Shown piece by piece: positions 1-64,000 of a stretch of 64,000 nucleotides of DNA. The stretch's first letter is position 1. Every line of letters starts with the position of its first letter. The DNA is from an uncultured Flavobacteriales bacterium (GTDB lineage: Bacteria > Bacteroidota > Bacteroidia > Flavobacteriales_D > Parvicellaceae): NCBI GenBank assembly GCA_943788755.1, contig CALSRM010000001.1:310001-374000 (forward strand), given 5' to 3'. The notes under the pieces were generated by a model. The model was given only the letters and a program-made list of their open reading frames with translations, did not search any database and was not told the origin of the DNA. The position numbers were made by a program, and so were the translations under genes.

Positions 1-2
1 CA

Positions 3-320
3 ACATTAACAGTAACTGAACAGCATTTTAGAGCGCACTATGCACATCATTTTAATGGTGCCATTGTCAATTACATTCCTTTTGTAAAAAAGCTAAGAAT
101 ACATGTGGTTGCTGGAGCCAGTGCATTATGGATAAAAGAATCTAACTACGTCTATGAAGAAGTCTTTTTAGGAATTGAAAGAACTTTTAAAATCCAGCGT
201 TCTCGCTTTCGTTTTGGGGTGTATTTTGTAGCCGCAGAATCTACAAATGCCTCTATTTCACCTCGAATTAAGTTTGCTATTAATCAATATTCTATAAGGG
301 ATCAGAGTTGGGGGTATTGA
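3..320 (+). CDS. C-terminal end of a DUF5686-type outer-membrane protein (partial)
   Basis: Only the last 105 residues are in the window; the gene begins upstream. The frame is open from base 3 to a TGA. The text HFNGAIVNYIPFVKKLRIH, then an alternating hydrophobic/polar stretch with GVYFVAAES, resembles the last strands of the large Bacteroidota DUF5686 proteins (carboxypeptidase-regulatory-like domain plus beta-barrel). In that family this region is taken to sit in the outer membrane. Assignment rests on the pattern of the last ~100 residues only. An internal GTG at 105 is not the real start because coding text continues upstream of it. Confidence 0.6.
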   Translation, partial: TLTVTEQHFRAHYAHHFNGAIVNYIPFVKKLRIHVVAGASALWIKESNYVYEEVFLGIERTFKIQRSRFRFGVYFVAAESTNASISPRIKFAINQYSIRDQSWGY

Positions 321-355
321 ATTTTACAACTCGTAATGCCAAATAGCAATTAGGT

Positions 356-2176
356 CTAATTGAATTTAATAATTCTCTTTTGGACTTGTTTGTCACCAAT
401 TTCAAGCTTAAGTATATAAGACCCATTTGCTTTGTCGACAATGTCGACTTCAAATGTGCTGTTACCTTTTTTATAAGCTTTATAGATTAATCTACCACAC
501 AAATCATATACGCTTAAAGTAATTTCTTTTTCAAATTCTCTGGTTAGTGCTACGTTAAATAAACCGTTAGTAGGGTTTGGGAATACATTGAATTGTAAAT
601 CAATATTTTCATCCAACCCAACAAAAGAGTTGACAATAATATCAGTTAATGTCGTTGTGCAACCATTTAAATCAGTAATTGTTACGGAATAAAACCCACC
701 AACCAAACCGCTTATATTTTGAGAACTAGAAGAAAATCCGCCAGGTCCTGTCCAAGAATATGTATAAGTAGGAGTTCCGCCAGAATTCGTAATGTTAATT
801 GCTCCGTCATTTCCAGAAACCTCATCTGTAACAGATGATGATCCACTTAAAACCAATGGCTCTGATATCGTTCCGTTTACTTCTCCAGAACATCCGTTAG
901 CATCTGTTATTGAAATGGTATAAGGCTCGGGTGTTAAACCTGAAAATATATTTATAGATTGAGTTGTAATGCCGCCGTCAATACTATATGTAAAAGGAGC
1001 AGTTCCGTTTGTGGTTGTAACCTCAATAGATCCATCAGAAAGTCCGCTACATGAAATGTTTGTAACTTGAGCAGCTCCTAAAACACCTGTTCCCATTGTA
1101 ATATTTACATTTTCTGTCGTTTGACAGTTGTTGTCATCAGTAACTAATACGCAATAAGTGTTAGGAGTTAATCCATTAAAAATTTCGATGGTTTGAAATG
1201 TTGCTCCGCAATCAATTGAATATTGATAGGGAGAAGTTCCTCCAGAAGTAACACACGTAATTTGTCCATCTGGAGCGTTCTGACAGGTTTGATTCATCGA
1301 TGAAACTGCTGTCGCCAAAACAGCGGGTTCAGTTATACTCAGATTAATTGTATTAGCACAAGATGAGTTGTCAATTACAGTAACAGTAAAACTACCAGCA
1401 GTTAATCCAGTAAATGTTTCAGATACTTGAGGGCCATTTCCAATATCGTAAGTGAAAGGTGCATTTCCTCCATTAACAGTTATTTCTGCAATACTAGAAG
1501 AATCTCCATTACAAAGTAAATTTGTATGTACTTCGGTAATTGTTCCATCACACGGCGAGGCTAGGCAGAAGTTACTTGTGTCTGCTGCGTAATTTATCGT
1601 TGACATTTGTGCCAATGTTATTCCAGAAATATCTGTTAAAACCCAATCTCCGTCAATTGCACAATTTGCACTTGTACCTTCCATGCCATCTCCCCAATCA
1701 TCATACATAATAATGTCATAACATCCATAGGCTAAACAAAGGTTTTCAGTAATCACTGCTTCATCTCCATAAGCTCCAGCATCACCTGTTCCGGCGGTTT
1801 GTGAGCCACCAGGAGCAATTCCTGTTGAATTTCCACCAGAAGCGACAACTGTAGTTGATCCTGCATTTACAATTTCCCAATACGTTTCGTATCCCCAGCA
1901 ATCTGTACTAATGGTTAAGCTTGCAGCCTGTCCACCAAGCGTTGCATTGAAATTGACAAGTGATGCGTCATTAACAGGATTTGTATCAGCAGTTCCATTT
2001 GGGTTAGAGCTACTTGCATTAAATACATGTGGTCCAGCTGAAACTGTCATGTTCGGAAGTGTTATTGTTTCGCTCGCATTCGAAACTAAATTTCCCGTCC
2101 AAGAATACGTCAAGTTCGTACCACCGTCAATATTGTATAAGATTGTGGCAGATGTTAATGCGTTCATTCCTAGCAT
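356..2176 (-). CDS. SprB-repeat and T9SS sorting domain part of the interrupted protease gene
   Basis: 606 codons from an ATG at 2176 that is probably internal rather than a true start, since it has no signal peptide and follows the frame break. Residues 1-200 are an Ig-like and CUB-like region with GYETYWEIVNAG and YDIIMYDDWGDGM. Residues ~208-505 hold four repeats of about 75 aa with CNGDSSSIAEITVNGGNAPF-type text, the SprB repeat seen in Flavobacterium adhesins. The last ~85 residues are a T9SS type A sorting domain: FNVFPNPTNG, then LSVYDLCGRLIY, ending QKRIIKFN. As part of the full gene it would direct the protease across the outer membrane by the Por/T9SS machinery. Alone it would not be exported. 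Confidence 0.7.
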   Translation of the reverse strand: MLGMNALTSATILYNIDGGTNLTYSWTGNLVSNASETITLPNMTVSAGPHVFNASSSNPNGTADTNPVNDASLVNFNATLGGQAASLTISTDCWGYETYWEIVNAGSTTVVASGGNSTGIAPGGSQTAGTGDAGAYGDEAVITENLCLAYGCYDIIMYDDWGDGMEGTSANCAIDGDWVLTDISGITLAQMSTINYAADTSNFCLASPCDGTITEVHTNLLCNGDSSSIAEITVNGGNAPFTYDIGNGPQVSETFTGLTAGSFTVTVIDNSSCANTINLSITEPAVLATAVSSMNQTCQNAPDGQITCVTSGGTSPYQYSIDCGATFQTIEIFNGLTPNTYCVLVTDDNNCQTTENVNITMGTGVLGAAQVTNISCSGLSDGSIEVTTTNGTAPFTYSIDGGITTQSINIFSGLTPEPYTISITDANGCSGEVNGTISEPLVLSGSSSVTDEVSGNDGAINITNSGGTPTYTYSWTGPGGFSSSSQNISGLVGGFYSVTITDLNGCTTTLTDIIVNSFVGLDENIDLQFNVFPNPTNGLFNVALTREFEKEITLSVYDLCGRLIYKAYKKGNSTFEVDIVDKANGSYILKLEIGDKQVQKRIIKFN

Positions 2177-2292
2177 TTTTTAATGTCACAACGGGGTCAA
2201 AATTGTCCCCACATAACTCTCGCATTGGAGATGAAATTCCTTGGATACTTGCATCGTCAACTGTTGTAACGGCGTTTGGGTCCCATCCATCA

Positions 2293-3696
2293 TTAATGAT
2301 AGTTGTTCCACCGCATGAAGCTGGGTCTAAGATAAGTTCCGATCCCAAGGCCCCAGGAAACTCCTAAACGACCATAATAGTCATATCCATTAGCCGATGT
2401 TCCTTGGCAAGCAGCAGATCCCCCATATAATTGTCCAATGATTCTTCCGTTTTGATCAAACAATGGAGATCCTGAAGAACCAGGTTCTGTAACACCCTCG
2501 TCCCAAGCATCCATGTACCAAACTGCTGCTCCTGCAGCATTTGCATGGTGAATATTATCTGCTCCACCATTTTCATAAGCACGACAAATTTTCTTTATAT
2601 CACCTGATGGATGATGAATTCCGGTTACTGCGTTCACTGCACTTTCTGTATCGTCGTTGCTCCATCCTGCATAGAATAGATTCCAGTTGGTAGCGTCCGA
2701 AATAGTCATGTTGTCCATTAATAGTAGCGCATGATCAGCTTGCGTTCCGCTAACGAGAATTGTGGCTCCGTTCACAGTAGTTTGATCATAATTAGCTGCA
2801 GTATTAAAAGATGTTGGTGTATTCGCTGTCGTAGCGCATGACATTCCAGCATTTCCTTCAGGAACATCCCAATTGAAACGGAACAACCAGTTTCCTGTTC
2901 CTCCACCTAAACAGTGATTAGCTGTTAAGAAATAAGGTGTTCCATCATTACAAGAGTTATTGATCAATGCTCCAGTACAAATTCCACTTCCGTTTGTAAC
3001 AATCATGGCAACAGAACGAATTTGATCGTCCCATGCACTCAAGCCTCCAACGTAAGGATCCACTGGACAGCGTGCATCATAGTTACAATCGCCTGAACTA
3101 TTCAATGCTTTCTCAAGGCTCTTTTGAATGATATTTAAACTTCTATATCCATGCGTTACACCATTGATTGTGAATTCACCTTGGCCCCTAACTGTTGCGG
3201 GTTCGAAATACTCCACTACAATGTGATCACCATGAACTAAATCTGTTCCCAGTTCACCACTTGGGTGATTGTTGCGCGATGTATAAGCCCCAACTGTATG
3301 TGTTTTATCTTTGTCATATAAATAAAGATATGCGCCTTCCGGAAAATGGACATTTTCTAATGTTAAGTTAATTGTAAGTGCTCCTGAAGCAACAATTTCA
3401 GTTCGCCAAATACGGTTTCCATTTGGAAGATCTGTCCAGGCTCCAGCGTTTTGTAAATTTATATTCGTTTCGTATTTATATCCAAATCGCCAAGGTGCAT
3501 TCTTTAGCGGGTCGTTTACTGCATCTTCTGCGTTAATTAATACTTGGTCAAAACCTGGCATTTCAATAGCTTGAAGTTTTTTACTTAAGTCGAGTTTAGT
3601 ATTCCAACTTATAGGGTTGTTCATATCGGTGGTTTGCGAAAATGAACTGAACGAAAATAATGTTGCAAAAAAGAAGGCGTATGTTTTAAGGCGCAT
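2293..3696 (-). CDS. Trypsin-like serine protease, N-terminal part of the interrupted gene
   Basis: Secreted serine endopeptidase of the lysyl-endopeptidase/trypsin type. I chose the ATG at 3696, which gives MRLKTYAFFFATLFSFSSFS, a clean signal peptide; an ATG 36 nt upstream only adds a non-signal tail. The catalytic His lies in YFLTANHCLGG, the likely Asp in ADHALLLMDN and the Ser in EPGSSGSPLF. Cys residues around the His loop are typical of the family. After GVSWGLG the frame turns into an unrelated tail ending RWNNYH, because of the frame break near 2346. The rest of the protein continues in other frames down to 356. Confidence 0.8.
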   Translation of the reverse strand: MRLKTYAFFFATLFSFSSFSQTTDMNNPISWNTKLDLSKKLQAIEMPGFDQVLINAEDAVNDPLKNAPWRFGYKYETNINLQNAGAWTDLPNGNRIWRTEIVASGALTINLTLENVHFPEGAYLYLYDKDKTHTVGAYTSRNNHPSGELGTDLVHGDHIVVEYFEPATVRGQGEFTINGVTHGYRSLNIIQKSLEKALNSSGDCNYDARCPVDPYVGGLSAWDDQIRSVAMIVTNGSGICTGALINNSCNDGTPYFLTANHCLGGGTGNWLFRFNWDVPEGNAGMSCATTANTPTSFNTAANYDQTTVNGATILVSGTQADHALLLMDNMTISDATNWNLFYAGWSNDDTESAVNAVTGIHHPSGDIKKICRAYENGGADNIHHANAAGAAVWYMDAWDEGVTEPGSSGSPLFDQNGRIIGQLYGGSAACQGTSANGYDYYGRLGVSWGLGIGTYLRPSFMRWNNYH

Positions 3697-4032
3697 GCGG
3701 TGGTTATTAATTAATAAATAAAGCAAGGGCATACTTCAAATTTAAACATTATTAAGTGTAAGTCTTTCCTTTTTTAGAAGAAAACACGTAGATTATTGGA
3801 AAGCTATGGAAGCTGTTTTAGTTGCTGTAAGTTTGAGCTAATTTCTGAAGTTGAAGTAATTCATACTGAATTATTTTAAATAAAATTGATTAACAATCAT
3901 AGGGATTGGCTAGATAAGAAATAATTATACCCATCTCATTTAGTTTTGGGTTTATATTTCTATCATAAAATTTCTAGAAAAATAGAATCAATTTATAATT
4001 ATTACAATTACATTTGTATAATTCAAAAGTTA
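3697..4032. other. 336-bp divergent intergenic region between the protease and pyrR
   Basis: AT-rich spacer with no convincing gene. An in-frame ATG at 3946 extends pyrR by 29 residues, but that text is Tyr/Asn-rich and unlike the family, so I treat it as non-coding. The only recognisable signal is a TACATTTG box just before pyrR. No PyrR-binding attenuator hairpin with a U tract is evident, so pyr regulation by the Bacillus-type mechanism is not supported by the sequence. Confidence 0.5.
4009..4016 (+). promoter_or_regulatory. Putative -7 box (TACATTTG) for pyrRB
   Basis: Exact match to the Bacteroidota -7 consensus TAnnTTTG, 16 nt before the pyrR ATG. No clear TTG -33 element lies 17-23 nt upstream, so the promoter would be weak or activator dependent. 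Confidence 0.45.
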
Positions 4033-4581
4033 ATGAAGCCGACCGTAATTGTAAATAGCCAACAATTTCAACTGACTATCACTCGGCTTTCCCATCAATT
4101 AATTGAAAATCACAACGACTTTAGTAATTCTGCCATTATAGGATTACAACCGCGTGGAATTTATTTAGCAAACAGGCTTCAGGAAGAATTGAAAAAAATT
4201 ACTGGAATTGATGTTCTTACCGGAGCGCTGGATATTACATTTTACCGAGACGATTTTGGAAGAGGAGACCAACCGTTAATTCCCAGTGTCACCAATTTAG
4301 ATTTTTCCATTGAAAATAAAAAGGTGATTTTAGTTGATGATGTGCTTTATACAGCCAGAACTGTGCGAGCTGGATTAGATGCGTTGATGTCGTTTGGCCG
4401 CCCTTCGGAAATAGAGTTGATGACATTTATAGATAGACGATTTAGTAGGCATATTCCTATACAGCCCAATTATGTCGGACAATCTGTTGATTCTATTGAA
4501 ACGGAAAAGGTAGCAGTAAATTGGAAGGAAACAGAAGGGGTAGATGAAGTAATTCTTTATACAACTATAGAAAATGATTAG
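4033..4581 (+). CDS. pyrR: PyrR-type bifunctional regulator / uracil phosphoribosyltransferase
   Basis: 182 aa, the normal PyrR length. PyrR enzymes can convert uracil plus PRPP to UMP, and in Firmicutes bind pyr mRNA. Residues 36-50 carry IGLQPRGIYLANRLQ. Residues 98-110 are the PRPP-binding loop VILVDDVLYTART. QPNYVGQSVDS near 145 is the usual C-terminal signature. The start at 4033 gives MKPTVIVNSQQ and follows a TAnnTTTG box. The stop overlaps the pyrB start (ATGATTAG), so the two are translationally coupled and serve pyrimidine synthesis together. Whether it regulates RNA here is unknown. Confidence 0.92.
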   Translation: MKPTVIVNSQQFQLTITRLSHQLIENHNDFSNSAIIGLQPRGIYLANRLQEELKKITGIDVLTGALDITFYRDDFGRGDQPLIPSVTNLDFSIENKKVILVDDVLYTARTVRAGLDALMSFGRPSEIELMTFIDRRFSRHIPIQPNYVGQSVDSIETEKVAVNWKETEGVDEVILYTTIEND

Positions 4582-5512
4582 AGACTTAAGTGTAGATCAC
4601 CTATTGGGTATAAAACAGCTAACAACTGAGGATATTGAAATTATATTCGAAACAGCTGATAGTTTTAAGAAAATAATTAATCGCCCTATTAAAAAAGTTC
4701 CAACACTAAGAGATGTTACAATAGCCAATCTGTTTTTTGAGAATTCAACAAGAACAAGACTTTCATTTGAATTAGCGGAGAAAAGACTTTCGGCAGATGT
4801 GGTCAATTTTTCAGCAAGTTCTTCAAGTGTTTCGAAAGGGGAAACGCTTATTGATACAGTAAATAACATCCTATCTATGAAAGTGGATATGGTAGTGATG
4901 CGTCACCCTAATCCAGGAGCACACATATTTTTACAAAAACACATTGATGCCAAAATTATCAATGCTGGTGATGGAACGCATGAGCATCCAACCCAGGCCC
5001 TTTTAGATTCTTACTCAATTCGAGAAAGGTTGGGAGAGGTAAAAGGGAAAAAAGTCGTTATCGTAGGAGATATAAAGCACTCAAGAGTTGCGATTTCAAA
5101 TATATACGCTCTTCAAAAACAAGGCGCAGAGGTAATGGTTTGCGGACCAACAACCTTAATTCCAAAGTATATTTCTTCCATGGGTGTTAAGGTAGAACAC
5201 AACCTTAAGAAAGCTTTAGAATGGTGCGATGTCGCGAATATGCTTCGAATTCAATTGGAAAGACAAGAAATAAAGTACTTTCCTTCTATAAGGGAGTATA
5301 CTTTGCAATACGGATTGACAAAAGAGATTTTAGACTCTTTGAGTAAAGAAATTGTAGTAATGCACCCAGGCCCAATAAATAGGGGGGTTGAAATCTCCAG
5401 TGAAGTTGCAGATTCTGATCAAGCTATCATCTTAAACCAGGTAGAAAATGGTGTAGCCATAAGAATGGCTGTAATCTATCTATTGGCTTCCAAAATTGAC
5501 AGAAAGAGTTAA
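4574..5512 (+). CDS. pyrB: Aspartate carbamoyltransferase catalytic subunit
   Basis: 312 aa. Catalyses carbamoyl phosphate plus L-aspartate to N-carbamoyl-aspartate, the committed step of pyrimidine synthesis. Carbamoyl-phosphate residues are seen in FFENSTRTRLSFE (from residue 54), HPTQALLD near 140 and MHPGPINRGVEI near 265. Starts 8 nt inside the end of pyrR, so the pair forms an operon. No pyrI-like regulatory chain follows. Confidence 0.95.
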   Translation: MIRDLSVDHLLGIKQLTTEDIEIIFETADSFKKIINRPIKKVPTLRDVTIANLFFENSTRTRLSFELAEKRLSADVVNFSASSSSVSKGETLIDTVNNILSMKVDMVVMRHPNPGAHIFLQKHIDAKIINAGDGTHEHPTQALLDSYSIRERLGEVKGKKVVIVGDIKHSRVAISNIYALQKQGAEVMVCGPTTLIPKYISSMGVKVEHNLKKALEWCDVANMLRIQLERQEIKYFPSIREYTLQYGLTKEILDSLSKEIVVMHPGPINRGVEISSEVADSDQAIILNQVENGVAIRMAVIYLLASKIDRKS

Positions 5513-5605
5513 TTAAGAATCCTTTGTTAATAGTTTTGTTCTTCTGTTCTCAGATATTATATTATCTTTATCTTAGCATTTTGCACAAAAAACAGAGAAT
5601 TGAAG

Positions 5606-5980
5606 ATGAGTTTTGAAATTAATAAAGAAGAGAGTCATGTGGTAATTAAGGTGACAGCTGAAAAATTGGACACAATAATAGCACCTAATTTAAAGACAGA
5701 ATTAGTGCTTCTTGATAAAAAAGGGTCAACCAATTTTGTTATTGACTTGTCAGATACTAAATACTGTGATTCTTCTGGATTAAGTGCACTATTGGTTGGA
5801 AACAGGTTAGCTAAAGCGTCTAATGGTTGCTTAGTTCTCTGTGGATTGCAACCAACTGTAGAAAAAATGATTCAAATTTCTCAATTGCATACTGTTTTAA
5901 ACATTACTCCAACTTTAAATGAAGCGGTTGATTATCTTATGATGGTTGCACTTGAAAAAGAAGTTGGTGGAGCAGAATAA
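5606..5980 (+). CDS. STAS-domain protein (anti-sigma factor antagonist type)
   Basis: 124 aa, a single STAS domain. Proteins of this fold (SpoIIAA, RsbV) bind anti-sigma or partner-switch kinases and are controlled by phosphorylation of a Ser in the motif seen here as YCDSSGLSALL (residues 53-63; Ser56 or Ser57). The ATG at 5606 is preferred over a TTG two codons earlier. A STAS gene close to ribonuclease Z is an arrangement I recall from other Bacteroidota, which suggests a conserved housekeeping role. No kinase or phosphatase partner is in the window. A TATCTTTA box at 5563 may be its promoter. Confidence 0.85.
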   Translation: MSFEINKEESHVVIKVTAEKLDTIIAPNLKTELVLLDKKGSTNFVIDLSDTKYCDSSGLSALLVGNRLAKASNGCLVLCGLQPTVEKMIQISQLHTVLNITPTLNEAVDYLMMVALEKEVGGAE

Positions 5981-6006
5981 ACAATAACCAACTAAAACAA
6001 TAAATT

Positions 6007-6753
6007 ATGAAAAAACTTATACTTTCTATTGCTGCTATTGTAGCTTTCACATTTTCTGGATACGCTCAATGTACACCAGATCCTCAGTATATGGATTCTA
6101 CATATGGTGCATGGCCAGATACTATTACAGATTTCCCTGCAGGACAAGTAGCTGTTCCGTATAGCGAAGTATTAGATTTTAAAGTACCGGCAGATGCTGG
6201 AGAGATAGATCCTCTATTTTCTGGTACCCCCGTGGATTCAGCTGTTCTAGACAATGTTCAAGGACTCCCGCCAGGTTTGACATATACTTGTAATAACTCT
6301 AATTGTTCCTGGTTAGGAGGTGCACAAGGATGTGCTACTATAAGTGGAACTCCTACTGTTTCAGGGGTTTATGATGTTACAATTAATATTATAGGGTGGG
6401 TGACTGTTGTTATTCCAATTAGTCAAGCAGCGCCATTTACTGGATACACAATTATTATAGATCCAGCGCTGAATATTCAGTTGGTACAAAAAAATGATTT
6501 TAAATTGAAACACAATTCTCCCAACCCCTTCTCAGAGACAACGGATATTGAATTTGTAACGGGTAAAAATGGACAGGTTGATTTTAAAGTGATGAATCTT
6601 TTAGGAGAAGTTATTCACTCAGAAGTTATATCAGCAGTGCCTGGAACCAATAAGATTGAGTTCAATGGAAAAAAATTAACACATGGGATTTATGTTTACT
6701 CACTTTCAAACGGAGAAAGCATAGTATCTAAGCGTATGATTAAAAATAACTAA
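6007..6753 (+). CDS. Secreted T9SS cargo protein, function unknown
   Basis: 248 aa. Residues 1-20 are a signal peptide (MKKLILSIAAIVAFTFSGYA). The middle has paired Cys (CNNSNCSWLGGAQGC near 95-110) and an Ig-like stretch, ISGTPTVSGVYDVTI, of the putative-Ig type found in many exported proteins. The last ~80 residues are a T9SS type A sorting domain: KHNSPNPFSETTDIEF, then VMNLLGEVIHSE and ending SKRMIKNN. Predicted to be exported and anchored or released at the cell surface. It lies 26 nt after the STAS gene and ends at a strong terminator. It looks inserted between the STAS gene and rnz; no enzyme motif is visible. Confidence 0.8.
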   Translation: MKKLILSIAAIVAFTFSGYAQCTPDPQYMDSTYGAWPDTITDFPAGQVAVPYSEVLDFKVPADAGEIDPLFSGTPVDSAVLDNVQGLPPGLTYTCNNSNCSWLGGAQGCATISGTPTVSGVYDVTINIIGWVTVVIPISQAAPFTGYTIIIDPALNIQLVQKNDFKLKHNSPNPFSETTDIEFVTGKNGQVDFKVMNLLGEVIHSEVISAVPGTNKIEFNGKKLTHGIYVYSLSNGESIVSKRMIKNN

Positions 6754-6773
6754 CTATATCTGATACCTTAATT

Positions 6774-6803
6774 AAATCCTGCCTAGTAAGCAGGATTTTT
6801 TTT
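6774..6803 (+). terminator. Intrinsic terminator directly before rnz
   Basis: Nine-base-pair stem AAATCCTGC / GCAGGATTT with a 7-nt loop, followed by an unbroken run of T (6796-6803). It ends the T9SS gene transcript and stops only three bases before the rnz ATG. Confidence 0.85.
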
Positions 6804-6806
6804 GCC

Positions 6807-7724
6807 ATGAAATTCGAGATAACCATATTAGGTTGCGGAAGCGCCACTCCGACATTATTGAGAAACCCAACTTCTCAAGTGGTAAATGTCATGGAGAGGT
6901 ATTTGATGATTGACTGTGCTGAAGGAACACAACTTCAATTACGAAAATATAAAGTAGCTTTTCAAAAAATTGACCACATATTTATTAGCCACTTGCATGG
7001 AGATCATTATTTAGGGTTGGTTGGGTTAATATCATCCTTTCATTTGTTTGGAAGAAATAAAACATTGCACATTTATGGGCCATCAGATTTAGAACGAATA
7101 ATTTTTGACCAATTAAAAGCCAGTAAAACTTTTTTGTGTTACCAGGTTGAATTCCATTCATTAGATAGTAACAAAAGTGAGTTAATATTTGAAGACAGTA
7201 TCCTAGAGGTCCATACAATCCCTTTAAAGCACCGTATTTATTGTAATGGGTTTCTTTTTAAAGAAAAGAAAAAGGAGAGGAGATTGAGTAAAGAATTAAT
7301 AGCCAAATACAATATACCGGTAGAGATGATGCCCAAATTGAAGAACGGTGAAGACCCGATAGGTAAAGGGTGGGAAGATATAAAAAACCAAGACCTTACT
7401 TTACCAGCCCATAGATCTAGATCGTATGCTTTTTGTTCAGATACTCTTTATACGGAAAGTATAGTCCCATTGATTCAAAATGTGGACGTTCTATATCATG
7501 AGTCTACATTTCTGAATGATATGAAAGATAGAGCTAAGTCCACATTTCATTCTACTGCTCAACAAGCTGCAAATATTGCATTATTGGCAAATGTTAATTC
7601 ACTGTTACTTGGACATTATTCAGCTCGATATAACTCTAGTATAGACTTTGAAAACGAAGCGAAAGAAGTTTTTAAAAATGTTAAGGCGGTTAGAGATGGT
7701 GATGTGATAAGTATTCCCATTTAA
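6807..7724 (+). CDS. rnz: Ribonuclease Z (tRNA 3'-end endonuclease)
   Basis: 305 aa, normal for bacterial RNase Z. A zinc metallo-beta-lactamase-fold enzyme that cuts tRNA precursors at the 3' side. Metal motif SHLHGDHYLG is at residues 61-70; further ligands are in FCSDTLYTE near 210, HESTFL and HSTAQQAA near 230-250, and LLGHYSARY near 270. The ATG at 6807 is right because MKFEITILGCGSATPT is the usual N-terminus. It lies just after a terminator, so its own mRNA must have almost no leader or arise by read-through. No TAnnTTTG box is visible immediately upstream. Confidence 0.93.
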   Translation: MKFEITILGCGSATPTLLRNPTSQVVNVMERYLMIDCAEGTQLQLRKYKVAFQKIDHIFISHLHGDHYLGLVGLISSFHLFGRNKTLHIYGPSDLERIIFDQLKASKTFLCYQVEFHSLDSNKSELIFEDSILEVHTIPLKHRIYCNGFLFKEKKKERRLSKELIAKYNIPVEMMPKLKNGEDPIGKGWEDIKNQDLTLPAHRSRSYAFCSDTLYTESIVPLIQNVDVLYHESTFLNDMKDRAKSTFHSTAQQAANIALLANVNSLLLGHYSARYNSSIDFENEAKEVFKNVKAVRDGDVISIPI

Positions 7725-7958
7725 ATTCGAATTACTGGGAGATGTTTCCCTAATGTTGCTGAAAAATGTTCTATATGTCTCTGGTTTCTCTTGATTACTT
7801 TGGCTGCTATAGAATTAAATACCTAGGTTTTCAATGATATCGTTATTACCAGATTTCTTTTTTTGAAATCAAAGTAATCTCATAACAGAAAACATCAACA
7901 CAAAAAAAGTCTGACTCTAAATCAACCTATTTTAGGACGAGAAGCAATTCTATATTTC

Positions 7959-8483
7959 TTAGAAGCCTATAGCATTCATTAAAGAGTCCGAAACCATGTC
8001 AATTCCTTTGTCAAGGGCTTGATCAACTGCTTTGTTAATTTCATCGCCAACAGTTTCATCTACAAAATCAGTGATATTATTCAATATTTGTTCTCCTTTT
8101 GATAATTCAAAATCAACTTTCCAAAATTCACCTTCTTGAACTAGTTTGTAAATCACAGTTTCTTTGTTTTTAAAAGTAACTGTACATTCACAGGTCGTTT
8201 CAGTGTTCTCAGAGCAGTTAATATTTTCAATTTTTCGTCCTTCTGTTTCGTTAACATTTGTTCCTAAAATTACCAAGTCATCAAACATGTTAAGTAAAGA
8301 GCCTTCAGCACTTTCTAGTTGAACAATACCATGGGCAGTAGCATTTTTCTTAGCAGTTTCCCAATCGTTAGTTTCGTAGGCATTAGAGAAAGCTTCAACA
8401 GCTTGTTGCGGAGTTTGTTGTTCTACACAAGAAGTAAATAAAAGAGTAACCAATGCTACTGTTAATAGTGAAGTATATTTCAT
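7959..8483 (-). CDS. DUF4878-like lipoprotein
   Basis: 174 aa. Signal peptide with lipobox LLFTSC; lipidated Cys19 is expected. Residues 20-120 follow the pattern of DUF4878/NTF2-like proteins: QAVEAFSNAYETNDWETAKK, then CTVTFKNKETVIYKLVQEGEFWKVDFE. The C-terminus is a charged amphipathic helix. Probably sits in the outer or inner membrane as a small folded domain; no activity can be assigned. It is a single gene with a well-formed promoter at 8548-8578 and lies tail to tail with rnz. The 234-bp space to rnz holds only a weak GATTTC/GAAATC hairpin around 7852-7870. Confidence 0.7.
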   Translation of the reverse strand: MKYTSLLTVALVTLLFTSCVEQQTPQQAVEAFSNAYETNDWETAKKNATAHGIVQLESAEGSLLNMFDDLVILGTNVNETEGRKIENINCSENTETTCECTVTFKNKETVIYKLVQEGEFWKVDFELSKGEQILNNITDFVDETVGDEINKAVDQALDKGIDMVSDSLMNAIGF

Positions 8484-8547
8484 GTTTTATAATTTATAAT
8501 TGTAGTATTTTAAGTTTTATTATTCCCATTTGTTCCAAACAAGATAT

Positions 8548-8578
8548 CAAATATAACCCATTTGAAATATCTTTCAAA
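8548..8578 (-). promoter_or_regulatory. Bacteroidota-type promoter of the DUF4878-like lipoprotein
   Basis: On the minus strand, TTTG (8578-8575), 19-nt spacer, TATATTTG (8555-8548). Both boxes match the -33 and -7 consensus exactly. The expected mRNA leader is about 55 nt. Confidence 0.65.
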
Positions 8579-8673
8579 TTGACGGAGTACATATCTGAAG
8601 TCGTTCTAGAAAAGAATGCATTAATATAGCGTATAGCTTCCTATTTATAAAAAGAATCACTAATTTTAGTATC

Positions 8674-9546
8674 TTAAATCTTTTGTATAATCGGGTTAAA
8701 AGCTTTTGAAGTAATCGTTACTTTATCTCCTTCAGAAAGGTTTACAACTTCTTCGTTCGTAGCAATTACCTGAATTATATTATTGTTTGAGAGCACGCTA
8801 ACAATATTGATGACGTCTGAAGGTTGTATGGAAAGGACGGTACCTATCGTTGTGTATTTTCCCGTAGTTATTTTGCCTAGAAATAATTCTTCTGGAGTTC
8901 CTTGCTGCAGAATAGAGCCATTCTCTAATTTTATTACATAATCTGATAGTTTAAATACTTCTGAAATATCGTGACTAACCAAGAAAGTGGTCAGGTTATA
9001 TTTTTTATGGACTTTTAAGATATAATCTTGTAGTTTATTTCGCATTTCACCATCTAAAGCAGATAAGGGCTCGTCTAGAAGCAGAATACTTGGTTTTTGG
9101 ACCAATGCTCTTGCGAGTGCAACGCGTTGCTTCTGGCCTCCTGAAAGTGTTTCTGGTTTACGATTTTGTAAATCAGTCAGTTCCATAGTTTCGATTAGTT
9201 CGTTAATAAAATCTTTCGATTGACCTTTGTTTAAAGCAAATTCGAGATTTTTTTTTACCGTCATGTTTGGGAAAAGCGTGTAGTCTTGAAAAACAAAACC
9301 AACTTTTCTTTTTTGTGGATTAAGATTGATTTTATTAGTTGAGTCAAACCACTTGTTGTTGTTGACTGAGATGGAGCCTGAATTTTGCTGAGTCAATCCT
9401 GCAATCAATCTTAAAATAGTTGTTTTTCCTGCCCCTGAGGAACCAAAAATAGAGACAAATTGACCTTCATTGATCCTGCAGGAAACCTTCAGGTTAAAAT
9501 CTCCGGTAGCAGAAAGTAGTCTTTTATGGATGTCGATTTCTATCAT
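8674..9546 (-). CDS. modC: Molybdate ABC transporter ATP-binding protein
   Basis: 290 aa. Energises molybdate uptake. Walker A GSSGAGKTT (residues 35-43), Q-loop FQDYTLFPNM, signature LSGGQKQR (134-141), Walker B ILLLDEP (154-160) and H-loop SHD near 190 are all present. The last ~65 residues are a TOBE/Mop-type regulatory domain. Last of four genes with overlapping starts and stops (ATGA with modB), so one polycistronic mRNA is expected. Molybdate rather than sulfate is inferred from the ModA and Mop partners. Confidence 0.9.
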   Translation of the reverse strand: MIEIDIHKRLLSATGDFNLKVSCRINEGQFVSIFGSSGAGKTTILRLIAGLTQQNSGSISVNNNKWFDSTNKINLNPQKRKVGFVFQDYTLFPNMTVKKNLEFALNKGQSKDFINELIETMELTDLQNRKPETLSGGQKQRVALARALVQKPSILLLDEPLSALDGEMRNKLQDYILKVHKKYNLTTFLVSHDISEVFKLSDYVIKLENGSILQQGTPEELFLGKITTGKYTTIGTVLSIQPSDVINIVSVLSNNNIIQVIATNEEVVNLSEGDKVTITSKAFNPIIQKI

Positions 9547-10214
9547 CTTGAAAATTTATTAGAGCGATTATTGTTGATGTAAACCAATAATAATATAGCA
9601 AATGTGACTGCTAATAGGATTCCGGAATAGACATGTGCGTTAGAGTAGTTAAGTGATTCAACTTCATCATAAATAGCGATAGAAACAACCTTAGTTTGGT
9701 TTGGGATATTACCGCCAATCATTAATACAACCCCAAACTCACCAACTGTATGTGCAAAAGTAAGGACAATTCCAGTTAAAATAGATTTCTTGATGTTTGG
9801 TATTAGCACCTTTGTAATTGTCTGGTATTTAGATTTCCCTAAAACAAAAGAGGCTTCGGATAACGAAGAAGGTAGGCTGGAGAATCCAGCTTGTAGTGGT
9901 TGAACCATAAAAGGTAAGCTGTAAATAATTGATCCAATTACCAATCCTGAAAATGAGAATGCTAGTTTTAATCCAAAAACATCGTTTAGAAAGGATCCGA
10001 TTGCACTTTCTGGGCTGAAAGCAATCAATAAGTAGAAACCCAATACAGTAGGAGGAAGGACCAGTGGTAAGCTAACAATGGCTTCAATTATTGATTTTAT
10101 TCTAGACTTAGTGTTTGCCATCCAATATGCTAGAGGTATGGAAATAACCAAGAGAATTACTGTTGTAATCAAGGCTAGTTGTAGCGTTAGTATGATAGGT
10201 GACCAATCTAGCAT
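9543..10214 (-). CDS. modB: Molybdate ABC transporter permease
   Basis: 223 aa with about five or six membrane segments, as in ModB. The EAA loop that contacts the ATPase is visible as SEASFVLGKSKYQTITKVLIP followed by AHTVGEFGVVLMIGGNIP, a typical ModB signature. Inner-membrane channel for the uptake of molybdate delivered by ModA. Overlaps the Mop-protein gene by 7 nt upstream and modC by 4 nt downstream. Confidence 0.92.
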   Translation of the reverse strand: MLDWSPIILTLQLALITTVILLVISIPLAYWMANTKSRIKSIIEAIVSLPLVLPPTVLGFYLLIAFSPESAIGSFLNDVFGLKLAFSFSGLVIGSIIYSLPFMVQPLQAGFSSLPSSLSEASFVLGKSKYQTITKVLIPNIKKSILTGIVLTFAHTVGEFGVVLMIGGNIPNQTKVVSIAIYDEVESLNYSNAHVYSGILLAVTFAILLLVYINNNRSNKFSR

Positions 10215-10609
10215 TCGGATAGAATAATTTCATTTGTTTTAATCAAAGCAGTTACGATGTCTGAGTGTTTTAAATTGAGATTTTCAACACTACTAGTAGT
10301 GACTATAGAAGATAAAGTAACCCCATTAAAATTTAAATTTACTTGACTTAAGAGCCGTCCTTTTTTTATTGAATCTACAATACAGGTTAATTTATTTTGA
10401 GTGCTGATATTTAGGTCTTTATTAATTGAAATAGTTACTTCAGTTTCTTTAAATAGTATTGCTATTTCGTTCCCAATTTCCAAATAGGAATAGTCATTAG
10501 GTTTGCCAATAATGATGGCTTTCATTTTTGTTTCTTGAACATTTAATTCTATCAACAATAATTCATCGTGACTATTAATCAATTCTATTTTTCCTTTGAG
10601 TCGATTCAT
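10208..10609 (-). CDS. Di-Mop (TOBE) molybdate-binding protein
   Basis: 133 aa. Two Mop-like halves: residues 1-65 (MNRLKGKIELINSHDELLLI to EIAILFKETEVTIS) and 70-133 (NKLTCIVDSIKKGRLLSQVN to DIVTALIKTNEIIL). Each has the Mop pattern of a short strand, a gap, then a hydrophobic pair and a final I-K-x-x-E/D. Such proteins bind oxyanions in the cytoplasm as storage or sensors. Encoding it between modA and modB, overlapping both, is unusual and ties it to molybdate uptake. Specificity for molybdate over tungstate cannot be read from the sequence. Confidence 0.75.
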   Translation of the reverse strand: MNRLKGKIELINSHDELLLIELNVQETKMKAIIIGKPNDYSYLEIGNEIAILFKETEVTISINKDLNISTQNKLTCIVDSIKKGRLLSQVNLNFNGVTLSSIVTTSSVENLNLKHSDIVTALIKTNEIILSEC

Positions 10610-11358
10610 TCTTCAGGAGTTAAATAACCGTATTTATTTAGAATTTCTCGAGCTCTTTCGGAAAATAAAAAATTATAAAACACTTTTGCTTTTTCTGGAT
10701 TAGTCGATTCTTTTAGTATCACGGCAGCTTGAAGAATTTCCCCATGATCATTTAAATTGATGGATGTCCACTTTCCAATTGTTTTCATTTTAGTATTTGA
10801 AACTATCGAGTATGCGGTAAAACCGATATCTACGGATCCAGTTGTGATAAATTGATTTACTTGCGATATGCTTTCTCCAAATACTAATTTGTGTTTTACT
10901 TGCTCATAAATATGGTAATGTTTAAGTACTTCTATGCTTGCTTTTCCATAAGGAGCGGTCTTTGGGTTGGCGATTGCTATTTTTTGAATAGTGTCTGTCG
11001 TTAATAGGGCTAAAGTTGGAGGGAATTCTTTTAACATCCACAATCCTAATTTTCCATATGCATAGACCCTGGGAGCTGAAGTTGTTAATCCCATTGAATC
11101 AAGGTATGCTGGATATTTTGTGTTTGCGGCAACAAAAATATCAAATGGTGCTCCTTGTTCTATTTGGGAAGTTAGCTTTCCAGAAGAACTAACAATTAGT
11201 TCTGTTTTAATGTCATTTTCCTTTTCGAATTCAGAAACAATTTCAATCATCGCAAATTGCATATTTGCTGAAGTAGCAATATGCAAAGTATTTTCATTAC
11301 TGCAACTAGTTATTAAAGCAAGTGGCAGACTTATTAGTATTAAGAGTCTAAATTTCAT
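10606..11358 (-). CDS. modA: Molybdate-binding lipoprotein of the ABC transporter
   Basis: 250 aa. Lipobox LALITSC with Cys19, then LHIATSANMQFAMIEIVSEF, the ModA N-terminus with oxyanion-contacting Ser residues. SSSGKLTSQIEQGAPFDIFVAA, ANPKTAPYGKASIEVL and the closing VFYNFLFSERAREILNKYG complete the family pattern. Captures molybdate or tungstate outside the inner membrane. First gene of the mod cluster. A TATATTTC box about 20 nt upstream may be its -7 element. No MOCO riboswitch is evident in the 241-bp upstream region. Confidence 0.93.
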   Translation of the reverse strand: MKFRLLILISLPLALITSCSNENTLHIATSANMQFAMIEIVSEFEKENDIKTELIVSSSGKLTSQIEQGAPFDIFVAANTKYPAYLDSMGLTTSAPRVYAYGKLGLWMLKEFPPTLALLTTDTIQKIAIANPKTAPYGKASIEVLKHYHIYEQVKHKLVFGESISQVNQFITTGSVDIGFTAYSIVSNTKMKTIGKWTSINLNDHGEILQAAVILKESTNPEKAKVFYNFLFSERAREILNKYGYLTPEE

Positions 11359-11497
11359 TTATGCTATGATGTACGAAATATAAAGCAAACTAAATGGATT
11401 AGAAAAGATTAAAGCATGAGTTTTTCCATAACGTAAATTAATGTTTGCTTGAGAAATGGAGTGATGTAATCGTCTTAGTTTTTACTGCATAAAGCTA

Positions 11498-11590
11498 TCA
11501 CTTCATTACGAAGGAGGAATGACTGCGGTAATCTCATTGTTGAAGTTCCTCGTGAGGAGATTGCTTTACTGGTTTGCAATGGTGATAAAG
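11498..11590. repeat. Degenerate REP-like palindrome
   Basis: The left half, TCATTACGAAGGAGGAATGA then GGTAATCTCAT, and the right half, GGAGATTGCTT then TTTGCAATGGTGA, are imperfect inverted copies of each other. They resemble the widespread bacterial interspersed repeat with core CATTGCGAGGA...GCAATCTC. It lies between the histidine kinase end and modA, where an extragenic palindrome is expected. Only one copy is seen in this window. Confidence 0.5.
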
Positions 11591-11599
11591 AGAGGGGGG

Positions 11600-14578
11600 T
11601 TAAAACACTTCAATAACAGGAATTCTTAGAATAACCTTAGTTCCACTAGGCTCTTTCATATCTATAATTTCGAATGATTTAACGGGTAATTCATCACTCA
11701 ATGACGCTAACCTTTCTTGAGTAAGTACAAGAGCTGTTGATTTATGGTAGCTCGATTTTTGGTGACGAACTTCTTTGGCTGCTAGCCTTCCGCGTCCATT
11801 GTCGCTAACAGAACATTCGATAAATGTTTCTTTCCATTCAAAATTAATAGTTATTTTACCGCGGTGGTTTAGCTCTTTTATTCCATGTACTATTGAGTTT
11901 TCTACAAATGGCTGTAATAAAAGAGGGGGAATTCCGTATGCATCCGTTTGGATGTTTTCATCTACGATTATTTCATAATCAAAGTTATCCTCGTTACTTA
12001 GCTGCTCTAAATTTAGGTAGTTCTCTAATGCTTCAATCTCATCGTGAATAGTGATTAGCGTCTTACGGCTGTTTTCCAAAATCTTACGCATAAGTTTTGA
12101 AAATTTAGCTAAATAATAACGAGCGGCTTTTTCATCTTTTTTAGCAATTAAAGCCTGAACTGTATTCATAGCGTTAAAAATAAAGTGTGGATTCATTTGC
12201 AGTCTGAGAGCTTTCTGCTCCATTTCAAGCATGTTCTTTTCCATTTGTAAGCGCTCTTTTTCTTCCTTTAATTGTCTTTGTCTGTTTCTGTAAATCAACA
12301 AAATTATTGATAAGAGTAAAAAGAAAGCTGCGCTTATGAACCACCAGGTTTTCCAAAATGGAGTAGCTATTGTAAATGAGAATTCAATAGGCTCTGTCCA
12401 GACATCGTCCTCATTTCCAGATTTTACCATAAACGTATACTCTCCTGATGGGAGGTTGGAGTATGTTGCTACGTTGTTTTTGTCAACTGGAGTCCAGTTG
12501 CTTTCGAATCCTAGCAATTTAAATTGATAGAAGACTTCTTCGGGGTTTTTTAGGTTAACACCTTCAAAATGGAAGCTAATGTGGTTTTCGTTGTAATCAA
12601 AATTTACCGTATTGTTTATATTGTACCAGTCATTTACACCTTCTGTGATGCTTTCGTAGAAAAGTGTTATATCACTCATGCTTAGTCTTGGGGCAATTGT
12701 GTTGATTTTTGATTTAGCTGGAGTGTAGCGGTTAAGTCCATCTAGTGTTCCAATCCATAAGTCACCATTTGTTGAAACGGATATTGCATTGGTGCAGGTT
12801 TCGCCTCCTAAAAACCCTTCGTTTTGTCCAAAATGTTTAATGTCTGAAATTGCTCCTGATTTAGTGAACGATACTCTGTCCACACCACCGCCAGCGCCAA
12901 GCCATAGCTGGTCTTGTTTGTCGAATGTCAGTAGGTAAATATTGTTGCTGTTTATTCCGTCTTTCTTTTTAATCTGATTAAAGGTTATGAAATTACTGTT
13001 TAGATCTGCTATAAATAAGCCTTCACCTTCTGTTGCTGCCCAGAGCTGATTATGCTTATCATGTGCGATTGATTTAATAACGGACCTTTTGATTCCTTCG
13101 TTAATACCGTAGTTGGTTATTTTTCCATTTTGAATGTATCCAATATGGCCGTTATTTGTTCCAAACCACATTCTGTTTTCATTGTCAGCAGCAAGGGTGT
13201 TGATTCTGTCATCAGGTAATCCGTTTTCTTGTCTGAAATTTCTGATGGTGAACTTTAGGTCAGCGTAGTTGGTTGCTGTTAATTTTGAAATTCCGCTCAC
13301 AGTTGCAATCCATATATTGAAGTCTTTGTCTTGTGTTATACAGCGAATCCAGTCGTCTGTTAATCCTTGACTTCCGGTAATTTGATTATATTTAGTTCCG
13401 TTAAAGATATACACGCCTTTTCCTTCTGTTCCAATCCATATATTTCCGAAATGATCTTCGAATAGCGCTTTACATTTATGGTTGTAAAAGTCGGTGTTTT
13501 GATTGTGATAAATAACAGAGTCGTTCTGCATTTCTGCAAAACCAAATTGACCTGTTCCTGTCCAAACAGTGTTGTCTGAGCCACCTAAAACAGAATAGAA
13601 TTTACCATCTAGATATCCCTCTTCCAAATTATAATGTTGAAACTGTTGTCCGTGGTATTTATTGATTCCACCACCGGAAGTTCCAAACCACATATTCTCC
13701 CAGCTATCTTGAAGTATTATACGCACATTATTAGCGGATAATCCTTCGGTATGGTTATATTTCTTTGCCGTTTGTTTCTTTAAATTAAATTTTATTGCGC
13801 CATTGTTTTGGGTAGCAACCCAAACATTTTGTTTATTATCTACAAAAACATCATGGATTATTTCATTTGATTGTCCTAAAATAGACCACCCATTGTCATT
13901 GTGGACGTTTAGACCGTGTCCGTAGGTTCCAACGAGTAACTCTCCGTTTACCTCATTAACACTTCTTACTTTGTTAGAGGAAAGCCCGCTTTTAGTAGTG
14001 TAACGGCTTACGTGTCCTTCTTCAATTTTAAATAATCCGTTGTCATTTCCAGTCCAAATAATCCCATTACTATCAATAAATAAACAACTGACGTTGTATT
14101 TAAGTTTTGTATTATTCGAAATGAAAGCTACCCATTGCTTGTTTTCGTAATAATATAAACCTGCATTAGTTGCAGCCCAGATAGTTTTGTTTTTGTCTTC
14201 TGCAATGGCCGATACTACAATATCGTACTTTTTCGAAATAGGATGTTTAGTGAAGGTAATTCCGTTGTAATGTGTAACACCATCTCCGGTTCCAATCCAT
14301 ATATTGTGCTTGCTGTCTTCAAATAAAGCGTATATCTTATCTCCAGAAAGCCCTTCCTCTTTAGTAAATGTGGTGAATTCTTTCCCATTAAACTTGGACA
14401 AACCACCCCCTTTAGTTCCTATCCACAATAACCCTCTGGAATCTTGAATCATAGCATATACCTGAGATTGAGGAAGACCTTCTTCAATAGAGTAGTGCTG
14501 AAACTTGAATTGCTGGGAATAGGTATTTACTCCAGATAAAGTAAATAACAAGATTAATATGTGTTTGATTTTTTTCAA
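11600..14578 (-). CDS. Propeller-type LytS-family sensor histidine kinase
   Basis: 992 aa. Signal peptide, then about fourteen two-component-regulator propeller repeats (RGLLWIGTKGGGLSKFNG, HNIWIGTGDGVTHYNG, GNIWIGTEGKGVYIFNG and others) making two seven-bladed sensors outside the inner membrane. A Y_Y_Y-type Ig domain follows (~660-735, ending NLPSGEYTFMVKSGNED), then one membrane helix (~740-762) and a coiled coil. The kinase is His_kinase/LytS type: NPHFIFNAMN with His798, then PFVENSIVHG and NGRG. There is no receiver or AraC domain, so it is not a one-piece hybrid; a LytTR regulator is expected but not adjacent. The start is TTG, overlapping the upstream stop as TTGA. Confidence 0.88.
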   Translation of the reverse strand: MKKIKHILILLFTLSGVNTYSQQFKFQHYSIEEGLPQSQVYAMIQDSRGLLWIGTKGGGLSKFNGKEFTTFTKEEGLSGDKIYALFEDSKHNIWIGTGDGVTHYNGITFTKHPISKKYDIVVSAIAEDKNKTIWAATNAGLYYYENKQWVAFISNNTKLKYNVSCLFIDSNGIIWTGNDNGLFKIEEGHVSRYTTKSGLSSNKVRSVNEVNGELLVGTYGHGLNVHNDNGWSILGQSNEIIHDVFVDNKQNVWVATQNNGAIKFNLKKQTAKKYNHTEGLSANNVRIILQDSWENMWFGTSGGGINKYHGQQFQHYNLEEGYLDGKFYSVLGGSDNTVWTGTGQFGFAEMQNDSVIYHNQNTDFYNHKCKALFEDHFGNIWIGTEGKGVYIFNGTKYNQITGSQGLTDDWIRCITQDKDFNIWIATVSGISKLTATNYADLKFTIRNFRQENGLPDDRINTLAADNENRMWFGTNNGHIGYIQNGKITNYGINEGIKRSVIKSIAHDKHNQLWAATEGEGLFIADLNSNFITFNQIKKKDGINSNNIYLLTFDKQDQLWLGAGGGVDRVSFTKSGAISDIKHFGQNEGFLGGETCTNAISVSTNGDLWIGTLDGLNRYTPAKSKINTIAPRLSMSDITLFYESITEGVNDWYNINNTVNFDYNENHISFHFEGVNLKNPEEVFYQFKLLGFESNWTPVDKNNVATYSNLPSGEYTFMVKSGNEDDVWTEPIEFSFTIATPFWKTWWFISAAFFLLLSIILLIYRNRQRQLKEEKERLQMEKNMLEMEQKALRLQMNPHFIFNAMNTVQALIAKKDEKAARYYLAKFSKLMRKILENSRKTLITIHDEIEALENYLNLEQLSNEDNFDYEIIVDENIQTDAYGIPPLLLQPFVENSIVHGIKELNHRGKITINFEWKETFIECSVSDNGRGRLAAKEVRHQKSSYHKSTALVLTQERLASLSDELPVKSFEIIDMKEPSGTKVILRIPVIEVF

Positions 14579-14826
14579 ATATTTAAATCTTCCTCGATAT
14601 TAATCTTTTTTAAGTAGGTGTTTATGGTTTCTTTATTATTCGTGAACTCTATCCATTCGATACAATCATACCCAATTCGATTCCAAACTTCAATATAGCT
14701 GCCATTTAGGTCGTATAAATGAACTGTATGGGCCCTATACTGGCGAGTTGCTAAAAATGTCCCCTCGTTCTGTAAAAGAGCTCTTTTTGCGTCAAGCGAA
14801 AGTTTATTAAACGTTTTTTGGTTCAT
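14575..14826 (-). CDS. Small protein coupled to the histidine kinase
   Basis: 83 aa from the ATG at 14826 (a TTG three codons earlier is less likely). No signal peptide or membrane segment. Contains FLATRQYRAHTVHLYDLNGSYIEVWNRI, a short beta-rich module, then a charged helix. Not recognised as a named family. Its stop overlaps the kinase start by four bases, so the two are co-translated; it may be a cytoplasmic partner of the kinase, but that is inference. Divergent from uvrB. Confidence 0.65.
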   Translation of the reverse strand: MNQKTFNKLSLDAKRALLQNEGTFLATRQYRAHTVHLYDLNGSYIEVWNRIGYDCIEWIEFTNNKETINTYLKKINIEEDLNI

Positions 14827-14884
14827 CAGCCTCAAGATACTAAATATAATTTAACGGAATCAATTAAATAACGGCAATGATGCT

Positions 14885-14892
14885 TAGTTTTG
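14885..14892 (+). promoter_or_regulatory. Putative -7 box (TAGTTTTG) of uvrB
   Basis: Exact TAnnTTTG match ending four bases before the uvrB ATG. Transcription would start at or within a few bases of the start codon. No clear -33 TTG is seen, so confidence is moderate. Confidence 0.4.
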
Positions 14893-14896
14893 AATA

Positions 14897-16912
14897 ATGG
14901 ATTTCAAACTAGTTTCTGAATATTCTCCAACAGGAGATCAACCGCAGGCGATAAAGCAATTGGTGGAAGGATTAAAAAATGGTGTGAAAGACCAAACATT
15001 GCTAGGTGTTACGGGTTCAGGAAAGACGTTTACAATTGCTAACGTAATTAAAGAGGTGAATAAGCCTACTTTGGTGTTGTCACATAATAAAACATTGGCA
15101 GCACAATTATACACAGAGTTCAAAGCTTTTTTTCCGGAAAATGCTGTAGAATATTTTGTTTCCTACTATGACTATTACCAACCAGAAGCATACTTACCTG
15201 TGACCGATACTTTTATTGAAAAGGACTTGCAAATAAACGATGAGATTGAAAAATTGCGTTTGCATACAACTTCCTCGCTTTTGTCAGGTAGAAAAGATGT
15301 AATAGTTGTCTCATCTGTATCTTGCATTTATGGAATAGGAAATCCAGAGGAGTTTTACCAAGGGGTAAGCACTATAAAAGTGGGGGAAATCGTTTCTCGA
15401 AATAAATTTTTATTAGGCTTAGTTGAAAGCCTGTATTCAAGAACCACGGCAGAGTTTACAAGAGGTACATTTCGAGTTAAAGGAGATACGGTCGATATTT
15501 ACTTAGCCTATACAGAAGTGGCTTTAAGAGTTGTTTTTTGGGGAAATGAAATAGAATCGATAGAAACATTTGACCCAATTAACAACAAAACCGTTGAACA
15601 GTTTCAGGCTTATCAGATATTTCCAGCAAACATATTTATTACGAGTAAGGATACAATCAACAATGCCATCAATGAGATTCAGGATGATATGATGGCACAG
15701 ACTGAGTATTTCAAAGAAACAGGTAAACACCTAGAAGCAAAGCGTCTTAAAAGTAGGGTGGAGTACGATTTAGAAATGATGCGTGAATTAGGGTATTGTT
15801 CTGGGATTGAGAATTATTCGCGGTATTTTGACCGAAGACAACCTGGTACAAGACCATTCTGTCTTCTTGATTACTTTCCTAAAGAGTTTATGATGGTGAT
15901 TGATGAAAGTCACGTCACAATCCCTCAAATTAGAGCAATGTACGGGGGTGATAGAGCACGTAAAGTGAATTTAGTTGACTATGGTTTCCGTTTGCAAGCG
16001 GCAATAGATAACCGTCCACTAAAGTTTGAAGAATTCACAGAAATCATTAACCAGACAATTTATGTAAGTGCTACTCCTGCAGACTATGAGCTGGAAAAAT
16101 CAGAGGGCATTGTTGCCGAACAAATCATTCGACCTACAGGATTATTAGACCCGAAAATTTACATCCACCCAAGTTTAAATCAAATTGATGATTTATTAGA
16201 GGAACTAACGGTTGTTACCGAAAGAGGAGAACGTACGCTTGTCACTACTTTAACAAAAAGAATGGCAGAGGAGTTGGATAAGTATTTGGCAAAAATGGGC
16301 GTTAGGTGTCGTTATATTCACTCTGACGTAGACACATTGGAAAGGGTTGAGATTCTAGCAGACCTGAGAAATGGTTTATTCGATGTATTGATTGGTGTCA
16401 ATTTACTGAGAGAAGGTTTGGATTTGCCTGAAGTCTCTCTAGTGGCTATACTAGACGCGGATAAAGAAGGTTTTTTACGTTCAGAAAGGTCTTTAGTTCA
16501 AACAGTAGGTAGAGCTGCTCGTAATATAAATGGCAAGGTAATTATGTATGCAGATAGAATTACCAATTCCATGCAAAAAACCATGGATGAAACAACACGT
16601 AGAAGAGCTTTACAAATTAAGCATAATGAGCATAATGGAATTGTTCCTGCTCAAATTGTTAAGCCACAACGAGGTACAATTGGGCAAGGAAAAGGTAAAA
16701 CCGGTAATGGTTCTTATGAAATCAATAATGAAATTGGGCTTGCAGCGGATCCAGTTGTTCAATACATGTCTAAAAGTGAACTGGAATTATCAATTCAACG
16801 TGTTAAATCAAGAATGTTTGAAGAAGCTAAAAAGGAGAATTTTATTGAAGCAGCTGTGTTAAGAGATGAAATGTTTTCTCTTAAAAAGTTGTTGATTGAA
16901 AAAATGGGTTAG
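14897..16912 (+). CDS. uvrB: UvrABC excinuclease subunit B
   Basis: 671 aa, standard length. Nucleotide-excision repair helicase-like subunit that receives damaged DNA from UvrA and recruits UvrC. Walker A GVTGSGKT is at 37-44; the damage-probing hairpin YYDYYQPEAYLP at about 91-102; Walker B with MMVIDESHVTIPQ near 332; motif VGRAARN near 540; the C-terminal UVR motif (residues ~630-665) binds UvrC. Stands alone on the plus strand and ends sharing its stop with the convergent secreted-protein gene (TTAG). Confidence 0.97.
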   Translation: MDFKLVSEYSPTGDQPQAIKQLVEGLKNGVKDQTLLGVTGSGKTFTIANVIKEVNKPTLVLSHNKTLAAQLYTEFKAFFPENAVEYFVSYYDYYQPEAYLPVTDTFIEKDLQINDEIEKLRLHTTSSLLSGRKDVIVVSSVSCIYGIGNPEEFYQGVSTIKVGEIVSRNKFLLGLVESLYSRTTAEFTRGTFRVKGDTVDIYLAYTEVALRVVFWGNEIESIETFDPINNKTVEQFQAYQIFPANIFITSKDTINNAINEIQDDMMAQTEYFKETGKHLEAKRLKSRVEYDLEMMRELGYCSGIENYSRYFDRRQPGTRPFCLLDYFPKEFMMVIDESHVTIPQIRAMYGGDRARKVNLVDYGFRLQAAIDNRPLKFEEFTEIINQTIYVSATPADYELEKSEGIVAEQIIRPTGLLDPKIYIHPSLNQIDDLLEELTVVTERGERTLVTTLTKRMAEELDKYLAKMGVRCRYIHSDVDTLERVEILADLRNGLFDVLIGVNLLREGLDLPEVSLVAILDADKEGFLRSERSLVQTVGRAARNINGKVIMYADRITNSMQKTMDETTRRRALQIKHNEHNGIVPAQIVKPQRGTIGQGKGKTGNGSYEINNEIGLAADPVVQYMSKSELELSIQRVKSRMFEEAKKENFIEAAVLRDEMFSLKKLLIEKMG

Positions 16913-17520
16913 AGGTTATGATACCCAACACAAAGAATAATTGCGCCCTTTAATTTCACCACAACATCTTCACCGAATTCATTTATTTCTGTTGTTCTCT
17001 CGACAGCAGGAATAATGTAATTGATAAAAATCTTTTTTAATCTCATTTGATCTACAATAGCTGAATCTATGCCTTTATTTAATTTTACTTCTTTTAATTT
17101 CTCTATCATCACAGTTGTTTCAAAAGAAAATTGGTCTCCACCAACTTCAGCTTGTTCGTAGAGTAAAACTCTCCTTTTATCTTTGCTAGGTTTATCATAA
17201 ATTTGCATCTTTATTTTATCATGATGAATTCCTTTTGTATTGTAAGAAAGTCTGTATTCTGCATCTTGGATTGTTGCTATCTCAACTTCTTTTATGTATT
17301 CATAAGGTTTGTAACCGAATAGAGTTGTTTTTACACCGTCGTACCGGTAAGGTTTTAAGGCTCCTCTACAGGCTTTTTTATACCCTGAAAGTTCTTCTTT
17401 AAGTGCGGCTTTAGCTAAAGCTTGAGCTTCTATTTCATCCTTTTTCTGTTTATTTTGCGCAAAGGTAATATCAGTAAAAAAAAGAATTAGAATAAACGAT
17501 ATGATATATTTAAGCTTCAT
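16909..17520 (-). CDS. Secreted protein, second gene of duplicated lipoprotein module (copy 1)
   Basis: 203 aa. Signal peptide MKLKYIISFILILFFTDITF then Ala-rich charged helix (~25-45) and a beta-rich domain. It shares with the 41068-41520 product a spaced pattern: YRL/YRI, then IYDK, LLYEQ/LLFSN, a late F-x-F-E-T/F-K-I-E-S strand, and a closing KLKGAIILCVGY/KLSGCAIMMIGF. The fold looks like a beta sandwich, perhaps PPC-like, but that is a guess. It lies 9 nt after the lipoprotein gene on the same strand, mirroring the second locus. Ends tail to tail with uvrB with a 4-base overlap. Confidence 0.65.
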   Translation of the reverse strand: MKLKYIISFILILFFTDITFAQNKQKKDEIEAQALAKAALKEELSGYKKACRGALKPYRYDGVKTTLFGYKPYEYIKEVEIATIQDAEYRLSYNTKGIHHDKIKMQIYDKPSKDKRRVLLYEQAEVGGDQFSFETTVMIEKLKEVKLNKGIDSAIVDQMRLKKIFINYIIPAVERTTEINEFGEDVVVKLKGAIILCVGYHNL

Positions 17521-17529
17521 AAATAGATG

Positions 17530-18405
17530 TTATTGCGCTATTGACTCACGAAGTTCAACAATCTTGCCAGACATAAGGGTTATTTCATCTTTGGATAGAA
17601 CAATGTCTATATAATCCGCCTCTTCTCCAAGTGTAGTGACAGATTCTAGATTATCATAAGTATCAACCAAGGCTTGTATAGCTTCCACTAAATCTGCTAT
17701 CTCATCACTTTGGTCTTTTATATGTTGTAGACCTTTTATTAGGATTTCAGCAAGAGTCATTTGTTCGGAGATCAAAACACCAACTCTTTTTTCTTGATCC
17801 AACATAACAGTATTGGCTCCCATATACATGCCTTCTATCCAAGCACCGGTATAGTAAATGACAGATAAGTCTTCTTTTCCATTTTCTTCAATATAATCAT
17901 CCGTATTTTCTTGAAGCAATATTAGAATATCAATGATTGAATCTTGTATAGCTACGTTAGTTTCAAATCGTTCAATCAGACCCGATGTATTGAAAATCGA
18001 TTCCAGTCCTATCTTACTTCCTAGCGTTCTTAATGTCTTTAAAAACTCGCTGGCTTCATCATATTTTTCATGGACAACGCTATATGCTAAATCCGAAGAA
18101 TAAATACCAAAGGCTAAAGCTTGGCTGAGTTTAGTAGAATACTTGTCAACACGGTTTCTAGGATTCGTAAGCTTTAAGTCGTAACTCAATCCTGCTTTTT
18201 TAAATATAGAAGCCACCTGAAGCGTAGATGGAGGTATGAACTCATAATCTTCAGATACTTCATTGTAAATGGCTTCTTCAATTTCATCTTGTGAAATTTC
18301 ATGAAAGTGAACTTCTTTTTTTTCTGCTGGTTCTCCACAACCACTAGCAAGGATTATGGAACTTATTATAATTATGAATAGAGTAAACTGTTTTAAGATA
18401 TTCAT
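17530..18405 (-). CDS. Lipoprotein, first gene of duplicated module (copy 1)
   Basis: 291 aa. Lipobox LASGC, Cys23. The body is predicted almost wholly helical. It aligns by eye with the 41523-42443 product: IPPSTLQVASIFKKAGLSYD versus IPSPVQTAFLIKDVGVPFNS; LSQALAFGIYSSDLAY versus FSKALNLGVYGADLGY; LKTLRTLGSKIGLE versus LKSVRGLSKELGLE; and the strongest signature, GAWIEGMYMGAN versus GGWIESMYIAAD. The family is unnamed to me. Periplasm-facing or surface lipoprotein; function unknown. Its partner follows 9 nt downstream. Confidence 0.75.
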   Translation of the reverse strand: MNILKQFTLFIIIISSIILASGCGEPAEKKEVHFHEISQDEIEEAIYNEVSEDYEFIPPSTLQVASIFKKAGLSYDLKLTNPRNRVDKYSTKLSQALAFGIYSSDLAYSVVHEKYDEASEFLKTLRTLGSKIGLESIFNTSGLIERFETNVAIQDSIIDILILLQENTDDYIEENGKEDLSVIYYTGAWIEGMYMGANTVMLDQEKRVGVLISEQMTLAEILIKGLQHIKDQSDEIADLVEAIQALVDTYDNLESVTTLGEEADYIDIVLSKDEITLMSGKIVELRESIAQ

Positions 18406-18442
18406 TGTGATGATGATTTAGTGCAGATAAATTTACGATTAA

Positions 18443-18883
18443 TTAATCTTCAGAATCGTCGAAAACTTCAATTTCTTTTGAAGTTACTACCAAATCTGTA
18501 AATTTCCCTTTGTAACGAGTAGCTTTTACCAGGTGGTTATCTATCCAGTGGTAATTTCCACCTCTTGGTTTCCCAAACAAAATGCCATGATACTTAAAGC
18601 CATGTTTACTAAGCCAAGCTTCAGTAACAGTTCTGTGTTCTTCTACTCTAGATGTGAAAAATGTAATAATGTGTCCTTCTTCATACCATTTATTTAATGT
18701 TTCCAGCGCATCTGGAAATGGCTTACAAGTTGACATTCTTTCTGGATCTTCATTTGGAATGTCATCCGTAATAGTGCCGTCAATGTCAATCATGTAGTTT
18801 TTAACATCGCTAGGAAGTTTAGGACTAATCGGTAGTCCATCTTCACCCAATACTTCTTCTAATTTCCCGTCTTTATTCGCCAT
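18443..18883 (-). CDS. HAD-superfamily phosphatase-like protein
   Basis: 146 aa, short single-domain HAD fold without a cap. Motif I is MIDIDGTITDD (nucleophile Asp33, acid/base Asp35); motif II Thr/Ser is in ITFFTSRVEEH; motif III is the Lys in LFGKPRGGNYHW; and an IDN pair follows. Related Bacteroidota proteins are sometimes labelled phosphoheptose isomerase or phosphatase, which the sequence does not establish. It lies 9 nt after the GAPDH gene and is probably in its operon, which suggests a sugar-phosphate or nucleotide substrate. Confidence 0.75.
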   Translation of the reverse strand: MANKDGKLEEVLGEDGLPISPKLPSDVKNYMIDIDGTITDDIPNEDPERMSTCKPFPDALETLNKWYEEGHIITFFTSRVEEHRTVTEAWLSKHGFKYHGILFGKPRGGNYHWIDNHLVKATRYKGKFTDLVVTSKEIEVFDDSED

Positions 18884-18892
18884 ACTTGGAGT

Positions 18893-20353
18893 TTAATAGT
18901 AGATCAATCTTCTAACCTTAGCTATGTGCTTAGCTAATCTAATTACTTGTTTTGTGTATCCAAATTCATTGTCATACCAAGCATATATAGTAACACTCTT
19001 ACCGTCTGCAGAGACAATAGTAGCATTACTATCGAATACAGAAGCGCACGTATTTCCAATAATATCGTTCGAAACCAATTCTGGATTGATTTGATAATTA
19101 ATCTGATTTACTAAAGGTCCTTTGATTGCAGCATCTTTCATTAAAGCATTAACATCTTTAACTGATGTAGATTTATTAATGTGAATGTTTATTATTGCTA
19201 AAGAACCATTAGGTGTGGGAACACGAACAGCATTTGCTGTTAATTTTCCTGCTAATGAAGGAATTACTTTTGTTACGGCTTTTCCTGCTCCTGTGGATGT
19301 AATAACCATGTTTATAGGTGCAGATCTACCTCTTCTAGGTTTGCTATGCATATTATCCAATAAATTTTGATCATTTGTATAAGCATGAACCGTTTCAATA
19401 TGTCCCTTTTCAATCCCTAAGTTATCTTCTATCACCTTAAGTACCGGACTAATTGCATTGGTGGTACAAGAAGCGGCTGAGAAAATGTCATGATCATCAA
19501 GGTTAAATTCTTTTTGATTAATACCATAAACGATATTTGGTATTTCTTTTCCAGGAGCTGTTAATAAGACTTTTGAAGCTCCATTAGCTTGTAAATGACG
19601 ACTTAAAGCTTCTTTATCCGTAAATACTCCAGTACTATCAATCACTAAAGCATCGTTAATTCCATATTCTGTGTAGTCGATACTTTCCGGTGTAGGAGCT
19701 TCAATGATTTTGATCATTTGTCCATTTATGATAAGTGCTTTGTTGTCAGTATCCGTAATTACAGTTCCTTTAAATGCCCCATGTACAGAATCGTTTCTCA
19801 GTAAATCTGCTCTTTTCAATAAAGTTTCTTCAGTTACTTTTCTAAGAACGATAGCTCTTAACCTTAATTGTTGACCTTTCCCCGCTTGTTTGATTAGTTC
19901 TCTTACTGCCAAACGACCAATTCTACCAAAACCATAAATAACAACATCTTTAGGGTGAAAGGTATGTTTTTCTTGACCTATGAAATTGGATAGGTTGTTT
20001 TTTAGAAAATCTCCATGTGCACCATTGTTGCCAGCCAAAAAGTATTCTGAAGTTAACCTTCCAATATCTATCTTAGAAGGAGCAAGATCAATTGCTAACA
20101 TTGCTTTAGCAAGTTTTGCTGCTGTCTCAATATCGATGGGCTTATTAACCACCTTTGCTGCATAGTTGGTAAATAAATTTATTACCTCCGAAATGCTAAT
20201 TTCAACTAAGTGGTTTCTAAATAAAACCAATTCAACACCTTTGTCATACATTAGTGTACCTACTGCGTTAATTAACTCAACAGCAGCTTTTTCTTGCTTT
20301 ACATAATCGTTTAGACCTGCTTCGTAGCCTAATTGAACTTTTGTTGTCTCCAT
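18893..20353 (-). CDS. gap: Glyceraldehyde-3-phosphate dehydrogenase, long N-terminal form
   Basis: 486 aa from the ATG at 20353; ordinary GAPDH is ~335. Residues 1-135 are an extra helical region (ETTKVQLGYEAGLNDYVKQE onward). The NAD fold begins VVIYGFGRIGRLAVREL (~137). Catalytic Cys296 lies in SAASCTTNAISP and His323 in ETVHAYTNDQN. The C-terminal WYDNEFGYTKQVI signature is intact. Converts glyceraldehyde 3-phosphate to 1,3-bisphosphoglycerate or the reverse. The long form is known in Bacteroidota, so the extension is not a mis-start. The gene is 14 nt past the rpoD terminator; TAACTTTT just before its ATG may be its -7 box. A HAD gene follows. Confidence 0.92.
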   Translation of the reverse strand: METTKVQLGYEAGLNDYVKQEKAAVELINAVGTLMYDKGVELVLFRNHLVEISISEVINLFTNYAAKVVNKPIDIETAAKLAKAMLAIDLAPSKIDIGRLTSEYFLAGNNGAHGDFLKNNLSNFIGQEKHTFHPKDVVIYGFGRIGRLAVRELIKQAGKGQQLRLRAIVLRKVTEETLLKRADLLRNDSVHGAFKGTVITDTDNKALIINGQMIKIIEAPTPESIDYTEYGINDALVIDSTGVFTDKEALSRHLQANGASKVLLTAPGKEIPNIVYGINQKEFNLDDHDIFSAASCTTNAISPVLKVIEDNLGIEKGHIETVHAYTNDQNLLDNMHSKPRRGRSAPINMVITSTGAGKAVTKVIPSLAGKLTANAVRVPTPNGSLAIINIHINKSTSVKDVNALMKDAAIKGPLVNQINYQINPELVSNDIIGNTCASVFDSNATIVSADGKSVTIYAWYDNEFGYTKQVIRLAKHIAKVRRLIYY

Positions 20354-20366
20354 TTTATAAAAAAAG

Positions 20367-20406
20367 TTAAAAAAAAAAATCGCCAAAGCATTTTGCCTGA
20401 CGATTT
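20367..20406 (-). terminator. Intrinsic terminator of rpoD
   Basis: On the minus strand, the outer stem AAATCG/CGATTT encloses an inner GCA/TGC hairpin and is followed by a run of eleven T (20379-20369). It sits between the rpoD stop and the gap start on the same strand, its T run ending about 15 nt before the gap ATG. Confidence 0.65.
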
Positions 20407-20415
20407 AAAAGTTTG

Positions 20416-21279
20416 TTATCCTAAATATGTTTTTAATAATTTGCTTCTTGACGTATGTCGGAGTCTACGAATTGCTTTCTCTTTGATTTGTCTAACACGT
20501 TCTCGTGTTAAGTCGAATTTCGTTCCTATTTCTTCTAGTGTTAATCCATGTGGCAGTCCAATCCCAAAAAATAGGCGAATTACATCTCTTTCTCTCTCCG
20601 TTAATGTAGATAACGATCTTTCAATTTCTCCTTGTAATGATTCTATCATTAACATTGTGTCAGCCTTAGGTGAATCGTTATTCACCATAACATCCAAAAG
20701 AGAGTTATCTTCTCCATCAACGAAAGGTGCATCAACTGACACATGTCTTCCACCTACTTTAAGTGTGTCTTCTACTTTATCTGCTGGTAAGTCTAGTTCG
20801 TTAGCCATTTCATAAGAACTTGGTGGTCTCTCGAACTCTTGTTCCAATCTAGAAAAAGCTTTGTTTATTTTATTTAAAGAACCAACTTGGTTTAATGGCA
20901 AGCGAACAATTCTTGATTGTTCTGCTAGTGCTTGTAAAATTGATTGACGAATCCACCAAACCGCATAAGAGATAAATTTAAACCCTCTTGTTTCATCAAA
21001 TCTCTGTGCCGCTTTAATTAATCCTAAGTTTCCTTCATTAATTAAATCTGGAAGTGTCAATCCTTGGTTTTGATATTGTTTTGAAACAGAAACAACAAAA
21101 CGTAAATTAGCTTTTACTAATTTTTCTAATGCTATTTCATCACCAGCTTTAATTCTTTGAGCCAATTCTACTTCAATTTCAGCAGTAATTAAGTCTTCTC
21201 TTCCTATCTCCTGCAAATACTTATCTAATGATGCGCTTTCTCTATTGGTTATTGATTTGGTGATTTTAAGTTGTCTCAT
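20416..21279 (-). CDS. rpoD: Primary RNA polymerase sigma factor RpoD/SigA
   Basis: 287 aa, the compact Bacteroidota housekeeping sigma, without region 1.1. Region 1.2 is at 15-45 ([20 protein letters not shown]), region 2 includes [20 protein letters not shown] and [16 protein letters not shown], region 3 follows, and region 4 has [14 protein letters not shown] and the [23 protein letters not shown]. It recognises the -33/-7 promoters noted in this window. A TTGACA / TATTTTCG promoter pair lies just upstream of the hairpin between degP and this gene. Confidence 0.96.
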
Positions 21280-21305
21280 GTATTTATTATCGATTTTAAG
21301 TGAAT

Positions 21306-21328
21306 AAAAAATCTCCTCTAAAAGAGGA
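21306..21328 (-). terminator. Intrinsic terminator of the HtrA gene, in front of rpoD
   Basis: Stem TCCTCT / AGAGGA with a 3-nt loop, then six T on the minus strand (21311-21306). It ends degP/htrA transcription. The predicted rpoD start point falls inside it, so rpoD mRNA would not form the hairpin. Confidence 0.65.
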
Positions 21329-21330
21329 TA

Positions 21331-21362
21331 CGAAAATACACCAAAACACTAACTCGTGTCAA
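21331..21362 (-). promoter_or_regulatory. Putative rpoD promoter
   Basis: Minus strand TTGACA (21362-21357), then TATTTTCG (21338-21331), with 21 nt between the TTG and the TA. The -7 box has TTTC in place of TTTG. It overlaps the approach to the htrA terminator. Confidence 0.45.
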
Positions 21363-21482
21363 GTGTATTCACATCTATTTTTTTTAATTTTCCTTACTAT
21401 TAACACGTTGTTAATAGAAGATTCCTTTCTGTAAACGGTTTCAGGTAATATGCAAAAGTTATTAACCATATTTGGAAGTGGA

Positions 21483-22961
21483 CTAAAGGCCAAACCCAAA
21501 GTAGCCTTTTGCCCCGTTTGGATAAATTCCTTCAACCAGTATTCCACCTTTTTTTGATTTAAGTAATTTCGCAACAGCTTCAGGGTTTGTTACCGGTAGT
21601 TTGTCAATTTTAGTAATAATGAAACCATTTGTGATACCAACGTTTCTAAGTTTTCCAGATGTTATAGAAGAAATTTTAACACCGTTATTTATTTTTAAGG
21701 ACTTTAATTCTTGGGGTGATAACCCTTTAAAAGATGCACCGTGTGCAGTTGTTTTACTGATATCCTCTTTTTTAATCTTGGCTGTGCTGCCTTCTTTGTT
21801 TCTTAATACAATAGTCAGATATTTTATTTCAGATCCTCTCCTAATGGTGATTGAAGCTTTTTCACCCGGTCTAAAACTACCGATTTGCTCCTGAAGTTCT
21901 GGCACGTCATTTACTTCGATAGTTCCAACTTTTAGAATAACATCGTTTACTTGAATTCCTGCAGATTTGGCGGCACCATCTTTTGTTATTCCATTTACCA
22001 TAACACCTTTTAAATTTGGTAATTTATACTCGTTAGCAACTTGCTGATTTACATTTTGAATGCTGACTCCAATAAATGCTCTTTGAACAATTCCATATTC
22101 TAACAAATCTTCAGTCACCTTTTTTACAATGTTGGAAGGTATAGCAAAAGAATATCCTGTATATGAGCCTGTTTGGGATGCGATTGCAGTATTTATCCCA
22201 ATTAAATTTCCTGTCGCTGAAACAAGTGCACCACCACTGTTTCCTGGATTGACTGCTGCATCAGTTTGAATAAATGATTCTAATGGGAAATCGTTGGTTC
22301 CATTTCTCCTTTGAAGGATGTTAATGTTTCTTGCTTTTGCACTGACGATACCTGCCGTTACTGTAGAAGTGAGGTTGAATGGGTTTCCAATCGCTAATAC
22401 CCATTCACCAATTTTAACAGCGTCAGAGTTACCAAAGTTAATAAATGGTAAATTGTTTTCACTAATTTTAATCAAAGCTAAATCCGTGTTTGGATCTTTA
22501 CCAATTAAGGTAGCTTCGTAGGTCCGTTCATTATTTAATGTGATTTCAATTTTATCAGCGCCATCTACAACATGATTATTGGTAACAATATAACCATCAT
22601 CTGATATAATAACTCCGGATCCAGTGGCAATCTGTGTTGCGGGTCCGCTTCCATAAAAAAACTCTGAGAATGGATGCTGACTACTTTCGGGTTCATATAT
22701 AGTAGTAACGTGGACTACTGAATTGACCGTTTTTTCCGCTGCCATTGTGAAACTTATATTAGATTCAAATGTTGGCATAAGCACTGGGGTGAATTGTCTA
22801 TTGGAAGAAGTGGTTGTGTTTTCCGATTTAGCGGAACGCATTTGACGATTAGTTTCTTCTGTTTTTATTAAATTTTTCGGTTTTATTATAGATGTTAATC
22901 CAAAAGATAATATTCCACCTACCATTCCTGCTGTTATGATTGTTATGCTACTTTTTATCAT
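21483..22961 (-). CDS. HtrA/DegP-family periplasmic serine protease
   Basis: 492 aa. N-terminal membrane segment or signal (residues 5-27). Trypsin-like domain with catalytic His130 (VTNNHVVDGAD), Asp160 (NTDLALIK) and Ser242 (NPGNSGGAL). PDZ1 is at ~295-385, beginning FIGVSIQNVNQQVANEYKLP; a shorter PDZ2 (~400-492) ends KGYFGFGL. Degrades or refolds damaged envelope proteins. It lies upstream of rpoD on the same strand, with a terminator between. Which of DegP, DegQ or DegS it equals cannot be decided. Confidence 0.93.
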   Translation of the reverse strand: MIKSSITIITAGMVGGILSFGLTSIIKPKNLIKTEETNRQMRSAKSENTTTSSNRQFTPVLMPTFESNISFTMAAEKTVNSVVHVTTIYEPESSQHPFSEFFYGSGPATQIATGSGVIISDDGYIVTNNHVVDGADKIEITLNNERTYEATLIGKDPNTDLALIKISENNLPFINFGNSDAVKIGEWVLAIGNPFNLTSTVTAGIVSAKARNINILQRRNGTNDFPLESFIQTDAAVNPGNSGGALVSATGNLIGINTAIASQTGSYTGYSFAIPSNIVKKVTEDLLEYGIVQRAFIGVSIQNVNQQVANEYKLPNLKGVMVNGITKDGAAKSAGIQVNDVILKVGTIEVNDVPELQEQIGSFRPGEKASITIRRGSEIKYLTIVLRNKEGSTAKIKKEDISKTTAHGASFKGLSPQELKSLKINNGVKISSITSGKLRNVGITNGFIITKIDKLPVTNPEAVAKLLKSKKGGILVEGIYPNGAKGYFGFGL

Positions 22962-23069
22962 TTTTCTTTATTTTAGAGAGTTAGAAAGAATTTAATTGCG
23001 ATATCTTCGCTACATTTGATTCACAACTATTGAATTAACGTTTTTATTCTGATTAGTTACGTGTGATCC

Positions 23070-23101
23070 TTGTTAAATAATGTTAAGGTTACAATACTTT
23101 G
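23070..23101 (+). promoter_or_regulatory. Putative promoter of dapF
   Basis: TTG (23070-23072), 22-nt spacer, TACTTTG (23095-23101). The -7 box is one base short of TAnnTTTG. It ends 15 nt before the dapF ATG. Confidence 0.35.
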
Positions 23102-23116
23102 AAGAGATAAGTGATA

Positions 23117-23893
23117 ATGAAAATAAAGTTTGACAAATACCAAGGAACTGGAAATGATTTTATCATTATAGATAATCGAAATATCCATTTCGATAAAAAT
23201 AATATTGAATTAGTTCAACATCTTTGCGACCGTAAATTTGGTATTGGTTCGGATGGTTTTATTTTGATAGAAAACCATGCTAAATTGGACTTTGATATGA
23301 TTTTTTTTAATCCGGATGGATCACAAAGTTTTTGTGGAAACGGAAGTCGCTGTGCCATGGCATTTGCAAAAGAATTAGGTTTAATTTCTGATTTTGCAAA
23401 ATTTAATTCAACGGATGGTTACCATGAAGCAACTATAAATTCAAATGGGTTGGTTAAATTGAAAATGCACAATGTTTCTAATATAGAAGTAGGTGACTCC
23501 TATCACTATATGGAAACTGGTTCTCCACATTATAATTGTTTTGAAAAAAATATTGACAAGATTGATGTTGTTGCTAGGGGAAGAGAAATTCGTTATAATC
23601 AGCGCTTCAAAGAAATAGGGACCAATGTTAATTTCATTGAACAACTTTCTGGGGGTATTAAAGTTAGGACTTACGAAAGAGGCGTAGAGAATGAAACATT
23701 GTCATGTGGAACGGGAGTTACCGCATGTGCTTTAAGCACTGCATTGGTAGATGAAACCTCATCAGGGAAAATTAAAGTGAATACTAAAGGAGGAGATTTG
23801 TCTGTTTCGTTTACTCAAACGGATACTGGTTTTGAAGATGTTTGGTTAATAGGTCCAACAAAATTTGTGTTTAAAGGAGAAATTGAAGTTTGA
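23117..23893 (+). CDS. dapF: Diaminopimelate epimerase
   Basis: 258 aa from the ATG at 23117. Interconverts LL- and meso-diaminopimelate for lysine and peptidoglycan. Both catalytic Cys are present: Cys73 in SFCGNGSRC and Cys197 in LSCGTGVTAC; FDKYQGTGNDFIIID is the family N-terminus. Its TGA shares an A with the ATG of the next gene, so the two are coupled. Divergent from htrA. Confidence 0.96.
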   Translation: MKIKFDKYQGTGNDFIIIDNRNIHFDKNNIELVQHLCDRKFGIGSDGFILIENHAKLDFDMIFFNPDGSQSFCGNGSRCAMAFAKELGLISDFAKFNSTDGYHEATINSNGLVKLKMHNVSNIEVGDSYHYMETGSPHYNCFEKNIDKIDVVARGREIRYNQRFKEIGTNVNFIEQLSGGIKVRTYERGVENETLSCGTGVTACALSTALVDETSSGKIKVNTKGGDLSVSFTQTDTGFEDVWLIGPTKFVFKGEIEV

Positions 23894-24411
23894 TGATAGC
23901 TGAACATTTTAGAATAATAGAAAATATAACACCACTTTTACCTAAGCACTTAGATAGGGGAACTTTTTTATGTCTTTTTGGGACAGATAAAACACCGCCT
24001 CATCTGGGATTGGTTGTAGATGGGAAATATTATTCTACAAGTGCTAAAGGAAGCCGGGTAGGGGAAAATGCAGAATTGATTTTGCGAAGGGTTAAGCAAA
24101 GTACAATTCCAACGTTATTCATTAAATTAGATATTGTAGAGGATATGCAGAAGTTGGAAAAAGCATTTGAAAAATATCCAAAATTGAAAGAGAATCAAAC
24201 ATGTTTACTTCCTATTAAAGATTACATTAATAGTATTGGAGAAGATGTTACTTCTGCAAATTTTGTGTTTGAATTGATTCCTATTTTACATAATCTTAAA
24301 TTAATATCGGACTCCTTTTCATTGTATATGCAAGATTCTTCGTTCAAATTAAAGGTTTACTCTAAGGAAGATATTGTAAATAGAATTGTTAAACTACAAG
24401 AAACATGTTAA
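23893..24411 (+). CDS. Conserved-looking protein of unknown function, coupled to dapF
   Basis: 172 aa from an ATG overlapping the dapF stop (TGATG). No signal peptide or membrane segment. Begins with LLPKHLDRGTFLCLFGTDKT, a short beta-rich block to residue ~75 (LGLVVDGKYYSTSAKG), then mostly helices. I do not recognise the family and see no catalytic motif. Position between dapF and an acetyltransferase, with overlaps on both sides, suggests the three are made together. Confidence 0.6.
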   Translation: MIAEHFRIIENITPLLPKHLDRGTFLCLFGTDKTPPHLGLVVDGKYYSTSAKGSRVGENAELILRRVKQSTIPTLFIKLDIVEDMQKLEKAFEKYPKLKENQTCLLPIKDYINSIGEDVTSANFVFELIPILHNLKLISDSFSLYMQDSSFKLKVYSKEDIVNRIVKLQETC

Positions 24412-24923
24412 AAGGAGAACAAATTTATTTGAGAACAATTGAACCTGCGGATGCTGATATTATTTTGAAGTGGGAAAACAACTCAGATAACTGGAGAGTG
24501 AGTAATACTTTGATTCCTTTTTCAAGAAAATTAATTCAAGATTACGTTAATTCTGCACAGGATATCTATTCAATAAAACAACTTCGTTTTATCATTTGTT
24601 TACTGGAAAATGAAAAAGAAATTGGGGCAATTGACTTATTTGACTTTGATCCATATCATCATAAAGTTGGCTTGGGAATACTTATTGCTGAACTTGAAGA
24701 TAGAAGAAATGGATATGCAAAAGAAGCAGTTCTTTTAATCAAAGAATATTGTTTCAATCATTTGAACCTACATCAAGTATATTGTAATGTTTTGTCTAAA
24801 AATAAAGCTAGCATTGATTTATTCGAAAAATCTGGCTTTACCATTTGTGGAACAAAAAAAGATTGGATTAAAAATAAAGAAGGTTGGCTTGATGAATTAA
24901 TGCTTCAATCTTTCAGGGTATAA
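24405..24923 (+). CDS. GNAT-family N-acetyltransferase (RimJ/RimL type)
   Basis: 172 aa. Acetyl-CoA-dependent transferase fold: N-terminal YLRTIEPADADIILKWENN, acetyl-CoA loop GLGILIAELEDRRNGYAKEA (residues ~85-104), then VYCNVLSKNKASIDLFEKSGF and a C-terminal WLDELMLQ. This is the RimJ/RimL-like subgroup, which acetylates protein N-termini or small amines. Starts 7 nt inside the previous gene. Ends 19 nt inside the convergent secreted-protein gene. Confidence 0.85.
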   Translation: MLKGEQIYLRTIEPADADIILKWENNSDNWRVSNTLIPFSRKLIQDYVNSAQDIYSIKQLRFIICLLENEKEIGAIDLFDFDPYHHKVGLGILIAELEDRRNGYAKEAVLLIKEYCFNHLNLHQVYCNVLSKNKASIDLFEKSGFTICGTKKDWIKNKEGWLDELMLQSFRV

Positions 24924-25828
24924 CCACTATTTGTAATTGTAAACGCTATTTTTTCTTGGGTTTTAAAAGGAATGTCCCAGTATCCATTATAGCTAATTGA
25001 TAGAGGTGTGATGATTCCATTTTTCATTTCGTTTTTTACGTTAATTTTTACATCAAACTGGAATAAAATGGATTTATAGCGCATTAAATATTGTCTGTTT
25101 AATACAGCCATATTTTCTTTATTAAAAACAGTTGTAAGGTGCTTAATAACTGTTTTATGTTCTTTGTGTTCTGGTTTTGCTATACAAGAAAACTGATAAC
25201 ATTCTATTCCATTAAAGTTTATAATACTTACTTTATAATCATAAAATTCAATCATATCATTATCGAATATGGACATTTTTTTTCCAACGATTGGAACTCC
25301 GCTTATATCCTCTCCAGGATTAAACATCATTAATTTTAAATCATGTATATATTTAGATTTTTTACTCTTCTCAACTGATTCCTCTTTTACATCGGTTATT
25401 TCAGTGGATACAGGTATTGTGTCTGAAGGAAAAAAGATGTCATAATATACTTCCGCAGTAGTAAATCGATATTTTCCTTTCTTTGTTCTCAGTTTTCCTG
25501 AAGAAGAAATAGTTTTTCGATCTTGCCACATGTATGACTCATCTAAATATTGGGTTACGGAAATTTTTTCTGTTGCTTTCTCTTTTTCTCTTTTGTTGTA
25601 AACCCAAAGGTCTCCCAGTGCTTTATGCGGGTAATAGCGTAAGTTTTTAAAAGCTTGGTAAAAGGTGGTGTCGTCTTTTATTCTTTGGATAAATGTTTTA
25701 ATGTCAAATTCATTCGCTGCGAATATGGTTAAAGTGTCTAATTGGATAGAATTATATATTTTTTCCTCTTCTTGTGCAAATAGGAAAGAAGAGATAAATG
25801 AGAGTGATATTAATACAGCTATTTTCAA
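24905..25828 (-). CDS. Secreted protein of unknown function
   Basis: 307 aa. A TTG at 25828 is the only start that keeps the signal peptide MKIAVLISLSFISSFLFAQ. The body has KNLRYYPHKALGDLWVYNKR, YLDESYMWQDRKTISSSGK and a C-terminal domain (residues ~175-300) with FNGIECYQFSCIAKPEHKEH and NGIITPLSISYNGYWDIPF. The pattern suggests a LolA-like or lipid-binding beta fold, but I cannot name a family. Probably periplasmic. The TTG sits in TAATTTG, which could itself be a promoter box, so a shifted start is possible. Confidence 0.55.
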   Translation of the reverse strand: MKIAVLISLSFISSFLFAQEEEKIYNSIQLDTLTIFAANEFDIKTFIQRIKDDTTFYQAFKNLRYYPHKALGDLWVYNKREKEKATEKISVTQYLDESYMWQDRKTISSSGKLRTKKGKYRFTTAEVYYDIFFPSDTIPVSTEITDVKEESVEKSKKSKYIHDLKLMMFNPGEDISGVPIVGKKMSIFDNDMIEFYDYKVSIINFNGIECYQFSCIAKPEHKEHKTVIKHLTTVFNKENMAVLNRQYLMRYKSILFQFDVKINVKNEMKNGIITPLSISYNGYWDIPFKTQEKIAFTITNSGYTLKD

Positions 25829-26200
25829 ATTACTCTTTAAAAGTATAGTTGTTATTACAGTATGAATTTGTTTTGGTTACCATTGAAGCCAGTGGCCATT
25901 TTATTTGAATACAATCTAAAACCGTATTTTGAACCAAACCGAATTACAACATTGACTTAGCCAATCAGCTAAAAAGGTAATTATTGATAATTGTCTGTAT
26001 CGTTTCATATTCTTTATGTTGCAAAAATAGCCAATATTTTAATAATATTTAACTTACCGTTTGTAAACAATATTCACACTATTAAACAGGTTAACTTATT
26101 TGTAATGTGCATTTTATGAAGTTTGGTAGTTCCATTAATGTATTTAAAAGTGATTATGTTCAAATAAATGAATATTTTCGTTCGAATAAAATTAAAAAAG
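25829..26200. other. 372-bp divergent intergenic region
   Basis: Lies between the secreted protein and the M16 pair. An extension of the M16 gene by 11 codons (from 26168) looks non-coding. TACCGTTTG near 26057 and TATTTG near 26097 are weak promoter-like boxes for the plus strand. No RNA gene, repeat or small gene is convincing. Confidence 0.4.
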
Positions 26201-27514
26201 ATGAGAAGAATATTGATAGCAGGGTTGGCCCTTGTTAGTTTTGGAGCAAGTGCTCAAAGCGTAAAAGTTGACTTTGAAGAGTATGACTTGAAAAACGGAT
26301 TGCATGTAATTTTACATGAAGACCACAGTACACCAATTGTGGCAGTATCTATAATGTACCACGTTGGTGCTAAGAATGAAAACCCTGAAAGAACAGGTTT
26401 TGCACATTTTTTTGAACATTTACTATTTGAAGGATCAGATAATATTCCAAGAGGTGAGTTTTTCAAGTATATTGAAAATGCTGGAGGGCAAAATAATGCG
26501 AATACAACGAATGATAGAACCTTTTATTATGAGGTTTTGCCATCAAATCAGTTGGAGTTGGGGTTATGGTTAGAATCTGAAAGATTAATGCATGCAAACA
26601 TTGATCAGAAAGGTGTTGATACGCAAAATGAAGTTGTAAAAGAAGAGAAAAGGTTAAGGGTTGATAACCAGCCTTACGGAAGCTTTTTAGGAGAAATGAA
26701 TAAAAGAGCTTATAAAGAACATCCTTACCGATGGACTACTATTGGTAAAATGGAGCACTTGGACGCGGCAACGTTAGAAGAATTTACAGAATTCTACCAT
26801 AAGTTTTATGTGCCGAATAATGCTATCCTTTCAATTTCTGGTGATTTAAACATTAAAGAGACTAAAAAATTGATTGATGCTTATTTCTCTCCAATTCTAA
26901 GAGGAAAAGATGTTGAAAAAGTAACAATCGTTGAACCAGCATTAGGCGGGGAAGTAAGAGACACTGTATATGATAACATCCAATTACCTGGTGTAATGAT
27001 GGCTTATAGAATACCCGCTCAAGGTACAGATGACTATTACGCTATTGATCTATTGTCTCAAGCATTATCAGCTGGTGGTAGTTCGCGTTTAAATAAAAAA
27101 TGTGTTGATGAAACGCAATCTGCGATGTATGTTGGTTCTTTCCCATTTGCATCAGAAGATCCAGGCCTGTCATTTGTTTTTGGTATTGCAAACGCAGGAG
27201 TTTCTCCAGATAAATTGGAAGCAGAAGTTAACGGAGAGTTTGAAAAAGTAAAAAACGCGTTAATTACTGAAACGGAATTTCAAAAATTGCGAAATATGGT
27301 AGAGAACGATTTTGTGTATAATTTTAATTCTCAGGTTGGTATTGCGGAAAACTTGGCCAATTACAAAATGTATTTTGGTGATGCGAATCTTATCAATACT
27401 GAGCTTGCGCGTTACATGAAAGTAACACGAGAAGATATTCAGCGTGTGGCAAAGAAATATTTCGTTAAAGACAATAGAGTCGTTCTTTATTACTTACCAA
27501 AAGAAGAACAATAA
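26201..27514 (+). CDS. M16 zinc peptidase, active-site chain
   Basis: 437 aa from the ATG at 26201, which gives the signal peptide MRRILIAGLALVSFGASAQ. The inverted zinc motif HFFEH is at residues 69-73 (His69, Glu72, His73), with the distal Glu in NEVVKEEKR near 150. It lacks the R/Y pair that M16 chains use to hold substrate. This matches the split-subunit M16B type, where a partner supplies the R/Y pair. The partner gene follows 30 nt downstream. Predicted periplasmic peptide-degrading protease. Confidence 0.9.
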   Translation: MRRILIAGLALVSFGASAQSVKVDFEEYDLKNGLHVILHEDHSTPIVAVSIMYHVGAKNENPERTGFAHFFEHLLFEGSDNIPRGEFFKYIENAGGQNNANTTNDRTFYYEVLPSNQLELGLWLESERLMHANIDQKGVDTQNEVVKEEKRLRVDNQPYGSFLGEMNKRAYKEHPYRWTTIGKMEHLDAATLEEFTEFYHKFYVPNNAILSISGDLNIKETKKLIDAYFSPILRGKDVEKVTIVEPALGGEVRDTVYDNIQLPGVMMAYRIPAQGTDDYYAIDLLSQALSAGGSSRLNKKCVDETQSAMYVGSFPFASEDPGLSFVFGIANAGVSPDKLEAEVNGEFEKVKNALITETEFQKLRNMVENDFVYNFNSQVGIAENLANYKMYFGDANLINTELARYMKVTREDIQRVAKKYFVKDNRVVLYYLPKEEQ

Positions 27515-27544
27515 ATTAAGCATTAACTGACTAATAGAATTAAA

Positions 27545-29647
27545 ATGAAAAATATAATTACAACAATATTATTAACGGCTAGTGTTTCTTTATTGAATGC
27601 ACAAGAAGTTGATAGAACACAAGCGCCCGCACCAGGAATAGCTCCACAAATTAATATTGGAACTCCAGCAAGTTTTACTTTAGAGAATGGGCTAAAAGTA
27701 TTTGTAGTAGAAAATCATAAATTACCTAAAGTTTCTTTCCAGTTAACAATTGACAAAGATCCGGTATTGGAAAATGGGAATGTTGGTTTAGCTGATATGA
27801 TGGGGGATATGCTAGGTGCAGGAACAACTAGCAAAACAAAAGCGCAAATTGATGAGGAAATAGATTTTGTAGGAGCATCTTTTTCTGCTTTTTCTTCAGG
27901 CTTTTATGCCTCTTCATTAACAAAGCATTCTGATAAAGTATTGGGGATAGCTGCTGACATTTTACTAAACCCTGCTTTTCCTCAAGAAGAGTTAGATAAG
28001 AAAAAGAAAAGAGCATTTTCATCACTAAAGTCTTTAGCAACGAATGCAGATGCAATCGCTGGACGTGTTACAAGTGTGCTGAAATATGGTAAAGATCATC
28101 CTTATGGTGAGGTGCAAATGAAAAGTGATATTGAAAATATTACAATAGATGCCTGCAAAAAATATTACACAACCTATTTTCGTCCAAATATATCTTATTT
28201 AGTAATAGTAGGTGATATCACTGTTGAAGATGCAAAGAAACTGACTGAAAAATATTTAGGAAGTTGGGAAAAAGCGGATGTTCCTGAACATAAATATGAG
28301 ATGCCGGCAGCAACTAAAGGTGTGCGCGTTGCATTTGTAAATAAACCAGGCGCAGTTCAATCTGTAATTAAGGTTATATATCCTGTAGATTATAAAGTCG
28401 GAGCTCCAGATGCAGCTGCTGTAAGTGTTATGAGTAGTATTTTTGGAGGTGCATTTTCAAGTTATCTAAATGCAAACTTGAGAGAAGATAAGGCATACAC
28501 ATATGGAGCTCGTGGTGGTGTTAGAGCGGATAATAGAGTAGGTTCTTTTAACGCTGGAGCGAGTGTAAGGAATGAAGTAACTGATAGTTCTGTAACGCAA
28601 TTCCTATTTGAGATGAATCATATCATAAATGAAAAACCATCTCAAGCTGATCTAGATCGTATTAAGAACAATATGAATGGTGGATTTGCTCTTTCATTAG
28701 AGAATGATCAAACGATTGCACGTTTTGCATTAAATATTGAGAGATATGGTTTGCCTGCGGATTATTACCAAACTTATTTAAGTCGTTTACAAAATGTTCA
28801 GTTTGATGATGTTGAAGCAGCTGCTAAGAAATACATTCATCCAGAAAACTGTATTATTCTGGTAATTGGAAATAAAGATATAGCAGGCACACTTACAAAA
28901 TTTGATAGCGATGGTGTTATAGAATTTTACGACATAAATGGGGATGTTAAAGTCGATAAACCAGCTAAAGAAATTCCATCAGGGTTGACGGCTGAAAAAG
29001 TTTTAGAAGATTATTTATTTGCTATTACAGGTGAGTCTTCAATGAAAAGTGTTCAAAAGAAATACAAGAAAATAAAGGATATTACAATTGTAATGGAGAC
29101 AGAAATGCAAGGAATGAAATTACAAATCACGACTAAGCAAATGGCTCCTAATATGACTTCGTTTGAATTGAACATGCAAGGAATGACGGTTCAAAAGCAG
29201 GTGTTTGATGGTGAGAAAGGTGGTACATCTGGAATGCAAGGCAAAAAAGCATTAGAAGGAGAAGAATTAGAATCTATGAAGGATGAAGCGATTATGAATA
29301 AAGAGCTGAAGTATAAGGTTCTAGGTTATTCTTTGAAACTTCAATCTATAGAGGATCTTGATGGAAAAGATGCTTATAAAGTTGCGATTACTGATTCCAA
29401 AGGAAATGTTAGCTACGATTATTTTGATGTCGATTCTAAGTTGAAAGTATATACTACCTCAACTGAAAAAGGACCTGATGGTAGCGAGACGGAATCTTAT
29501 TCTGAATTTAGCGATTATAAGGAGGTTGACGGAATTAAATATCCGCATGCACGTTCTAGAAATATGGGCCCACAGGTAATAGAACTTACAGTTACTGAGA
29601 TAAAAATAAATTCTAAATTGAAGTCTAGCGCATTTGCATGGGAATAG
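27545..29647 (+). CDS. M16 peptidase partner chain with extra LolA-like C-terminal domain
   Basis: 700 aa, secreted (signal 1-19). Residues 35-470 are two M16 halves. The zinc motif is replaced at ~81-92 by GLADMMGDMLGAG, so this chain is not itself a zinc enzyme. The R/Y pair is present in LREDKAYTYG (Arg313, Tyr318/320). Residues ~483-700 form an added beta-rich domain with DLDGKDAYKVAITDSKGN, YFDVDSKLKVY and YKEVDGIKYPHARSRN, similar in layout to LolA/outer-membrane lipoprotein-sorting folds. Together with the preceding gene it should make one working protease; the added domain may bind lipid-like or peptide ligands. Confidence 0.88.
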   Translation: MKNIITTILLTASVSLLNAQEVDRTQAPAPGIAPQINIGTPASFTLENGLKVFVVENHKLPKVSFQLTIDKDPVLENGNVGLADMMGDMLGAGTTSKTKAQIDEEIDFVGASFSAFSSGFYASSLTKHSDKVLGIAADILLNPAFPQEELDKKKKRAFSSLKSLATNADAIAGRVTSVLKYGKDHPYGEVQMKSDIENITIDACKKYYTTYFRPNISYLVIVGDITVEDAKKLTEKYLGSWEKADVPEHKYEMPAATKGVRVAFVNKPGAVQSVIKVIYPVDYKVGAPDAAAVSVMSSIFGGAFSSYLNANLREDKAYTYGARGGVRADNRVGSFNAGASVRNEVTDSSVTQFLFEMNHIINEKPSQADLDRIKNNMNGGFALSLENDQTIARFALNIERYGLPADYYQTYLSRLQNVQFDDVEAAAKKYIHPENCIILVIGNKDIAGTLTKFDSDGVIEFYDINGDVKVDKPAKEIPSGLTAEKVLEDYLFAITGESSMKSVQKKYKKIKDITIVMETEMQGMKLQITTKQMAPNMTSFELNMQGMTVQKQVFDGEKGGTSGMQGKKALEGEELESMKDEAIMNKELKYKVLGYSLKLQSIEDLDGKDAYKVAITDSKGNVSYDYFDVDSKLKVYTTSTEKGPDGSETESYSEFSDYKEVDGIKYPHARSRNMGPQVIELTVTEIKINSKLKSSAFAWE

Positions 29648-29740
29648 ACAATTAGCTACAATAATATAAACAAATGTGGCTATTTTGTAGTATTCTTCCG
29701 GCAGGTAGAACAACTACCTCTACACTAGTTTCAGGACCTT

Positions 29741-29845
29741 ATGAAGTTTATTACTAAATTAAAGTTTACGGATGGGTTGATTGCTGTCTTAGCGGGCGTT
29801 ATAGTCACGACGTATTCAATAAAAGTAAAGGCAAAAAGGGTTTAG
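29741..29845 (+). CDS. Possible 34-aa membrane peptide
   Basis: ATG-initiated 34-codon frame encoding a charged N-terminus, one hydrophobic stretch (GLIAVLAGVIVTT) and a basic tail KVKAKRV. It is the only coding candidate in the 291-bp gap between the M16 pair and the convergent DUF2752 gene, and a hairpin terminator follows about 65 nt later. Could be chance; no homologue is recognised. Confidence 0.3.
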   Translation: MKFITKLKFTDGLIAVLAGVIVTTYSIKVKAKRV

Positions 29846-29911
29846 TAAAATCGTGAATTGTCAGTTTAGCGAAAAGATGTGTTAATCCTTTTGCTCAGGT
29901 ATGTAAAGTGA

Positions 29912-29937
29912 TTTACTGTTTTACAGTGATCTTTTTT
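29912..29937 (+). terminator. Possible terminator after the M16 pair
   Basis: Hairpin TTACTGT / ACAGTGA (one G-T pair, 3-nt loop) followed after TC by six T. It is in place to end plus-strand transcription before the convergent DUF2752 gene. Confidence 0.45.
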
Positions 29938-29938
29938 G

Positions 29939-30211
29939 TTATGAATTAGCTTGAATTAACCTCCAGATAAAACTACCTAGCATTAGTACTGAAGAAGAAG
30001 AGAATAAAATGACAATATTTCTTGCTCCATTTTTGTATTTAAAGATTAGATGGGACCCTGTATAAAGAAACACAAGTAGTATTGGAATTGCAGCAGGGAA
30101 TAATTTGATGCTCTCCCAAAAGCTTCCTTCCATTAATAAAACAAAAGAACGCTGGAATCCGCATCCCATACACTCTACTCCAAAATGACTTTTCCAGGAG
30201 CACTCTAACAC
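29939..30211 (-). CDS. DUF2752 small membrane protein
   Basis: 90 aa, GTG start. CSWKSHFGVECMGCGFQRSF is the DUF2752 signature with its CxxC, followed by two membrane helices (~35-58 and ~66-84). Function unknown in the family. It lies 10 nt after the CCC-motif membrane-protein gene; I recall this pair as common in Bacteroidota, which implies joint function. Confidence 0.8.
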   Translation of the reverse strand: MLECSWKSHFGVECMGCGFQRSFVLLMEGSFWESIKLFPAAIPILLVFLYTGSHLIFKYKNGARNIVILFSSSSVLMLGSFIWRLIQANS

Positions 30212-30221
30212 GATGTTCTAT

Positions 30222-30563
30222 TTAGAAGTTATAAGCTGCAGCACTACTAACGCCAATAATAATAGCAATAACAAAAATAAGAACGTAAAGCGCTGAAAGA
30301 CTTAGTCCAATTACTCCACAAATAAATCCGGCTCTAGAATTTTTAAAAGATTGTGCGTATTTTGATTTATTTGATTCATAAAGTGCTTTATCTTTTTTGT
30401 GCAAGGAAATTGCTATGATTCCTAAGATTAGACCAATTATACCATAAAAGATACATGTAACAATAGATAAAATACCTAAAACCAAAACGGCTGTTGCGTT
30501 CGGAACTGCTGCTGGACCAACAGAAACTTCAAATTCATCTAGATTTTCAAATTGTTCACTCAT
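30222..30563 (-). CDS. Small two-to-four-helix membrane protein (CCC-motif/DUF4190-like)
   Basis: 113 aa. Acidic N-terminus, then LGILSIVTCIFYGIIGLILG (24-46) and ICGVIGLSLSALYVLIFVIA (80-105). The loop KKDKALYESNKSKYAQSFKN is typical of the CCC-motif membrane family of Bacteroidota, although here only single Cys remain in the helices. Sits with a DUF2752 gene. Its promoter box TATCTTTG is about 22 nt upstream. Confidence 0.7.
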   Translation of the reverse strand: MSEQFENLDEFEVSVGPAAVPNATAVLVLGILSIVTCIFYGIIGLILGIIAISLHKKDKALYESNKSKYAQSFKNSRAGFICGVIGLSLSALYVLIFVIAIIIGVSSAAAYNF

Positions 30564-30584
30564 TTTTCTTGTTTTTTATTTGTT

Positions 30585-30592
30585 CAAAGATA
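30585..30592 (-). promoter_or_regulatory. -7 box (TATCTTTG) for the small membrane-protein pair
   Basis: Exact TAnnTTTG on the minus strand, about 22 nt before the start of the CCC-motif gene. The nearest TTG upstream gives a spacer of only 14 nt. It abuts the -33 box of the divergent comEC promoter. Confidence 0.5.
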
Positions 30593-30593
30593 A

Positions 30594-30628
30594 CTTTTTG
30601 ATAATACAATTAAAATTAATTAACTTTC
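30594..30628 (+). promoter_or_regulatory. Promoter of comEC
   Basis: CTTTTTG (ending 30600), 20-nt spacer, TAACTTTC (30621-30628). One mismatch to TAnnTTTG. The box ends four bases before the comEC ATG. Confidence 0.5.
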
Positions 30629-30632
30629 TGCT

Positions 30633-32708
30633 ATGATAAATTGGAAGAAATATCCTTTTGTGAGAATACTCTTCCCCTTTCTTCTTGGGATTATGTTTTC
30701 ATTTAAGGGTGGCTATTATTCTTCGATTACAATTATAGTAGCACTTGTTTCTTTACTAATTATTTCAAAAACAAATAAAACAGTCAAGAATAATTTTCTT
30801 TTTGGATTAGTATTAAACATGATCTTATTTGTAGGTGGTTCGTTGCTCTCACAAATGAGTTTACATGATTATACGAAATTAAAGGCTGCCGATTTTTATC
30901 AATGTGCTATAATTGAACCTGTAAAAGAGAAAAAGAATTCTTTTCAATTAACGCTATTAATTAATGCTAAATCAATAGATAGTGTTTGGAGTTTTTCAAA
31001 AGGTAAAGCGTTGATTTACATTGAAAAAGATTCATTGAGTTCGAAACTAAAATTTGGAGATGAATTATTAATTAAGGGGAACCTGAATTTTTTGGAACCT
31101 CCGAAAAACCCAAAAGAATTTGATTACAAAAGATATTTAGAAAACCGTTCTATATATCAACAAGGATACCTCGCTAGTGATGATTGGCGGCTGCTGGATT
31201 CAAAATCAAAGGAGTTAGATGTGTTTGCCAACGATGCAAGACAGTTCTTACTTTCATCGCTTAAATCAAATGGTGTTGAAGGAGATCAATATGCTATTGC
31301 ATCAGCCTTAATACTTGGAAGTAAAGATGAATTGGATTTTGAAGTAAAACAAGCTTATGCAACAGCAGGAGCAATGCATGTTTTAGCGGTTTCGGGATTG
31401 CACGTAGGCATTATTTTTCTTATTTTAAATACGCTATTAACTATTCTTGATACTTTCAAGAAAGGAAGGATTGTTAAAGCAATCATTCTATTAATTTCAC
31501 TATGGATGTATGCTATGATAACCGGGTTAAGCCCATCCGTTTTGAGAGCCGCTACGATGTTTTCGTTTGTAATAATGGGAACTGTATTGAATAGAAATTC
31601 TAGTATTTACAACACACTTGCCGCATCTGCGTTTTTCTTATTAATTGTAAATCCGAATTTACTTTTTGAAGTAGGTTTTCAATTGAGTTATATCGCAGTG
31701 CTCGGAATTGTATATCTACAGCCCTTAATTTATAAATGGATATATACAAGATGGTGGCTATTAGATAAGATTTGGGCAATTACAGCTGTTTCAATAGCTG
31801 CACAAATTGCTACACTTCCACTAACATTGTACTATTTCAATCAGTTTCCGGTTTATTTCATGTTGTCTAATTTACTAGTGATTCCATCTGCCATAGTAAT
31901 TTTGAGTTTAGGGATATTACTATTTATTACATCTCCTATTCCGGCTATCTCAGAGAGTATAGGGTGGGTGTTAAATAAGTTCATTGAAGGATTGAATTTT
32001 AGTATAAAAGAAATTGAAGTGCTACCCAACTCATTAATTGACGGTTTGTCTATAAGTATTTTAGAATGTGTTGCTCTCTACATAATTATAATACTATTTA
32101 TACGCGGATTGAAATTTCGAAAATTGAAAATTATTAATTATGCTTTTTTTCTTACGCTTATCTTTATTATTAACGATTTAATAGAAGATGTTGCATTAGC
32201 AAATTCAAAAAGCATGGTAGTTTATCATATTAATAAAAATCAAGCTATAGATTTTATCGATGGAACGAGCAATGTGCTTCTGGCAAATTCGAGTTTGATA
32301 AAAGATAAACAAAAGCAAAGCTTTCACATTAAGTCAAATTGGTCCTATTTAGATTTGCGTAACGTTCAATATATACCAACTGACGCTTCTAAATTAAATG
32401 AAACACTTTTGGACAGTTCTCTACAATTAGTCGATACGTATTCGCAATTTCATACTATAAAAATGGTAAGAATTGATAATAAGTTTTCTTTACAGGTACT
32501 AGAGGACAAGGTAAACGTCGACTACGTGTTAATATCAAGTAACTCAAAAAAAAAATTGAAAGACCTTTACGCAATGTTTAATTTTAAATCTATAATTGTA
32601 GATGGTTCAAATTCTAAATGGAATCGAAATAGAGTAGAAGCTGAAGCAGAAAGTTTACATATCCCAATTTACATTACTGATAAAGGAGCTTTTGAACTGA
32701 AGATTTGA
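30633..32708 (+). CDS. comEC: ComEC/Rec2-family DNA-uptake membrane protein
   Basis: 691 aa. In competence systems ComEC is the inner-membrane channel for transformed DNA. N-terminal helices and DUF4131-type domain (1-200, with LNFLEPPKNPKEFDYKRYLE), then the core with AGAMHVLAVSGLHVGIIF (residues ~246-263) and GLSPSVLRAATMFSFVIMG, and about ten helices to ~515. Residues 520-691 occupy the place of the metallo-beta-lactamase domain but show no HxHxDH metal motif, so nuclease activity is unlikely in this region. Start next to its promoter box. Confidence 0.9.
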   Translation: MINWKKYPFVRILFPFLLGIMFSFKGGYYSSITIIVALVSLLIISKTNKTVKNNFLFGLVLNMILFVGGSLLSQMSLHDYTKLKAADFYQCAIIEPVKEKKNSFQLTLLINAKSIDSVWSFSKGKALIYIEKDSLSSKLKFGDELLIKGNLNFLEPPKNPKEFDYKRYLENRSIYQQGYLASDDWRLLDSKSKELDVFANDARQFLLSSLKSNGVEGDQYAIASALILGSKDELDFEVKQAYATAGAMHVLAVSGLHVGIIFLILNTLLTILDTFKKGRIVKAIILLISLWMYAMITGLSPSVLRAATMFSFVIMGTVLNRNSSIYNTLAASAFFLLIVNPNLLFEVGFQLSYIAVLGIVYLQPLIYKWIYTRWWLLDKIWAITAVSIAAQIATLPLTLYYFNQFPVYFMLSNLLVIPSAIVILSLGILLFITSPIPAISESIGWVLNKFIEGLNFSIKEIEVLPNSLIDGLSISILECVALYIIIILFIRGLKFRKLKIINYAFFLTLIFIINDLIEDVALANSKSMVVYHINKNQAIDFIDGTSNVLLANSSLIKDKQKQSFHIKSNWSYLDLRNVQYIPTDASKLNETLLDSSLQLVDTYSQFHTIKMVRIDNKFSLQVLEDKVNVDYVLISSNSKKKLKDLYAMFNFKSIIVDGSNSKWNRNRVEAEAESLHIPIYITDKGAFELKI

Positions 32709-32743
32709 ATTGTTAGAAAGAAATGGACAGAGAACTATTTGTA

Positions 32744-33742
32744 TTATTCAACCCCTTCAACAATTTCCACTACATCAATAATTACAAAATTAAGATCAAA
32801 CTCAAATTGAAAATTTCTTTGAACCACTATTTTATCTTTTGTTTTGCTTTCAAATAGATGATATAATTTATATCCAAGAGGTATTTTGATCTCTTCATTA
32901 TTATCATCCAACATTGTTTTGTCTATAGGTAGTAAATCTGAAAATGTAGTAGATTTGTATTCTTCTGAATAATTTGGGTTTTTTAAGATCCATTCTTTAG
33001 CTAATGATTGAGATAGTTTTGCCTCATTAAAATCATTGTGTATTCTAATGTGCTTACAAATAGATAAAATTGTTTTCAATAGCCTTGCTTTGTTTTCGGT
33101 TTCGCTCTCAAGCGCTTTGTTTAGTTGAGCATAAGTTTTTTTGTTTTTTTGATTAGTGATGTATGTGTTTTCCAATTCGTACAAAGGGTATTGCATAATG
33201 AAATAATAAAACAATTCATCTTCCTTGTTACTCATATCTGTAGTGAGCATAATTTTGACATCTTTTACTTTGAAGTTTGGGAATAGGAGGAACTTACACT
33301 CATATAACTGAATACCATTTTTCTCCGATGTAATTTTATATATATGTGTTAGTTCATATGTAACAAATATCCTTTTATCTCTTAGTTCTTGTTTTTTACC
33401 AATGATAGCAGAATCATTTGCAGCAATCATTTGGTCTAAATTATTTGGGTAATTGTCTTTTAAGGAAGGCAGTTCTCTTCGCAATTGATAAAGTTGATCC
33501 AGCTCAACTATCTCTTTAGGCTTTAAAGTAAATAACTCTCCAAATTTAAATCCTTTATAAACCCCGTTTTCACCAAATGATTCAATGATTTTTGCTTCAA
33601 CGGCATCTTCTGCTTTTTGCTGCTTTGTTTTTTTCTCAGGTTTGGTGTTTGTTTCGGTAGCATCAAAAAACCCAACGCAACCAGTGCATAAGACTATAGT
33701 GACAATAACTATAATTGTTATTTGGAATGGGTTTCTTTTCAT
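32744..33742 (-). CDS. Lipoprotein of unknown function
   Basis: 332 aa from the ATG at 33742; an upstream ATG adds 13 residues before the signal and is rejected. Lipobox VLCTGC (Cys22), then a Lys/Glu-rich linker (ETNTKPEKKTKQQKAEDAVE). Middle: ELDQLYQLRRELPSLKDNYP, YELTHIYKI and helices. C-terminus: FQFEFDLNFVIIDVVEIVEGVE. No family recognised. Divergent from the small secreted gene with only 44 bp between start codons. Confidence 0.6.
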   Translation of the reverse strand: MKRNPFQITIIVIVTIVLCTGCVGFFDATETNTKPEKKTKQQKAEDAVEAKIIESFGENGVYKGFKFGELFTLKPKEIVELDQLYQLRRELPSLKDNYPNNLDQMIAANDSAIIGKKQELRDKRIFVTYELTHIYKITSEKNGIQLYECKFLLFPNFKVKDVKIMLTTDMSNKEDELFYYFIMQYPLYELENTYITNQKNKKTYAQLNKALESETENKARLLKTILSICKHIRIHNDFNEAKLSQSLAKEWILKNPNYSEEYKSTTFSDLLPIDKTMLDDNNEEIKIPLGYKLYHLFESKTKDKIVVQRNFQFEFDLNFVIIDVVEIVEGVE

Positions 33743-33786
33743 ACAATAATTAAATAGTCTATTCTCGTTCCTATACAACAAAAACC

Positions 33787-34044
33787 ATGCTTAAAATGAA
33801 AGTGAAGTTACTATTTATATTTACTTCGATGTTGTTTATAAATATTTGTTTCTCACAGGTAACTGAAGATAATATAAGCAAGGCATTAAATGGATTTAAA
33901 ACAGATCGTGATGCAAAGTTTGGTGTTTTAATCGAATCAAAGGGTAAAAATTACAAGTGGGATTACTTTTATGATAAAACACTTTATAAAATTGATACTG
34001 GTTGGGTCCATATGGTTAATCACCACTTATCGCTCGTCCCTTAA
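33787..34044 (+). CDS. Small secreted protein, C-terminus probably frameshifted
   Basis: 85 aa as read, with signal peptide (MLFINICFSQ end). Residues 25-75, KALNGFKTDRDAKFGVLIES and WDYFYDKTLYKID, look like normal coding text. The read frame then gives NHHLSLVP and stops. Dropping one base near 34015-34019 instead continues ITTYRSSLKAEELNDINASI plus EKK to a TAA at 34090, a far more protein-like end, giving ~100 aa. Start could also be the Met three codons later. Function unknown. Confidence 0.5.
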   Translation: MLKMKVKLLFIFTSMLFINICFSQVTEDNISKALNGFKTDRDAKFGVLIESKGKNYKWDYFYDKTLYKIDTGWVHMVNHHLSLVP

Positions 34045-34193
34045 GGCTGAAGAGTTAAATGATATTAATGCTTCAATAGAAAAGAAGTAATCTTCTAATC
34101 GTATAAATAAAATTGTTTAGCAAGCAACTTTAAATAAAATGCAAGGTTTATTTAGTAATAATTACATAATTTGTGAAATATAAAATTTATCAA

Positions 34194-34604
34194 ATGAGAA
34201 GTATTTTAAAAACCCTATTTTTTTTCATGGTCATTTTGCTTGTTTGCATGCGATGTACAAAAGAGCCTGGTGTTGGCGGTAGTGCAATTGTAACAGGTAA
34301 AATATACGCAGAAGATTATAATGCACTTGGAACACTTACCGGTACGTATTATGCTCAAAATTATAAAGTATATCTTATATATGGGAATGAAAGCGGAGCC
34401 TATGATGATGACGCAAATACGAGTCATGACGGTTCTTTTGAGTTTACATACTTACAAAAAGGAGACTATGAATTATTTGTGTATTCCGATTATTCCTACT
34501 GCCTGGCTTGTGGAAATGCAGGAGATAGTGTTGTTTCAGTAAAGTTTCAAATTACAGACAAGAAACAAGAGTTAAATTTAAGTGATATTACAATTTTCAA
34601 ATAA
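34194..34604 (+). CDS. Lipoprotein with a beta-sandwich domain
   Basis: 136 aa from the ATG at 34194. Lipobox near LLVCMRC (Cys21 likely). The domain GSAIVTGKIYAEDYNALGTL to GSFEFTYLQKGDYELFVYSD follows the CarboxypepD-regulatory-like or Ig-like layout, with a small Cys pair (YCLACGNAGD). Ends six bases before the DUF2490 gene, so the two likely form a unit at the outer membrane. Confidence 0.65.
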   Translation: MRSILKTLFFFMVILLVCMRCTKEPGVGGSAIVTGKIYAEDYNALGTLTGTYYAQNYKVYLIYGNESGAYDDDANTSHDGSFEFTYLQKGDYELFVYSDYSYCLACGNAGDSVVSVKFQITDKKQELNLSDITIFK

Positions 34605-34610
34605 GCATAC

Positions 34611-35258
34611 TTGAGAGTTATTTTTTTAATAGTATTTATTATTCCAACTTGTCTTATGGCGCAATTTGGTAATCAAGATTTTGGCACCTGGGGTGGCGTA
34701 AGTTTTAATAAAGAAGTAGCAGATGATTTAAAGATTGATGCAGACTTTCAAGTCCGAACTGACTATAATTCAACAAGACTTAATCAATGTTTTTTGGATT
34801 TAGGAGCGAAGTATAAAGTTAATAAATACTTTCGGACAGGAATTTCGTGGAGACCCAGAATGACGAATAATTGGTCAGGTTATAAATTAGAAAATCGATT
34901 ATACCTTGATTTAACAGGAAAATTGAAGTTGAATGCTATTAATCTCTACCTAAGAAGTAGAACTCAAACAACATCTAATCGTAATAAGGAAAATCCGACC
35001 TATGAAAGAATTCGATTTAAAGTGAAAATTAAAATAGAGAAAGGTTTGAAAGCATTTCTTCAAGATGAGTTTTTCTTTCATTTGAACGGTACAGGAACAT
35101 CTAATTATAATAAAAACCGTTTTGGATTAGGGTTTGAATATGCTATTTCTGATTATCTTCAAATGAACTTGAAATACTTACGTATTACTGAAGTGAATCA
35201 GGCCTATCCACTTCGAATGAATGTAATTGCTTTAGGTTTGTCTTGCTCTATAGAGTAA
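34611..35258 (+). CDS. DUF2490-family outer-membrane beta-barrel protein
   Basis: 215 aa from a TTG; no ATG precedes the signal peptide (MRVIFLIVFIIPTCLMAQ). Alternating strands typical of DUF2490: FGTWGGVSFNKEVADDLKID, QVRTDYNSTRLNQCFLDLGA, FRTGISWRPRMTNN, YERIRFKVKIKIEKGLKAFL, and a closing MNVIALGLSCSIE. Expected to be a small barrel in the outer membrane. Follows the lipoprotein gene closely. Confidence 0.75.
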   Translation: MRVIFLIVFIIPTCLMAQFGNQDFGTWGGVSFNKEVADDLKIDADFQVRTDYNSTRLNQCFLDLGAKYKVNKYFRTGISWRPRMTNNWSGYKLENRLYLDLTGKLKLNAINLYLRSRTQTTSNRNKENPTYERIRFKVKIKIEKGLKAFLQDEFFFHLNGTGTSNYNKNRFGLGFEYAISDYLQMNLKYLRITEVNQAYPLRMNVIALGLSCSIE

Positions 35259-35365
35259 TGTTTTACCTTTAATGTTGAAATTTACCCTTTGGTACAACTA
35301 TCTTCTATATTAAGAGTTTTTTAGCTAACTATACAATATATTCGATAGGAATTAATTAATAAATT

Positions 35366-37729
35366 ATGATCAAAATTTTCGTCTTTTTCGCCTTTATACC
35401 TTTTTTTATGTCTGCTCAACTAAATATGTCCGAGTTGGGTTATTTGGATTTAGTTTCATTACATAATTCTGATGCTTCCGACATATGGGGGTATGTTGAT
35501 GGAGGTGGAAATGAATATGCTTTAGTAGGCTTGAATGATGGTACTTCTATTGTTGATGTTACAGATCCTGCTAATCCGTTTGAAGTTTTCTTTGAGCCAG
35601 GCATGAATTCGATTTGGAGAGACATTAAGACATGGGATAATTATGCCTATGTAACTACGGAAGAGCCGCAAGGATTATTAATTATAGATTTAAGCACACT
35701 TCCTGGAAACCCTAATTTAACCACCACATATTACAATGGCCCAGGCAGCGATCCCTGGGCTTCAGCTCATAATCTTTTCATTGATGAAAATGGCATCTGT
35801 TATATTTTTGGAGCAAACAGAGGAAATGGAGGTGCTATTATGTTAGACTTGACTATTGATCCTATGAATCCTGTTGAAGTTGGAATTGTTGATAATTGGT
35901 ATGCACACGACGGTGTTGCGCGAGGAGATACTTTATATATGGGACATATCAATGATGGACACATGAGTATTTGGAATGTTTCTGATAAAGCAAATCCAGT
36001 CATACTTGGGCAACAAGTAACGCCAGGTAATTTTTCACATAATTTATGGATGTCAGATGATGGGGATTATATATATACGACTGATGAAATTACAAATGGA
36101 TTTATTGGAGAATTTGATATTTCAGATCCAACTAATATAGTAGAATTGGATAGAATCCAATCCAATCCAGGAATGGATGTTATACCGCATAATTCTCATT
36201 TTATAGAGGATTATATTGTAACTTCTTATTATAGAGATGGCGTAACCGTTCATGATGTTTCTAATAAAGGAAATATGGTAGAAGTAGGTAATTTTGACAC
36301 TTCCCCTGCTTTTTCTGGAGATGGGTTTAATGGCTGTTGGGGAGTTTATCCATGGTTACCATCAGGAAATATTATTACTTCCGACATTGAAAATGGATTG
36401 CATATTCTTGGTGTTACTTATAATAGAGGTTGCTATTTAGAAGGGACGGTTACGGATGCATCTACAACTGCACCCATATTTGGAGTTACAATAGAGCTTG
36501 TAACTGCAAATATAACTGATCAAACAAATATTGTAGGTGATTATGCAACTGGATACGTTGTTGCAGGTTCTTTTGATGTTATCTATAGTCATCCTGCTTA
36601 TATCTCAGATACTATCTTTGGAGTCTCGCTAGTGAGCGGACAAGTTTCCATACAGGATGCTCAATTAATTCCGATAGCAAATTTTGATTTATTGGTGAGT
36701 ATTGATGAATTAGCTAATATAAGTACTGTTATACCAAATGCAGATGTAGTAATTGAAAATGATGACTTCACATTTATTGGTGCAACTGATGCTAATGGAG
36801 AAATTACATTTAGTAATTTTTATGGAGGTGCATATAATGTTTACATTGGAAAATGGGGTTTTATAGAATACTGTGCGCAAGGCTTGGTCTTTGGTGCCAA
36901 TGACACAATATATGAAGCTTCTCTAGATATAGGATATGCTGATATGTTTAATCTAGATTTAGGCTGGCAGGTTGCTGGTGCAGCCCCTGATGGGACTTGG
37001 GAAAGAGGAGTGCCTGAAGGTACTTCAGCAGGAGGAAGTCAATCCAACCCTGGAGTTGATGCTTCTGATTGTGGGGAAAAAGCTTATGTGACCGGAAATG
37101 AAGGAGGAGCTGCTGGTTTGGATGATGTTGATTTTGCAGATGCAATATTAATTTCTCCGGAAATGGATCTGTCTAATGGAGGAGGTATACCCTTTATTAG
37201 TTTGGATTTTTGGTGGCGCAATTTTGCAGGTCAAGTGACGCCTAATGACTCATTGATATTTGTCATTGATGACGGATTAAATCAATATGTGGTAGCAGAA
37301 TATTATGCAGATGATGATGCTGAAAATTGGCAATCATTGCAGATTGACGTTATGAATACAACACAAAATTTGAATACAATTAAATTGATAGTAAAAACTG
37401 CAGATTGGGAGGCTGAAGGTGGAAACTTGGTAGAAGCTGGAATAGATAACTTTAGAGTTGACTATGTTTTGAATGTTAACGAAAATAATATAGGTTGTGA
37501 TTTTTCAGTTTATCCTAATCCATCAAATGGAATCTTTACGTTGTCCTGCGGAGAGAATGTTCCTGAAAGTCTAATTATCAATGTTTATGATGTTTCTGGA
37601 AAGCTTGTTGCCTCCTCAAATGTAAAAAAATGCAATGCTAAGATATATATCGAAGATGCTGGTGTTTATACAGTAATTTTGGTAGGAGATGATTATTTAG
37701 GTTCAGCAGTGAAAGTAGTAAAGCTATAA
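35366..37729 (+). CDS. T9SS-exported choice-of-anchor-B (LVIVD-repeat) protein
   Basis: 787 aa. Signal peptide 1-17. Residues 20-355 are LVIVD-type propeller repeats of the choice-of-anchor-B family: SLHNSDASDIWGYVDGGGNE, GTSIVDVTDPANPFEV, HDGVARGDTLYMGHINDGHM and NSHFIEDYIVTSYYRDGVTV. Residues ~355-520 are carboxypeptidase-regulatory-like Ig domains; ~520-700 a jelly-roll domain (PEMDLSNGGGIPFISLDFWW). The last 80 are a T9SS sorting domain (FSVYPNPSNGIFTLS to SAVKVVKL). Surface protein; binding partner unknown. Confidence 0.85.
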   Translation: MIKIFVFFAFIPFFMSAQLNMSELGYLDLVSLHNSDASDIWGYVDGGGNEYALVGLNDGTSIVDVTDPANPFEVFFEPGMNSIWRDIKTWDNYAYVTTEEPQGLLIIDLSTLPGNPNLTTTYYNGPGSDPWASAHNLFIDENGICYIFGANRGNGGAIMLDLTIDPMNPVEVGIVDNWYAHDGVARGDTLYMGHINDGHMSIWNVSDKANPVILGQQVTPGNFSHNLWMSDDGDYIYTTDEITNGFIGEFDISDPTNIVELDRIQSNPGMDVIPHNSHFIEDYIVTSYYRDGVTVHDVSNKGNMVEVGNFDTSPAFSGDGFNGCWGVYPWLPSGNIITSDIENGLHILGVTYNRGCYLEGTVTDASTTAPIFGVTIELVTANITDQTNIVGDYATGYVVAGSFDVIYSHPAYISDTIFGVSLVSGQVSIQDAQLIPIANFDLLVSIDELANISTVIPNADVVIENDDFTFIGATDANGEITFSNFYGGAYNVYIGKWGFIEYCAQGLVFGANDTIYEASLDIGYADMFNLDLGWQVAGAAPDGTWERGVPEGTSAGGSQSNPGVDASDCGEKAYVTGNEGGAAGLDDVDFADAILISPEMDLSNGGGIPFISLDFWWRNFAGQVTPNDSLIFVIDDGLNQYVVAEYYADDDAENWQSLQIDVMNTTQNLNTIKLIVKTADWEAEGGNLVEAGIDNFRVDYVLNVNENNIGCDFSVYPNPSNGIFTLSCGENVPESLIINVYDVSGKLVASSNVKKCNAKIYIEDAGVYTVILVGDDYLGSAVKVVKL

Positions 37730-37796
37730 TTAGTAGTTGTTCGGCATATCTGAATTTTCAATGATATTAATAGGGAATTTGGTATAGAAAGTAGTT

Positions 37797-40700
37797 CTAT
37801 TTTTTCTTTTTAAGTGAAGGCGTTAAACTGCCAAGACGACCAAATAAATCTAATGTTTTTTTAAAGGTGTCCATATAGAGTGTTATGATTAAGAAAATTG
37901 TCATAAACCATATTACCACAACATTTGCAGAAAATGTGTCAAAATACATCCCGAATAGTTTTTTCTTTGGAGCATAAAAGTGTGCTTTTAAGTAGTCATA
38001 GTCATATGGATCTAGATAAATAGGGTAGGACTTTTGGATTACGTAATTATTATCTTCATCTGTAACTTCGAATGAATTAGTGTTAGTAACAAAATCCTCC
38101 AATGCACTATTCTTATATTTATACATAAACTGATGGAACGATTCTTCTTTCAGTTTAGTCATAAATTTACGTAGTTTTTTATGCTGTTTCTTGTCAATTA
38201 TGTTTTCAATTTTGGCATTGTCTAAAACGGCAATATATTCAACACTAGGTTTCATGAAAGTCTTTTCTACGCTATCTTTTTTATTTTCAAAGGCTTTGTA
38301 TTTTCTTTTGTAGTATTCTTTAACAGTGGCTAGGTATTTTTTTATCTCACCATAAACTTCATCGCTAAATTTGTTTAATGAAAGATTTCTTAAGGTTTCA
38401 TCAGTCACTTTAATTTTTTCGGCATGTCTATTTTCCTTCTCAATTTCATTTTTTAGAATGTGAATAGTTCTTTCTATCGAAATTTTCTTGTCTGGATCCT
38501 TTTTTTCAGAATTAACAAAACTATGAATGCTCTCTAATTTTGCATCAAGGTTACTAACCCATTTATCTTTTTTCCAATTGGAAAATTTCATTTCTTTATT
38601 GTACTCAAAAAAATGTTTTTCATATTCATTGCCTTTAAACTGGGTAACTGCTAGAGCTTCATAGGCCCATCTGGAAGCCATAACGTTACCTATCCATGGG
38701 ACATGTGATTTTGAAGAAAATACAGGATTGAGTTTATCAAATTGAACTAATATGCCACTAAATAGTAATTGGGGTATTATCAATATTGGAATTAAGATAT
38801 AAATCACTTTGACTGAGTTGAATGCGGCTGATATATTGAGGCCTAGTAAGTTAGCGAAGCATGATACAGAGAATAGAATCATCCAATATACAAATGTCAT
38901 ACCCTCAATACCTAATACTGAATTACCTACCAAAACGTAGAAGATGGATTGTATTGCAGAGATTAAAAACATTATAAAAATCTTAGAAAACAAGAAACTC
39001 CCTTTGCTTAGATTTAAGAATTTCTCTCTTTTAAGAATTTTTAAATTCCCTATAATTTCTTCTGCGCTTGTTGTTAATCCAATAAATAGAGATACAATGA
39101 TCGAAATGAATAAAAACTGGGGTAAATTTTCGCTAGTGAAGAACGTATAATCTTCATTGCCTTCAGATGTACTGAAGTACTTCATAAAGAATCCTAGTAT
39201 TCCTGCCAGAGCGGGAGCTTCGAACAAGGTTATAGCCATGTATTGGGCGTTTGTCAATTTAGCTTTTACGTCTCTAATGAAAAATATCGCCGCTTGTTTA
39301 ATTTTTCCAGGAATCTTGAATATGCTTTCAGGCATTTCATTTGCATCTGCTATATCTGTTTGTTTGCTGGAAATCAAGTCAATATAATGTTTGTTCCACT
39401 CTAAAGGAGAAACCTTTCTATGTGAAGTTAAATTCCCATATTCGTCAACTACTTTAGAGTCAATTATATTAAAAATTTGTTCGGGGTTTACATTACCACA
39501 TGTAATACATTCACTTTCTTCAGAATTAACATGTTGCACCAAACGTTTAAAGTAAATAACGGCATCAACTGGATTTCCATTATAAATTGGATATCCACCT
39601 CTGTCTAAAATAATTAGTTTGTCAAACATTTTAAATATGTCTGATGAAGGTTGGTGGATTACAACAAAAATTAATTTTCCTTTTAGCGATAGTTCTTTTA
39701 AAAGATCCATTATGTTTTCAGAATCTCTAGAAGATAAACCGGAAGTCGGCTCATCGACGAACATTATAGAAGGCTCTCTAATGAGTTCTAAAGCAATATT
39801 TAATCTTTTTCTTTGCCCACCACTAATCGTCTTTTCAAGTGGGCTTCCTACTTTTAAGTCCTTAGTCTCATATAATCCGATAGCTTTTAGCGTTTGTACA
39901 CAAAGTTTAGCAATTTGTATATCACTATAATTTCCAAAACATAATTTAGAATTATAAAAAAGGTTTTCAAAAACCGTTAGCTCTTCAATAAGTAAATCAT
40001 CTTGTGGAACAAACCCAATTACTCCTTCTAGTTCTTTTTTGTCTTTGTGAAGATCAATTCCGTTTACCTCTACACAGCCTATGGTAGGCGAGTAGTTGCC
40101 ATTTAAAATATTTAAGAGCGTAGATTTACCTGCTCCAGATCCGCCCATAATTCCAAGTAGATGACCACTTTCTTCATGCAACGTGAAATCTTGTAAACCT
40201 ATATTACCTCCTTTAAAATGATATTGTATGTTTTTCGCTTTAAAAGAAATCTTTTTAGAAGATTTGTCACTTAAAAACTTACCTATGATATCACTGTAAT
40301 ATATCGGCTGAACTCTTGAACTTCTCAAAGAAGATCCCTGAGTTAATACCTGCACTCTTTCTTGTGTTATAATTTGTCCATTTAGATAAAGACCGTGGTT
40401 TCCATAATAACGAACAAAATAAGTGTTTACAGATTGAACTCTAATTACTCTTAAAAAACCTAAGATACTTTCTGAGTAAATGTGTTTGGAGTTTTTAAGT
40501 TTAGTTTCTTTGCTGCTATCAATAACCAAACAAACTTCTTTATCTATCACAGTATTTTCATCTGCATTTACAAAAGCTAAACAATCATCAAATTCTTCTT
40601 TGGGAATATTAAATGTTTCAGCAACTGTTGTAACAAATTCTAATTCTTGTTCGGTAACTATGTCGTTTGCATAAATAAATTCTAGAATTCGAATAAGTAC

Positions 40701-41012
40701 TATGATTTTTTGACGCTGCGCTAATTCCTCATTAATTTGCGTACAGATTCTAAGTACTTTTACCGAATTTACCGATGTTCTTTTTCTTTTACCAACCTTT
40801 TTACTTGATTTACCTTGATGTGACAGTAAAAATTCATCAAACAAAGAAAGATATTCTTTAATTAACTCCTGGTTTAATTCCTGCCGAAGGAATTGTCGGA
40901 CAATCTTACGACCGCCAACATCATAATTGACCTCTCCTGTTTCTTCATTTAATTCCCCTTTTGCGATTATTGCAAAAAGTTGCATTAAGGCTTTGAGTAT
41001 TCTTTCGCTCAT
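37797..41012 (-). CDS. TerB-like/ABCG fusion transporter
   Basis: 1071 aa. Residues 1-150 are TerB-like helices (ICTQINEELAQRQKIIVLIR, TEQELEFVTTVAETFNIPKE). Residues ~155-250 are a small beta domain. The ABC ATPase has Walker A GGSGAGKSTLL (290-300), signature SGGQRKRLNIA (397-407), Walker B IMFVDEPTSGL (416-426) and H-loop IHQPSSD (452-458), the ABCG subgroup pattern. CITCGNVNPEQIF at 502-514 carries a CxxC. Membrane helices run ~595-765 and the last at ~1030-1048, separated by a charged, Lys/Glu-rich ~260-residue insertion (~775-1015). Likely a half-transporter exporter in the inner membrane; substrate unknown. I recall this architecture from other Bacteroidota. Confidence 0.82.
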   Translation of the reverse strand: MSERILKALMQLFAIIAKGELNEETGEVNYDVGGRKIVRQFLRQELNQELIKEYLSLFDEFLLSHQGKSSKKVGKRKRTSVNSVKVLRICTQINEELAQRQKIIVLIRILEFIYANDIVTEQELEFVTTVAETFNIPKEEFDDCLAFVNADENTVIDKEVCLVIDSSKETKLKNSKHIYSESILGFLRVIRVQSVNTYFVRYYGNHGLYLNGQIITQERVQVLTQGSSLRSSRVQPIYYSDIIGKFLSDKSSKKISFKAKNIQYHFKGGNIGLQDFTLHEESGHLLGIMGGSGAGKSTLLNILNGNYSPTIGCVEVNGIDLHKDKKELEGVIGFVPQDDLLIEELTVFENLFYNSKLCFGNYSDIQIAKLCVQTLKAIGLYETKDLKVGSPLEKTISGGQRKRLNIALELIREPSIMFVDEPTSGLSSRDSENIMDLLKELSLKGKLIFVVIHQPSSDIFKMFDKLIILDRGGYPIYNGNPVDAVIYFKRLVQHVNSEESECITCGNVNPEQIFNIIDSKVVDEYGNLTSHRKVSPLEWNKHYIDLISSKQTDIADANEMPESIFKIPGKIKQAAIFFIRDVKAKLTNAQYMAITLFEAPALAGILGFFMKYFSTSEGNEDYTFFTSENLPQFLFISIIVSLFIGLTTSAEEIIGNLKILKREKFLNLSKGSFLFSKIFIMFLISAIQSIFYVLVGNSVLGIEGMTFVYWMILFSVSCFANLLGLNISAAFNSVKVIYILIPILIIPQLLFSGILVQFDKLNPVFSSKSHVPWIGNVMASRWAYEALAVTQFKGNEYEKHFFEYNKEMKFSNWKKDKWVSNLDAKLESIHSFVNSEKKDPDKKISIERTIHILKNEIEKENRHAEKIKVTDETLRNLSLNKFSDEVYGEIKKYLATVKEYYKRKYKAFENKKDSVEKTFMKPSVEYIAVLDNAKIENIIDKKQHKKLRKFMTKLKEESFHQFMYKYKNSALEDFVTNTNSFEVTDEDNNYVIQKSYPIYLDPYDYDYLKAHFYAPKKKLFGMYFDTFSANVVVIWFMTIFLIITLYMDTFKKTLDLFGRLGSLTPSLKKKK

Positions 41013-41067
41013 TTAAGTGTTGTATTAATCAGTTTTAATAAGCTTGGATTTAAGTCTGATCAATAAT

Positions 41068-41520
41068 TTATTTTCTTTTCTCGAAACCAATCATCATGAT
41101 TGCACAACCTGAAAGTTTTTTATTCATGTCTAATCTTGTTTCAACGTAGCAATCTATTGTACTTTCAATTTTAAAATCCCAGTATGGAGCATTATTATAG
41201 TCCTTGTTAGAGAAAAGTAAGTTTCTGCTCTTATCGTAAATTTCAAAAATTAAGTAATTTTCAGTTATTCCAGCCGAAGTAGCTATTCTGTAGGTAGAAC
41301 CTCCGTATAATGTTACTTCAAATTCAGTAGATTGGTCTTCATCCAAAAAAGCTCTATAAACTTGACCATCAGAAATGAAAACTCGATTCAACTGTTTATC
41401 TTCACTTGTATTAAGGTAAGAGTTTGTTACATTACTAATCGAGTCACAAGTGATTTGTCCAAAAACAGAAGGACCAATAAGCAATATAATTGCGACAAAT
41501 GTTAATTTAAATAGTTTCAT
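41068..41520 (-). CDS. Secreted protein, second gene of duplicated lipoprotein module (copy 2)
   Basis: 150 aa. Signal peptide MKLFKLTFVAIILLIGPSVF. Beta-rich domain: STEFEVTLYGGSTYRIATSA, ENYLIFEIYDKSRNLLFSNK, WDFKIESTIDCYVETRLDM, and closing KLSGCAIMMIGFEK. Pattern and order match the 16909-17520 product. The layout (receptive strand, Y-R-I, a later D-x-x-x-x-L-L strand) recalls PPC-type secreted domains. Lies 2 nt after the lipoprotein gene, so both are surely co-transcribed. Two Cys (25 and ~130, near the C-terminus) may form a disulfide. Confidence 0.65.
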   Translation of the reverse strand: MKLFKLTFVAIILLIGPSVFGQITCDSISNVTNSYLNTSEDKQLNRVFISDGQVYRAFLDEDQSTEFEVTLYGGSTYRIATSAGITENYLIFEIYDKSRNLLFSNKDYNNAPYWDFKIESTIDCYVETRLDMNKKLSGCAIMMIGFEKRK

Positions 41521-41522
41521 AA

Positions 41523-42443
41523 TTATTCAACGATTTCAGTTCTTATTGATTCAATTTTATTGATGATTGCTTCTAAATCTCCATCAGCAATCTCAACAGT
41601 ATGTTTGCTTTTAATGGTTGTTTCTTTTTTAGATTCGTTTGTGGATGAAGGCACGTACTCGTAAGTATATTTGATTCCTGCAAATATACCAAGTAAATCT
41701 TCTAGCTCATTAATCAAGTCTTCATAGTCAGCGTCAGCGTTATACTGTCCTAACATTGCAATCAAGCTTATTAAGGGGTTTTTTTGATCTCCTAACCTTT
41801 CAATTAATAGAGGATTGTTTGAAGAGACAGCAGCATCTGCAGCAATATACATAGATTCAATCCATCCACCTGCAAGTACTAAAGCTGCTACATCATTTTT
41901 ATCATTTTCTTTTAAGTAATTGTCAGAACTTCTGTAGGCATCAGAAACGAAAACTAACATAGAATCTTGGTTTCCAATATTGGAGCTAAATCTATCTGCT
42001 AATTTTTCGTCAAAAGCACCTTCAAGTCCTAGTTCCTTTGAAAGTCCTCTAACAGATTTTAAGTACCGCAGAGCGCCATCTGTTTGCTCATATATAGTCA
42101 AATAACCTAAGTCAGCTCCATAAACACCCAGGTTTAAAGCTTTTGAAAAGTTAGAAGAATAATTCATTGCATTATCTGCAGGATTAACATAATCGGAGTT
42201 AAAAGGAACTCCAACATCTTTAATTAGAAAAGCTGTTTGAACAGGAGAAGGAATAGAAAATATTTGGTCTCCTATAAGGAAGATGCTTTCATCAGGGTTA
42301 ATACTAGAATCTTTCGAATTTAAATCATCTTCAATCTTATCAGCATCTTTTGTCGTTTCACTTTCTGTTCCACACCTACCCATTAAAATTGCTACTGAGA
42401 ATAAAGATGAACCGATAATGAATAATTTAAGTTTGTTTTTCAT
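41523..42443 (-). CDS. Lipoprotein, first gene of duplicated module (copy 2)
   Basis: 306 aa. Lipobox ILMGRC (Cys24), then an acidic linker (DADKIEDDLNSKDSS). Helical body with the same landmarks as the 17530-18405 product: SKALNLGVYGADLGYLTIY, LKSVRGLSKELGLEGAFDE, VLAGGWIESMYIAADA. It differs by an extra tail from residue ~255 (YTYEYVPSSTNESKKETTIK) before the shared last helix. Family not named to me. Downstream of an AT-rich divergent region shared with pfkA. Confidence 0.75.
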   Translation of the reverse strand: MKNKLKLFIIGSSLFSVAILMGRCGTESETTKDADKIEDDLNSKDSSINPDESIFLIGDQIFSIPSPVQTAFLIKDVGVPFNSDYVNPADNAMNYSSNFSKALNLGVYGADLGYLTIYEQTDGALRYLKSVRGLSKELGLEGAFDEKLADRFSSNIGNQDSMLVFVSDAYRSSDNYLKENDKNDVAALVLAGGWIESMYIAADAAVSSNNPLLIERLGDQKNPLISLIAMLGQYNADADYEDLINELEDLLGIFAGIKYTYEYVPSSTNESKKETTIKSKHTVEIADGDLEAIINKIESIRTEIVE

Positions 42444-42838
42444 TTGTGATATTTTGTTCTACAACATTATATGATTAGCCAAAGAAAACAATAATGGGGG
42501 TAACATCCAAAATATATTTTCTTTTATTTTGAAGTTAGATAAAATTTCATCCTTATATAATTTTATTTCGACTATTTGATTCCTTTGCAAATTGCTAAAC
42601 TTTTCAGATTAACAGAGAATTTTAGCATTAAATTACAGTCAATATATTATGTAAAGTAATAATTTATATAATAGTATTTAAAAATTTGTTTATTAATAAT
42701 ATAAGAATATTAAATAAATAATTTATATTTATTGATTTAATCAAGCTGTTTAAAATACATTTTGTTTTTCGTACATTGTCAGAAATCGATATTTTTATGA
42801 AGTATTTTGATTGAAAAGATGTTGATAAAAATGGAGTT
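42444..42838. other. 395-bp very AT-rich divergent region between the lipoprotein module and pfkA
   Basis: No gene. The part at about 42651-42740 has only around 7% G+C and is made of A/T runs. Possible pfkA promoter: TTTG (42761-42764) and TATTTTTA (42790-42797), spacer 25 nt, longer than usual. The lipoprotein side has no clean consensus box. Confidence 0.45.
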
Positions 42839-43819
42839 ATGCTGAAGATTAATAAAATTGCTGTTTTCACCTCAGGAGGAGATGCTCCTGGAATGAATGC
42901 TTGTGTAAGAGCGATTGTTCGCAAAGCAATGCACAGTAATATAGAAGTAGTCGGCGCATTGCGGGGGTATGATGGTATAATAAATAATGATTTTATTCAA
43001 TTGGATAAATCTTCCGTAGGAAACATCATTCAAAAGGGAGGTACCATTTTAAAAACTGCTCGAAGCATTGATTTTATTACAGTTCAAGGAAGGAAGAAAG
43101 CCTTTGAGAATATTCAAAAAAAAAATATTGATGCTATTGTTGCCATTGGAGGTGATGGTACTTTTTCCGGTGCCGCTATTTTTACAAGTGAATTTGGAGT
43201 TCCAATAATTGGGATTCCAGGAACTATCGATAATGATTTATATGGAACAGACGACTCTATTGGATACGATACTGCTTTGAATACAATAGTACATGCAGTG
43301 GATAAAATAAGGGATACAGCAAATAGCCATGATCGCTTATTTATTGTTGAAGTAATGGGGAAAGATGCTGGATTTATTGCCCTGCGAAGTGGCGTTGCAG
43401 TGGGTGCAGAGGCTGTTTTAGTTCCGGAAACACATACTTATATAGAGCATTTGTTAAATAAACTGGGTAGGGAAAGAAGGAAAAGTAAATCAGGAAGTAT
43501 TGTTATTGTCGCTGAAGGAGATGGATACGGTGGTGCTTATAAAGTTGCAGATGCTGTTAAGGAGAAATACGATCATTTAGATATTCGCGTTTCAATTTTA
43601 GGTCATATCCAAAGAGGTGGTAATCCATCAGCATTTGATAGAGTCTTAGCGAGCAGACTAGGTGCCGGTGCTGTAGATGCTTTACTAGGAGGGCGTAAAG
43701 GAGAGATGATTGGATTAGTTAATAAGGAGCTAGTATTTACTCCTTTTGAAAAGGCAGTTAAACATCATAAAGAATTAAATAAACAATTACTTTCGTTGGG
43801 TGAAGTTCTAGCACTTTAA
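42839..43819 (+). CDS. pfkA: ATP-dependent 6-phosphofructokinase
   Basis: 326 aa. Phosphorylates fructose 6-phosphate in glycolysis. ATP site TSGGDAPGMN (residues 11-20), GGDGTFSGA near 102, catalytic GIPGTIDNDLYGTD near 124-137, fructose-6-phosphate residues in VEVMGKDAGFIALRSG, and ILGHIQRGGNPSAFDR near 250 are all present. The Gly after GGDG and the GTDDSIGYDTA loop are those of the ATP-using group. Followed 23 nt later by priA. Confidence 0.96.
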   Translation: MLKINKIAVFTSGGDAPGMNACVRAIVRKAMHSNIEVVGALRGYDGIINNDFIQLDKSSVGNIIQKGGTILKTARSIDFITVQGRKKAFENIQKKNIDAIVAIGGDGTFSGAAIFTSEFGVPIIGIPGTIDNDLYGTDDSIGYDTALNTIVHAVDKIRDTANSHDRLFIVEVMGKDAGFIALRSGVAVGAEAVLVPETHTYIEHLLNKLGRERRKSKSGSIVIVAEGDGYGGAYKVADAVKEKYDHLDIRVSILGHIQRGGNPSAFDRVLASRLGAGAVDALLGGRKGEMIGLVNKELVFTPFEKAVKHHKELNKQLLSLGEVLAL

Positions 43820-43842
43820 GGTTTTTTTATTTTATATTACAA

Positions 43843-46314
43843 ATGGAGCGTGAAACAATATTCATAGATGTGATTCTGCCTTTAGCGGTGCCAAATCTTT
43901 ATACCTATCGTATTCCATTCGAATTGAATGAATTTGTTTGCGTAGGTCAGCGCGTTGTTATTCCGTTTGGACGTAGCAAATTGTATACAGCGATTGTTAA
44001 GAAGATTCATAATACACCACCGAAATACACCACTAAATATATCGAGTTTATTTTGGATGAGCAGCCTATAGTGACTGCGATTCAACTAAAACTTTGGGAT
44101 TGGATTTCTGAACATTATATGTGCCATATAGGGGAGGTTATGCTGGCTGCTTTGCCAAGTAGTTTGAAATTAGCAAGTGAAACCAAGGTGCTTATTAATG
44201 ATTGTTTTGAAGGGAGTTTGTCTAGCCTTAGCGACCAAGAATATCTAATTAAGGATGCTTTAGAATTAAGATCTGTATTGAGTTTAGGCGAGATAGGAGA
44301 AATATTAGACATAAAAACCGTATACCCGATTGTTAAGAGGCTCATCGATAAAGGTGTTGTAATAGCGGAGGAAGAATTAAAAGAAAGTTATCGCCCTAAA
44401 AAAGAAAAGTATGTTGAATTAGCAGCGAGATATCAAAATGAGGACAATATTGAAGCTCTTTTTGATGAATTAAAAAGAGCTGTAAAACAGCAGGAGTTAC
44501 TTATGTTATACTTACAAATGAGTAACTACTTCGCGAATAAAGTGGAGGTTAAAAAAACGGAGTTACTCAATAAGGCCTCTAGCTCACCTGCAGTATTAAA
44601 AGGATTGTATGAAAAAGGGATTTTAACTGAATATGCCCTAGAAATAGGCCGTTTTAAAGAATATGAAGGAGCAAGAAATGATACGAAAGAGTTGTCTGAT
44701 GATCAACAAATAGCTTTAACGAGTGTTGAAAAGTCTTTTAAAGAGAAGGATATTTGTTTGTTGCATGGTGTTACGGGAAGTGGTAAAACAGAAGTCTATG
44801 TCGAACTAATAAACAAGCACATTGCAAAGGGCGAGCAAGTTTTATACTTGTTACCCGAAATTGCACTTACAACCCAAATGATAAATCGTTTGCGTAAATA
44901 TTTTGGAGATAAAATCGGGATCTATCATTCAAAATTTTCTCCAAACGAAAGAGTTGAAGTTTGGAATGCCGTTTTAAAAAATAAATTACATAAATATGAT
45001 GTCCTTTTAGGGGCTAGAAGCGCTGTCTTTTTGCCATTTGGTAATTTGGGACTAGTTATAGTTGATGAAGAGCACGAAACATCTTTTAAGCAACATGATC
45101 CGGCTCCAAGATATAACGCTAGAGACACAGCTTATGTTTTAGCGAAAATGCATGGCGCTAAAGTATTAGTTGGCTCTGCTACACCGTCCATTGAAACCAT
45201 GTATAGTGCAAAAGAAGGTAAGATAGGCTTGGTTGAAATGAAGAAACGATTTGGTAATATGCAATTACCCGAAATTCTATGCGCAGATATTGGCGAGCAC
45301 AAGAAAAAGAAAAAAATGTATGGAATATTCTCGGAGTTTCTAATTAAAGAAATGAAAGAGGCCTTGGATCGAAAAGAACAAATTATACTTTTCCAAAATA
45401 GGAGAGGATATGCTCCTAGATGGACTTGTGAAGTTTGTGGATGGGTTCCGATGTGCACTCGATGTGATGTAAGCTTAACCTATCATAAATACACGCATAA
45501 ACTAAACTGTCACTATTGTGGATATACAATAAGCCCTCCGAATAAATGTGATGCTTGCGGTAGTGCGGAAATTAAAATGTTAGGTTTTGGAACGGAAAAA
45601 ATTGAAGAAGAGATATCCATTCACTTATCAAGTGATGTAAAAATTCAACGAATGGATTTGGATACAACGCGTTCTAAATTTGCTTATCAGAACATTATCA
45701 ATGATTTTGAGAATCGAGAAATAGATATTTTGGTTGGCACGCAAATGGTTACCAAAGGTCTTGATTTTGATAATGTGTCACTTGTGGGTGTTTTAAATGC
45801 AGATGATATGCTTTATTACCCTGATTTCAGAGCGTTTGAACGAGCTTACCAATTGATGACTCAGGTAAGTGGTCGAGCAGGAAGAAAAAAAAGCAGAGGT
45901 AAAGTTATAGTTCAAACACATACTCCCGATCATTGGATTATCCAGAAAGTAATGCAAAATGATTACGGTGGAATGTATGACCAAGAACTTTATGAAAGAA
46001 AAAATTATCAATACCCACCATTTTATAGATTAATAAGATTGACTGTTCGTCATAAAGAAAAGCAAACTGCAGATGCAGCTAGTGCAGAACTGGTAAAAAT
46101 GCTTCAAATAAAACTGGGTAATAGGATATTAGGTCCCGAGTATCCATCTGTTCCTCGGATAAAGAATGTTTACAATAAATTAGTCACCATTAAATTTGAG
46201 CGAAGTGCATCTATTGCTAAGGTAAAAACATACTTGTTAGATAACCTTTCAACTCTCAAGCAAATTGATGACTATAAATCTGTACGTGTTAAAATTGACG
46301 TAGATCCACTTTAA
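43843..46314 (+). CDS. priA: Primosomal protein N' (replication-restart helicase)
   Basis: 823 aa. N-terminal 3'-DNA-binding domain (VILPLAVPNLYTYRIPFELN). Walker A GVTGSGKTEVY (~309-319), DEEH box VIVDEEHETSFK, motif VLVGSATPS. The zinc-binding Cys set is CEVCGWVPMCTRCDVSL, then CHYCGYTISPPNKCDACGS. Motif VI is QVSGRAGR. Restarts stalled forks by loading DnaB. In the same direction as pfkA and close, though functions differ. Its TAA overlaps the stop of the convergent small gene (TTAA). Confidence 0.96.
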   Translation: MERETIFIDVILPLAVPNLYTYRIPFELNEFVCVGQRVVIPFGRSKLYTAIVKKIHNTPPKYTTKYIEFILDEQPIVTAIQLKLWDWISEHYMCHIGEVMLAALPSSLKLASETKVLINDCFEGSLSSLSDQEYLIKDALELRSVLSLGEIGEILDIKTVYPIVKRLIDKGVVIAEEELKESYRPKKEKYVELAARYQNEDNIEALFDELKRAVKQQELLMLYLQMSNYFANKVEVKKTELLNKASSSPAVLKGLYEKGILTEYALEIGRFKEYEGARNDTKELSDDQQIALTSVEKSFKEKDICLLHGVTGSGKTEVYVELINKHIAKGEQVLYLLPEIALTTQMINRLRKYFGDKIGIYHSKFSPNERVEVWNAVLKNKLHKYDVLLGARSAVFLPFGNLGLVIVDEEHETSFKQHDPAPRYNARDTAYVLAKMHGAKVLVGSATPSIETMYSAKEGKIGLVEMKKRFGNMQLPEILCADIGEHKKKKKMYGIFSEFLIKEMKEALDRKEQIILFQNRRGYAPRWTCEVCGWVPMCTRCDVSLTYHKYTHKLNCHYCGYTISPPNKCDACGSAEIKMLGFGTEKIEEEISIHLSSDVKIQRMDLDTTRSKFAYQNIINDFENREIDILVGTQMVTKGLDFDNVSLVGVLNADDMLYYPDFRAFERAYQLMTQVSGRAGRKKSRGKVIVQTHTPDHWIIQKVMQNDYGGMYDQELYERKNYQYPPFYRLIRLTVRHKEKQTADAASAELVKMLQIKLGNRILGPEYPSVPRIKNVYNKLVTIKFERSASIAKVKTYLLDNLSTLKQIDDYKSVRVKIDVDPL

Positions 46315-46562
46315 CCCATTAATTCATTTGTGTCAAAATACAAGTCTTTACTCATAGGCAAAGTTTGAATAACCTCCCTTAGTATTTCTTCATTGTCAAT
46401 TTTAAAAACCATCCAAAGATTATCCATGTTTTTGTTCATGTAAACTTGCTGTATAATATTTTGCTTCATTAACTCTCCCATTCTTACTTGTTCTTTTTTA
46501 ATTATATCAGGAGATATTTTCGTAAAGGCGTTTCTTCGGAAATGAACCATATAAGTATTCAT
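46311..46562 (-). CDS. Small alpha/beta-barrel protein (muconolactone-isomerase-like)
   Basis: 83 aa. Reads MNTYMVHFRRNAFTKISPDI, a helix, IIQQVYMNKNMDNLWMVFKI, a helix, TLPMSKDLYFDTNELMG. The beta-alpha-beta-beta-alpha order and the MSKDLYFD end resemble ferredoxin-like dimeric barrels such as muconolactone isomerase or YciI proteins. No catalytic residues can be stated. Single gene, overlapping priA tail to tail. Confidence 0.6.
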   Translation of the reverse strand: MNTYMVHFRRNAFTKISPDIIKKEQVRMGELMKQNIIQQVYMNKNMDNLWMVFKIDNEEILREVIQTLPMSKDLYFDTNELMG

Positions 46563-46634
46563 ATGTTGTAGTTTTAATTTTCACTAATTTAAGAAATATA
46601 ATATCTTTGATATAAGTTTTAGCATCCAAATTTC

Positions 46635-46661
46635 TTGTTGTGCGAAATTCTTAGTAATTTG
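46635..46661 (+). promoter_or_regulatory. Putative promoter of the lipoprotein at 46679
   Basis: TTG (46635-46637), 17-nt spacer, TAATTTG (46655-46661), one base short of the consensus. It ends 17 nt before the ATG. Confidence 0.4.
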
Positions 46662-46678
46662 TATTAAAATAAATTGAA

Positions 46679-47281
46679 ATGAAAAAAGTATATAAATTAA
46701 TTGTTTTATTCTCGGTTTTTATAGGTGTTACTTCTTGCCAGGTGGATGAAGAAGAAAAAGACACTTTGGAGCCAATTAAGCAGGTTATTGAAAATAGTAC
46801 TAATGGATTAAAGCCCTCTGAAGGAGGAGAACCAATTCATTATAAAGATTTAGAAAAATTCCTTCCTAAATCCATTGAGGGATACGAGAAGGAAGACCCA
46901 GAAGGCACTACTTTGAATATGGCAGGGTTCTCTGTTTCGAGCGCAATGGCTGAGTACACAAGCCTTAACAAAGATTATGTTCGTGTTTCTATACTCGATT
47001 ATAATGCTGCACCTAGTTTATATAAGTCTTCAACTGCAATGTGGGGAAAGGGCATAACGATTGATTCGGAAGATGAGTATTCCAAGTCATTTAGCTTGAA
47101 TGGTTTAAACGGTTGGGAATCTTTTGAAAAAATAAATAAAAAGGCAAATGTTGTAGTGGGTATTGGAAATAGATTATTAATTACTATAGAAGCAAATAAT
47201 CAATTGGATGCAGAAAAATCAAAAGATATACTGGCTTTTATGAACTTGAAGAGTATGTTAATGGCACTCGATAGGAAATAA
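46679..47281 (+). CDS. Lipoprotein with acidic export signal, function unknown
   Basis: 200 aa. Lipobox GVTSC (Cys20) followed at once by QVDEEEKD, which fits the acidic lipoprotein export signal used in Bacteroidota to place lipoproteins on the cell surface. Residues 55-195: FLPKSIEGYEKEDPEGTTLN, AMAEYTSLNKDYVRVSILDY, LNGWESFEKINKKANVVVGI, a compact alpha/beta domain. Not recognised. Single gene followed by a good terminator. Confidence 0.65.
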   Translation: MKKVYKLIVLFSVFIGVTSCQVDEEEKDTLEPIKQVIENSTNGLKPSEGGEPIHYKDLEKFLPKSIEGYEKEDPEGTTLNMAGFSVSSAMAEYTSLNKDYVRVSILDYNAAPSLYKSSTAMWGKGITIDSEDEYSKSFSLNGLNGWESFEKINKKANVVVGIGNRLLITIEANNQLDAEKSKDILAFMNLKSMLMALDRK

Positions 47282-47304
47282 AATCAGCAAAATCAATTTG
47301 CTTG

Positions 47305-47406
47305 TCATTTTAATATATAATGTAAATCTGTTGTTTTGTACTTCTCGTAATATTGAAATGATAATTTAATAATGGCAACTGTTGCTAATATAATTAGCTT
47401 TTTCAT
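47305..47406 (-). CDS. Possible 33-aa secreted or membrane peptide
   Basis: ATG-initiated frame reading MKKLIILATVAIIKLSF then QYYEKYKTTDLHYILK. A lysine-lysine start and hydrophobic core are what a small membrane peptide would have. It is 66 nt after the Nramp-like gene on the same strand. It overlaps the terminator of the opposite gene, so chance is a real alternative. Confidence 0.3.
   Translation of the reverse strand: MKKLIILATVAIIKLSFQYYEKYKTTDLHYILK
47384..47403 (+). terminator. Intrinsic terminator of the lipoprotein gene
   Basis: Perfect stem GCTAAT / ATTAGC with a 3-nt ATA loop followed by five T. It lies about 100 nt after the lipoprotein stop. Confidence 0.6.
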
Positions 47407-47472
47407 GGACCTAAATTAAGAGAATGCTGGCGGTAGCAAATGTGTTTCATATTATTTGGACAAAACAATCAA

Positions 47473-48738
47473 TTATCCGCCAAATTTGTGAACAAGAAAA
47501 TAGATGCTAAATGCAGTGAGAAAAACGATACCTAGGTAGCTAGTAATTTTTATCCAAGTTGGTGGTGCGTGTTCTCCAATGTGTTTTTTTCGAACAAGTA
47601 TGACATTAAATACAGCAATTATTGGAGCAATTATGAATGAAATTGTGGTTGCAATGTTTACCAAGCCTTTGATTCCAAAATCGGTTGTTTTGACAAGTTC
47701 AATAATACTGAAACTCCCAATTACAATAATTAGAATTGTTGTAGTGTACATTTTGCTGTTTTGTTTTTTAGAAGTTGATTTTTTGCGAATAAAAATTAAC
47801 TCTGAGGTACGTTGCATAGCCCTTCCATAGCCATCAAAAACTGCTATACAAGTTCCGAACATTATTGAAAATGCTGCTGCTGCGATAAATATATATGACC
47901 AACTTCCCATTGTTTTTATGTATAAATTCACTATGCCATTGGCAAATCCAGCAGGATCATTAGGGATTGTTTCTGGTGTGTCATGAAGTAAATAAGCGCC
48001 CAAAGTGATAAAACATAGCGAGAGCAGTGCAGAAACAAGGTATCCAAAGTTGAAGTCGAATAAGGTTTCTTTCATTGTTGGTTTATATCCCGTTTGTTTA
48101 ATTCTTTCAATGGTCCATATGCTATTCCATGCACTTAGGTCTAGAGCAGTGGGCATCCAGCCCATTAATCCTAATAAAAAGAAAATGCCATCATCTGATT
48201 CTGGGAATATATTGCCTTCGAATAATGGTTTTGATCCCATAGGTCCATTTATTATGGTCATCACAAATGCTATAAGGGTGGAGATGAGTAATACAATACC
48301 TATTATCTTAATTAACTTATCTAAAACACTGAATTTGCCTGAGATTAAAATCCCTCCGCAAACAAAAAATAGTAGGAGGGTTGTTGCTCCAGAAGATTTA
48401 ATTCCAAACAAGTTTTGCATAAAACCTGATGTAACAAAACCAACAGCTGAAGCTACCATGAACATTGAGACTATCGTGATTAAAAAATAAACCCAAAGGA
48501 CCGGTTTACCTAATTTTTTATAGCCATCTATAATGCTAGTCCCTGTTGCATTTGCGTATCTTGAACCATATTCAAAGAATGGGTATTTTAAGAAATTCGC
48601 AAGGATGACTGCCCACAGTAACCCAAAACCAAATTTCTCTCCAGCTTGGGTAGATTGAACAAGGTGAGAGACACCAATTGCAGTTGATGCAAACAGAATT
48701 CCTGGACCCAAAGCTTTTAAAAGATTTTTCTTATTCAT
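47473..48738 (-). CDS. Divergent Nramp-like metal transporter
   Basis: 421 aa from the ATG at 48738, about eleven membrane helices. N-terminus NKKNLLKALGPGILFASTAI is Nramp-like, but the TM1 metal motif DPGN is replaced by GVSH (residues 22-25). In TM6 the Met-Pro-His motif reads MPT (195-197). The fold resembles the LeuT-type Nramp/NRMT superfamily (FLKYPFFEYGSRYANATGTS is typical). The changed site residues mean Mn/Fe transport cannot be assumed; a different cation, or loss of metal coupling, is possible. Starts six bases from its own -7 box. Confidence 0.78.
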   Translation of the reverse strand: MNKKNLLKALGPGILFASTAIGVSHLVQSTQAGEKFGFGLLWAVILANFLKYPFFEYGSRYANATGTSIIDGYKKLGKPVLWVYFLITIVSMFMVASAVGFVTSGFMQNLFGIKSSGATTLLLFFVCGGILISGKFSVLDKLIKIIGIVLLISTLIAFVMTIINGPMGSKPLFEGNIFPESDDGIFFLLGLMGWMPTALDLSAWNSIWTIERIKQTGYKPTMKETLFDFNFGYLVSALLSLCFITLGAYLLHDTPETIPNDPAGFANGIVNLYIKTMGSWSYIFIAAAAFSIMFGTCIAVFDGYGRAMQRTSELIFIRKKSTSKKQNSKMYTTTILIIVIGSFSIIELVKTTDFGIKGLVNIATTISFIIAPIIAVFNVILVRKKHIGEHAPPTWIKITSYLGIVFLTAFSIYFLVHKFGG

Positions 48739-48744
48739 TTCAAA

Positions 48745-48774
48745 CAAAAATAAGATAATCGCCAATACGACAAA
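48745..48774 (-). promoter_or_regulatory. Promoter of the Nramp-like gene
   Basis: Minus strand TTTG (48774-48771), 18-nt spacer, TATTTTTG (48752-48745), exact at both boxes. With initiation about 7 nt downstream, the mRNA would begin at the ATG itself, that is, leaderless. Confidence 0.65.
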
Positions 48775-48805
48775 AAAGATGAAATGAATGGGTTAAATTT
48801 ACAGG

Positions 48806-50383
48806 ATGCAATTGACTACAATACCATTGGATAAAACCGGTAAGTTTTCCAAGCTTATTTTGGATTATGTAAATAACTCTGCTGAGCTTTCAGAATTTAT
48901 TGCGGAAAAAGTGACTTTGGAAAATTTTAAAAAGAAATTAACAGAAAAGAAGTTCTCGAAGGAGCAAAGAGAATTATTAGTGCAGCAATTAATTGTTCAA
49001 TATAAGTTCGCAGGTATTGAGCTTCCCAGTAATGTATCGCTTCTTATAAATGAGAATACTTATACTGTAACTACTGGACATCAGCTTTGTTTGTTGGGTG
49101 GTCCGCAATATTTTATACATAAAATTATTTCGACAATTAAGTTGTCAATGCAATTGAAAGAAGCATTTCCTGAGAAAAATTTTGTTCCAGTTTTTTGGCT
49201 TGCAAGTGAGGATCATGATTTTGAGGAAATAAACGATGTGAAGTTCTTCAAAAAAAATTTAAAAATAGATGCCCACTATACTGGTCCAGTAGGTAGATTG
49301 AATGCGAATATATTTTCAAATGTCATACAAGAATTAAATGAAATTCTTGGCGATTCAAAAAACGAAACGGAAATAAGGGATTTATTTGCACGAGCTTACA
49401 AGAGTGGTTCATTGTCAAAAGCCACGAGCACATGGGTAAATGAACTGTTCAAAGACTTTGGATTAGTCATTTTGGATGGCGATGATATTGAATTGAAAAG
49501 AAGTTTTTTACCCATTATAAAAGATGAATTAGTAAATAGAAAAAGTATTGATGCTATCCTGAAAACTTCAAGTCAATTAAAAGAACTGGGTCATACTGCT
49601 CAAGTTACACCTCGAGAAATTAACCTTTTCTATATAGAAAATAATATTCGAGAAAGAATTGTATTTGAGAAGAATAAATATTCAGTATTAAATACTGAAT
49701 TATCGTTTTCTGAACTTGAAATCCTTGAGCTTTTGGAGTCTAATCCGGACAGGTTTAGTCCAAATGCGGTAATGAGGCCTGTTTATGAAGAGGCAATTCT
49801 TCCTAATCTTGCATATATTGGCGGCCCCGGGGAAATTGCATATTGGCTGCAATTAAAATTAAATTTTGATAGATTAAAAATAGAATTTCCATTGTTGATT
49901 GTTCGTGATTCCTTCCTTGTATTAAATAATAAACAAGTTTCTAGTTTTGTAGACTTGGGTTTTGAATTAGAAGATATATTCAAAGATGAACACGTATTGA
50001 TAAAAGAATTTTTGCGGACAAATTCAAAACGAGACATGGATTTTGAAAAAGAAGAAATGATACTCAAGGAACTCAAGGATGCGTTACTGAAAAAAGTGGA
50101 AGGGGTAGATAATTCTTTGTCGGGTATGATTCATGCAGAAATGACAAAAATGAATAAACTTTTCGAAAAATTGGAGTCTAGAATTATTAAAGCTCAAAAG
50201 AGTAAACAAGAAGTGTCTGTCAATAAAATAGCAAAATTTAGGGAGGCTGTTTTACCAAATGATTCACTGATAGAAAGACAAGAGAGTTTTATTCCTAATT
50301 ACGTAAAATATGGAAGTGAATACCTCGAGTGTTTATTACAATATAGTAATGTGTTCGATTCTCAATTGAAAGTATTGTCTTGA
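48806..50383 (+). CDS. bshC: Bacillithiol synthesis cysteine-adding enzyme BshC
   Basis: 525 aa, the usual length. Links L-cysteine to glucosaminyl-malate in the last step of bacillithiol synthesis. Characteristic text: TVTTGHQLCLLGGPQYFIHK (residues ~90-110), FVPVFWLASEDHDFEEINDV, SPNAVMRPVYEEAILPNLAY followed by IGGPGEIAYWLQLK, and the C-terminal coiled coil. The gene is divergent from the Nramp-like gene with 67 bp between. TAAATTTA ends four bases before its ATG. BshA and BshB are not in the window. Confidence 0.95.
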   Translation: MQLTTIPLDKTGKFSKLILDYVNNSAELSEFIAEKVTLENFKKKLTEKKFSKEQRELLVQQLIVQYKFAGIELPSNVSLLINENTYTVTTGHQLCLLGGPQYFIHKIISTIKLSMQLKEAFPEKNFVPVFWLASEDHDFEEINDVKFFKKNLKIDAHYTGPVGRLNANIFSNVIQELNEILGDSKNETEIRDLFARAYKSGSLSKATSTWVNELFKDFGLVILDGDDIELKRSFLPIIKDELVNRKSIDAILKTSSQLKELGHTAQVTPREINLFYIENNIRERIVFEKNKYSVLNTELSFSELEILELLESNPDRFSPNAVMRPVYEEAILPNLAYIGGPGEIAYWLQLKLNFDRLKIEFPLLIVRDSFLVLNNKQVSSFVDLGFELEDIFKDEHVLIKEFLRTNSKRDMDFEKEEMILKELKDALLKKVEGVDNSLSGMIHAEMTKMNKLFEKLESRIIKAQKSKQEVSVNKIAKFREAVLPNDSLIERQESFIPNYVKYGSEYLECLLQYSNVFDSQLKVLS

Positions 50384-50438
50384 GATGGTAATAGAGTTTT
50401 GTTGGATAAGTTAACTACTTACCGTAGTAATTTTATAT

Positions 50439-52019
50439 ATGAATTTTAACATAAAAAATACATTCATTACGAATCTTCCAGGAGATCAAGAAACAGAGAA
50501 TACACGAAGACAAGTGGATGAAGCTTGTTATTCTTTTGTAAAGCCAACAAAAACAGAATCTCCAGAGCTTGTTCATTATTCAAAAGAAGTTGCTCAATTT
50601 CTAGGGTTGTCTAAATCTTATTGTCAGTCTCAGCAGTTTTTAAAAATATTTACTGGAAATGAAATTATAGAAAACTCAAAACCATACGCGATGTGTTATG
50701 GCGGCCATCAATTTGGGCATTGGGCAGGACAATTAGGTGATGGAAGAGCTATTAATTTGGCAGAAGTTGAGCACAATGCTAAACGTTGGGCACTACAATT
50801 GAAAGGGGCAGGAGCAACACCCTATTCTAGATCTGCTGATGGGTTAGCTGTATTGCGTTCTTCGATTCGCGAGCATTTATGCAGTGAAGCCATGTTTCAC
50901 CTAGGAGTTCCAACCACTCGTTCGTTATCACTATCTCTTACAGGAACTAAAGTTCTTCGAGATGTTCTGTATAATGGAAATCCCGCATATGAAAAAGGAG
51001 CAGTAGTTTGTAGAGTGGCGACATCTTTTATACGTTTTGGAAGTTTTGAAATATTTGCTTCCAAAAGAGATAACATAACTTTAAAGAAATTAGCCGACTA
51101 TACTTTAAAGCATTTCTATCCAGAATTGGAACAAGGAGCAAAAAAAGGTTATGTAGCGCTTTTTAAAGCGGTTAGCGAACGCACTTTAGAAATGGTGATT
51201 CACTGGCAACGTGTAGGGTTTGTGCACGGGGTTATGAATACCGACAACATGTCTATACTTGGTTTAACGATTGATTACGGCCCTTATGGATGGTTAGAAG
51301 GATATGATAAAAAGTGGACCCCAAACACTACTGATATTCAACACAAGCGTTACCAATACGGACAGCAAGGGGATATTGCACTTTGGAACCTATTAAAACT
51401 AGCGAACGCTTTATACCCTTTAGTTGAAGATGCTGCACCTTTAGAAGAAATAATTACTAATTACAAGAAAATGTATTCTGTCAAGTACTTTGAGATGATG
51501 AAGTCTAAATTAGGATTAGAATTGGATACTAAAAAAGATTTAAAATTAATTGAACAACTCGAACTAAATTTATCCCTGACGGAAACTGATATGACAATAT
51601 TTTTTAGGGGGTTAGCTAACTTATCCAAAGAATTAGTTGTTCCAGAAAAAGCTGATTTAACCTTTTTAGATTCAGTAAAAAATGCCTTTTACAAAATAGA
51701 AGAAGTCAAAGGAGAAACACTTTTGTTTTGGAAAGATTGGATTGGGCAATATGTTACCAGACTGCAGAAAGAAGAACTTTCTGATATTGAACGAAAACAG
51801 AAAATGAATTTAGTAAACCCTAAATACGTTTTACGAAACTACATGGCGCAAATTGCTATTGAAGCTGCTGATAAAGGTGATTACACTGTAATTGATGAAT
51901 TATATGGTCTTTTGAAAAGACCTTATGATGAGCAAATAGATCAGGAAAAATGGTTTGCTAAAAGACCAGAATGGGCAAGGACAAAAGTTGGCTGCTCTAT
52001 GTTATCTTGTAGTTCTTAA
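50439..52019 (+). CDS. selO: SelO pseudokinase, protein AMPylase (YdiU family)
   Basis: 526 aa. SelO enzymes transfer AMP to Ser/Thr/Tyr of redox-related proteins. Visible are YGGHQFGHWAGQLGDGRAIN (~88-107), KLKGAGATPYSR with the ATP-contacting Lys122, catalytic HGVMNTDN (263-270) and the metal-binding DYGPYG (Asp279). The conserved C-terminal redox Cys is present in GCSMLSCSS, as Cys not selenocysteine. Lies between bshC and an esterase gene. Confidence 0.95.
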   Translation: MNFNIKNTFITNLPGDQETENTRRQVDEACYSFVKPTKTESPELVHYSKEVAQFLGLSKSYCQSQQFLKIFTGNEIIENSKPYAMCYGGHQFGHWAGQLGDGRAINLAEVEHNAKRWALQLKGAGATPYSRSADGLAVLRSSIREHLCSEAMFHLGVPTTRSLSLSLTGTKVLRDVLYNGNPAYEKGAVVCRVATSFIRFGSFEIFASKRDNITLKKLADYTLKHFYPELEQGAKKGYVALFKAVSERTLEMVIHWQRVGFVHGVMNTDNMSILGLTIDYGPYGWLEGYDKKWTPNTTDIQHKRYQYGQQGDIALWNLLKLANALYPLVEDAAPLEEIITNYKKMYSVKYFEMMKSKLGLELDTKKDLKLIEQLELNLSLTETDMTIFFRGLANLSKELVVPEKADLTFLDSVKNAFYKIEEVKGETLLFWKDWIGQYVTRLQKEELSDIERKQKMNLVNPKYVLRNYMAQIAIEAADKGDYTVIDELYGLLKRPYDEQIDQEKWFAKRPEWARTKVGCSMLSCSS

Positions 52020-52031
52020 TTTAATAAATCA

Positions 52032-52913
52032 ATGAAATATTTATCTCTTATTTTAATAGTAATAATCTCATTAAACTCCTTAAGCTGTAGAAAAAGTAAA
52101 TTTGATTCAGAACTTTTTAAAATAAAGTTTGCTGGTGAAAAGCGTTGCTATTTATTACATATTCCTGAAAACTTTAATGCAAAGGGCACCAAAAGTTTGA
52201 TTATCGCTTTACATGGCGGATTAGGGTCGCCTAGAAATGTAGAAGAGCAATCAGGTTTAAGTCAAACATCAGACAGTGAAGGGTTTGTTGTTTGTTATCC
52301 GCAAGGGTTAAATAAAACATGGAATGCAGGAGAGTGTTGCGGTAAAGCAGTTAAAAAGGATCGAGATGATGTAGGGTTCATCTCTTTCTTAATTGATGAA
52401 CTATTAGCAAATTACGATATTGATCCTAATCGTGTGTATGTTACTGGAATGTCCAATGGAGGCTTTATGTGTTATCGTTTAGCATGCGAGATTCCAAATA
52501 AAATATTTGGAATAGCACCAGTATCTGCTACAATGGCTGCTAAATATTGTAATCCAACAGGAAGTACTCCAATAATACATTTTCATTCTTATAATGATAG
52601 TAATGTGCCATATCAAGGAGGAGTCGGAGATGGACCATCCAAGAGCTATAAAGCACCATTGGACTCTGTTTTTACTGTTTGGAATACTCTAAATAACTGT
52701 GCGACGACTAAGACATTAGTTTACGATGGTACTGATTATGACCGGTGGACTTGGTCAAACTGTTCCAACGGTGTTGAAATGGAACTATATATGACTCATG
52801 ATGGTGGTCATCAATGGCCAATGGGAGTAAAATCTAGTGGGAAATCAGACGATCCATCAACAGTAATTAACACAAATATTTTAATGTGGGAGTTCTTTAA
52901 AAAATTCTGGTAA
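52032..52913 (+). CDS. Lipoprotein esterase, PHB-depolymerase/LpqC-like
   Basis: 293 aa. Lipobox LNSLSC (Cys19). Alpha/beta hydrolase: oxyanion HGGLGSPRN (61-69), nucleophile elbow GMSNGG with Ser141, acid likely Asp in HSYNDSNVPYQGG, and His in MTHDGGHQWPMG. NAGECCGKAVKKD matches the Cys-containing loop of the esterase-PHB family. Hydrolyses an ester outside the inner membrane; natural substrate (polyester, feruloyl or other) not determined. Twelve bases after selO. Confidence 0.85.
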   Translation: MKYLSLILIVIISLNSLSCRKSKFDSELFKIKFAGEKRCYLLHIPENFNAKGTKSLIIALHGGLGSPRNVEEQSGLSQTSDSEGFVVCYPQGLNKTWNAGECCGKAVKKDRDDVGFISFLIDELLANYDIDPNRVYVTGMSNGGFMCYRLACEIPNKIFGIAPVSATMAAKYCNPTGSTPIIHFHSYNDSNVPYQGGVGDGPSKSYKAPLDSVFTVWNTLNNCATTKTLVYDGTDYDRWTWSNCSNGVEMELYMTHDGGHQWPMGVKSSGKSDDPSTVINTNILMWEFFKKFW

Positions 52914-52925
52914 CTTAATATTTAT

Positions 52926-52933
52926 TATTTTTG
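52926..52933 (+). promoter_or_regulatory. -7 box (TATTTTTG) before the nuclease-like gene
   Basis: Exact TAnnTTTG in the short gap after the esterase, 21 nt before the ATG at 52955. No clear -33 TTG. Confidence 0.35.
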
Positions 52934-52954
52934 CACTTTATTAAAATTTACGCA

Positions 52955-53695
52955 ATGGGTAAAGATATAGTGTCAAAGATCAATGAAGTAGTAGCCTCAT
53001 ATTTTACGGAAAACCCAAAAACAGAATGGATTCCTGCGAAAGCAATTATGACCAATTTAATTAAAGCTGGTGTTTTCATAAAGGACATTAAAAAGGGATT
53101 ACCGCTTAGAAAAGTTTTGCGTTCATTAGACCAGGATAATGCACTTGATTCGATACCTCTTTTATATGCGGAAAGGAATGAGAGCACAATCTATTGGTAC
53201 TTTGTTAGAGAAGGAGGTAGCTACACTCCAAAAGAACCTATAAACGAAGTTACAAACAAGCAAAAAGCAATTAGCAGAAGAGAGAGCAGTGATGAATATT
53301 ATTTGATTGGATTGGTAAATGAACTGCTAGACACTAGGGCTTCTCATCAACACACATTTGATTTCCTTTTGGGTGATTATCACAAAAATGGCAAAACAAG
53401 AACTGAACTTCCTTTAGATGCTTATTATGCAGACCAAAACTTAGTAATTGAATTTTTAGATAAAAGTAATTCAGAATCTGTTAATCGAGATAAGATGACA
53501 ATAAGTGGTGTAACACGAGCTGAACAAAGAGATATATATCGCAAAAGAAAACAAGGTGTTTTAAAAGCAAATGATATTAACCTAATTGAAGTTGACTATG
53601 CCCGTTTTGATTGTGACACAGAACAAAACCTTTCTCGAAATAAGGAAAACGACCTAATACTTCTTAAGGAAATATTAAAACATTATATTTCATAA
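52955..53695 (+). CDS. Possible PD-(D/E)XK nuclease-like protein
   Basis: 246 aa from the ATG at 52955. Residues 1-95 look like a winged-helix module (WIPAKAIMTNLIKAGVFIKD, STIYWYFVREGG). Residues 120-246 contain HTFDFLLGDYHKNGKTRTEL, then LPLDAYYADQNLVIEFLDK (an Asp, ~9 residues, a Glu, then Lys), GVTRAEQRDIYRKRKQGVL and INLIEVDYARF. This order (helix, D..E..K on a hairpin, a later strand I-x-L-I-E-V) is that of restriction-endonuclease-like folds. It is an orphan without methylase or helicase next to it. Function is inference. Confidence 0.5.
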   Translation: MGKDIVSKINEVVASYFTENPKTEWIPAKAIMTNLIKAGVFIKDIKKGLPLRKVLRSLDQDNALDSIPLLYAERNESTIYWYFVREGGSYTPKEPINEVTNKQKAISRRESSDEYYLIGLVNELLDTRASHQHTFDFLLGDYHKNGKTRTELPLDAYYADQNLVIEFLDKSNSESVNRDKMTISGVTRAEQRDIYRKRKQGVLKANDINLIEVDYARFDCDTEQNLSRNKENDLILLKEILKHYIS

Positions 53696-53699
53696 TTAT

Positions 53700-54149
53700 A
53701 TGAGTAAGCTATTTATACTATTTCTTTTGCTAGTAATGTTTAATTCGTGTAAGAAGGAAGAAGTAGATTATACCCAAATAGATGAGGATATAATTACGCA
53801 ATATATAACAGATAATAATTTAACTGCTACTGCTACAGGAACTGGACTCTATTATGTTATCGATACAACTGGTAATGGTGCACAACCAAATAGTCAATCT
53901 ACGGTTACAGTTGCTTATAAAGGTTATTTAACAAATGGTTCTGTATTCGATGAATCGGCCAGTGCCGGGATTTCTTTTTCATTGACCAGTGTAATCCAAG
54001 GTTGGCAGGAAGGAATTCCCTATTTTAAAGAAGGTGGGTCAGGAATATTGCTAATTCCTTCAGCGTTGGGTTATGGTAGTCAAGCTACAAGTGGAATACC
54101 AGCAAACTCTGTGCTGATATTTGAGGTTACATTAATTGACGTTCTTTAA
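53700..54149 (+). CDS. FKBP-type peptidyl-prolyl isomerase lipoprotein
   Basis: 149 aa. Lipobox MFNSC (Cys17), acidic linker, then one FKBP domain: GLYYVIDTTGNGAQPNSQST, VTVAYKGYLTNGSVFDESAS, VIQGWQEGIPYFKEGGSGIL, LIPSALGYGSQATSGIPANS, VLIFEVTLIDVL. Active-site residues Tyr, Phe-Asp, Val-Ile and Trp are all present. Assists proline isomerisation of secreted proteins outside the inner membrane. Four bases after the previous gene. Confidence 0.92.
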   Translation: MSKLFILFLLLVMFNSCKKEEVDYTQIDEDIITQYITDNNLTATATGTGLYYVIDTTGNGAQPNSQSTVTVAYKGYLTNGSVFDESASAGISFSLTSVIQGWQEGIPYFKEGGSGILLIPSALGYGSQATSGIPANSVLIFEVTLIDVL

Positions 54150-54150
54150 G

Positions 54151-54405
54151 CTAGATACGCTCAAGATAGGCCTTCATTTTACCGATTAACTTTTTCTTTT
54201 CTTCAGCAAATTCTGCTTTATTTAATTGATGGTCAACTTCGTCAGTAACCAGCTTTATGAAATCAGCATAAAGTCCCTTAGACCTCAGGTCTCCTTTAAA
54301 GATAATCTTCCTAATTACATCTTTGTCAGATAGTTCAATTAGATTTTTATATTTGTATATTTCGTCTAGTTCAATCAGTCTAGCGCGGTTGTCAATTGTT
54401 TCCAT
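54151..54405 (-). CDS. Small helical protein of unknown function
   Basis: 84 aa, highly charged and helical throughout: NRARLIELDEIYKYKNLIEL, FKGDLRSKGLYADFIKLVTD, FAEEKKKLIGKMKAYLERI. No signal, membrane segment or known motif. It ends one base from the FKBP gene tail to tail. Its reading is clean and normal for the genome, so I keep it as a real gene. Confidence 0.55.
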   Translation of the reverse strand: METIDNRARLIELDEIYKYKNLIELSDKDVIRKIIFKGDLRSKGLYADFIKLVTDEVDHQLNKAEFAEEKKKLIGKMKAYLERI

Positions 54406-54502
54406 ACTTAATATGTTATGTCAATACCCCAAAATTAATCATAAAGTAGATATACAAGAATGATATCTCAAATTATTTAGTTTTAATTAGAGGATATAAA
54501 AG

Positions 54503-55423
54503 CTAGATTAGATTATTCCTGAAAATAGAAAACCATTTTTTGGGAATGGAATATAGGAGTATTCCGCCAAAAATAATTACTGCTCCAATAAGTTCCTTTG
54601 TTGTGAACACTTCGTTTAAGACAAGGTAATTGGTGACGGAAGCAAACAATGGTTCTAAAGAGAATATCAAAGCGATATAGGTTGTGCTTACATGCTTTTG
54701 ACCCCAAACTGTGACAAAATAGCAAAACAAAGTTCCCAGTAGGCCTAAATAAAGTACGTTGTATATTGCATAATTTTCGAAAAGGATAGGAGGGAAGTTG
54801 TAGAAAGCTTGCTTGGAGAAAAGACCGGAAAAAGAAACTAAACCAGCAAAAAGGAATTGGTAAAAGATTAATGACAAAAAGTTGTATTTCCGCACATATA
54901 GACCTGAAAATACAATGTGCATTGCACAAATAACTGCAGCTGCTAAGGTTATCAAATCTCCTAGGTTAAATCCTAATAATCCTGACTTTAAAGTAAGTAA
55001 TACGAGGCCAATTGCAACCATTAAAATAGATAGAATTTGTTTCTTGTTAAATTTTTCCCAACCGAATAAAAACAAAATTATCGGAACCATAATTACCGCA
55101 GAACAAGTAATAAATGCGCTGTGATTAGCGCTGGTAAAGGTTATTCCAATTGTTTGAGATATATAAATAGTTCCTAATAAAACGCCCAAAACAAAGCCTG
55201 ATTTTAAGGAGTTTTTATCTAATAGGATTTTGCCTTTTTTAGTAATTATAAAGTAGGCGAATAGCACCGAAGTTGCAATCAAGTTCCTAAAACCAGACAA
55301 TAGAAAGGGGTCGATAGAATTTGAAACATCTTTTACGACGGTGAAAGTAGTTCCCCAAATTAAGCAACACCCTAGAATTGCTAGAATTGGGATCGTTGGT
55401 ATATTTCCTTGAGGATTTTTCAC
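54503..55423 (-). CDS. EamA/DMT-family transporter
   Basis: 306 aa, ten membrane helices in two EamA halves (residues ~15-140 and ~155-295). First half: CCLIWGTTFTVVKDVSNSID and SANHSAFITCSAVIMVPIIL; second: FSLEPLFASVTNYLVLNEVF, TTKELIGAVIIFGGILLYSI, both normal for RhaT/YdcZ-type DMT carriers. Exports or imports small metabolites; substrate unknown. Single gene. Confidence 0.88.
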   Translation of the reverse strand: MKNPQGNIPTIPILAILGCCLIWGTTFTVVKDVSNSIDPFLLSGFRNLIATSVLFAYFIITKKGKILLDKNSLKSGFVLGVLLGTIYISQTIGITFTSANHSAFITCSAVIMVPIILFLFGWEKFNKKQILSILMVAIGLVLLTLKSGLLGFNLGDLITLAAAVICAMHIVFSGLYVRKYNFLSLIFYQFLFAGLVSFSGLFSKQAFYNFPPILFENYAIYNVLYLGLLGTLFCYFVTVWGQKHVSTTYIALIFSLEPLFASVTNYLVLNEVFTTKELIGAVIIFGGILLYSIPKKWFSIFRNNLI

Positions 55424-55556
55424 GCAGCGAATTTAACTTATTAATACTAATCAAAGAAAAGAAGCAGATGAACAAAATTAGCCCTTACTTTTTTTAGTGC
55501 CAAACAGTAAAATTGAGTGGGGTAAAAGCCAATGCTAGAATAAAAAGGGAGAAGTA

Positions 55557-55931
55557 TTAAACCTTATCAGCGTAATAAATATTTTCCAATAAAACCTCCA
55601 TAGAAACAATTTCCAATGTTTTTTCGTTTGTAGCCTCCAATAAAACTTTTGGGGCTTTTCCATTATCGTATGCTTCTTTAAATCGATCAGCACACAAACA
55701 CCATTTATCTCCTTCATTTACACCTTGAAAACCCCATTGCGGTAATGGCGTAGATAAGTCATTGCCAACTTCTTTAGAAAATTCTAAAAATTCAGTTGTA
55801 GCAACAATACAAACTGTATGAACACCAAAATCTTCTTCATTGGTATTACAGCACCCATCCCTAAAAAAACCTGTTATAGGGTTTGTGCTACATGCAATTA
55901 AAGGCTGTCCGAAAACATTTAGATTTTCCAT
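55557..55931 (-). CDS. DUF2237-family protein
   Basis: 124 aa. NVFGQPLIACSTNPITGFFR then DGCCNTNEEDFGVHTVCIVA, TEFLEFSKEVGNDLSTPLPQ, GVNEGDKWCLCADRFKEAYD, PKVLLEATNEKTLEIVS. These are the complete DUF2237 landmarks, including three to four conserved Cys (C-S-T-N-P, GCC, WCLC). Function of the family is not established. Divergent from the cupredoxin gene. Confidence 0.9.
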   Translation of the reverse strand: MENLNVFGQPLIACSTNPITGFFRDGCCNTNEEDFGVHTVCIVATTEFLEFSKEVGNDLSTPLPQWGFQGVNEGDKWCLCADRFKEAYDNGKAPKVLLEATNEKTLEIVSMEVLLENIYYADKV

Positions 55932-56026
55932 AGTTAGTGTAATATAGTAAAGTAAAAGTAGTAAAATATCATATGTTTTCTTCCAACTATTGCTATTTTT
56001 ACATTTACTTAATAAACAGATTGACT

Positions 56027-56626
56027 ATGAAATACATTTCCGGATTGCTAGTTTTAATTTATGGACTGAATATTTCGGCTCAACAAACACATATTATTAC
56101 TGGTTATGACCATTATTTTAGTCCAGATACCGCATTTGTAAATGTTGGAGATACGGTTAGATTAGTTAGTTTAGGGTATCACAGTATTACAGAACAAGAT
56201 TCTATTGATTGGGTAAACAATGCATCAACAGATAACGGTGGGTTTTGGATAGGTTTAGGTGCCTCTACATTTGAAGACTGGTTTGTTGTCAACCAACCAG
56301 GTAAATATTATTTTAATTGTAATCCTCATGCGGCTATGGGCATGAAGGGAGTTCTTTATGTGGATTCTGCTTTGGGTAACGAAGAAGAAATTCATTGGGA
56401 TGGCTTCAAAGCATATCTGGATAAATCAAATAGACTTCATTTAGATTATACCAATGTTAAAAGCGTAAATATTTATTCGATAACAGGGAAGATAGTTTAT
56501 ACTAAACAGTTAGAGTTCAATTCAAATAGTAAGGTTGTTGAATTGAACTTTGATAAGGGAATCTATTTGGTTTCATTTCTAAACGAAAATAGTGTTATAG
56601 CTACTAAGAAAATCATGATAAAATAA
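56027..56626 (+). CDS. T9SS-exported cupredoxin (type 1 copper protein)
   Basis: 199 aa from the ATG at 56027; an upstream ATG only adds a non-signal tail. Signal 1-18. Cupredoxin domain ~20-115 with type 1 copper ligands His52 (SLGYHSIT), Cys98, His101 and Met106 in FNCNPHAAMGM, spaced C-x2-H-x4-M as in plastocyanin. The last ~65 residues are a T9SS sorting domain (VNIYSITGKIVYTKQLEF to KKIMIK). An electron-transfer copper protein sent to the cell surface or outside; partner unknown. Confidence 0.85.
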   Translation: MKYISGLLVLIYGLNISAQQTHIITGYDHYFSPDTAFVNVGDTVRLVSLGYHSITEQDSIDWVNNASTDNGGFWIGLGASTFEDWFVVNQPGKYYFNCNPHAAMGMKGVLYVDSALGNEEEIHWDGFKAYLDKSNRLHLDYTNVKSVNIYSITGKIVYTKQLEFNSNSKVVELNFDKGIYLVSFLNENSVIATKKIMIK

Positions 56627-56637
56627 CTTTAAGCTCA

Positions 56638-57168
56638 ATGAAATTAGTTCGTTCCACTTTATCTGACGTTCCAATAATAATGGGTTTTATTCATGACGCT
56701 CAAGTATATTTGGCAAGTTTAAAAATAGACCAATGGCAAGACGGTTATCCAGATGAAGAAAAAATAAAATTGGATATTAGCAACAACGACAGCTATGTGG
56801 TTGTAGATGATACTGAAACAATTATTGGGACAACTGTTTTTACTACAAAAAAAGAACAAGCGTATAAGACAATAAAAGGCAAATGGATAACAAACGAAAA
56901 CACGGATTATGGTGTTATTCACAGACTTGCGGTAGGCAGCCAATATCGTAAATTAGGGTTTTCTCGTTTTGTATTTGACGAATGTCATAAAAGATTGAAG
57001 CTACAAGATATTAATAGTCTACGTATTGATACACATGAAGGGAATAAAGGTATGCAGCATCTATTGAAGCAGTTTGGATATGTCTATTGTGGTATAATTC
57101 TTTTAGAGAGTGGAGATGAAAGATTAGCATTTGAAAAGGTACTTTATAATAACACCCCATTAGAATAA
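56638..57168 (+). CDS. GNAT-family N-acetyltransferase
   Basis: 176 aa. MKLVRSTLSDVPIIMGFIHD start, WQDGYPDEEKI near 38, then the acetyl-CoA loop IHRLAVGSQYRKLGFSRFVF (~97-117), IDTHEGNKGMQHLLKQFGYV and final ERLAFEKVL. The DVPIIM-WQDGYP text is typical of a common Gram-negative/Bacteroidota GNAT subgroup with no set substrate. Twelve bases after the cupredoxin gene and three before the next gene. Confidence 0.87.
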   Translation: MKLVRSTLSDVPIIMGFIHDAQVYLASLKIDQWQDGYPDEEKIKLDISNNDSYVVVDDTETIIGTTVFTTKKEQAYKTIKGKWITNENTDYGVIHRLAVGSQYRKLGFSRFVFDECHKRLKLQDINSLRIDTHEGNKGMQHLLKQFGYVYCGIILLESGDERLAFEKVLYNNTPLE

Positions 57169-57171
57169 TAT

Positions 57172-57801
57172 ATGAGATTGTTATTTTTTATCTATTTATT
57201 TTTTGCACTACAAATTACTAATGCACAGGACAGTAGAGATTTTTATGGGAGCAATACCTATTTTGAAATTGATGCATTAAATAATTCTATCTATAAACTG
57301 AACAAGAGTCGAGATGTTCTATTAGACTCTAAGAAACAAGTTTTGAGTTTATCCGTAAATGACTCGGTTATTCAGTTTAAAAACCAATTAAATAAAACCG
57401 ATAAAAAAGCCTTTAAGCAAAATACTTATTCTATTAGTCTAAAAACAAATGGCTATCATTTTGAATGCAACGATAAGCCTGGCTATTTATATACAATCGA
57501 CAATATAAAATTAACAGATACTAGACCTAATAGAATACGGGTAAGAGCTAAGTATAGGGTTTTCAAGCTTAAGAAGAATAAGAAAAAATTGATTATAATT
57601 AAGGATGTAGTTATCAAAATAAATAAAGACGACTTGAACGGTATCTTATTTGGAATAAAATACACTTACAATCCAAAAGACAATTTAAAAAAAGATAAAA
57701 TGAAGGATATGGTTAAAGTTGTAATTAAATCGGCGGCATTTTTTTTTGCTGTACGTGCTATAATTATCTACAGAGCCGTGTTATTTCCATTCCTATTTTA
57801 A
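57172..57801 (+). CDS. Secreted or membrane-anchored protein of unknown function
   Basis: 209 aa. Signal MRLLFFIYLFFALQITNA, then QDSRDFYGSNTYFEIDALNN, a Lys-rich middle and a hydrophobic C-terminal segment (FFFAVRAIIIYRAVLFPFLF) that could anchor it. Many Lys/Asn residues and no motif. Sits three bases after the GNAT gene; ends sharing TTAA with the convergent gene. Confidence 0.55.
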   Translation: MRLLFFIYLFFALQITNAQDSRDFYGSNTYFEIDALNNSIYKLNKSRDVLLDSKKQVLSLSVNDSVIQFKNQLNKTDKKAFKQNTYSISLKTNGYHFECNDKPGYLYTIDNIKLTDTRPNRIRVRAKYRVFKLKKNKKKLIIIKDVVIKINKDDLNGILFGIKYTYNPKDNLKKDKMKDMVKVVIKSAAFFFAVRAIIIYRAVLFPFLF

Positions 57802-58619
57802 CAGCCGAATTGTATATTTCCAAATGTTAATATAAAGTCTTGTAGAACAGCATTCCCATTATTGTCTTTTGCGGGGGTCCAATTTCTAAAGCTATTTGTT
57901 AAGTCAAGGATTAACTCATCAACTTCAATAAAACCAGAAGATTGTTTTACGATGGTGTTGTTTATTTCTCCTAGTTCATTAATGCTGAAATGTATTATTA
58001 ATTGATCCATCTTATTTTGAAGAGATGTAGGAATTTTCCTTAAACTATTTTCTTCCAAATATTGAATTAATATATCATAACCAAAAACGGGCATTGCCGA
58101 AAATTCCGGAACAACCACTAAAGAAATATCTTTCATATTTCTAAACTCTCTTTCGTTTGTTGCGGCATTTTTACACTTATACACAACTCTAATGCTAACA
58201 TTATCGTTAATATCAAGAGAATTAATTAATTCTCTTTGTTCAGGGGTTAAAGTGTCATTTATACTATGCAGTATATATTCATTATCATTCTTATTGAAAA
58301 TCATTTCTATAGAAACATAATCAGACACCCAGTCTGCAGGGTACCCAGGAACGAAGTCTTGAATTAATTTAGATTCTGATAATCGACTTTTTGTAGTTGT
58401 TCCATTATACCTTCCTCTGATATTAAAAAATAATTTTTTTTCAACTTTACCTGAATCAAAGTTATTGAAATTCAAGTCAATAAGTTGTTTTAAAGTATCT
58501 GTTGAGTCACCTATAATAGTTTTTTCTGTTACTATAACTGACTTTTCATTACTAAAGCTACTTGCTACAATAGCAATTACTACAATTAGTAAAATTGAAA
58601 CTATAGTAATTTTATTCAT
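57798..58619 (-). CDS. TonB-C-like domain protein with signal anchor
   Basis: 273 aa. N-terminal hydrophobic segment (residues 5-22). C-terminal part (~190-270): LIIHFSINELGEINNTIVKQ then GFIEVDELILDLTNSFRNWT, PAKDNNGNAVLQDFILTFG. The order of strand, G-x-I, helix, W-T-PA-x-x-x-G, final strand is that of the TonB C-terminal domain used by many Bacteroidota proteins outside iron uptake. No ExbB/ExbD is near. The first half is unknown. Confidence 0.6.
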   Translation of the reverse strand: MNKITIVSILLIVVIAIVASSFSNEKSVIVTEKTIIGDSTDTLKQLIDLNFNNFDSGKVEKKLFFNIRGRYNGTTTKSRLSESKLIQDFVPGYPADWVSDYVSIEMIFNKNDNEYILHSINDTLTPEQRELINSLDINDNVSIRVVYKCKNAATNEREFRNMKDISLVVVPEFSAMPVFGYDILIQYLEENSLRKIPTSLQNKMDQLIIHFSINELGEINNTIVKQSSGFIEVDELILDLTNSFRNWTPAKDNNGNAVLQDFILTFGNIQFGC

Positions 58620-58744
58620 ATCGCAAGTATATTGATTATAGATACTATTAAATGAGTTATATTGTTTCAGGAAAATGTAAAAGCGTTTTAAATAAACTAT
58701 TTTATGAAGTAAATTTAAGTTGTTACTTTTACAAAAAATAAGCT

Positions 58745-59614
58745 ATGACTAAAATATTTTTCTTCCAAATGATTCTGACAGCAACAATAATTACCTCTTG
58801 CGTTGAGGAGCAACAGAAAGATACTGAACCTTTAGCAAGTAGTACTTTAGAAACACCAAGCACTGCAGAAATTATTAATCCGTATAAAATGTTGAATGAT
58901 GCTTATCAGCAGTTCAAGGAAGGCAATGATGATGAATCCATTACGATCGCAAATAAGGTTTTGTATATTGGTAGAGAAACAAATAACGATACGCTTATTG
59001 GTGGGGCATTGTCTAGTTTATGTCGAAACGCGCAAAGAACTTTAGATACAGTAAGATTAGCTGAGTTAAGTAAAGAATTAGAGCAGTTGTCAATTTCCTC
59101 TGGAGATCAGAAATGGATGATGAAGCGAGCGCATATGAATGCAGAAATGTGGCGATTAATTGGAAACATGGAAAGGGCAGAGGCGTTCTACAATGAAAGT
59201 ATGGCGATTAGTTCGTCAATTGGTGCAACAGGTATGTTTACAATAGATCATTTTAATAAATCGTTCGTTTCTACGGCAACTGGAGATTATGTTGAAGCCA
59301 ACCGTTTGATTGCAAAATATTATGCACTTAGACGAGAAGCTGATTCAACATCTGAAGATGCTTATGGATTGATAGCGCTAGCTTATTTATTAGAACAAAA
59401 AGGAAATTACAATGGAGCTCACGAAGTTGCGGTTGTTACAAGACGGTTATTTGAAGAACAAAATCTTTTTCCAGAACCACCAGATGAAAAGCCGTTGTTG
59501 ATGGTTGAAGCTAAAGTGATTCAGATGTTAGCTGATGAAGTCTTAGAAGAAATAAGAACAACGTCGGTATCGCAATCTGTTGATGGTTTATTGGAAAAAT
59601 ATTTAATTCAATAG
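58745..59614 (+). CDS. TPR-like lipoprotein
   Basis: 289 aa. Lipobox IITSC (Cys19), acidic linker EEQQKDTE, then helical repeats: YKMLNDAYQQFKEGNDDESI, IGGALSSLCRNAQRTLDTVR, MMKRAHMNAEMWRLIGNMER, YGLIALAYLLEQKGNYNGAH. The paired-helix spacing suits tetratricopeptide repeats acting as a protein-binding scaffold at the membrane. TACTTTTA in the upstream gap may be its -7 box. Convergent with the MuiA-type gene. Confidence 0.65.
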   Translation: MTKIFFFQMILTATIITSCVEEQQKDTEPLASSTLETPSTAEIINPYKMLNDAYQQFKEGNDDESITIANKVLYIGRETNNDTLIGGALSSLCRNAQRTLDTVRLAELSKELEQLSISSGDQKWMMKRAHMNAEMWRLIGNMERAEAFYNESMAISSSIGATGMFTIDHFNKSFVSTATGDYVEANRLIAKYYALRREADSTSEDAYGLIALAYLLEQKGNYNGAHEVAVVTRRLFEEQNLFPEPPDEKPLLMVEAKVIQMLADEVLEEIRTTSVSQSVDGLLEKYLIQ

Positions 59615-59621
59615 TTCTGCT

Positions 59622-61274
59622 CTACAAATTACTCAAATTCTTATCCTTCGGGTATTTGACCTGAAATTTAAAGGAGACTTCAGCTGTCTCACCAGGCTGA
59701 ATAGTAAGTTTCCATATTAATTTACCTGTTGTTTCATCATATTCTGCCGAACTATTTTCCAGCATCTCAACTTCAATTTCTTTAATTCTAGACATCGGAA
59801 TTTGATCTACTACTTCAATTTCAATCGCTTTGGGCTTGTTGTTTCTGACTTTTATTTCATAACCTCGAGTAGATTTTTTCTTCCCTGCAAACCTTGCATT
59901 TTTACAAAAATCTTTAATCTTTTCTCGGGTAATAACAATACCTTTATCTCGTCCCATAGATACTGCCAATGTATCATCTGTAGTATTTGTGTTTAAATAA
60001 GATTCTCCTATATATGTCCCTTCAAAATAAACATTTGCATAGCCAGGAAGTAAATAGTAATCCCCCCATTCAATTATGTTAGCTAATAAAAATGCATCTT
60101 GATCAGCTTTAGGAGCGGCAAAATATTGATAACCTACTGGAAGGTCATAATTCTGAATTTCGATTAATTCAGACTCGCCATTACTCTTTATGGTGTAAGG
60201 AAGGGCTATTTTAAACGATGTGTTAACATTGCTTTGCGTGACAGAAGTGAAATCAGCAGAAGATAAACCTTCTTCATAGAAACTCTTATCCTTTTCTTCA
60301 CTATCATATTTAATATCAGCATTATAATCATCTGATAAAACTTCTCCATAAGCTGGGGATGCATATTGCATTCTTCCCTTAGAACGGTTCTTTTTCGCTT
60401 TATACTCATTATAGTAAGCCAAGTACCAAGGGTTAATTGCAGGTTGCGTATTGTTAATTGCTGGATTTCCGGTAGATAGTGTTACGTTTACTTTTTTCCA
60501 ATCGAACCCAGTGTTTTGAGCTACTTCAGCTTTATATGTCAATGCAATTGGTACATTAATATCTTTTGTTCTTATATCATACTTCGGAGACCATGAAGCC
60601 TGATTAGTAATATAACTCAATTCAAATTTGGTTGTAGACTTTACTTTGGCAGCAACCTTAACAATTACGTCGCTTGTGTACTTTCCTTGTTGAGAATTAG
60701 CACTTTTTAATTCTTGATTTAAACGTGAAATGGTTTTATTTAAATTTCTTTTACTTGTTTTGATATCCAATAGTTTTGTTTCAATTTCCTGCAGTCTTTC
60801 TCTGTAGAAGTCTGCCATTTCCATAAGGTCTTCAATGTCAACGCCATTCTGCTCTCCTGCTATAGATTTATTTGCTAGCAACATAATTTTCTCTTCCTTG
60901 TATACTATTTCGTGGCTATTTCTTATGTCTAGCTTAAACCGTATTTTTTCAAGACTGTCTTTTAGTACAACTAACCTTTTGTCATTCTCATGGCTCTTTA
61001 AGTAGTTGATTTTATGTCCAACCGAAAGAATGGTAATAGCTTCATTGTTAGCTTTTATCTGCAGGCTACTTTTATTAATGTATTGGGTAAGGTTTTCAAA
61101 AACTATTGTTCTTGATCCTGCAGGAACTGAAACTCTAGCCTCATGTGTCACTTGAGCGCCACTTAAAAACACAGTAACATGGGTGATTTTAGAATCTGTT
61201 TTGATTTCATTTTGTTGCCCAAAATTTACTGAACATAAAAATAATGCGATGATAAAGCTGAATTTGTGTGCCAT
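59622..61274 (-). CDS. MuiA-family (DUF4140/DUF4139) secreted protein
   Basis: 550 aa from the ATG at 61274. Signal 1-19. Residues ~25-120 are DUF4140 (THVTVFLSGAQVTHEARVSV, PAGSRTIVFENLTQYINKSS). Residues ~120-200 are a coiled coil. Residues ~205-550 are DUF4139: FELSYITNQASWSPKYDIRT, VALTYKAEVAQNTGFDWKKV with LSTGNPAINNTQP; a Tyr/Lys/Asp-rich loop (~290-345), then TIKSNGESELIEIQN and the closing IQPGETAEVSFKFQVKYPKD. First described as a mucoidy inhibitor; exact role not established. Confidence 0.9.
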   Translation of the reverse strand: MAHKFSFIIALFLCSVNFGQQNEIKTDSKITHVTVFLSGAQVTHEARVSVPAGSRTIVFENLTQYINKSSLQIKANNEAITILSVGHKINYLKSHENDKRLVVLKDSLEKIRFKLDIRNSHEIVYKEEKIMLLANKSIAGEQNGVDIEDLMEMADFYRERLQEIETKLLDIKTSKRNLNKTISRLNQELKSANSQQGKYTSDVIVKVAAKVKSTTKFELSYITNQASWSPKYDIRTKDINVPIALTYKAEVAQNTGFDWKKVNVTLSTGNPAINNTQPAINPWYLAYYNEYKAKKNRSKGRMQYASPAYGEVLSDDYNADIKYDSEEKDKSFYEEGLSSADFTSVTQSNVNTSFKIALPYTIKSNGESELIEIQNYDLPVGYQYFAAPKADQDAFLLANIIEWGDYYLLPGYANVYFEGTYIGESYLNTNTTDDTLAVSMGRDKGIVITREKIKDFCKNARFAGKKKSTRGYEIKVRNNKPKAIEIEVVDQIPMSRIKEIEVEMLENSSAEYDETTGKLIWKLTIQPGETAEVSFKFQVKYPKDKNLSNL

Positions 61275-61341
61275 TTTAACAAAATTTAATTGTATGTGTA
61301 AAAGTAAATGAATCCCAACCATATAGGGAACTACAATTTAT

Positions 61342-61349
61342 TAGTTTTG
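61342..61349 (+). promoter_or_regulatory. -7 box (TAGTTTTG) of the surE-lpxB operon
   Basis: Exact TAnnTTTG, 32 nt before the surE ATG, followed by CACA. No definite -33 TTG at the usual distance. Confidence 0.4.
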
Positions 61350-61381
61350 CACAAAGATTAGAAGTTATTCAATAGTTAAAA

Positions 61382-62146
61382 ATGAAAAAACCTTTAATAT
61401 TAGTTACAAATGATGATGGCTTTACCGCAAAGGGTATCAAGTCATTAATAGATGCTGTTTCGGATTTTGGAGACCTACTAATTGTGGCTCCAGATAAGCC
61501 GCAGTCCGGAATGGGACATGCAATTACTGTAAATGAACCTCTTAGGATTTCATTATCTGATTATTTTAAAGGACATAAAATGTACATCTGTTCAGGTACT
61601 CCAGTAGATTGCATCAAAATGGGAATTTACAAATCAAAAGGTAAATTGCCTGACTTAATTGTCTCTGGTATTAATCATGGTTCTAATGTTTCTACAAATG
61701 TATTATACTCAGGAACGATGTCAGCAGCTGTGGAAGGGGCGCTAGAAGGTATTCCAAGCATCGGTTTTTCGTTATTGGATTATGACATGGATGCAGATTT
61801 TGAACCATCAATGCATTTTGTGGAGAAAATTGTAAAGGAGGCATTGGAAAAGAAAATGGAAAAGGGAATATGTTTGAACGTAAACATTCCTAAACTGCCT
61901 TTGTCAAAAATAAAAGGGATAAAAATATGTCGACAAGCTCGAGCCTTTTGGGATGATACATTTGAGGAACGAACAGACCCTTTAGGTAAAAAGTATTACT
62001 GGCTGACGGGTCAGTTTCACGACCATGACAACGGAGAAGATACAGACATGTTCGCATTAGAGAACAACTATGTTTCTATTGTTCCAACGCAGTTTGACAT
62101 GACTGCTCATCACGCAATTAGTCACTTAAATAAATGGGAATTATGA
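61382..62146 (+). CDS. surE: 5'/3'-nucleotidase SurE
   Basis: 254 aa. Metal-dependent phosphatase for nucleoside monophosphates, linked to stationary-phase survival. Metal site ILVTNDDGFTAKGI (residues ~6-19), PDKPQSGMGHAITV near 37-50, CSGTPVDCIKMG near 70, SGINHGSNVSTNVLYSGTMSAA near 96, all intact. First gene of a surE, membrane protein, lpxB unit; the next start overlaps its TGA (ATGA). Confidence 0.95.
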   Translation: MKKPLILVTNDDGFTAKGIKSLIDAVSDFGDLLIVAPDKPQSGMGHAITVNEPLRISLSDYFKGHKMYICSGTPVDCIKMGIYKSKGKLPDLIVSGINHGSNVSTNVLYSGTMSAAVEGALEGIPSIGFSLLDYDMDADFEPSMHFVEKIVKEALEKKMEKGICLNVNIPKLPLSKIKGIKICRQARAFWDDTFEERTDPLGKKYYWLTGQFHDHDNGEDTDMFALENNYVSIVPTQFDMTAHHAISHLNKWEL

Positions 62147-62454
62147 TGTTAACTGGATGGAAGAAAAAATATGATATTGTTTGGGTTGGTCTAATTTTAG
62201 GTTTTATTTTGCCCCCATTAGGTTTCCTTTTGTCAAAGTATGTCAAAAGCCCTAATAGTAGTTATGAGAATTATTGGCAATTGTTTTTAGACTCTTCATT
62301 AGAAATTAATAAAGAGATTCTAATTTTTAGTTTATTACCGAGCATGCTTGCATTTTACTTTTTATTCTTTTTGTTTAAAATGGATGTTGCTGCTAAAGGA
62401 CTTGTGGGTGTTACACTTTTTGTAGCTGGACTTTCGTTCTTGTTTTTGTTTTAA
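62143..62454 (+). CDS. Small three-helix inner-membrane protein
   Basis: 103 aa from the ATG that overlaps the surE stop by four bases (an ATG nine bases earlier is also possible). Helices: IVWVGLILGFILPPLGFLLS, ILIFSLLPSMLAFYFLFFLF and LVGVTLFVAGLSFLFLF. I recall a small membrane gene between surE and lpxB in related genomes; function unknown. Ends nine bases before lpxB. Confidence 0.7.
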   Translation: MMLTGWKKKYDIVWVGLILGFILPPLGFLLSKYVKSPNSSYENYWQLFLDSSLEINKEILIFSLLPSMLAFYFLFFLFKMDVAAKGLVGVTLFVAGLSFLFLF

Positions 62455-62463
62455 CTATTTCCA

Positions 62464-63609
62464 TTGAGTAAATACTACATCATAGCAGGAGAGGCATCCG
62501 GAGATTTACATGGAGCTAACTTAATTAAAGAAATTAAGAAGTTGGATTCGAATGCAACTTTCAGGTTTTGGGGTGGAGACCTAATGGAAGAGCAAGGTGT
62601 AGAACTGGTTAAGCATTATAGAGACCTAGCTTTTATGGGGTTTTTAGAGGTGATTAGAAATATTCGAACTATACTGGGGAATTTGAAGTTTTGTAAAGAA
62701 GATATTCTTGATTACAAGCCAGATGCAGTTATCTTTATTGATTATCCAGGTTTCAACCTTCGTATCGCAGAGTTTGTTCATACTAATAAAATCCCTACTT
62801 TATATTATGTGTCACCGCAAGTTTGGGCCTGGAAACAATCAAGAGTAGAGAAAATAAAAAAGGTGGTAGATAAGATGTTTGTTATTTTGCCTTTTGAAAA
62901 AGATTTTTACAAAAAATTCGACTATGATGTTTCGTTTGTGGGGCACCCATTAATTGATGCTATAGAGCAATTCAAAGAAAAGGCAATATCAAAACAGGCT
63001 TTTTGCGAAAAGTACGGATTGAATGAAAAGCCAATAATTGCGCTTCTTCCTGGAAGCAGGAGTCAGGAGATTGAAAAGAAATTGCCGATAATGTTATCTG
63101 TAGTTTTAAAATACGAAGAGTATCAATTTGTAATTGCCGGCGCCCCCTCAAGATCCAATGAGTATTATGCTCCATTTTTAGCAAAGGAAAATGTGCACGT
63201 AGTCGTAAACGATACGTATAATTTATTGAATACCTCTCATGCTGCTTTGGTCACTTCGGGAACTGCCACGCTCGAAACAGCGTTATTTAAAGTACCTCAG
63301 GTAGTTTGTTATAAATCGAGTGCTTTCTCCTATAGAATTGCAAAGTTATTAATTGGAAAAAGAATTAAATTCATTTCATTGGTAAATTTAATAGTTGGTA
63401 AAGAAATTGTTAAAGAACTTATCCAGAGTAAATTGACAGAAATTAACTTAAAGAAAGAATTAGGAGTTATCCTTTCCACAGAAGGACGAGAAAACATGGT
63501 AAAAGAGTACCAATTACTTGAGGATACGTGTGGAGGCACGGGAGCATCCTTCAATACTGCGAATGAAATGTTGAAAACTCTGGAAGAACTCAATAGAAGC
63601 AGACACTAA
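62464..63609 (+). CDS. lpxB: Lipid-A-disaccharide synthase
   Basis: 381 aa from a TTG; the sequence is then MSKYYIIAGEASGDLHGANL, the expected N-terminus, and no ATG lies in frame before it. Joins UDP-diacylglucosamine and lipid X in lipid A synthesis on the inner face of the inner membrane. FIDYPGFNLRIAEF, YYVSPQVWAWKQSRVEKIKK and LALLPGSRSQE-type text (IIALLPGSRSQEIEKKLP), VTSGTATLETALF are all present. GT19 family. Confidence 0.95.
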   Translation: MSKYYIIAGEASGDLHGANLIKEIKKLDSNATFRFWGGDLMEEQGVELVKHYRDLAFMGFLEVIRNIRTILGNLKFCKEDILDYKPDAVIFIDYPGFNLRIAEFVHTNKIPTLYYVSPQVWAWKQSRVEKIKKVVDKMFVILPFEKDFYKKFDYDVSFVGHPLIDAIEQFKEKAISKQAFCEKYGLNEKPIIALLPGSRSQEIEKKLPIMLSVVLKYEEYQFVIAGAPSRSNEYYAPFLAKENVHVVVNDTYNLLNTSHAALVTSGTATLETALFKVPQVVCYKSSAFSYRIAKLLIGKRIKFISLVNLIVGKEIVKELIQSKLTEINLKKELGVILSTEGRENMVKEYQLLEDTCGGTGASFNTANEMLKTLEELNRSRH

Positions 63610-63615
63610 AGGAGT

Positions 63616-63623
63616 TAATTTTG
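63616..63623 (+). promoter_or_regulatory. Possible -7 box (TAATTTTG) at the next gene
   Basis: Exact TAnnTTTG in the 20-bp gap after lpxB, six bases before the next ATG. No -33 TTG at the right distance, so this could be chance within an operon. Confidence 0.25.
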
Positions 63624-63629
63624 CTTGTT

Positions 63630-64000
63630 ATGAAAAATATTGTAATAATATTATTATTTGTGTTTATTAGTCAGCCAATGTTTGCTGATAAGGAAATAAT
63701 GGATATTGGTGTTTTTAGAAATGTAAAAACATCACATATATTGTTTAACTATTTGGATGATAGTTATTCCTTTCATTCAGAATCAGGCACATTCTTTACT
63801 TTAAATAAAGGAGAATCCGTAAGGATACAGAACAAAAATGGTGAAATTCGAATTAAACAGGGCGACGTTGAAATTGGTACTTACAAGGAAGTATACATTA
63901 AAAGAAGTCATGAAGGTGGAGCTTTTAAAATTAAATGCCTGAGTCCTTCATCTAGAGAAAGAAAATATCAAGGAAATTTAAAAATATTAGCGGAAGGCAA
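63630..64000 (+). CDS. Start of a probable SpoIID/LytB-domain protein (partial)
   Basis: 123 codons to the window end, frame still open. Signal peptide MKNIVIILLFVFISQPMFA, then IGVFRNVKTSHILFNYLDDS and YQGNLKILAEG. The order of an N-terminal beta region and the closing YQGNLKI-type text is what precedes the SpoIID core in Bacteroidota, and the surE-lpxB neighbourhood often contains such a gene. The SpoIID core itself lies beyond the window, so the call is tentative. Confidence 0.55.
   Translation, partial: MKNIVIILLFVFISQPMFADKEIMDIGVFRNVKTSHILFNYLDDSYSFHSESGTFFTLNKGESVRIQNKNGEIRIKQGDVEIGTYKEVYIKRSHEGGAFKIKCLSPSSRERKYQGNLKILAEG

Follow-up and report, generated by a model that had tools for sequence, protein, structure and literature searches.

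The 64-kb stretch of DNA analysed here (the window), from an uncultured Flavobacteriales bacterium, carries two copies of a two-gene unit, a lipoprotein (LP) gene followed by a gene for a small secreted protein (SP), and raises the question of what such a pair does at the cell envelope. The pair at 41 kb encodes an LP of 306 aa (41523..42443, minus strand), recognized from its ORF, homologues and model, with an MGRC lipobox, an acidic tract after the Cys and a predicted all-helical domain, and an SP of 150 aa (41068..41520, minus strand), a putative Sec-secreted, PPC/GOLD-like β-sandwich protein assigned from its ORF, model, fold matches and adjacency to the LP. The pair at 17 kb encodes an LP paralogue of 291 aa (17530..18405, minus strand), identified by BLASTP and tree placement, and a long-form SP of 203 aa (16909..17520, minus strand), identified by tree and profiles. 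The coordinates, strand and gene order of the original prediction are correct, with both pairs on the minus strand and LP first, and the intergenic spacings of 2 nt (41-kb pair) and 9 nt (17-kb pair) are confirmed. It overlooked a third gene: the 41-kb pair is part of a three-gene operon in which the SP gene is followed, after 55 nt, by a gene (37797..41012, minus strand) that by Pfam encodes a 1071-aa TerB-ABC_tran-ABC2_membrane fusion of the ABCG type (the TerB-ABC-ABC2 protein, hereafter ABC). The 17-kb SP gene and uvrB are convergent, with stop codons overlapping by 4 nt (window positions 16909-16912), and no Rfam RNA was found in the window.

The module had been predicted to be present twice; both pairs are real, but the genome holds four rather than two, the two in the window and two on contig C3, and these fall into four groups, I to IV. 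Group I is the 41-kb pair, which is followed by ABC. The other three groups occupy fixed, unrelated neighbourhoods away from ABC: the group II pair comes after polA, the group III pair stands before genes for a DHH-family phosphoesterase and FKBP-type lipoproteins, and group IV, the 17-kb pair, lies between a HAD-like gene with GAPDH and uvrB (gene names are from sequence reading). A fifth LP homologue, which has no SP, is found just upstream of an mrp-like gene (L009:5955-6886; G000:C3, about 1175000) and is interrupted by a frameshift that leaves two ORFs, reflecting either real decay or an assembly error.

The two LPs of the window are clear homologues (34% over 146 aa, BLASTP E 3e-31), as had been proposed by eye. 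The parallel claim for the SPs holds at the profile level but is marginal pairwise, where an E value of 0.009 is unconvincing alone. We built SP group profiles after signal-peptide removal and searched them against 2480 ORFs: the group IV profile recovers 20 group I SPs (best 2e-6), the group I profile recovers three group IV SPs (8e-4), and neither search among these ORFs returned a match from outside the family. The group II SP joins groups I and IV (hhalign, 2e-24 for I-II and 4e-9 for II-IV), and an LP-against-SP cross-control gave 0.15. Since signal-peptide-free profiles of separate groups recover each other and hhalign links the groups, the SPs are related, and the dissimilarity that would have spoken against a duplicated unit is not observed. 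Weak SP-profile matches at window positions 33787-34044 (E 8e-5) and 34173-34604 (2.5e-3) were discarded because they appear to reflect similarity of signal peptides; phylum matches at E of about 5e-4 to 8e-4 likewise cover scarcely more than the signal peptide.

We next asked how faithfully the two genes stay together. LP is present in 53 of 60 related genomes, usually in one to six copies. In a set of 173 LP loci of Bacteroidia, assembled from 60 retrieved regions, the earlier loci and 80 named Bacteroidota records, an SP adjoins the LP on the same strand in 169, mostly less than 60 nt apart; one of the four exceptions lies at a contig end, so LP homologues are not mostly partnerless. We compared maximum-likelihood trees for 61 LPs and the 61 SPs that accompany them: both give the same four ancient groups, the two members of a pair fall in corresponding ones, and partners are never swapped; the exception is the L101 pair, which is long-branched and unplaced. 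Because the two trees are concordant and free of swaps, the pairs were duplicated as units. The proposal of a duplicated unit kept in the same order is thus borne out, and joint function of LP and SP at the envelope is well supported genetically by adjacency, concordant trees and SP homology. In one genus (G449 and G522) the order is reversed to SP then LP, with the genes still overlapping, at a distance of about 11 kb from ABC. One LP-SP-ABC locus that resembles those of Fluviicola (L143) is found in a record titled Glaciecola amylolytica (CP034120.1), which is probably misnamed.

The third gene encodes a protein with a TerB-like start, an ATPase domain (PF00005, residues 273-424), an ABC2-type membrane domain (PF01061, residues 575-792) and a stretch of about 270 residues, at about 757-1026, before the last transmembrane segment; TerB itself scores above the Pfam cut-off in two relatives. 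The placement of the ATPase domain N-terminal to the ABC2-type membrane domain in one polypeptide is the layout of ABCG/White (EPD) half-transporters such as ABCG1, and the best solved relatives with this layout are ABCG exporters (ABCG1, phmmer 1e-41 over residues 274-788). Unlike these half-transporters, ABC has the N-terminal TerB domain and the roughly 270-residue stretch, and is accompanied by a dedicated lipoprotein and a secreted partner. It scores 250.6 bits against the pigment precursor permease model TIGR00955, far below the curated cut-off of 736 bits, and is not a member of that family. Our literature search found no description of an ABC protein with a TerB domain of this kind.

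Of 98 group I loci, 91 have ABC downstream of the pair in the same orientation, with SP-to-ABC gaps of 7-192 nt in 89 of these 91 and of 564 and 583 nt in the other two; one of the seven loci without a downstream ABC ends at a contig edge. In a separate class sample, counting just the 88 genomes whose listed top LP and top ABC matches lie on the same contig, ABC is placed 460-1104 nt after LP in 86, with a median of 553 nt, which is space for one SP gene. In roughly ten further class genomes, several of them in family f94, the LP and ABC matches listed are on different contigs, and some lineages may therefore have lost the linkage. A second lineage has an alternative operon order, ABC-LP-SP. 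In L219 and L221 (G106 and G243), LP is followed directly by ABC; since no SP lies between them, LP-ABC may be the older core. Two further copies of the exporter gene were also noted: L223 (G037:C117) is a second TerB-ABC copy that adjoins neither LP-SP nor SiaBC, and an ABC relative in a reduced genome of genus g3 (G036:C5:154055-156238) is full of stop codons, which suggests ongoing loss of the exporter there.

LP and ABC also co-occur beyond these loci. Both are found in 46 of the 60 related genomes, with LP only in seven, ABC only in none and neither in seven; the corresponding numbers for 396 genomes of the class are 184, 4, 6 and 202 (counted by genus, 88 and 90 of 199). Among 296 genomes of the phylum, the same seven hold both LP (E 1e-10 or better) and ABC, two of them representing a remote family with distant LP and TerB-ABC copies. 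The Fisher values for this co-occurrence are tiny but ignore shared descent, and the presence of the association in separated clades, together with several losses, is the sounder argument for it. Absences in these large searches are soft because their first-look step scores few candidates per genome. The genetics supports LP, SP and ABC as a functional unit, and we give about an even chance to the reading in which an ABCG-type (TerB-ABC-ABC2) exporter under SiaABC-like control has LP and SP as its partners on the envelope side.

The main evidence against this reading is that groups II to IV lie apart from ABC and that three genomes (G013, G031 and G035) have LP-SP pairs, with groups III and IV persisting, and no ABC match. 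Because those groups stand away from ABC, in some genomes where none was found, the pair may be a module that is deployed repeatedly, together with the exporter in some cases and without it in others. Further points against it are the LP-ABC loci lacking SP, the solitary ABC of L223, the lack of Sia genes beside the ABC of the window and the lack of a fold match for LP. LP and SP might instead form a self-contained envelope complex, for ligand binding or as a chaperone or structural assembly, with ABC no more than one client of one of the four pairs. Three of four groups being far from ABC, the persistence of groups III and IV in genomes with no ABC match, and the linkage kept in G449 and G522 despite reversed order and a distance of about 11 kb all agree with a self-contained complex. 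We regard this as a possible, though doubtful, alternative in view of the near-perfect LP/ABC co-occurrence across the class, the loci of one family in which LP and ABC adjoin without SP, and the two different operon orders that include ABC.

The folds of LP and SP give further clues. Neither matches Pfam, NCBIfam or PDB sequences, and the four SPs match no Pfam family up to E 1, including PPC (PF04151). The SP model (pLDDT 90.4) has a helix and a β-sandwich, and its structure matches are tied and middling (Z 7.5-8.7 over about 88-98 residues) among PPC (Z up to 8.6), GOLD, collagen-binding and PliG domains. The predicted fold may be that of PPC domains, a jelly-roll β-sandwich, or of GOLD domains; unlike PPC, SP is a stand-alone secreted protein rather than a C-terminal enzyme domain, and has no Pfam sequence match. 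The presence of PliG among the top, tied matches (Z 8.7, 94 residues, 3.8 Å, 7% identity) would allow SP, partnered by LP at the surface, to act as a periplasmic lysozyme inhibitor or within a toxin-immunity pair. We consider this highly improbable, as PPC, GOLD and collagen-binding domains score less than one Z unit away and the pairs occupy a conserved ABC operon and fixed housekeeping neighbourhoods, not variable or mobile loci. The LP model (pLDDT 84.5) is mostly helical with few short strands. EfeO, Algp7 and BF3319 emerged only as weak helical look-alikes (best Z 6.8; Foldseek and VIA-align) and were rejected as relatives, and these searches returned no credible solved structural relative of LP. 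Bacteroidota lipoproteins have a described surface-export signal, LES (PMC5080379), consisting of acidic or charged residues directly behind the lipidated cysteine, which the acidic tract of the LPs resembles in a crude test (31% D/E at positions +2 to +9 in LPs versus 14% in 50 other lipobox ORFs).

Control by SiaABC-like proteins is suggested by the neighbours of ABC in other genomes. SiaB-like, SiaC-family, ABC, LP and SP genes are found in a single run in G040, G106, G243 and G030, with a SpoIIE phosphatase gene upstream in G040 and G243, and G023 has the order ABC-LP-small protein-SiaB. Among the 44 group I loci with sequence beyond ABC, SiaB and/or SiaC genes are convergent directly after ABC in 15, from six families; at a density of about nine SiaC genes in 3.2 Mb, a 2-kb stretch would contain one by chance in roughly 0.6% of cases. 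L227 and L228 harbor SiaABC modules of adjacent SpoIIE, SiaB-like and SiaC genes, the SiaB-like protein of L227 carrying DUF6272, which we take to be the SiaB family. As in SiaABCD of Pseudomonas aeruginosa, a SiaC-family protein (PF09345), a DUF6272 protein at the SiaB position and a SpoIIE-type phosphatase occur together; unlike in SiaABCD, the place of the diguanylate cyclase SiaD beside them is taken by the TerB-ABC exporter and LP-SP, and in the genome of the window the Sia genes are not beside ABC. In that genome (G000), nine genes score above the Pfam cut-off for the SiaC family, a large partner-switch set, and none of them adjoins ABC; the group III pair has one at a distance of 2.5 kb, which could be chance with nine copies per genome. 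In Pseudomonas, SiaC activates the cyclase SiaD and is itself switched by phosphorylation (PMC7647112, PMC8457831), and SiaC-family proteins have been proposed by the authors to modulate adjacent proteins (PMC8457831). We found no description of Bacteroidota SiaC/DUF1987 proteins in the literature searched.

The SiaB/SiaC neighbours, the TerB domain and the long stretch before the last membrane segment are also compatible with a nontransporting role, in which TerB-ABC would pass the state of SiaABC to LP-SP in the envelope as a signal or force transmitter, as FtsEX and MacB-like proteins are thought to do. We judge such a role unlikely, since the domain order and best solved relatives are those of ABCG exporters such as ABCG1 and the large cytoplasmic part could equally well regulate transport.

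Returning to LP and SP as partners of an exporter, an ABC dimer would spend ATP on extracting a substrate, either hydrophobic or resembling a peptide, from the inner membrane. LP would be attached to the outer membrane, possibly exposed on the cell surface in view of the acidic residues behind its cysteine. Together with LP, the soluble β-sandwich SP would take up the substrate or direct its passage, or would connect the exporter with the outer membrane. The exporter may be gated through its cytoplasmic TerB end by SiaC, whose state is set by the SiaB kinase and the SiaA phosphatase, and the LP-SP pairs of groups II to IV would be specialized copies that no longer need an adjacent ABC. Transport, its direction and substrate, contacts among LP, SP and ABC, and Sia control are all features that we infer. 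This arrangement is like that of MacAB-TolC tripartite exporters in tying an ABC exporter to envelope partners; unlike MacAB-TolC, the operon contains no HlyD-type adaptor or outer-membrane factor, and LP and SP, which have no Pfam match, are predicted to be all-helical or mostly α and a mostly β sandwich, respectively.

A more specific and tentative proposal, less probable than not, is that a SiaABC-type phospho-switch gates the ABCG-type exporter directly via TerB, with LP and SP completing a new trans-envelope export path in Bacteroidia. Direct TerB gating, if true, would be a SiaC output that does not involve c-di-GMP, and in some genomes four LP-SP pairs would act in parallel as acceptors. 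The recurrence of Sia genes beside ABC suggests a SiaC-family target other than a diguanylate cyclase. One exporter is regularly accompanied by two families that are nameless in Pfam and NCBIfam, and around half of the Bacteroidia genomes sampled contain LP and this exporter. The conserved LP-SP-ABC operon suggests that common Bacteroidia possess an envelope device for export or signalling that has not been described before, and a dedicated, regulated ABCG-type export device would close a gap in knowledge of the Bacteroidota envelope.
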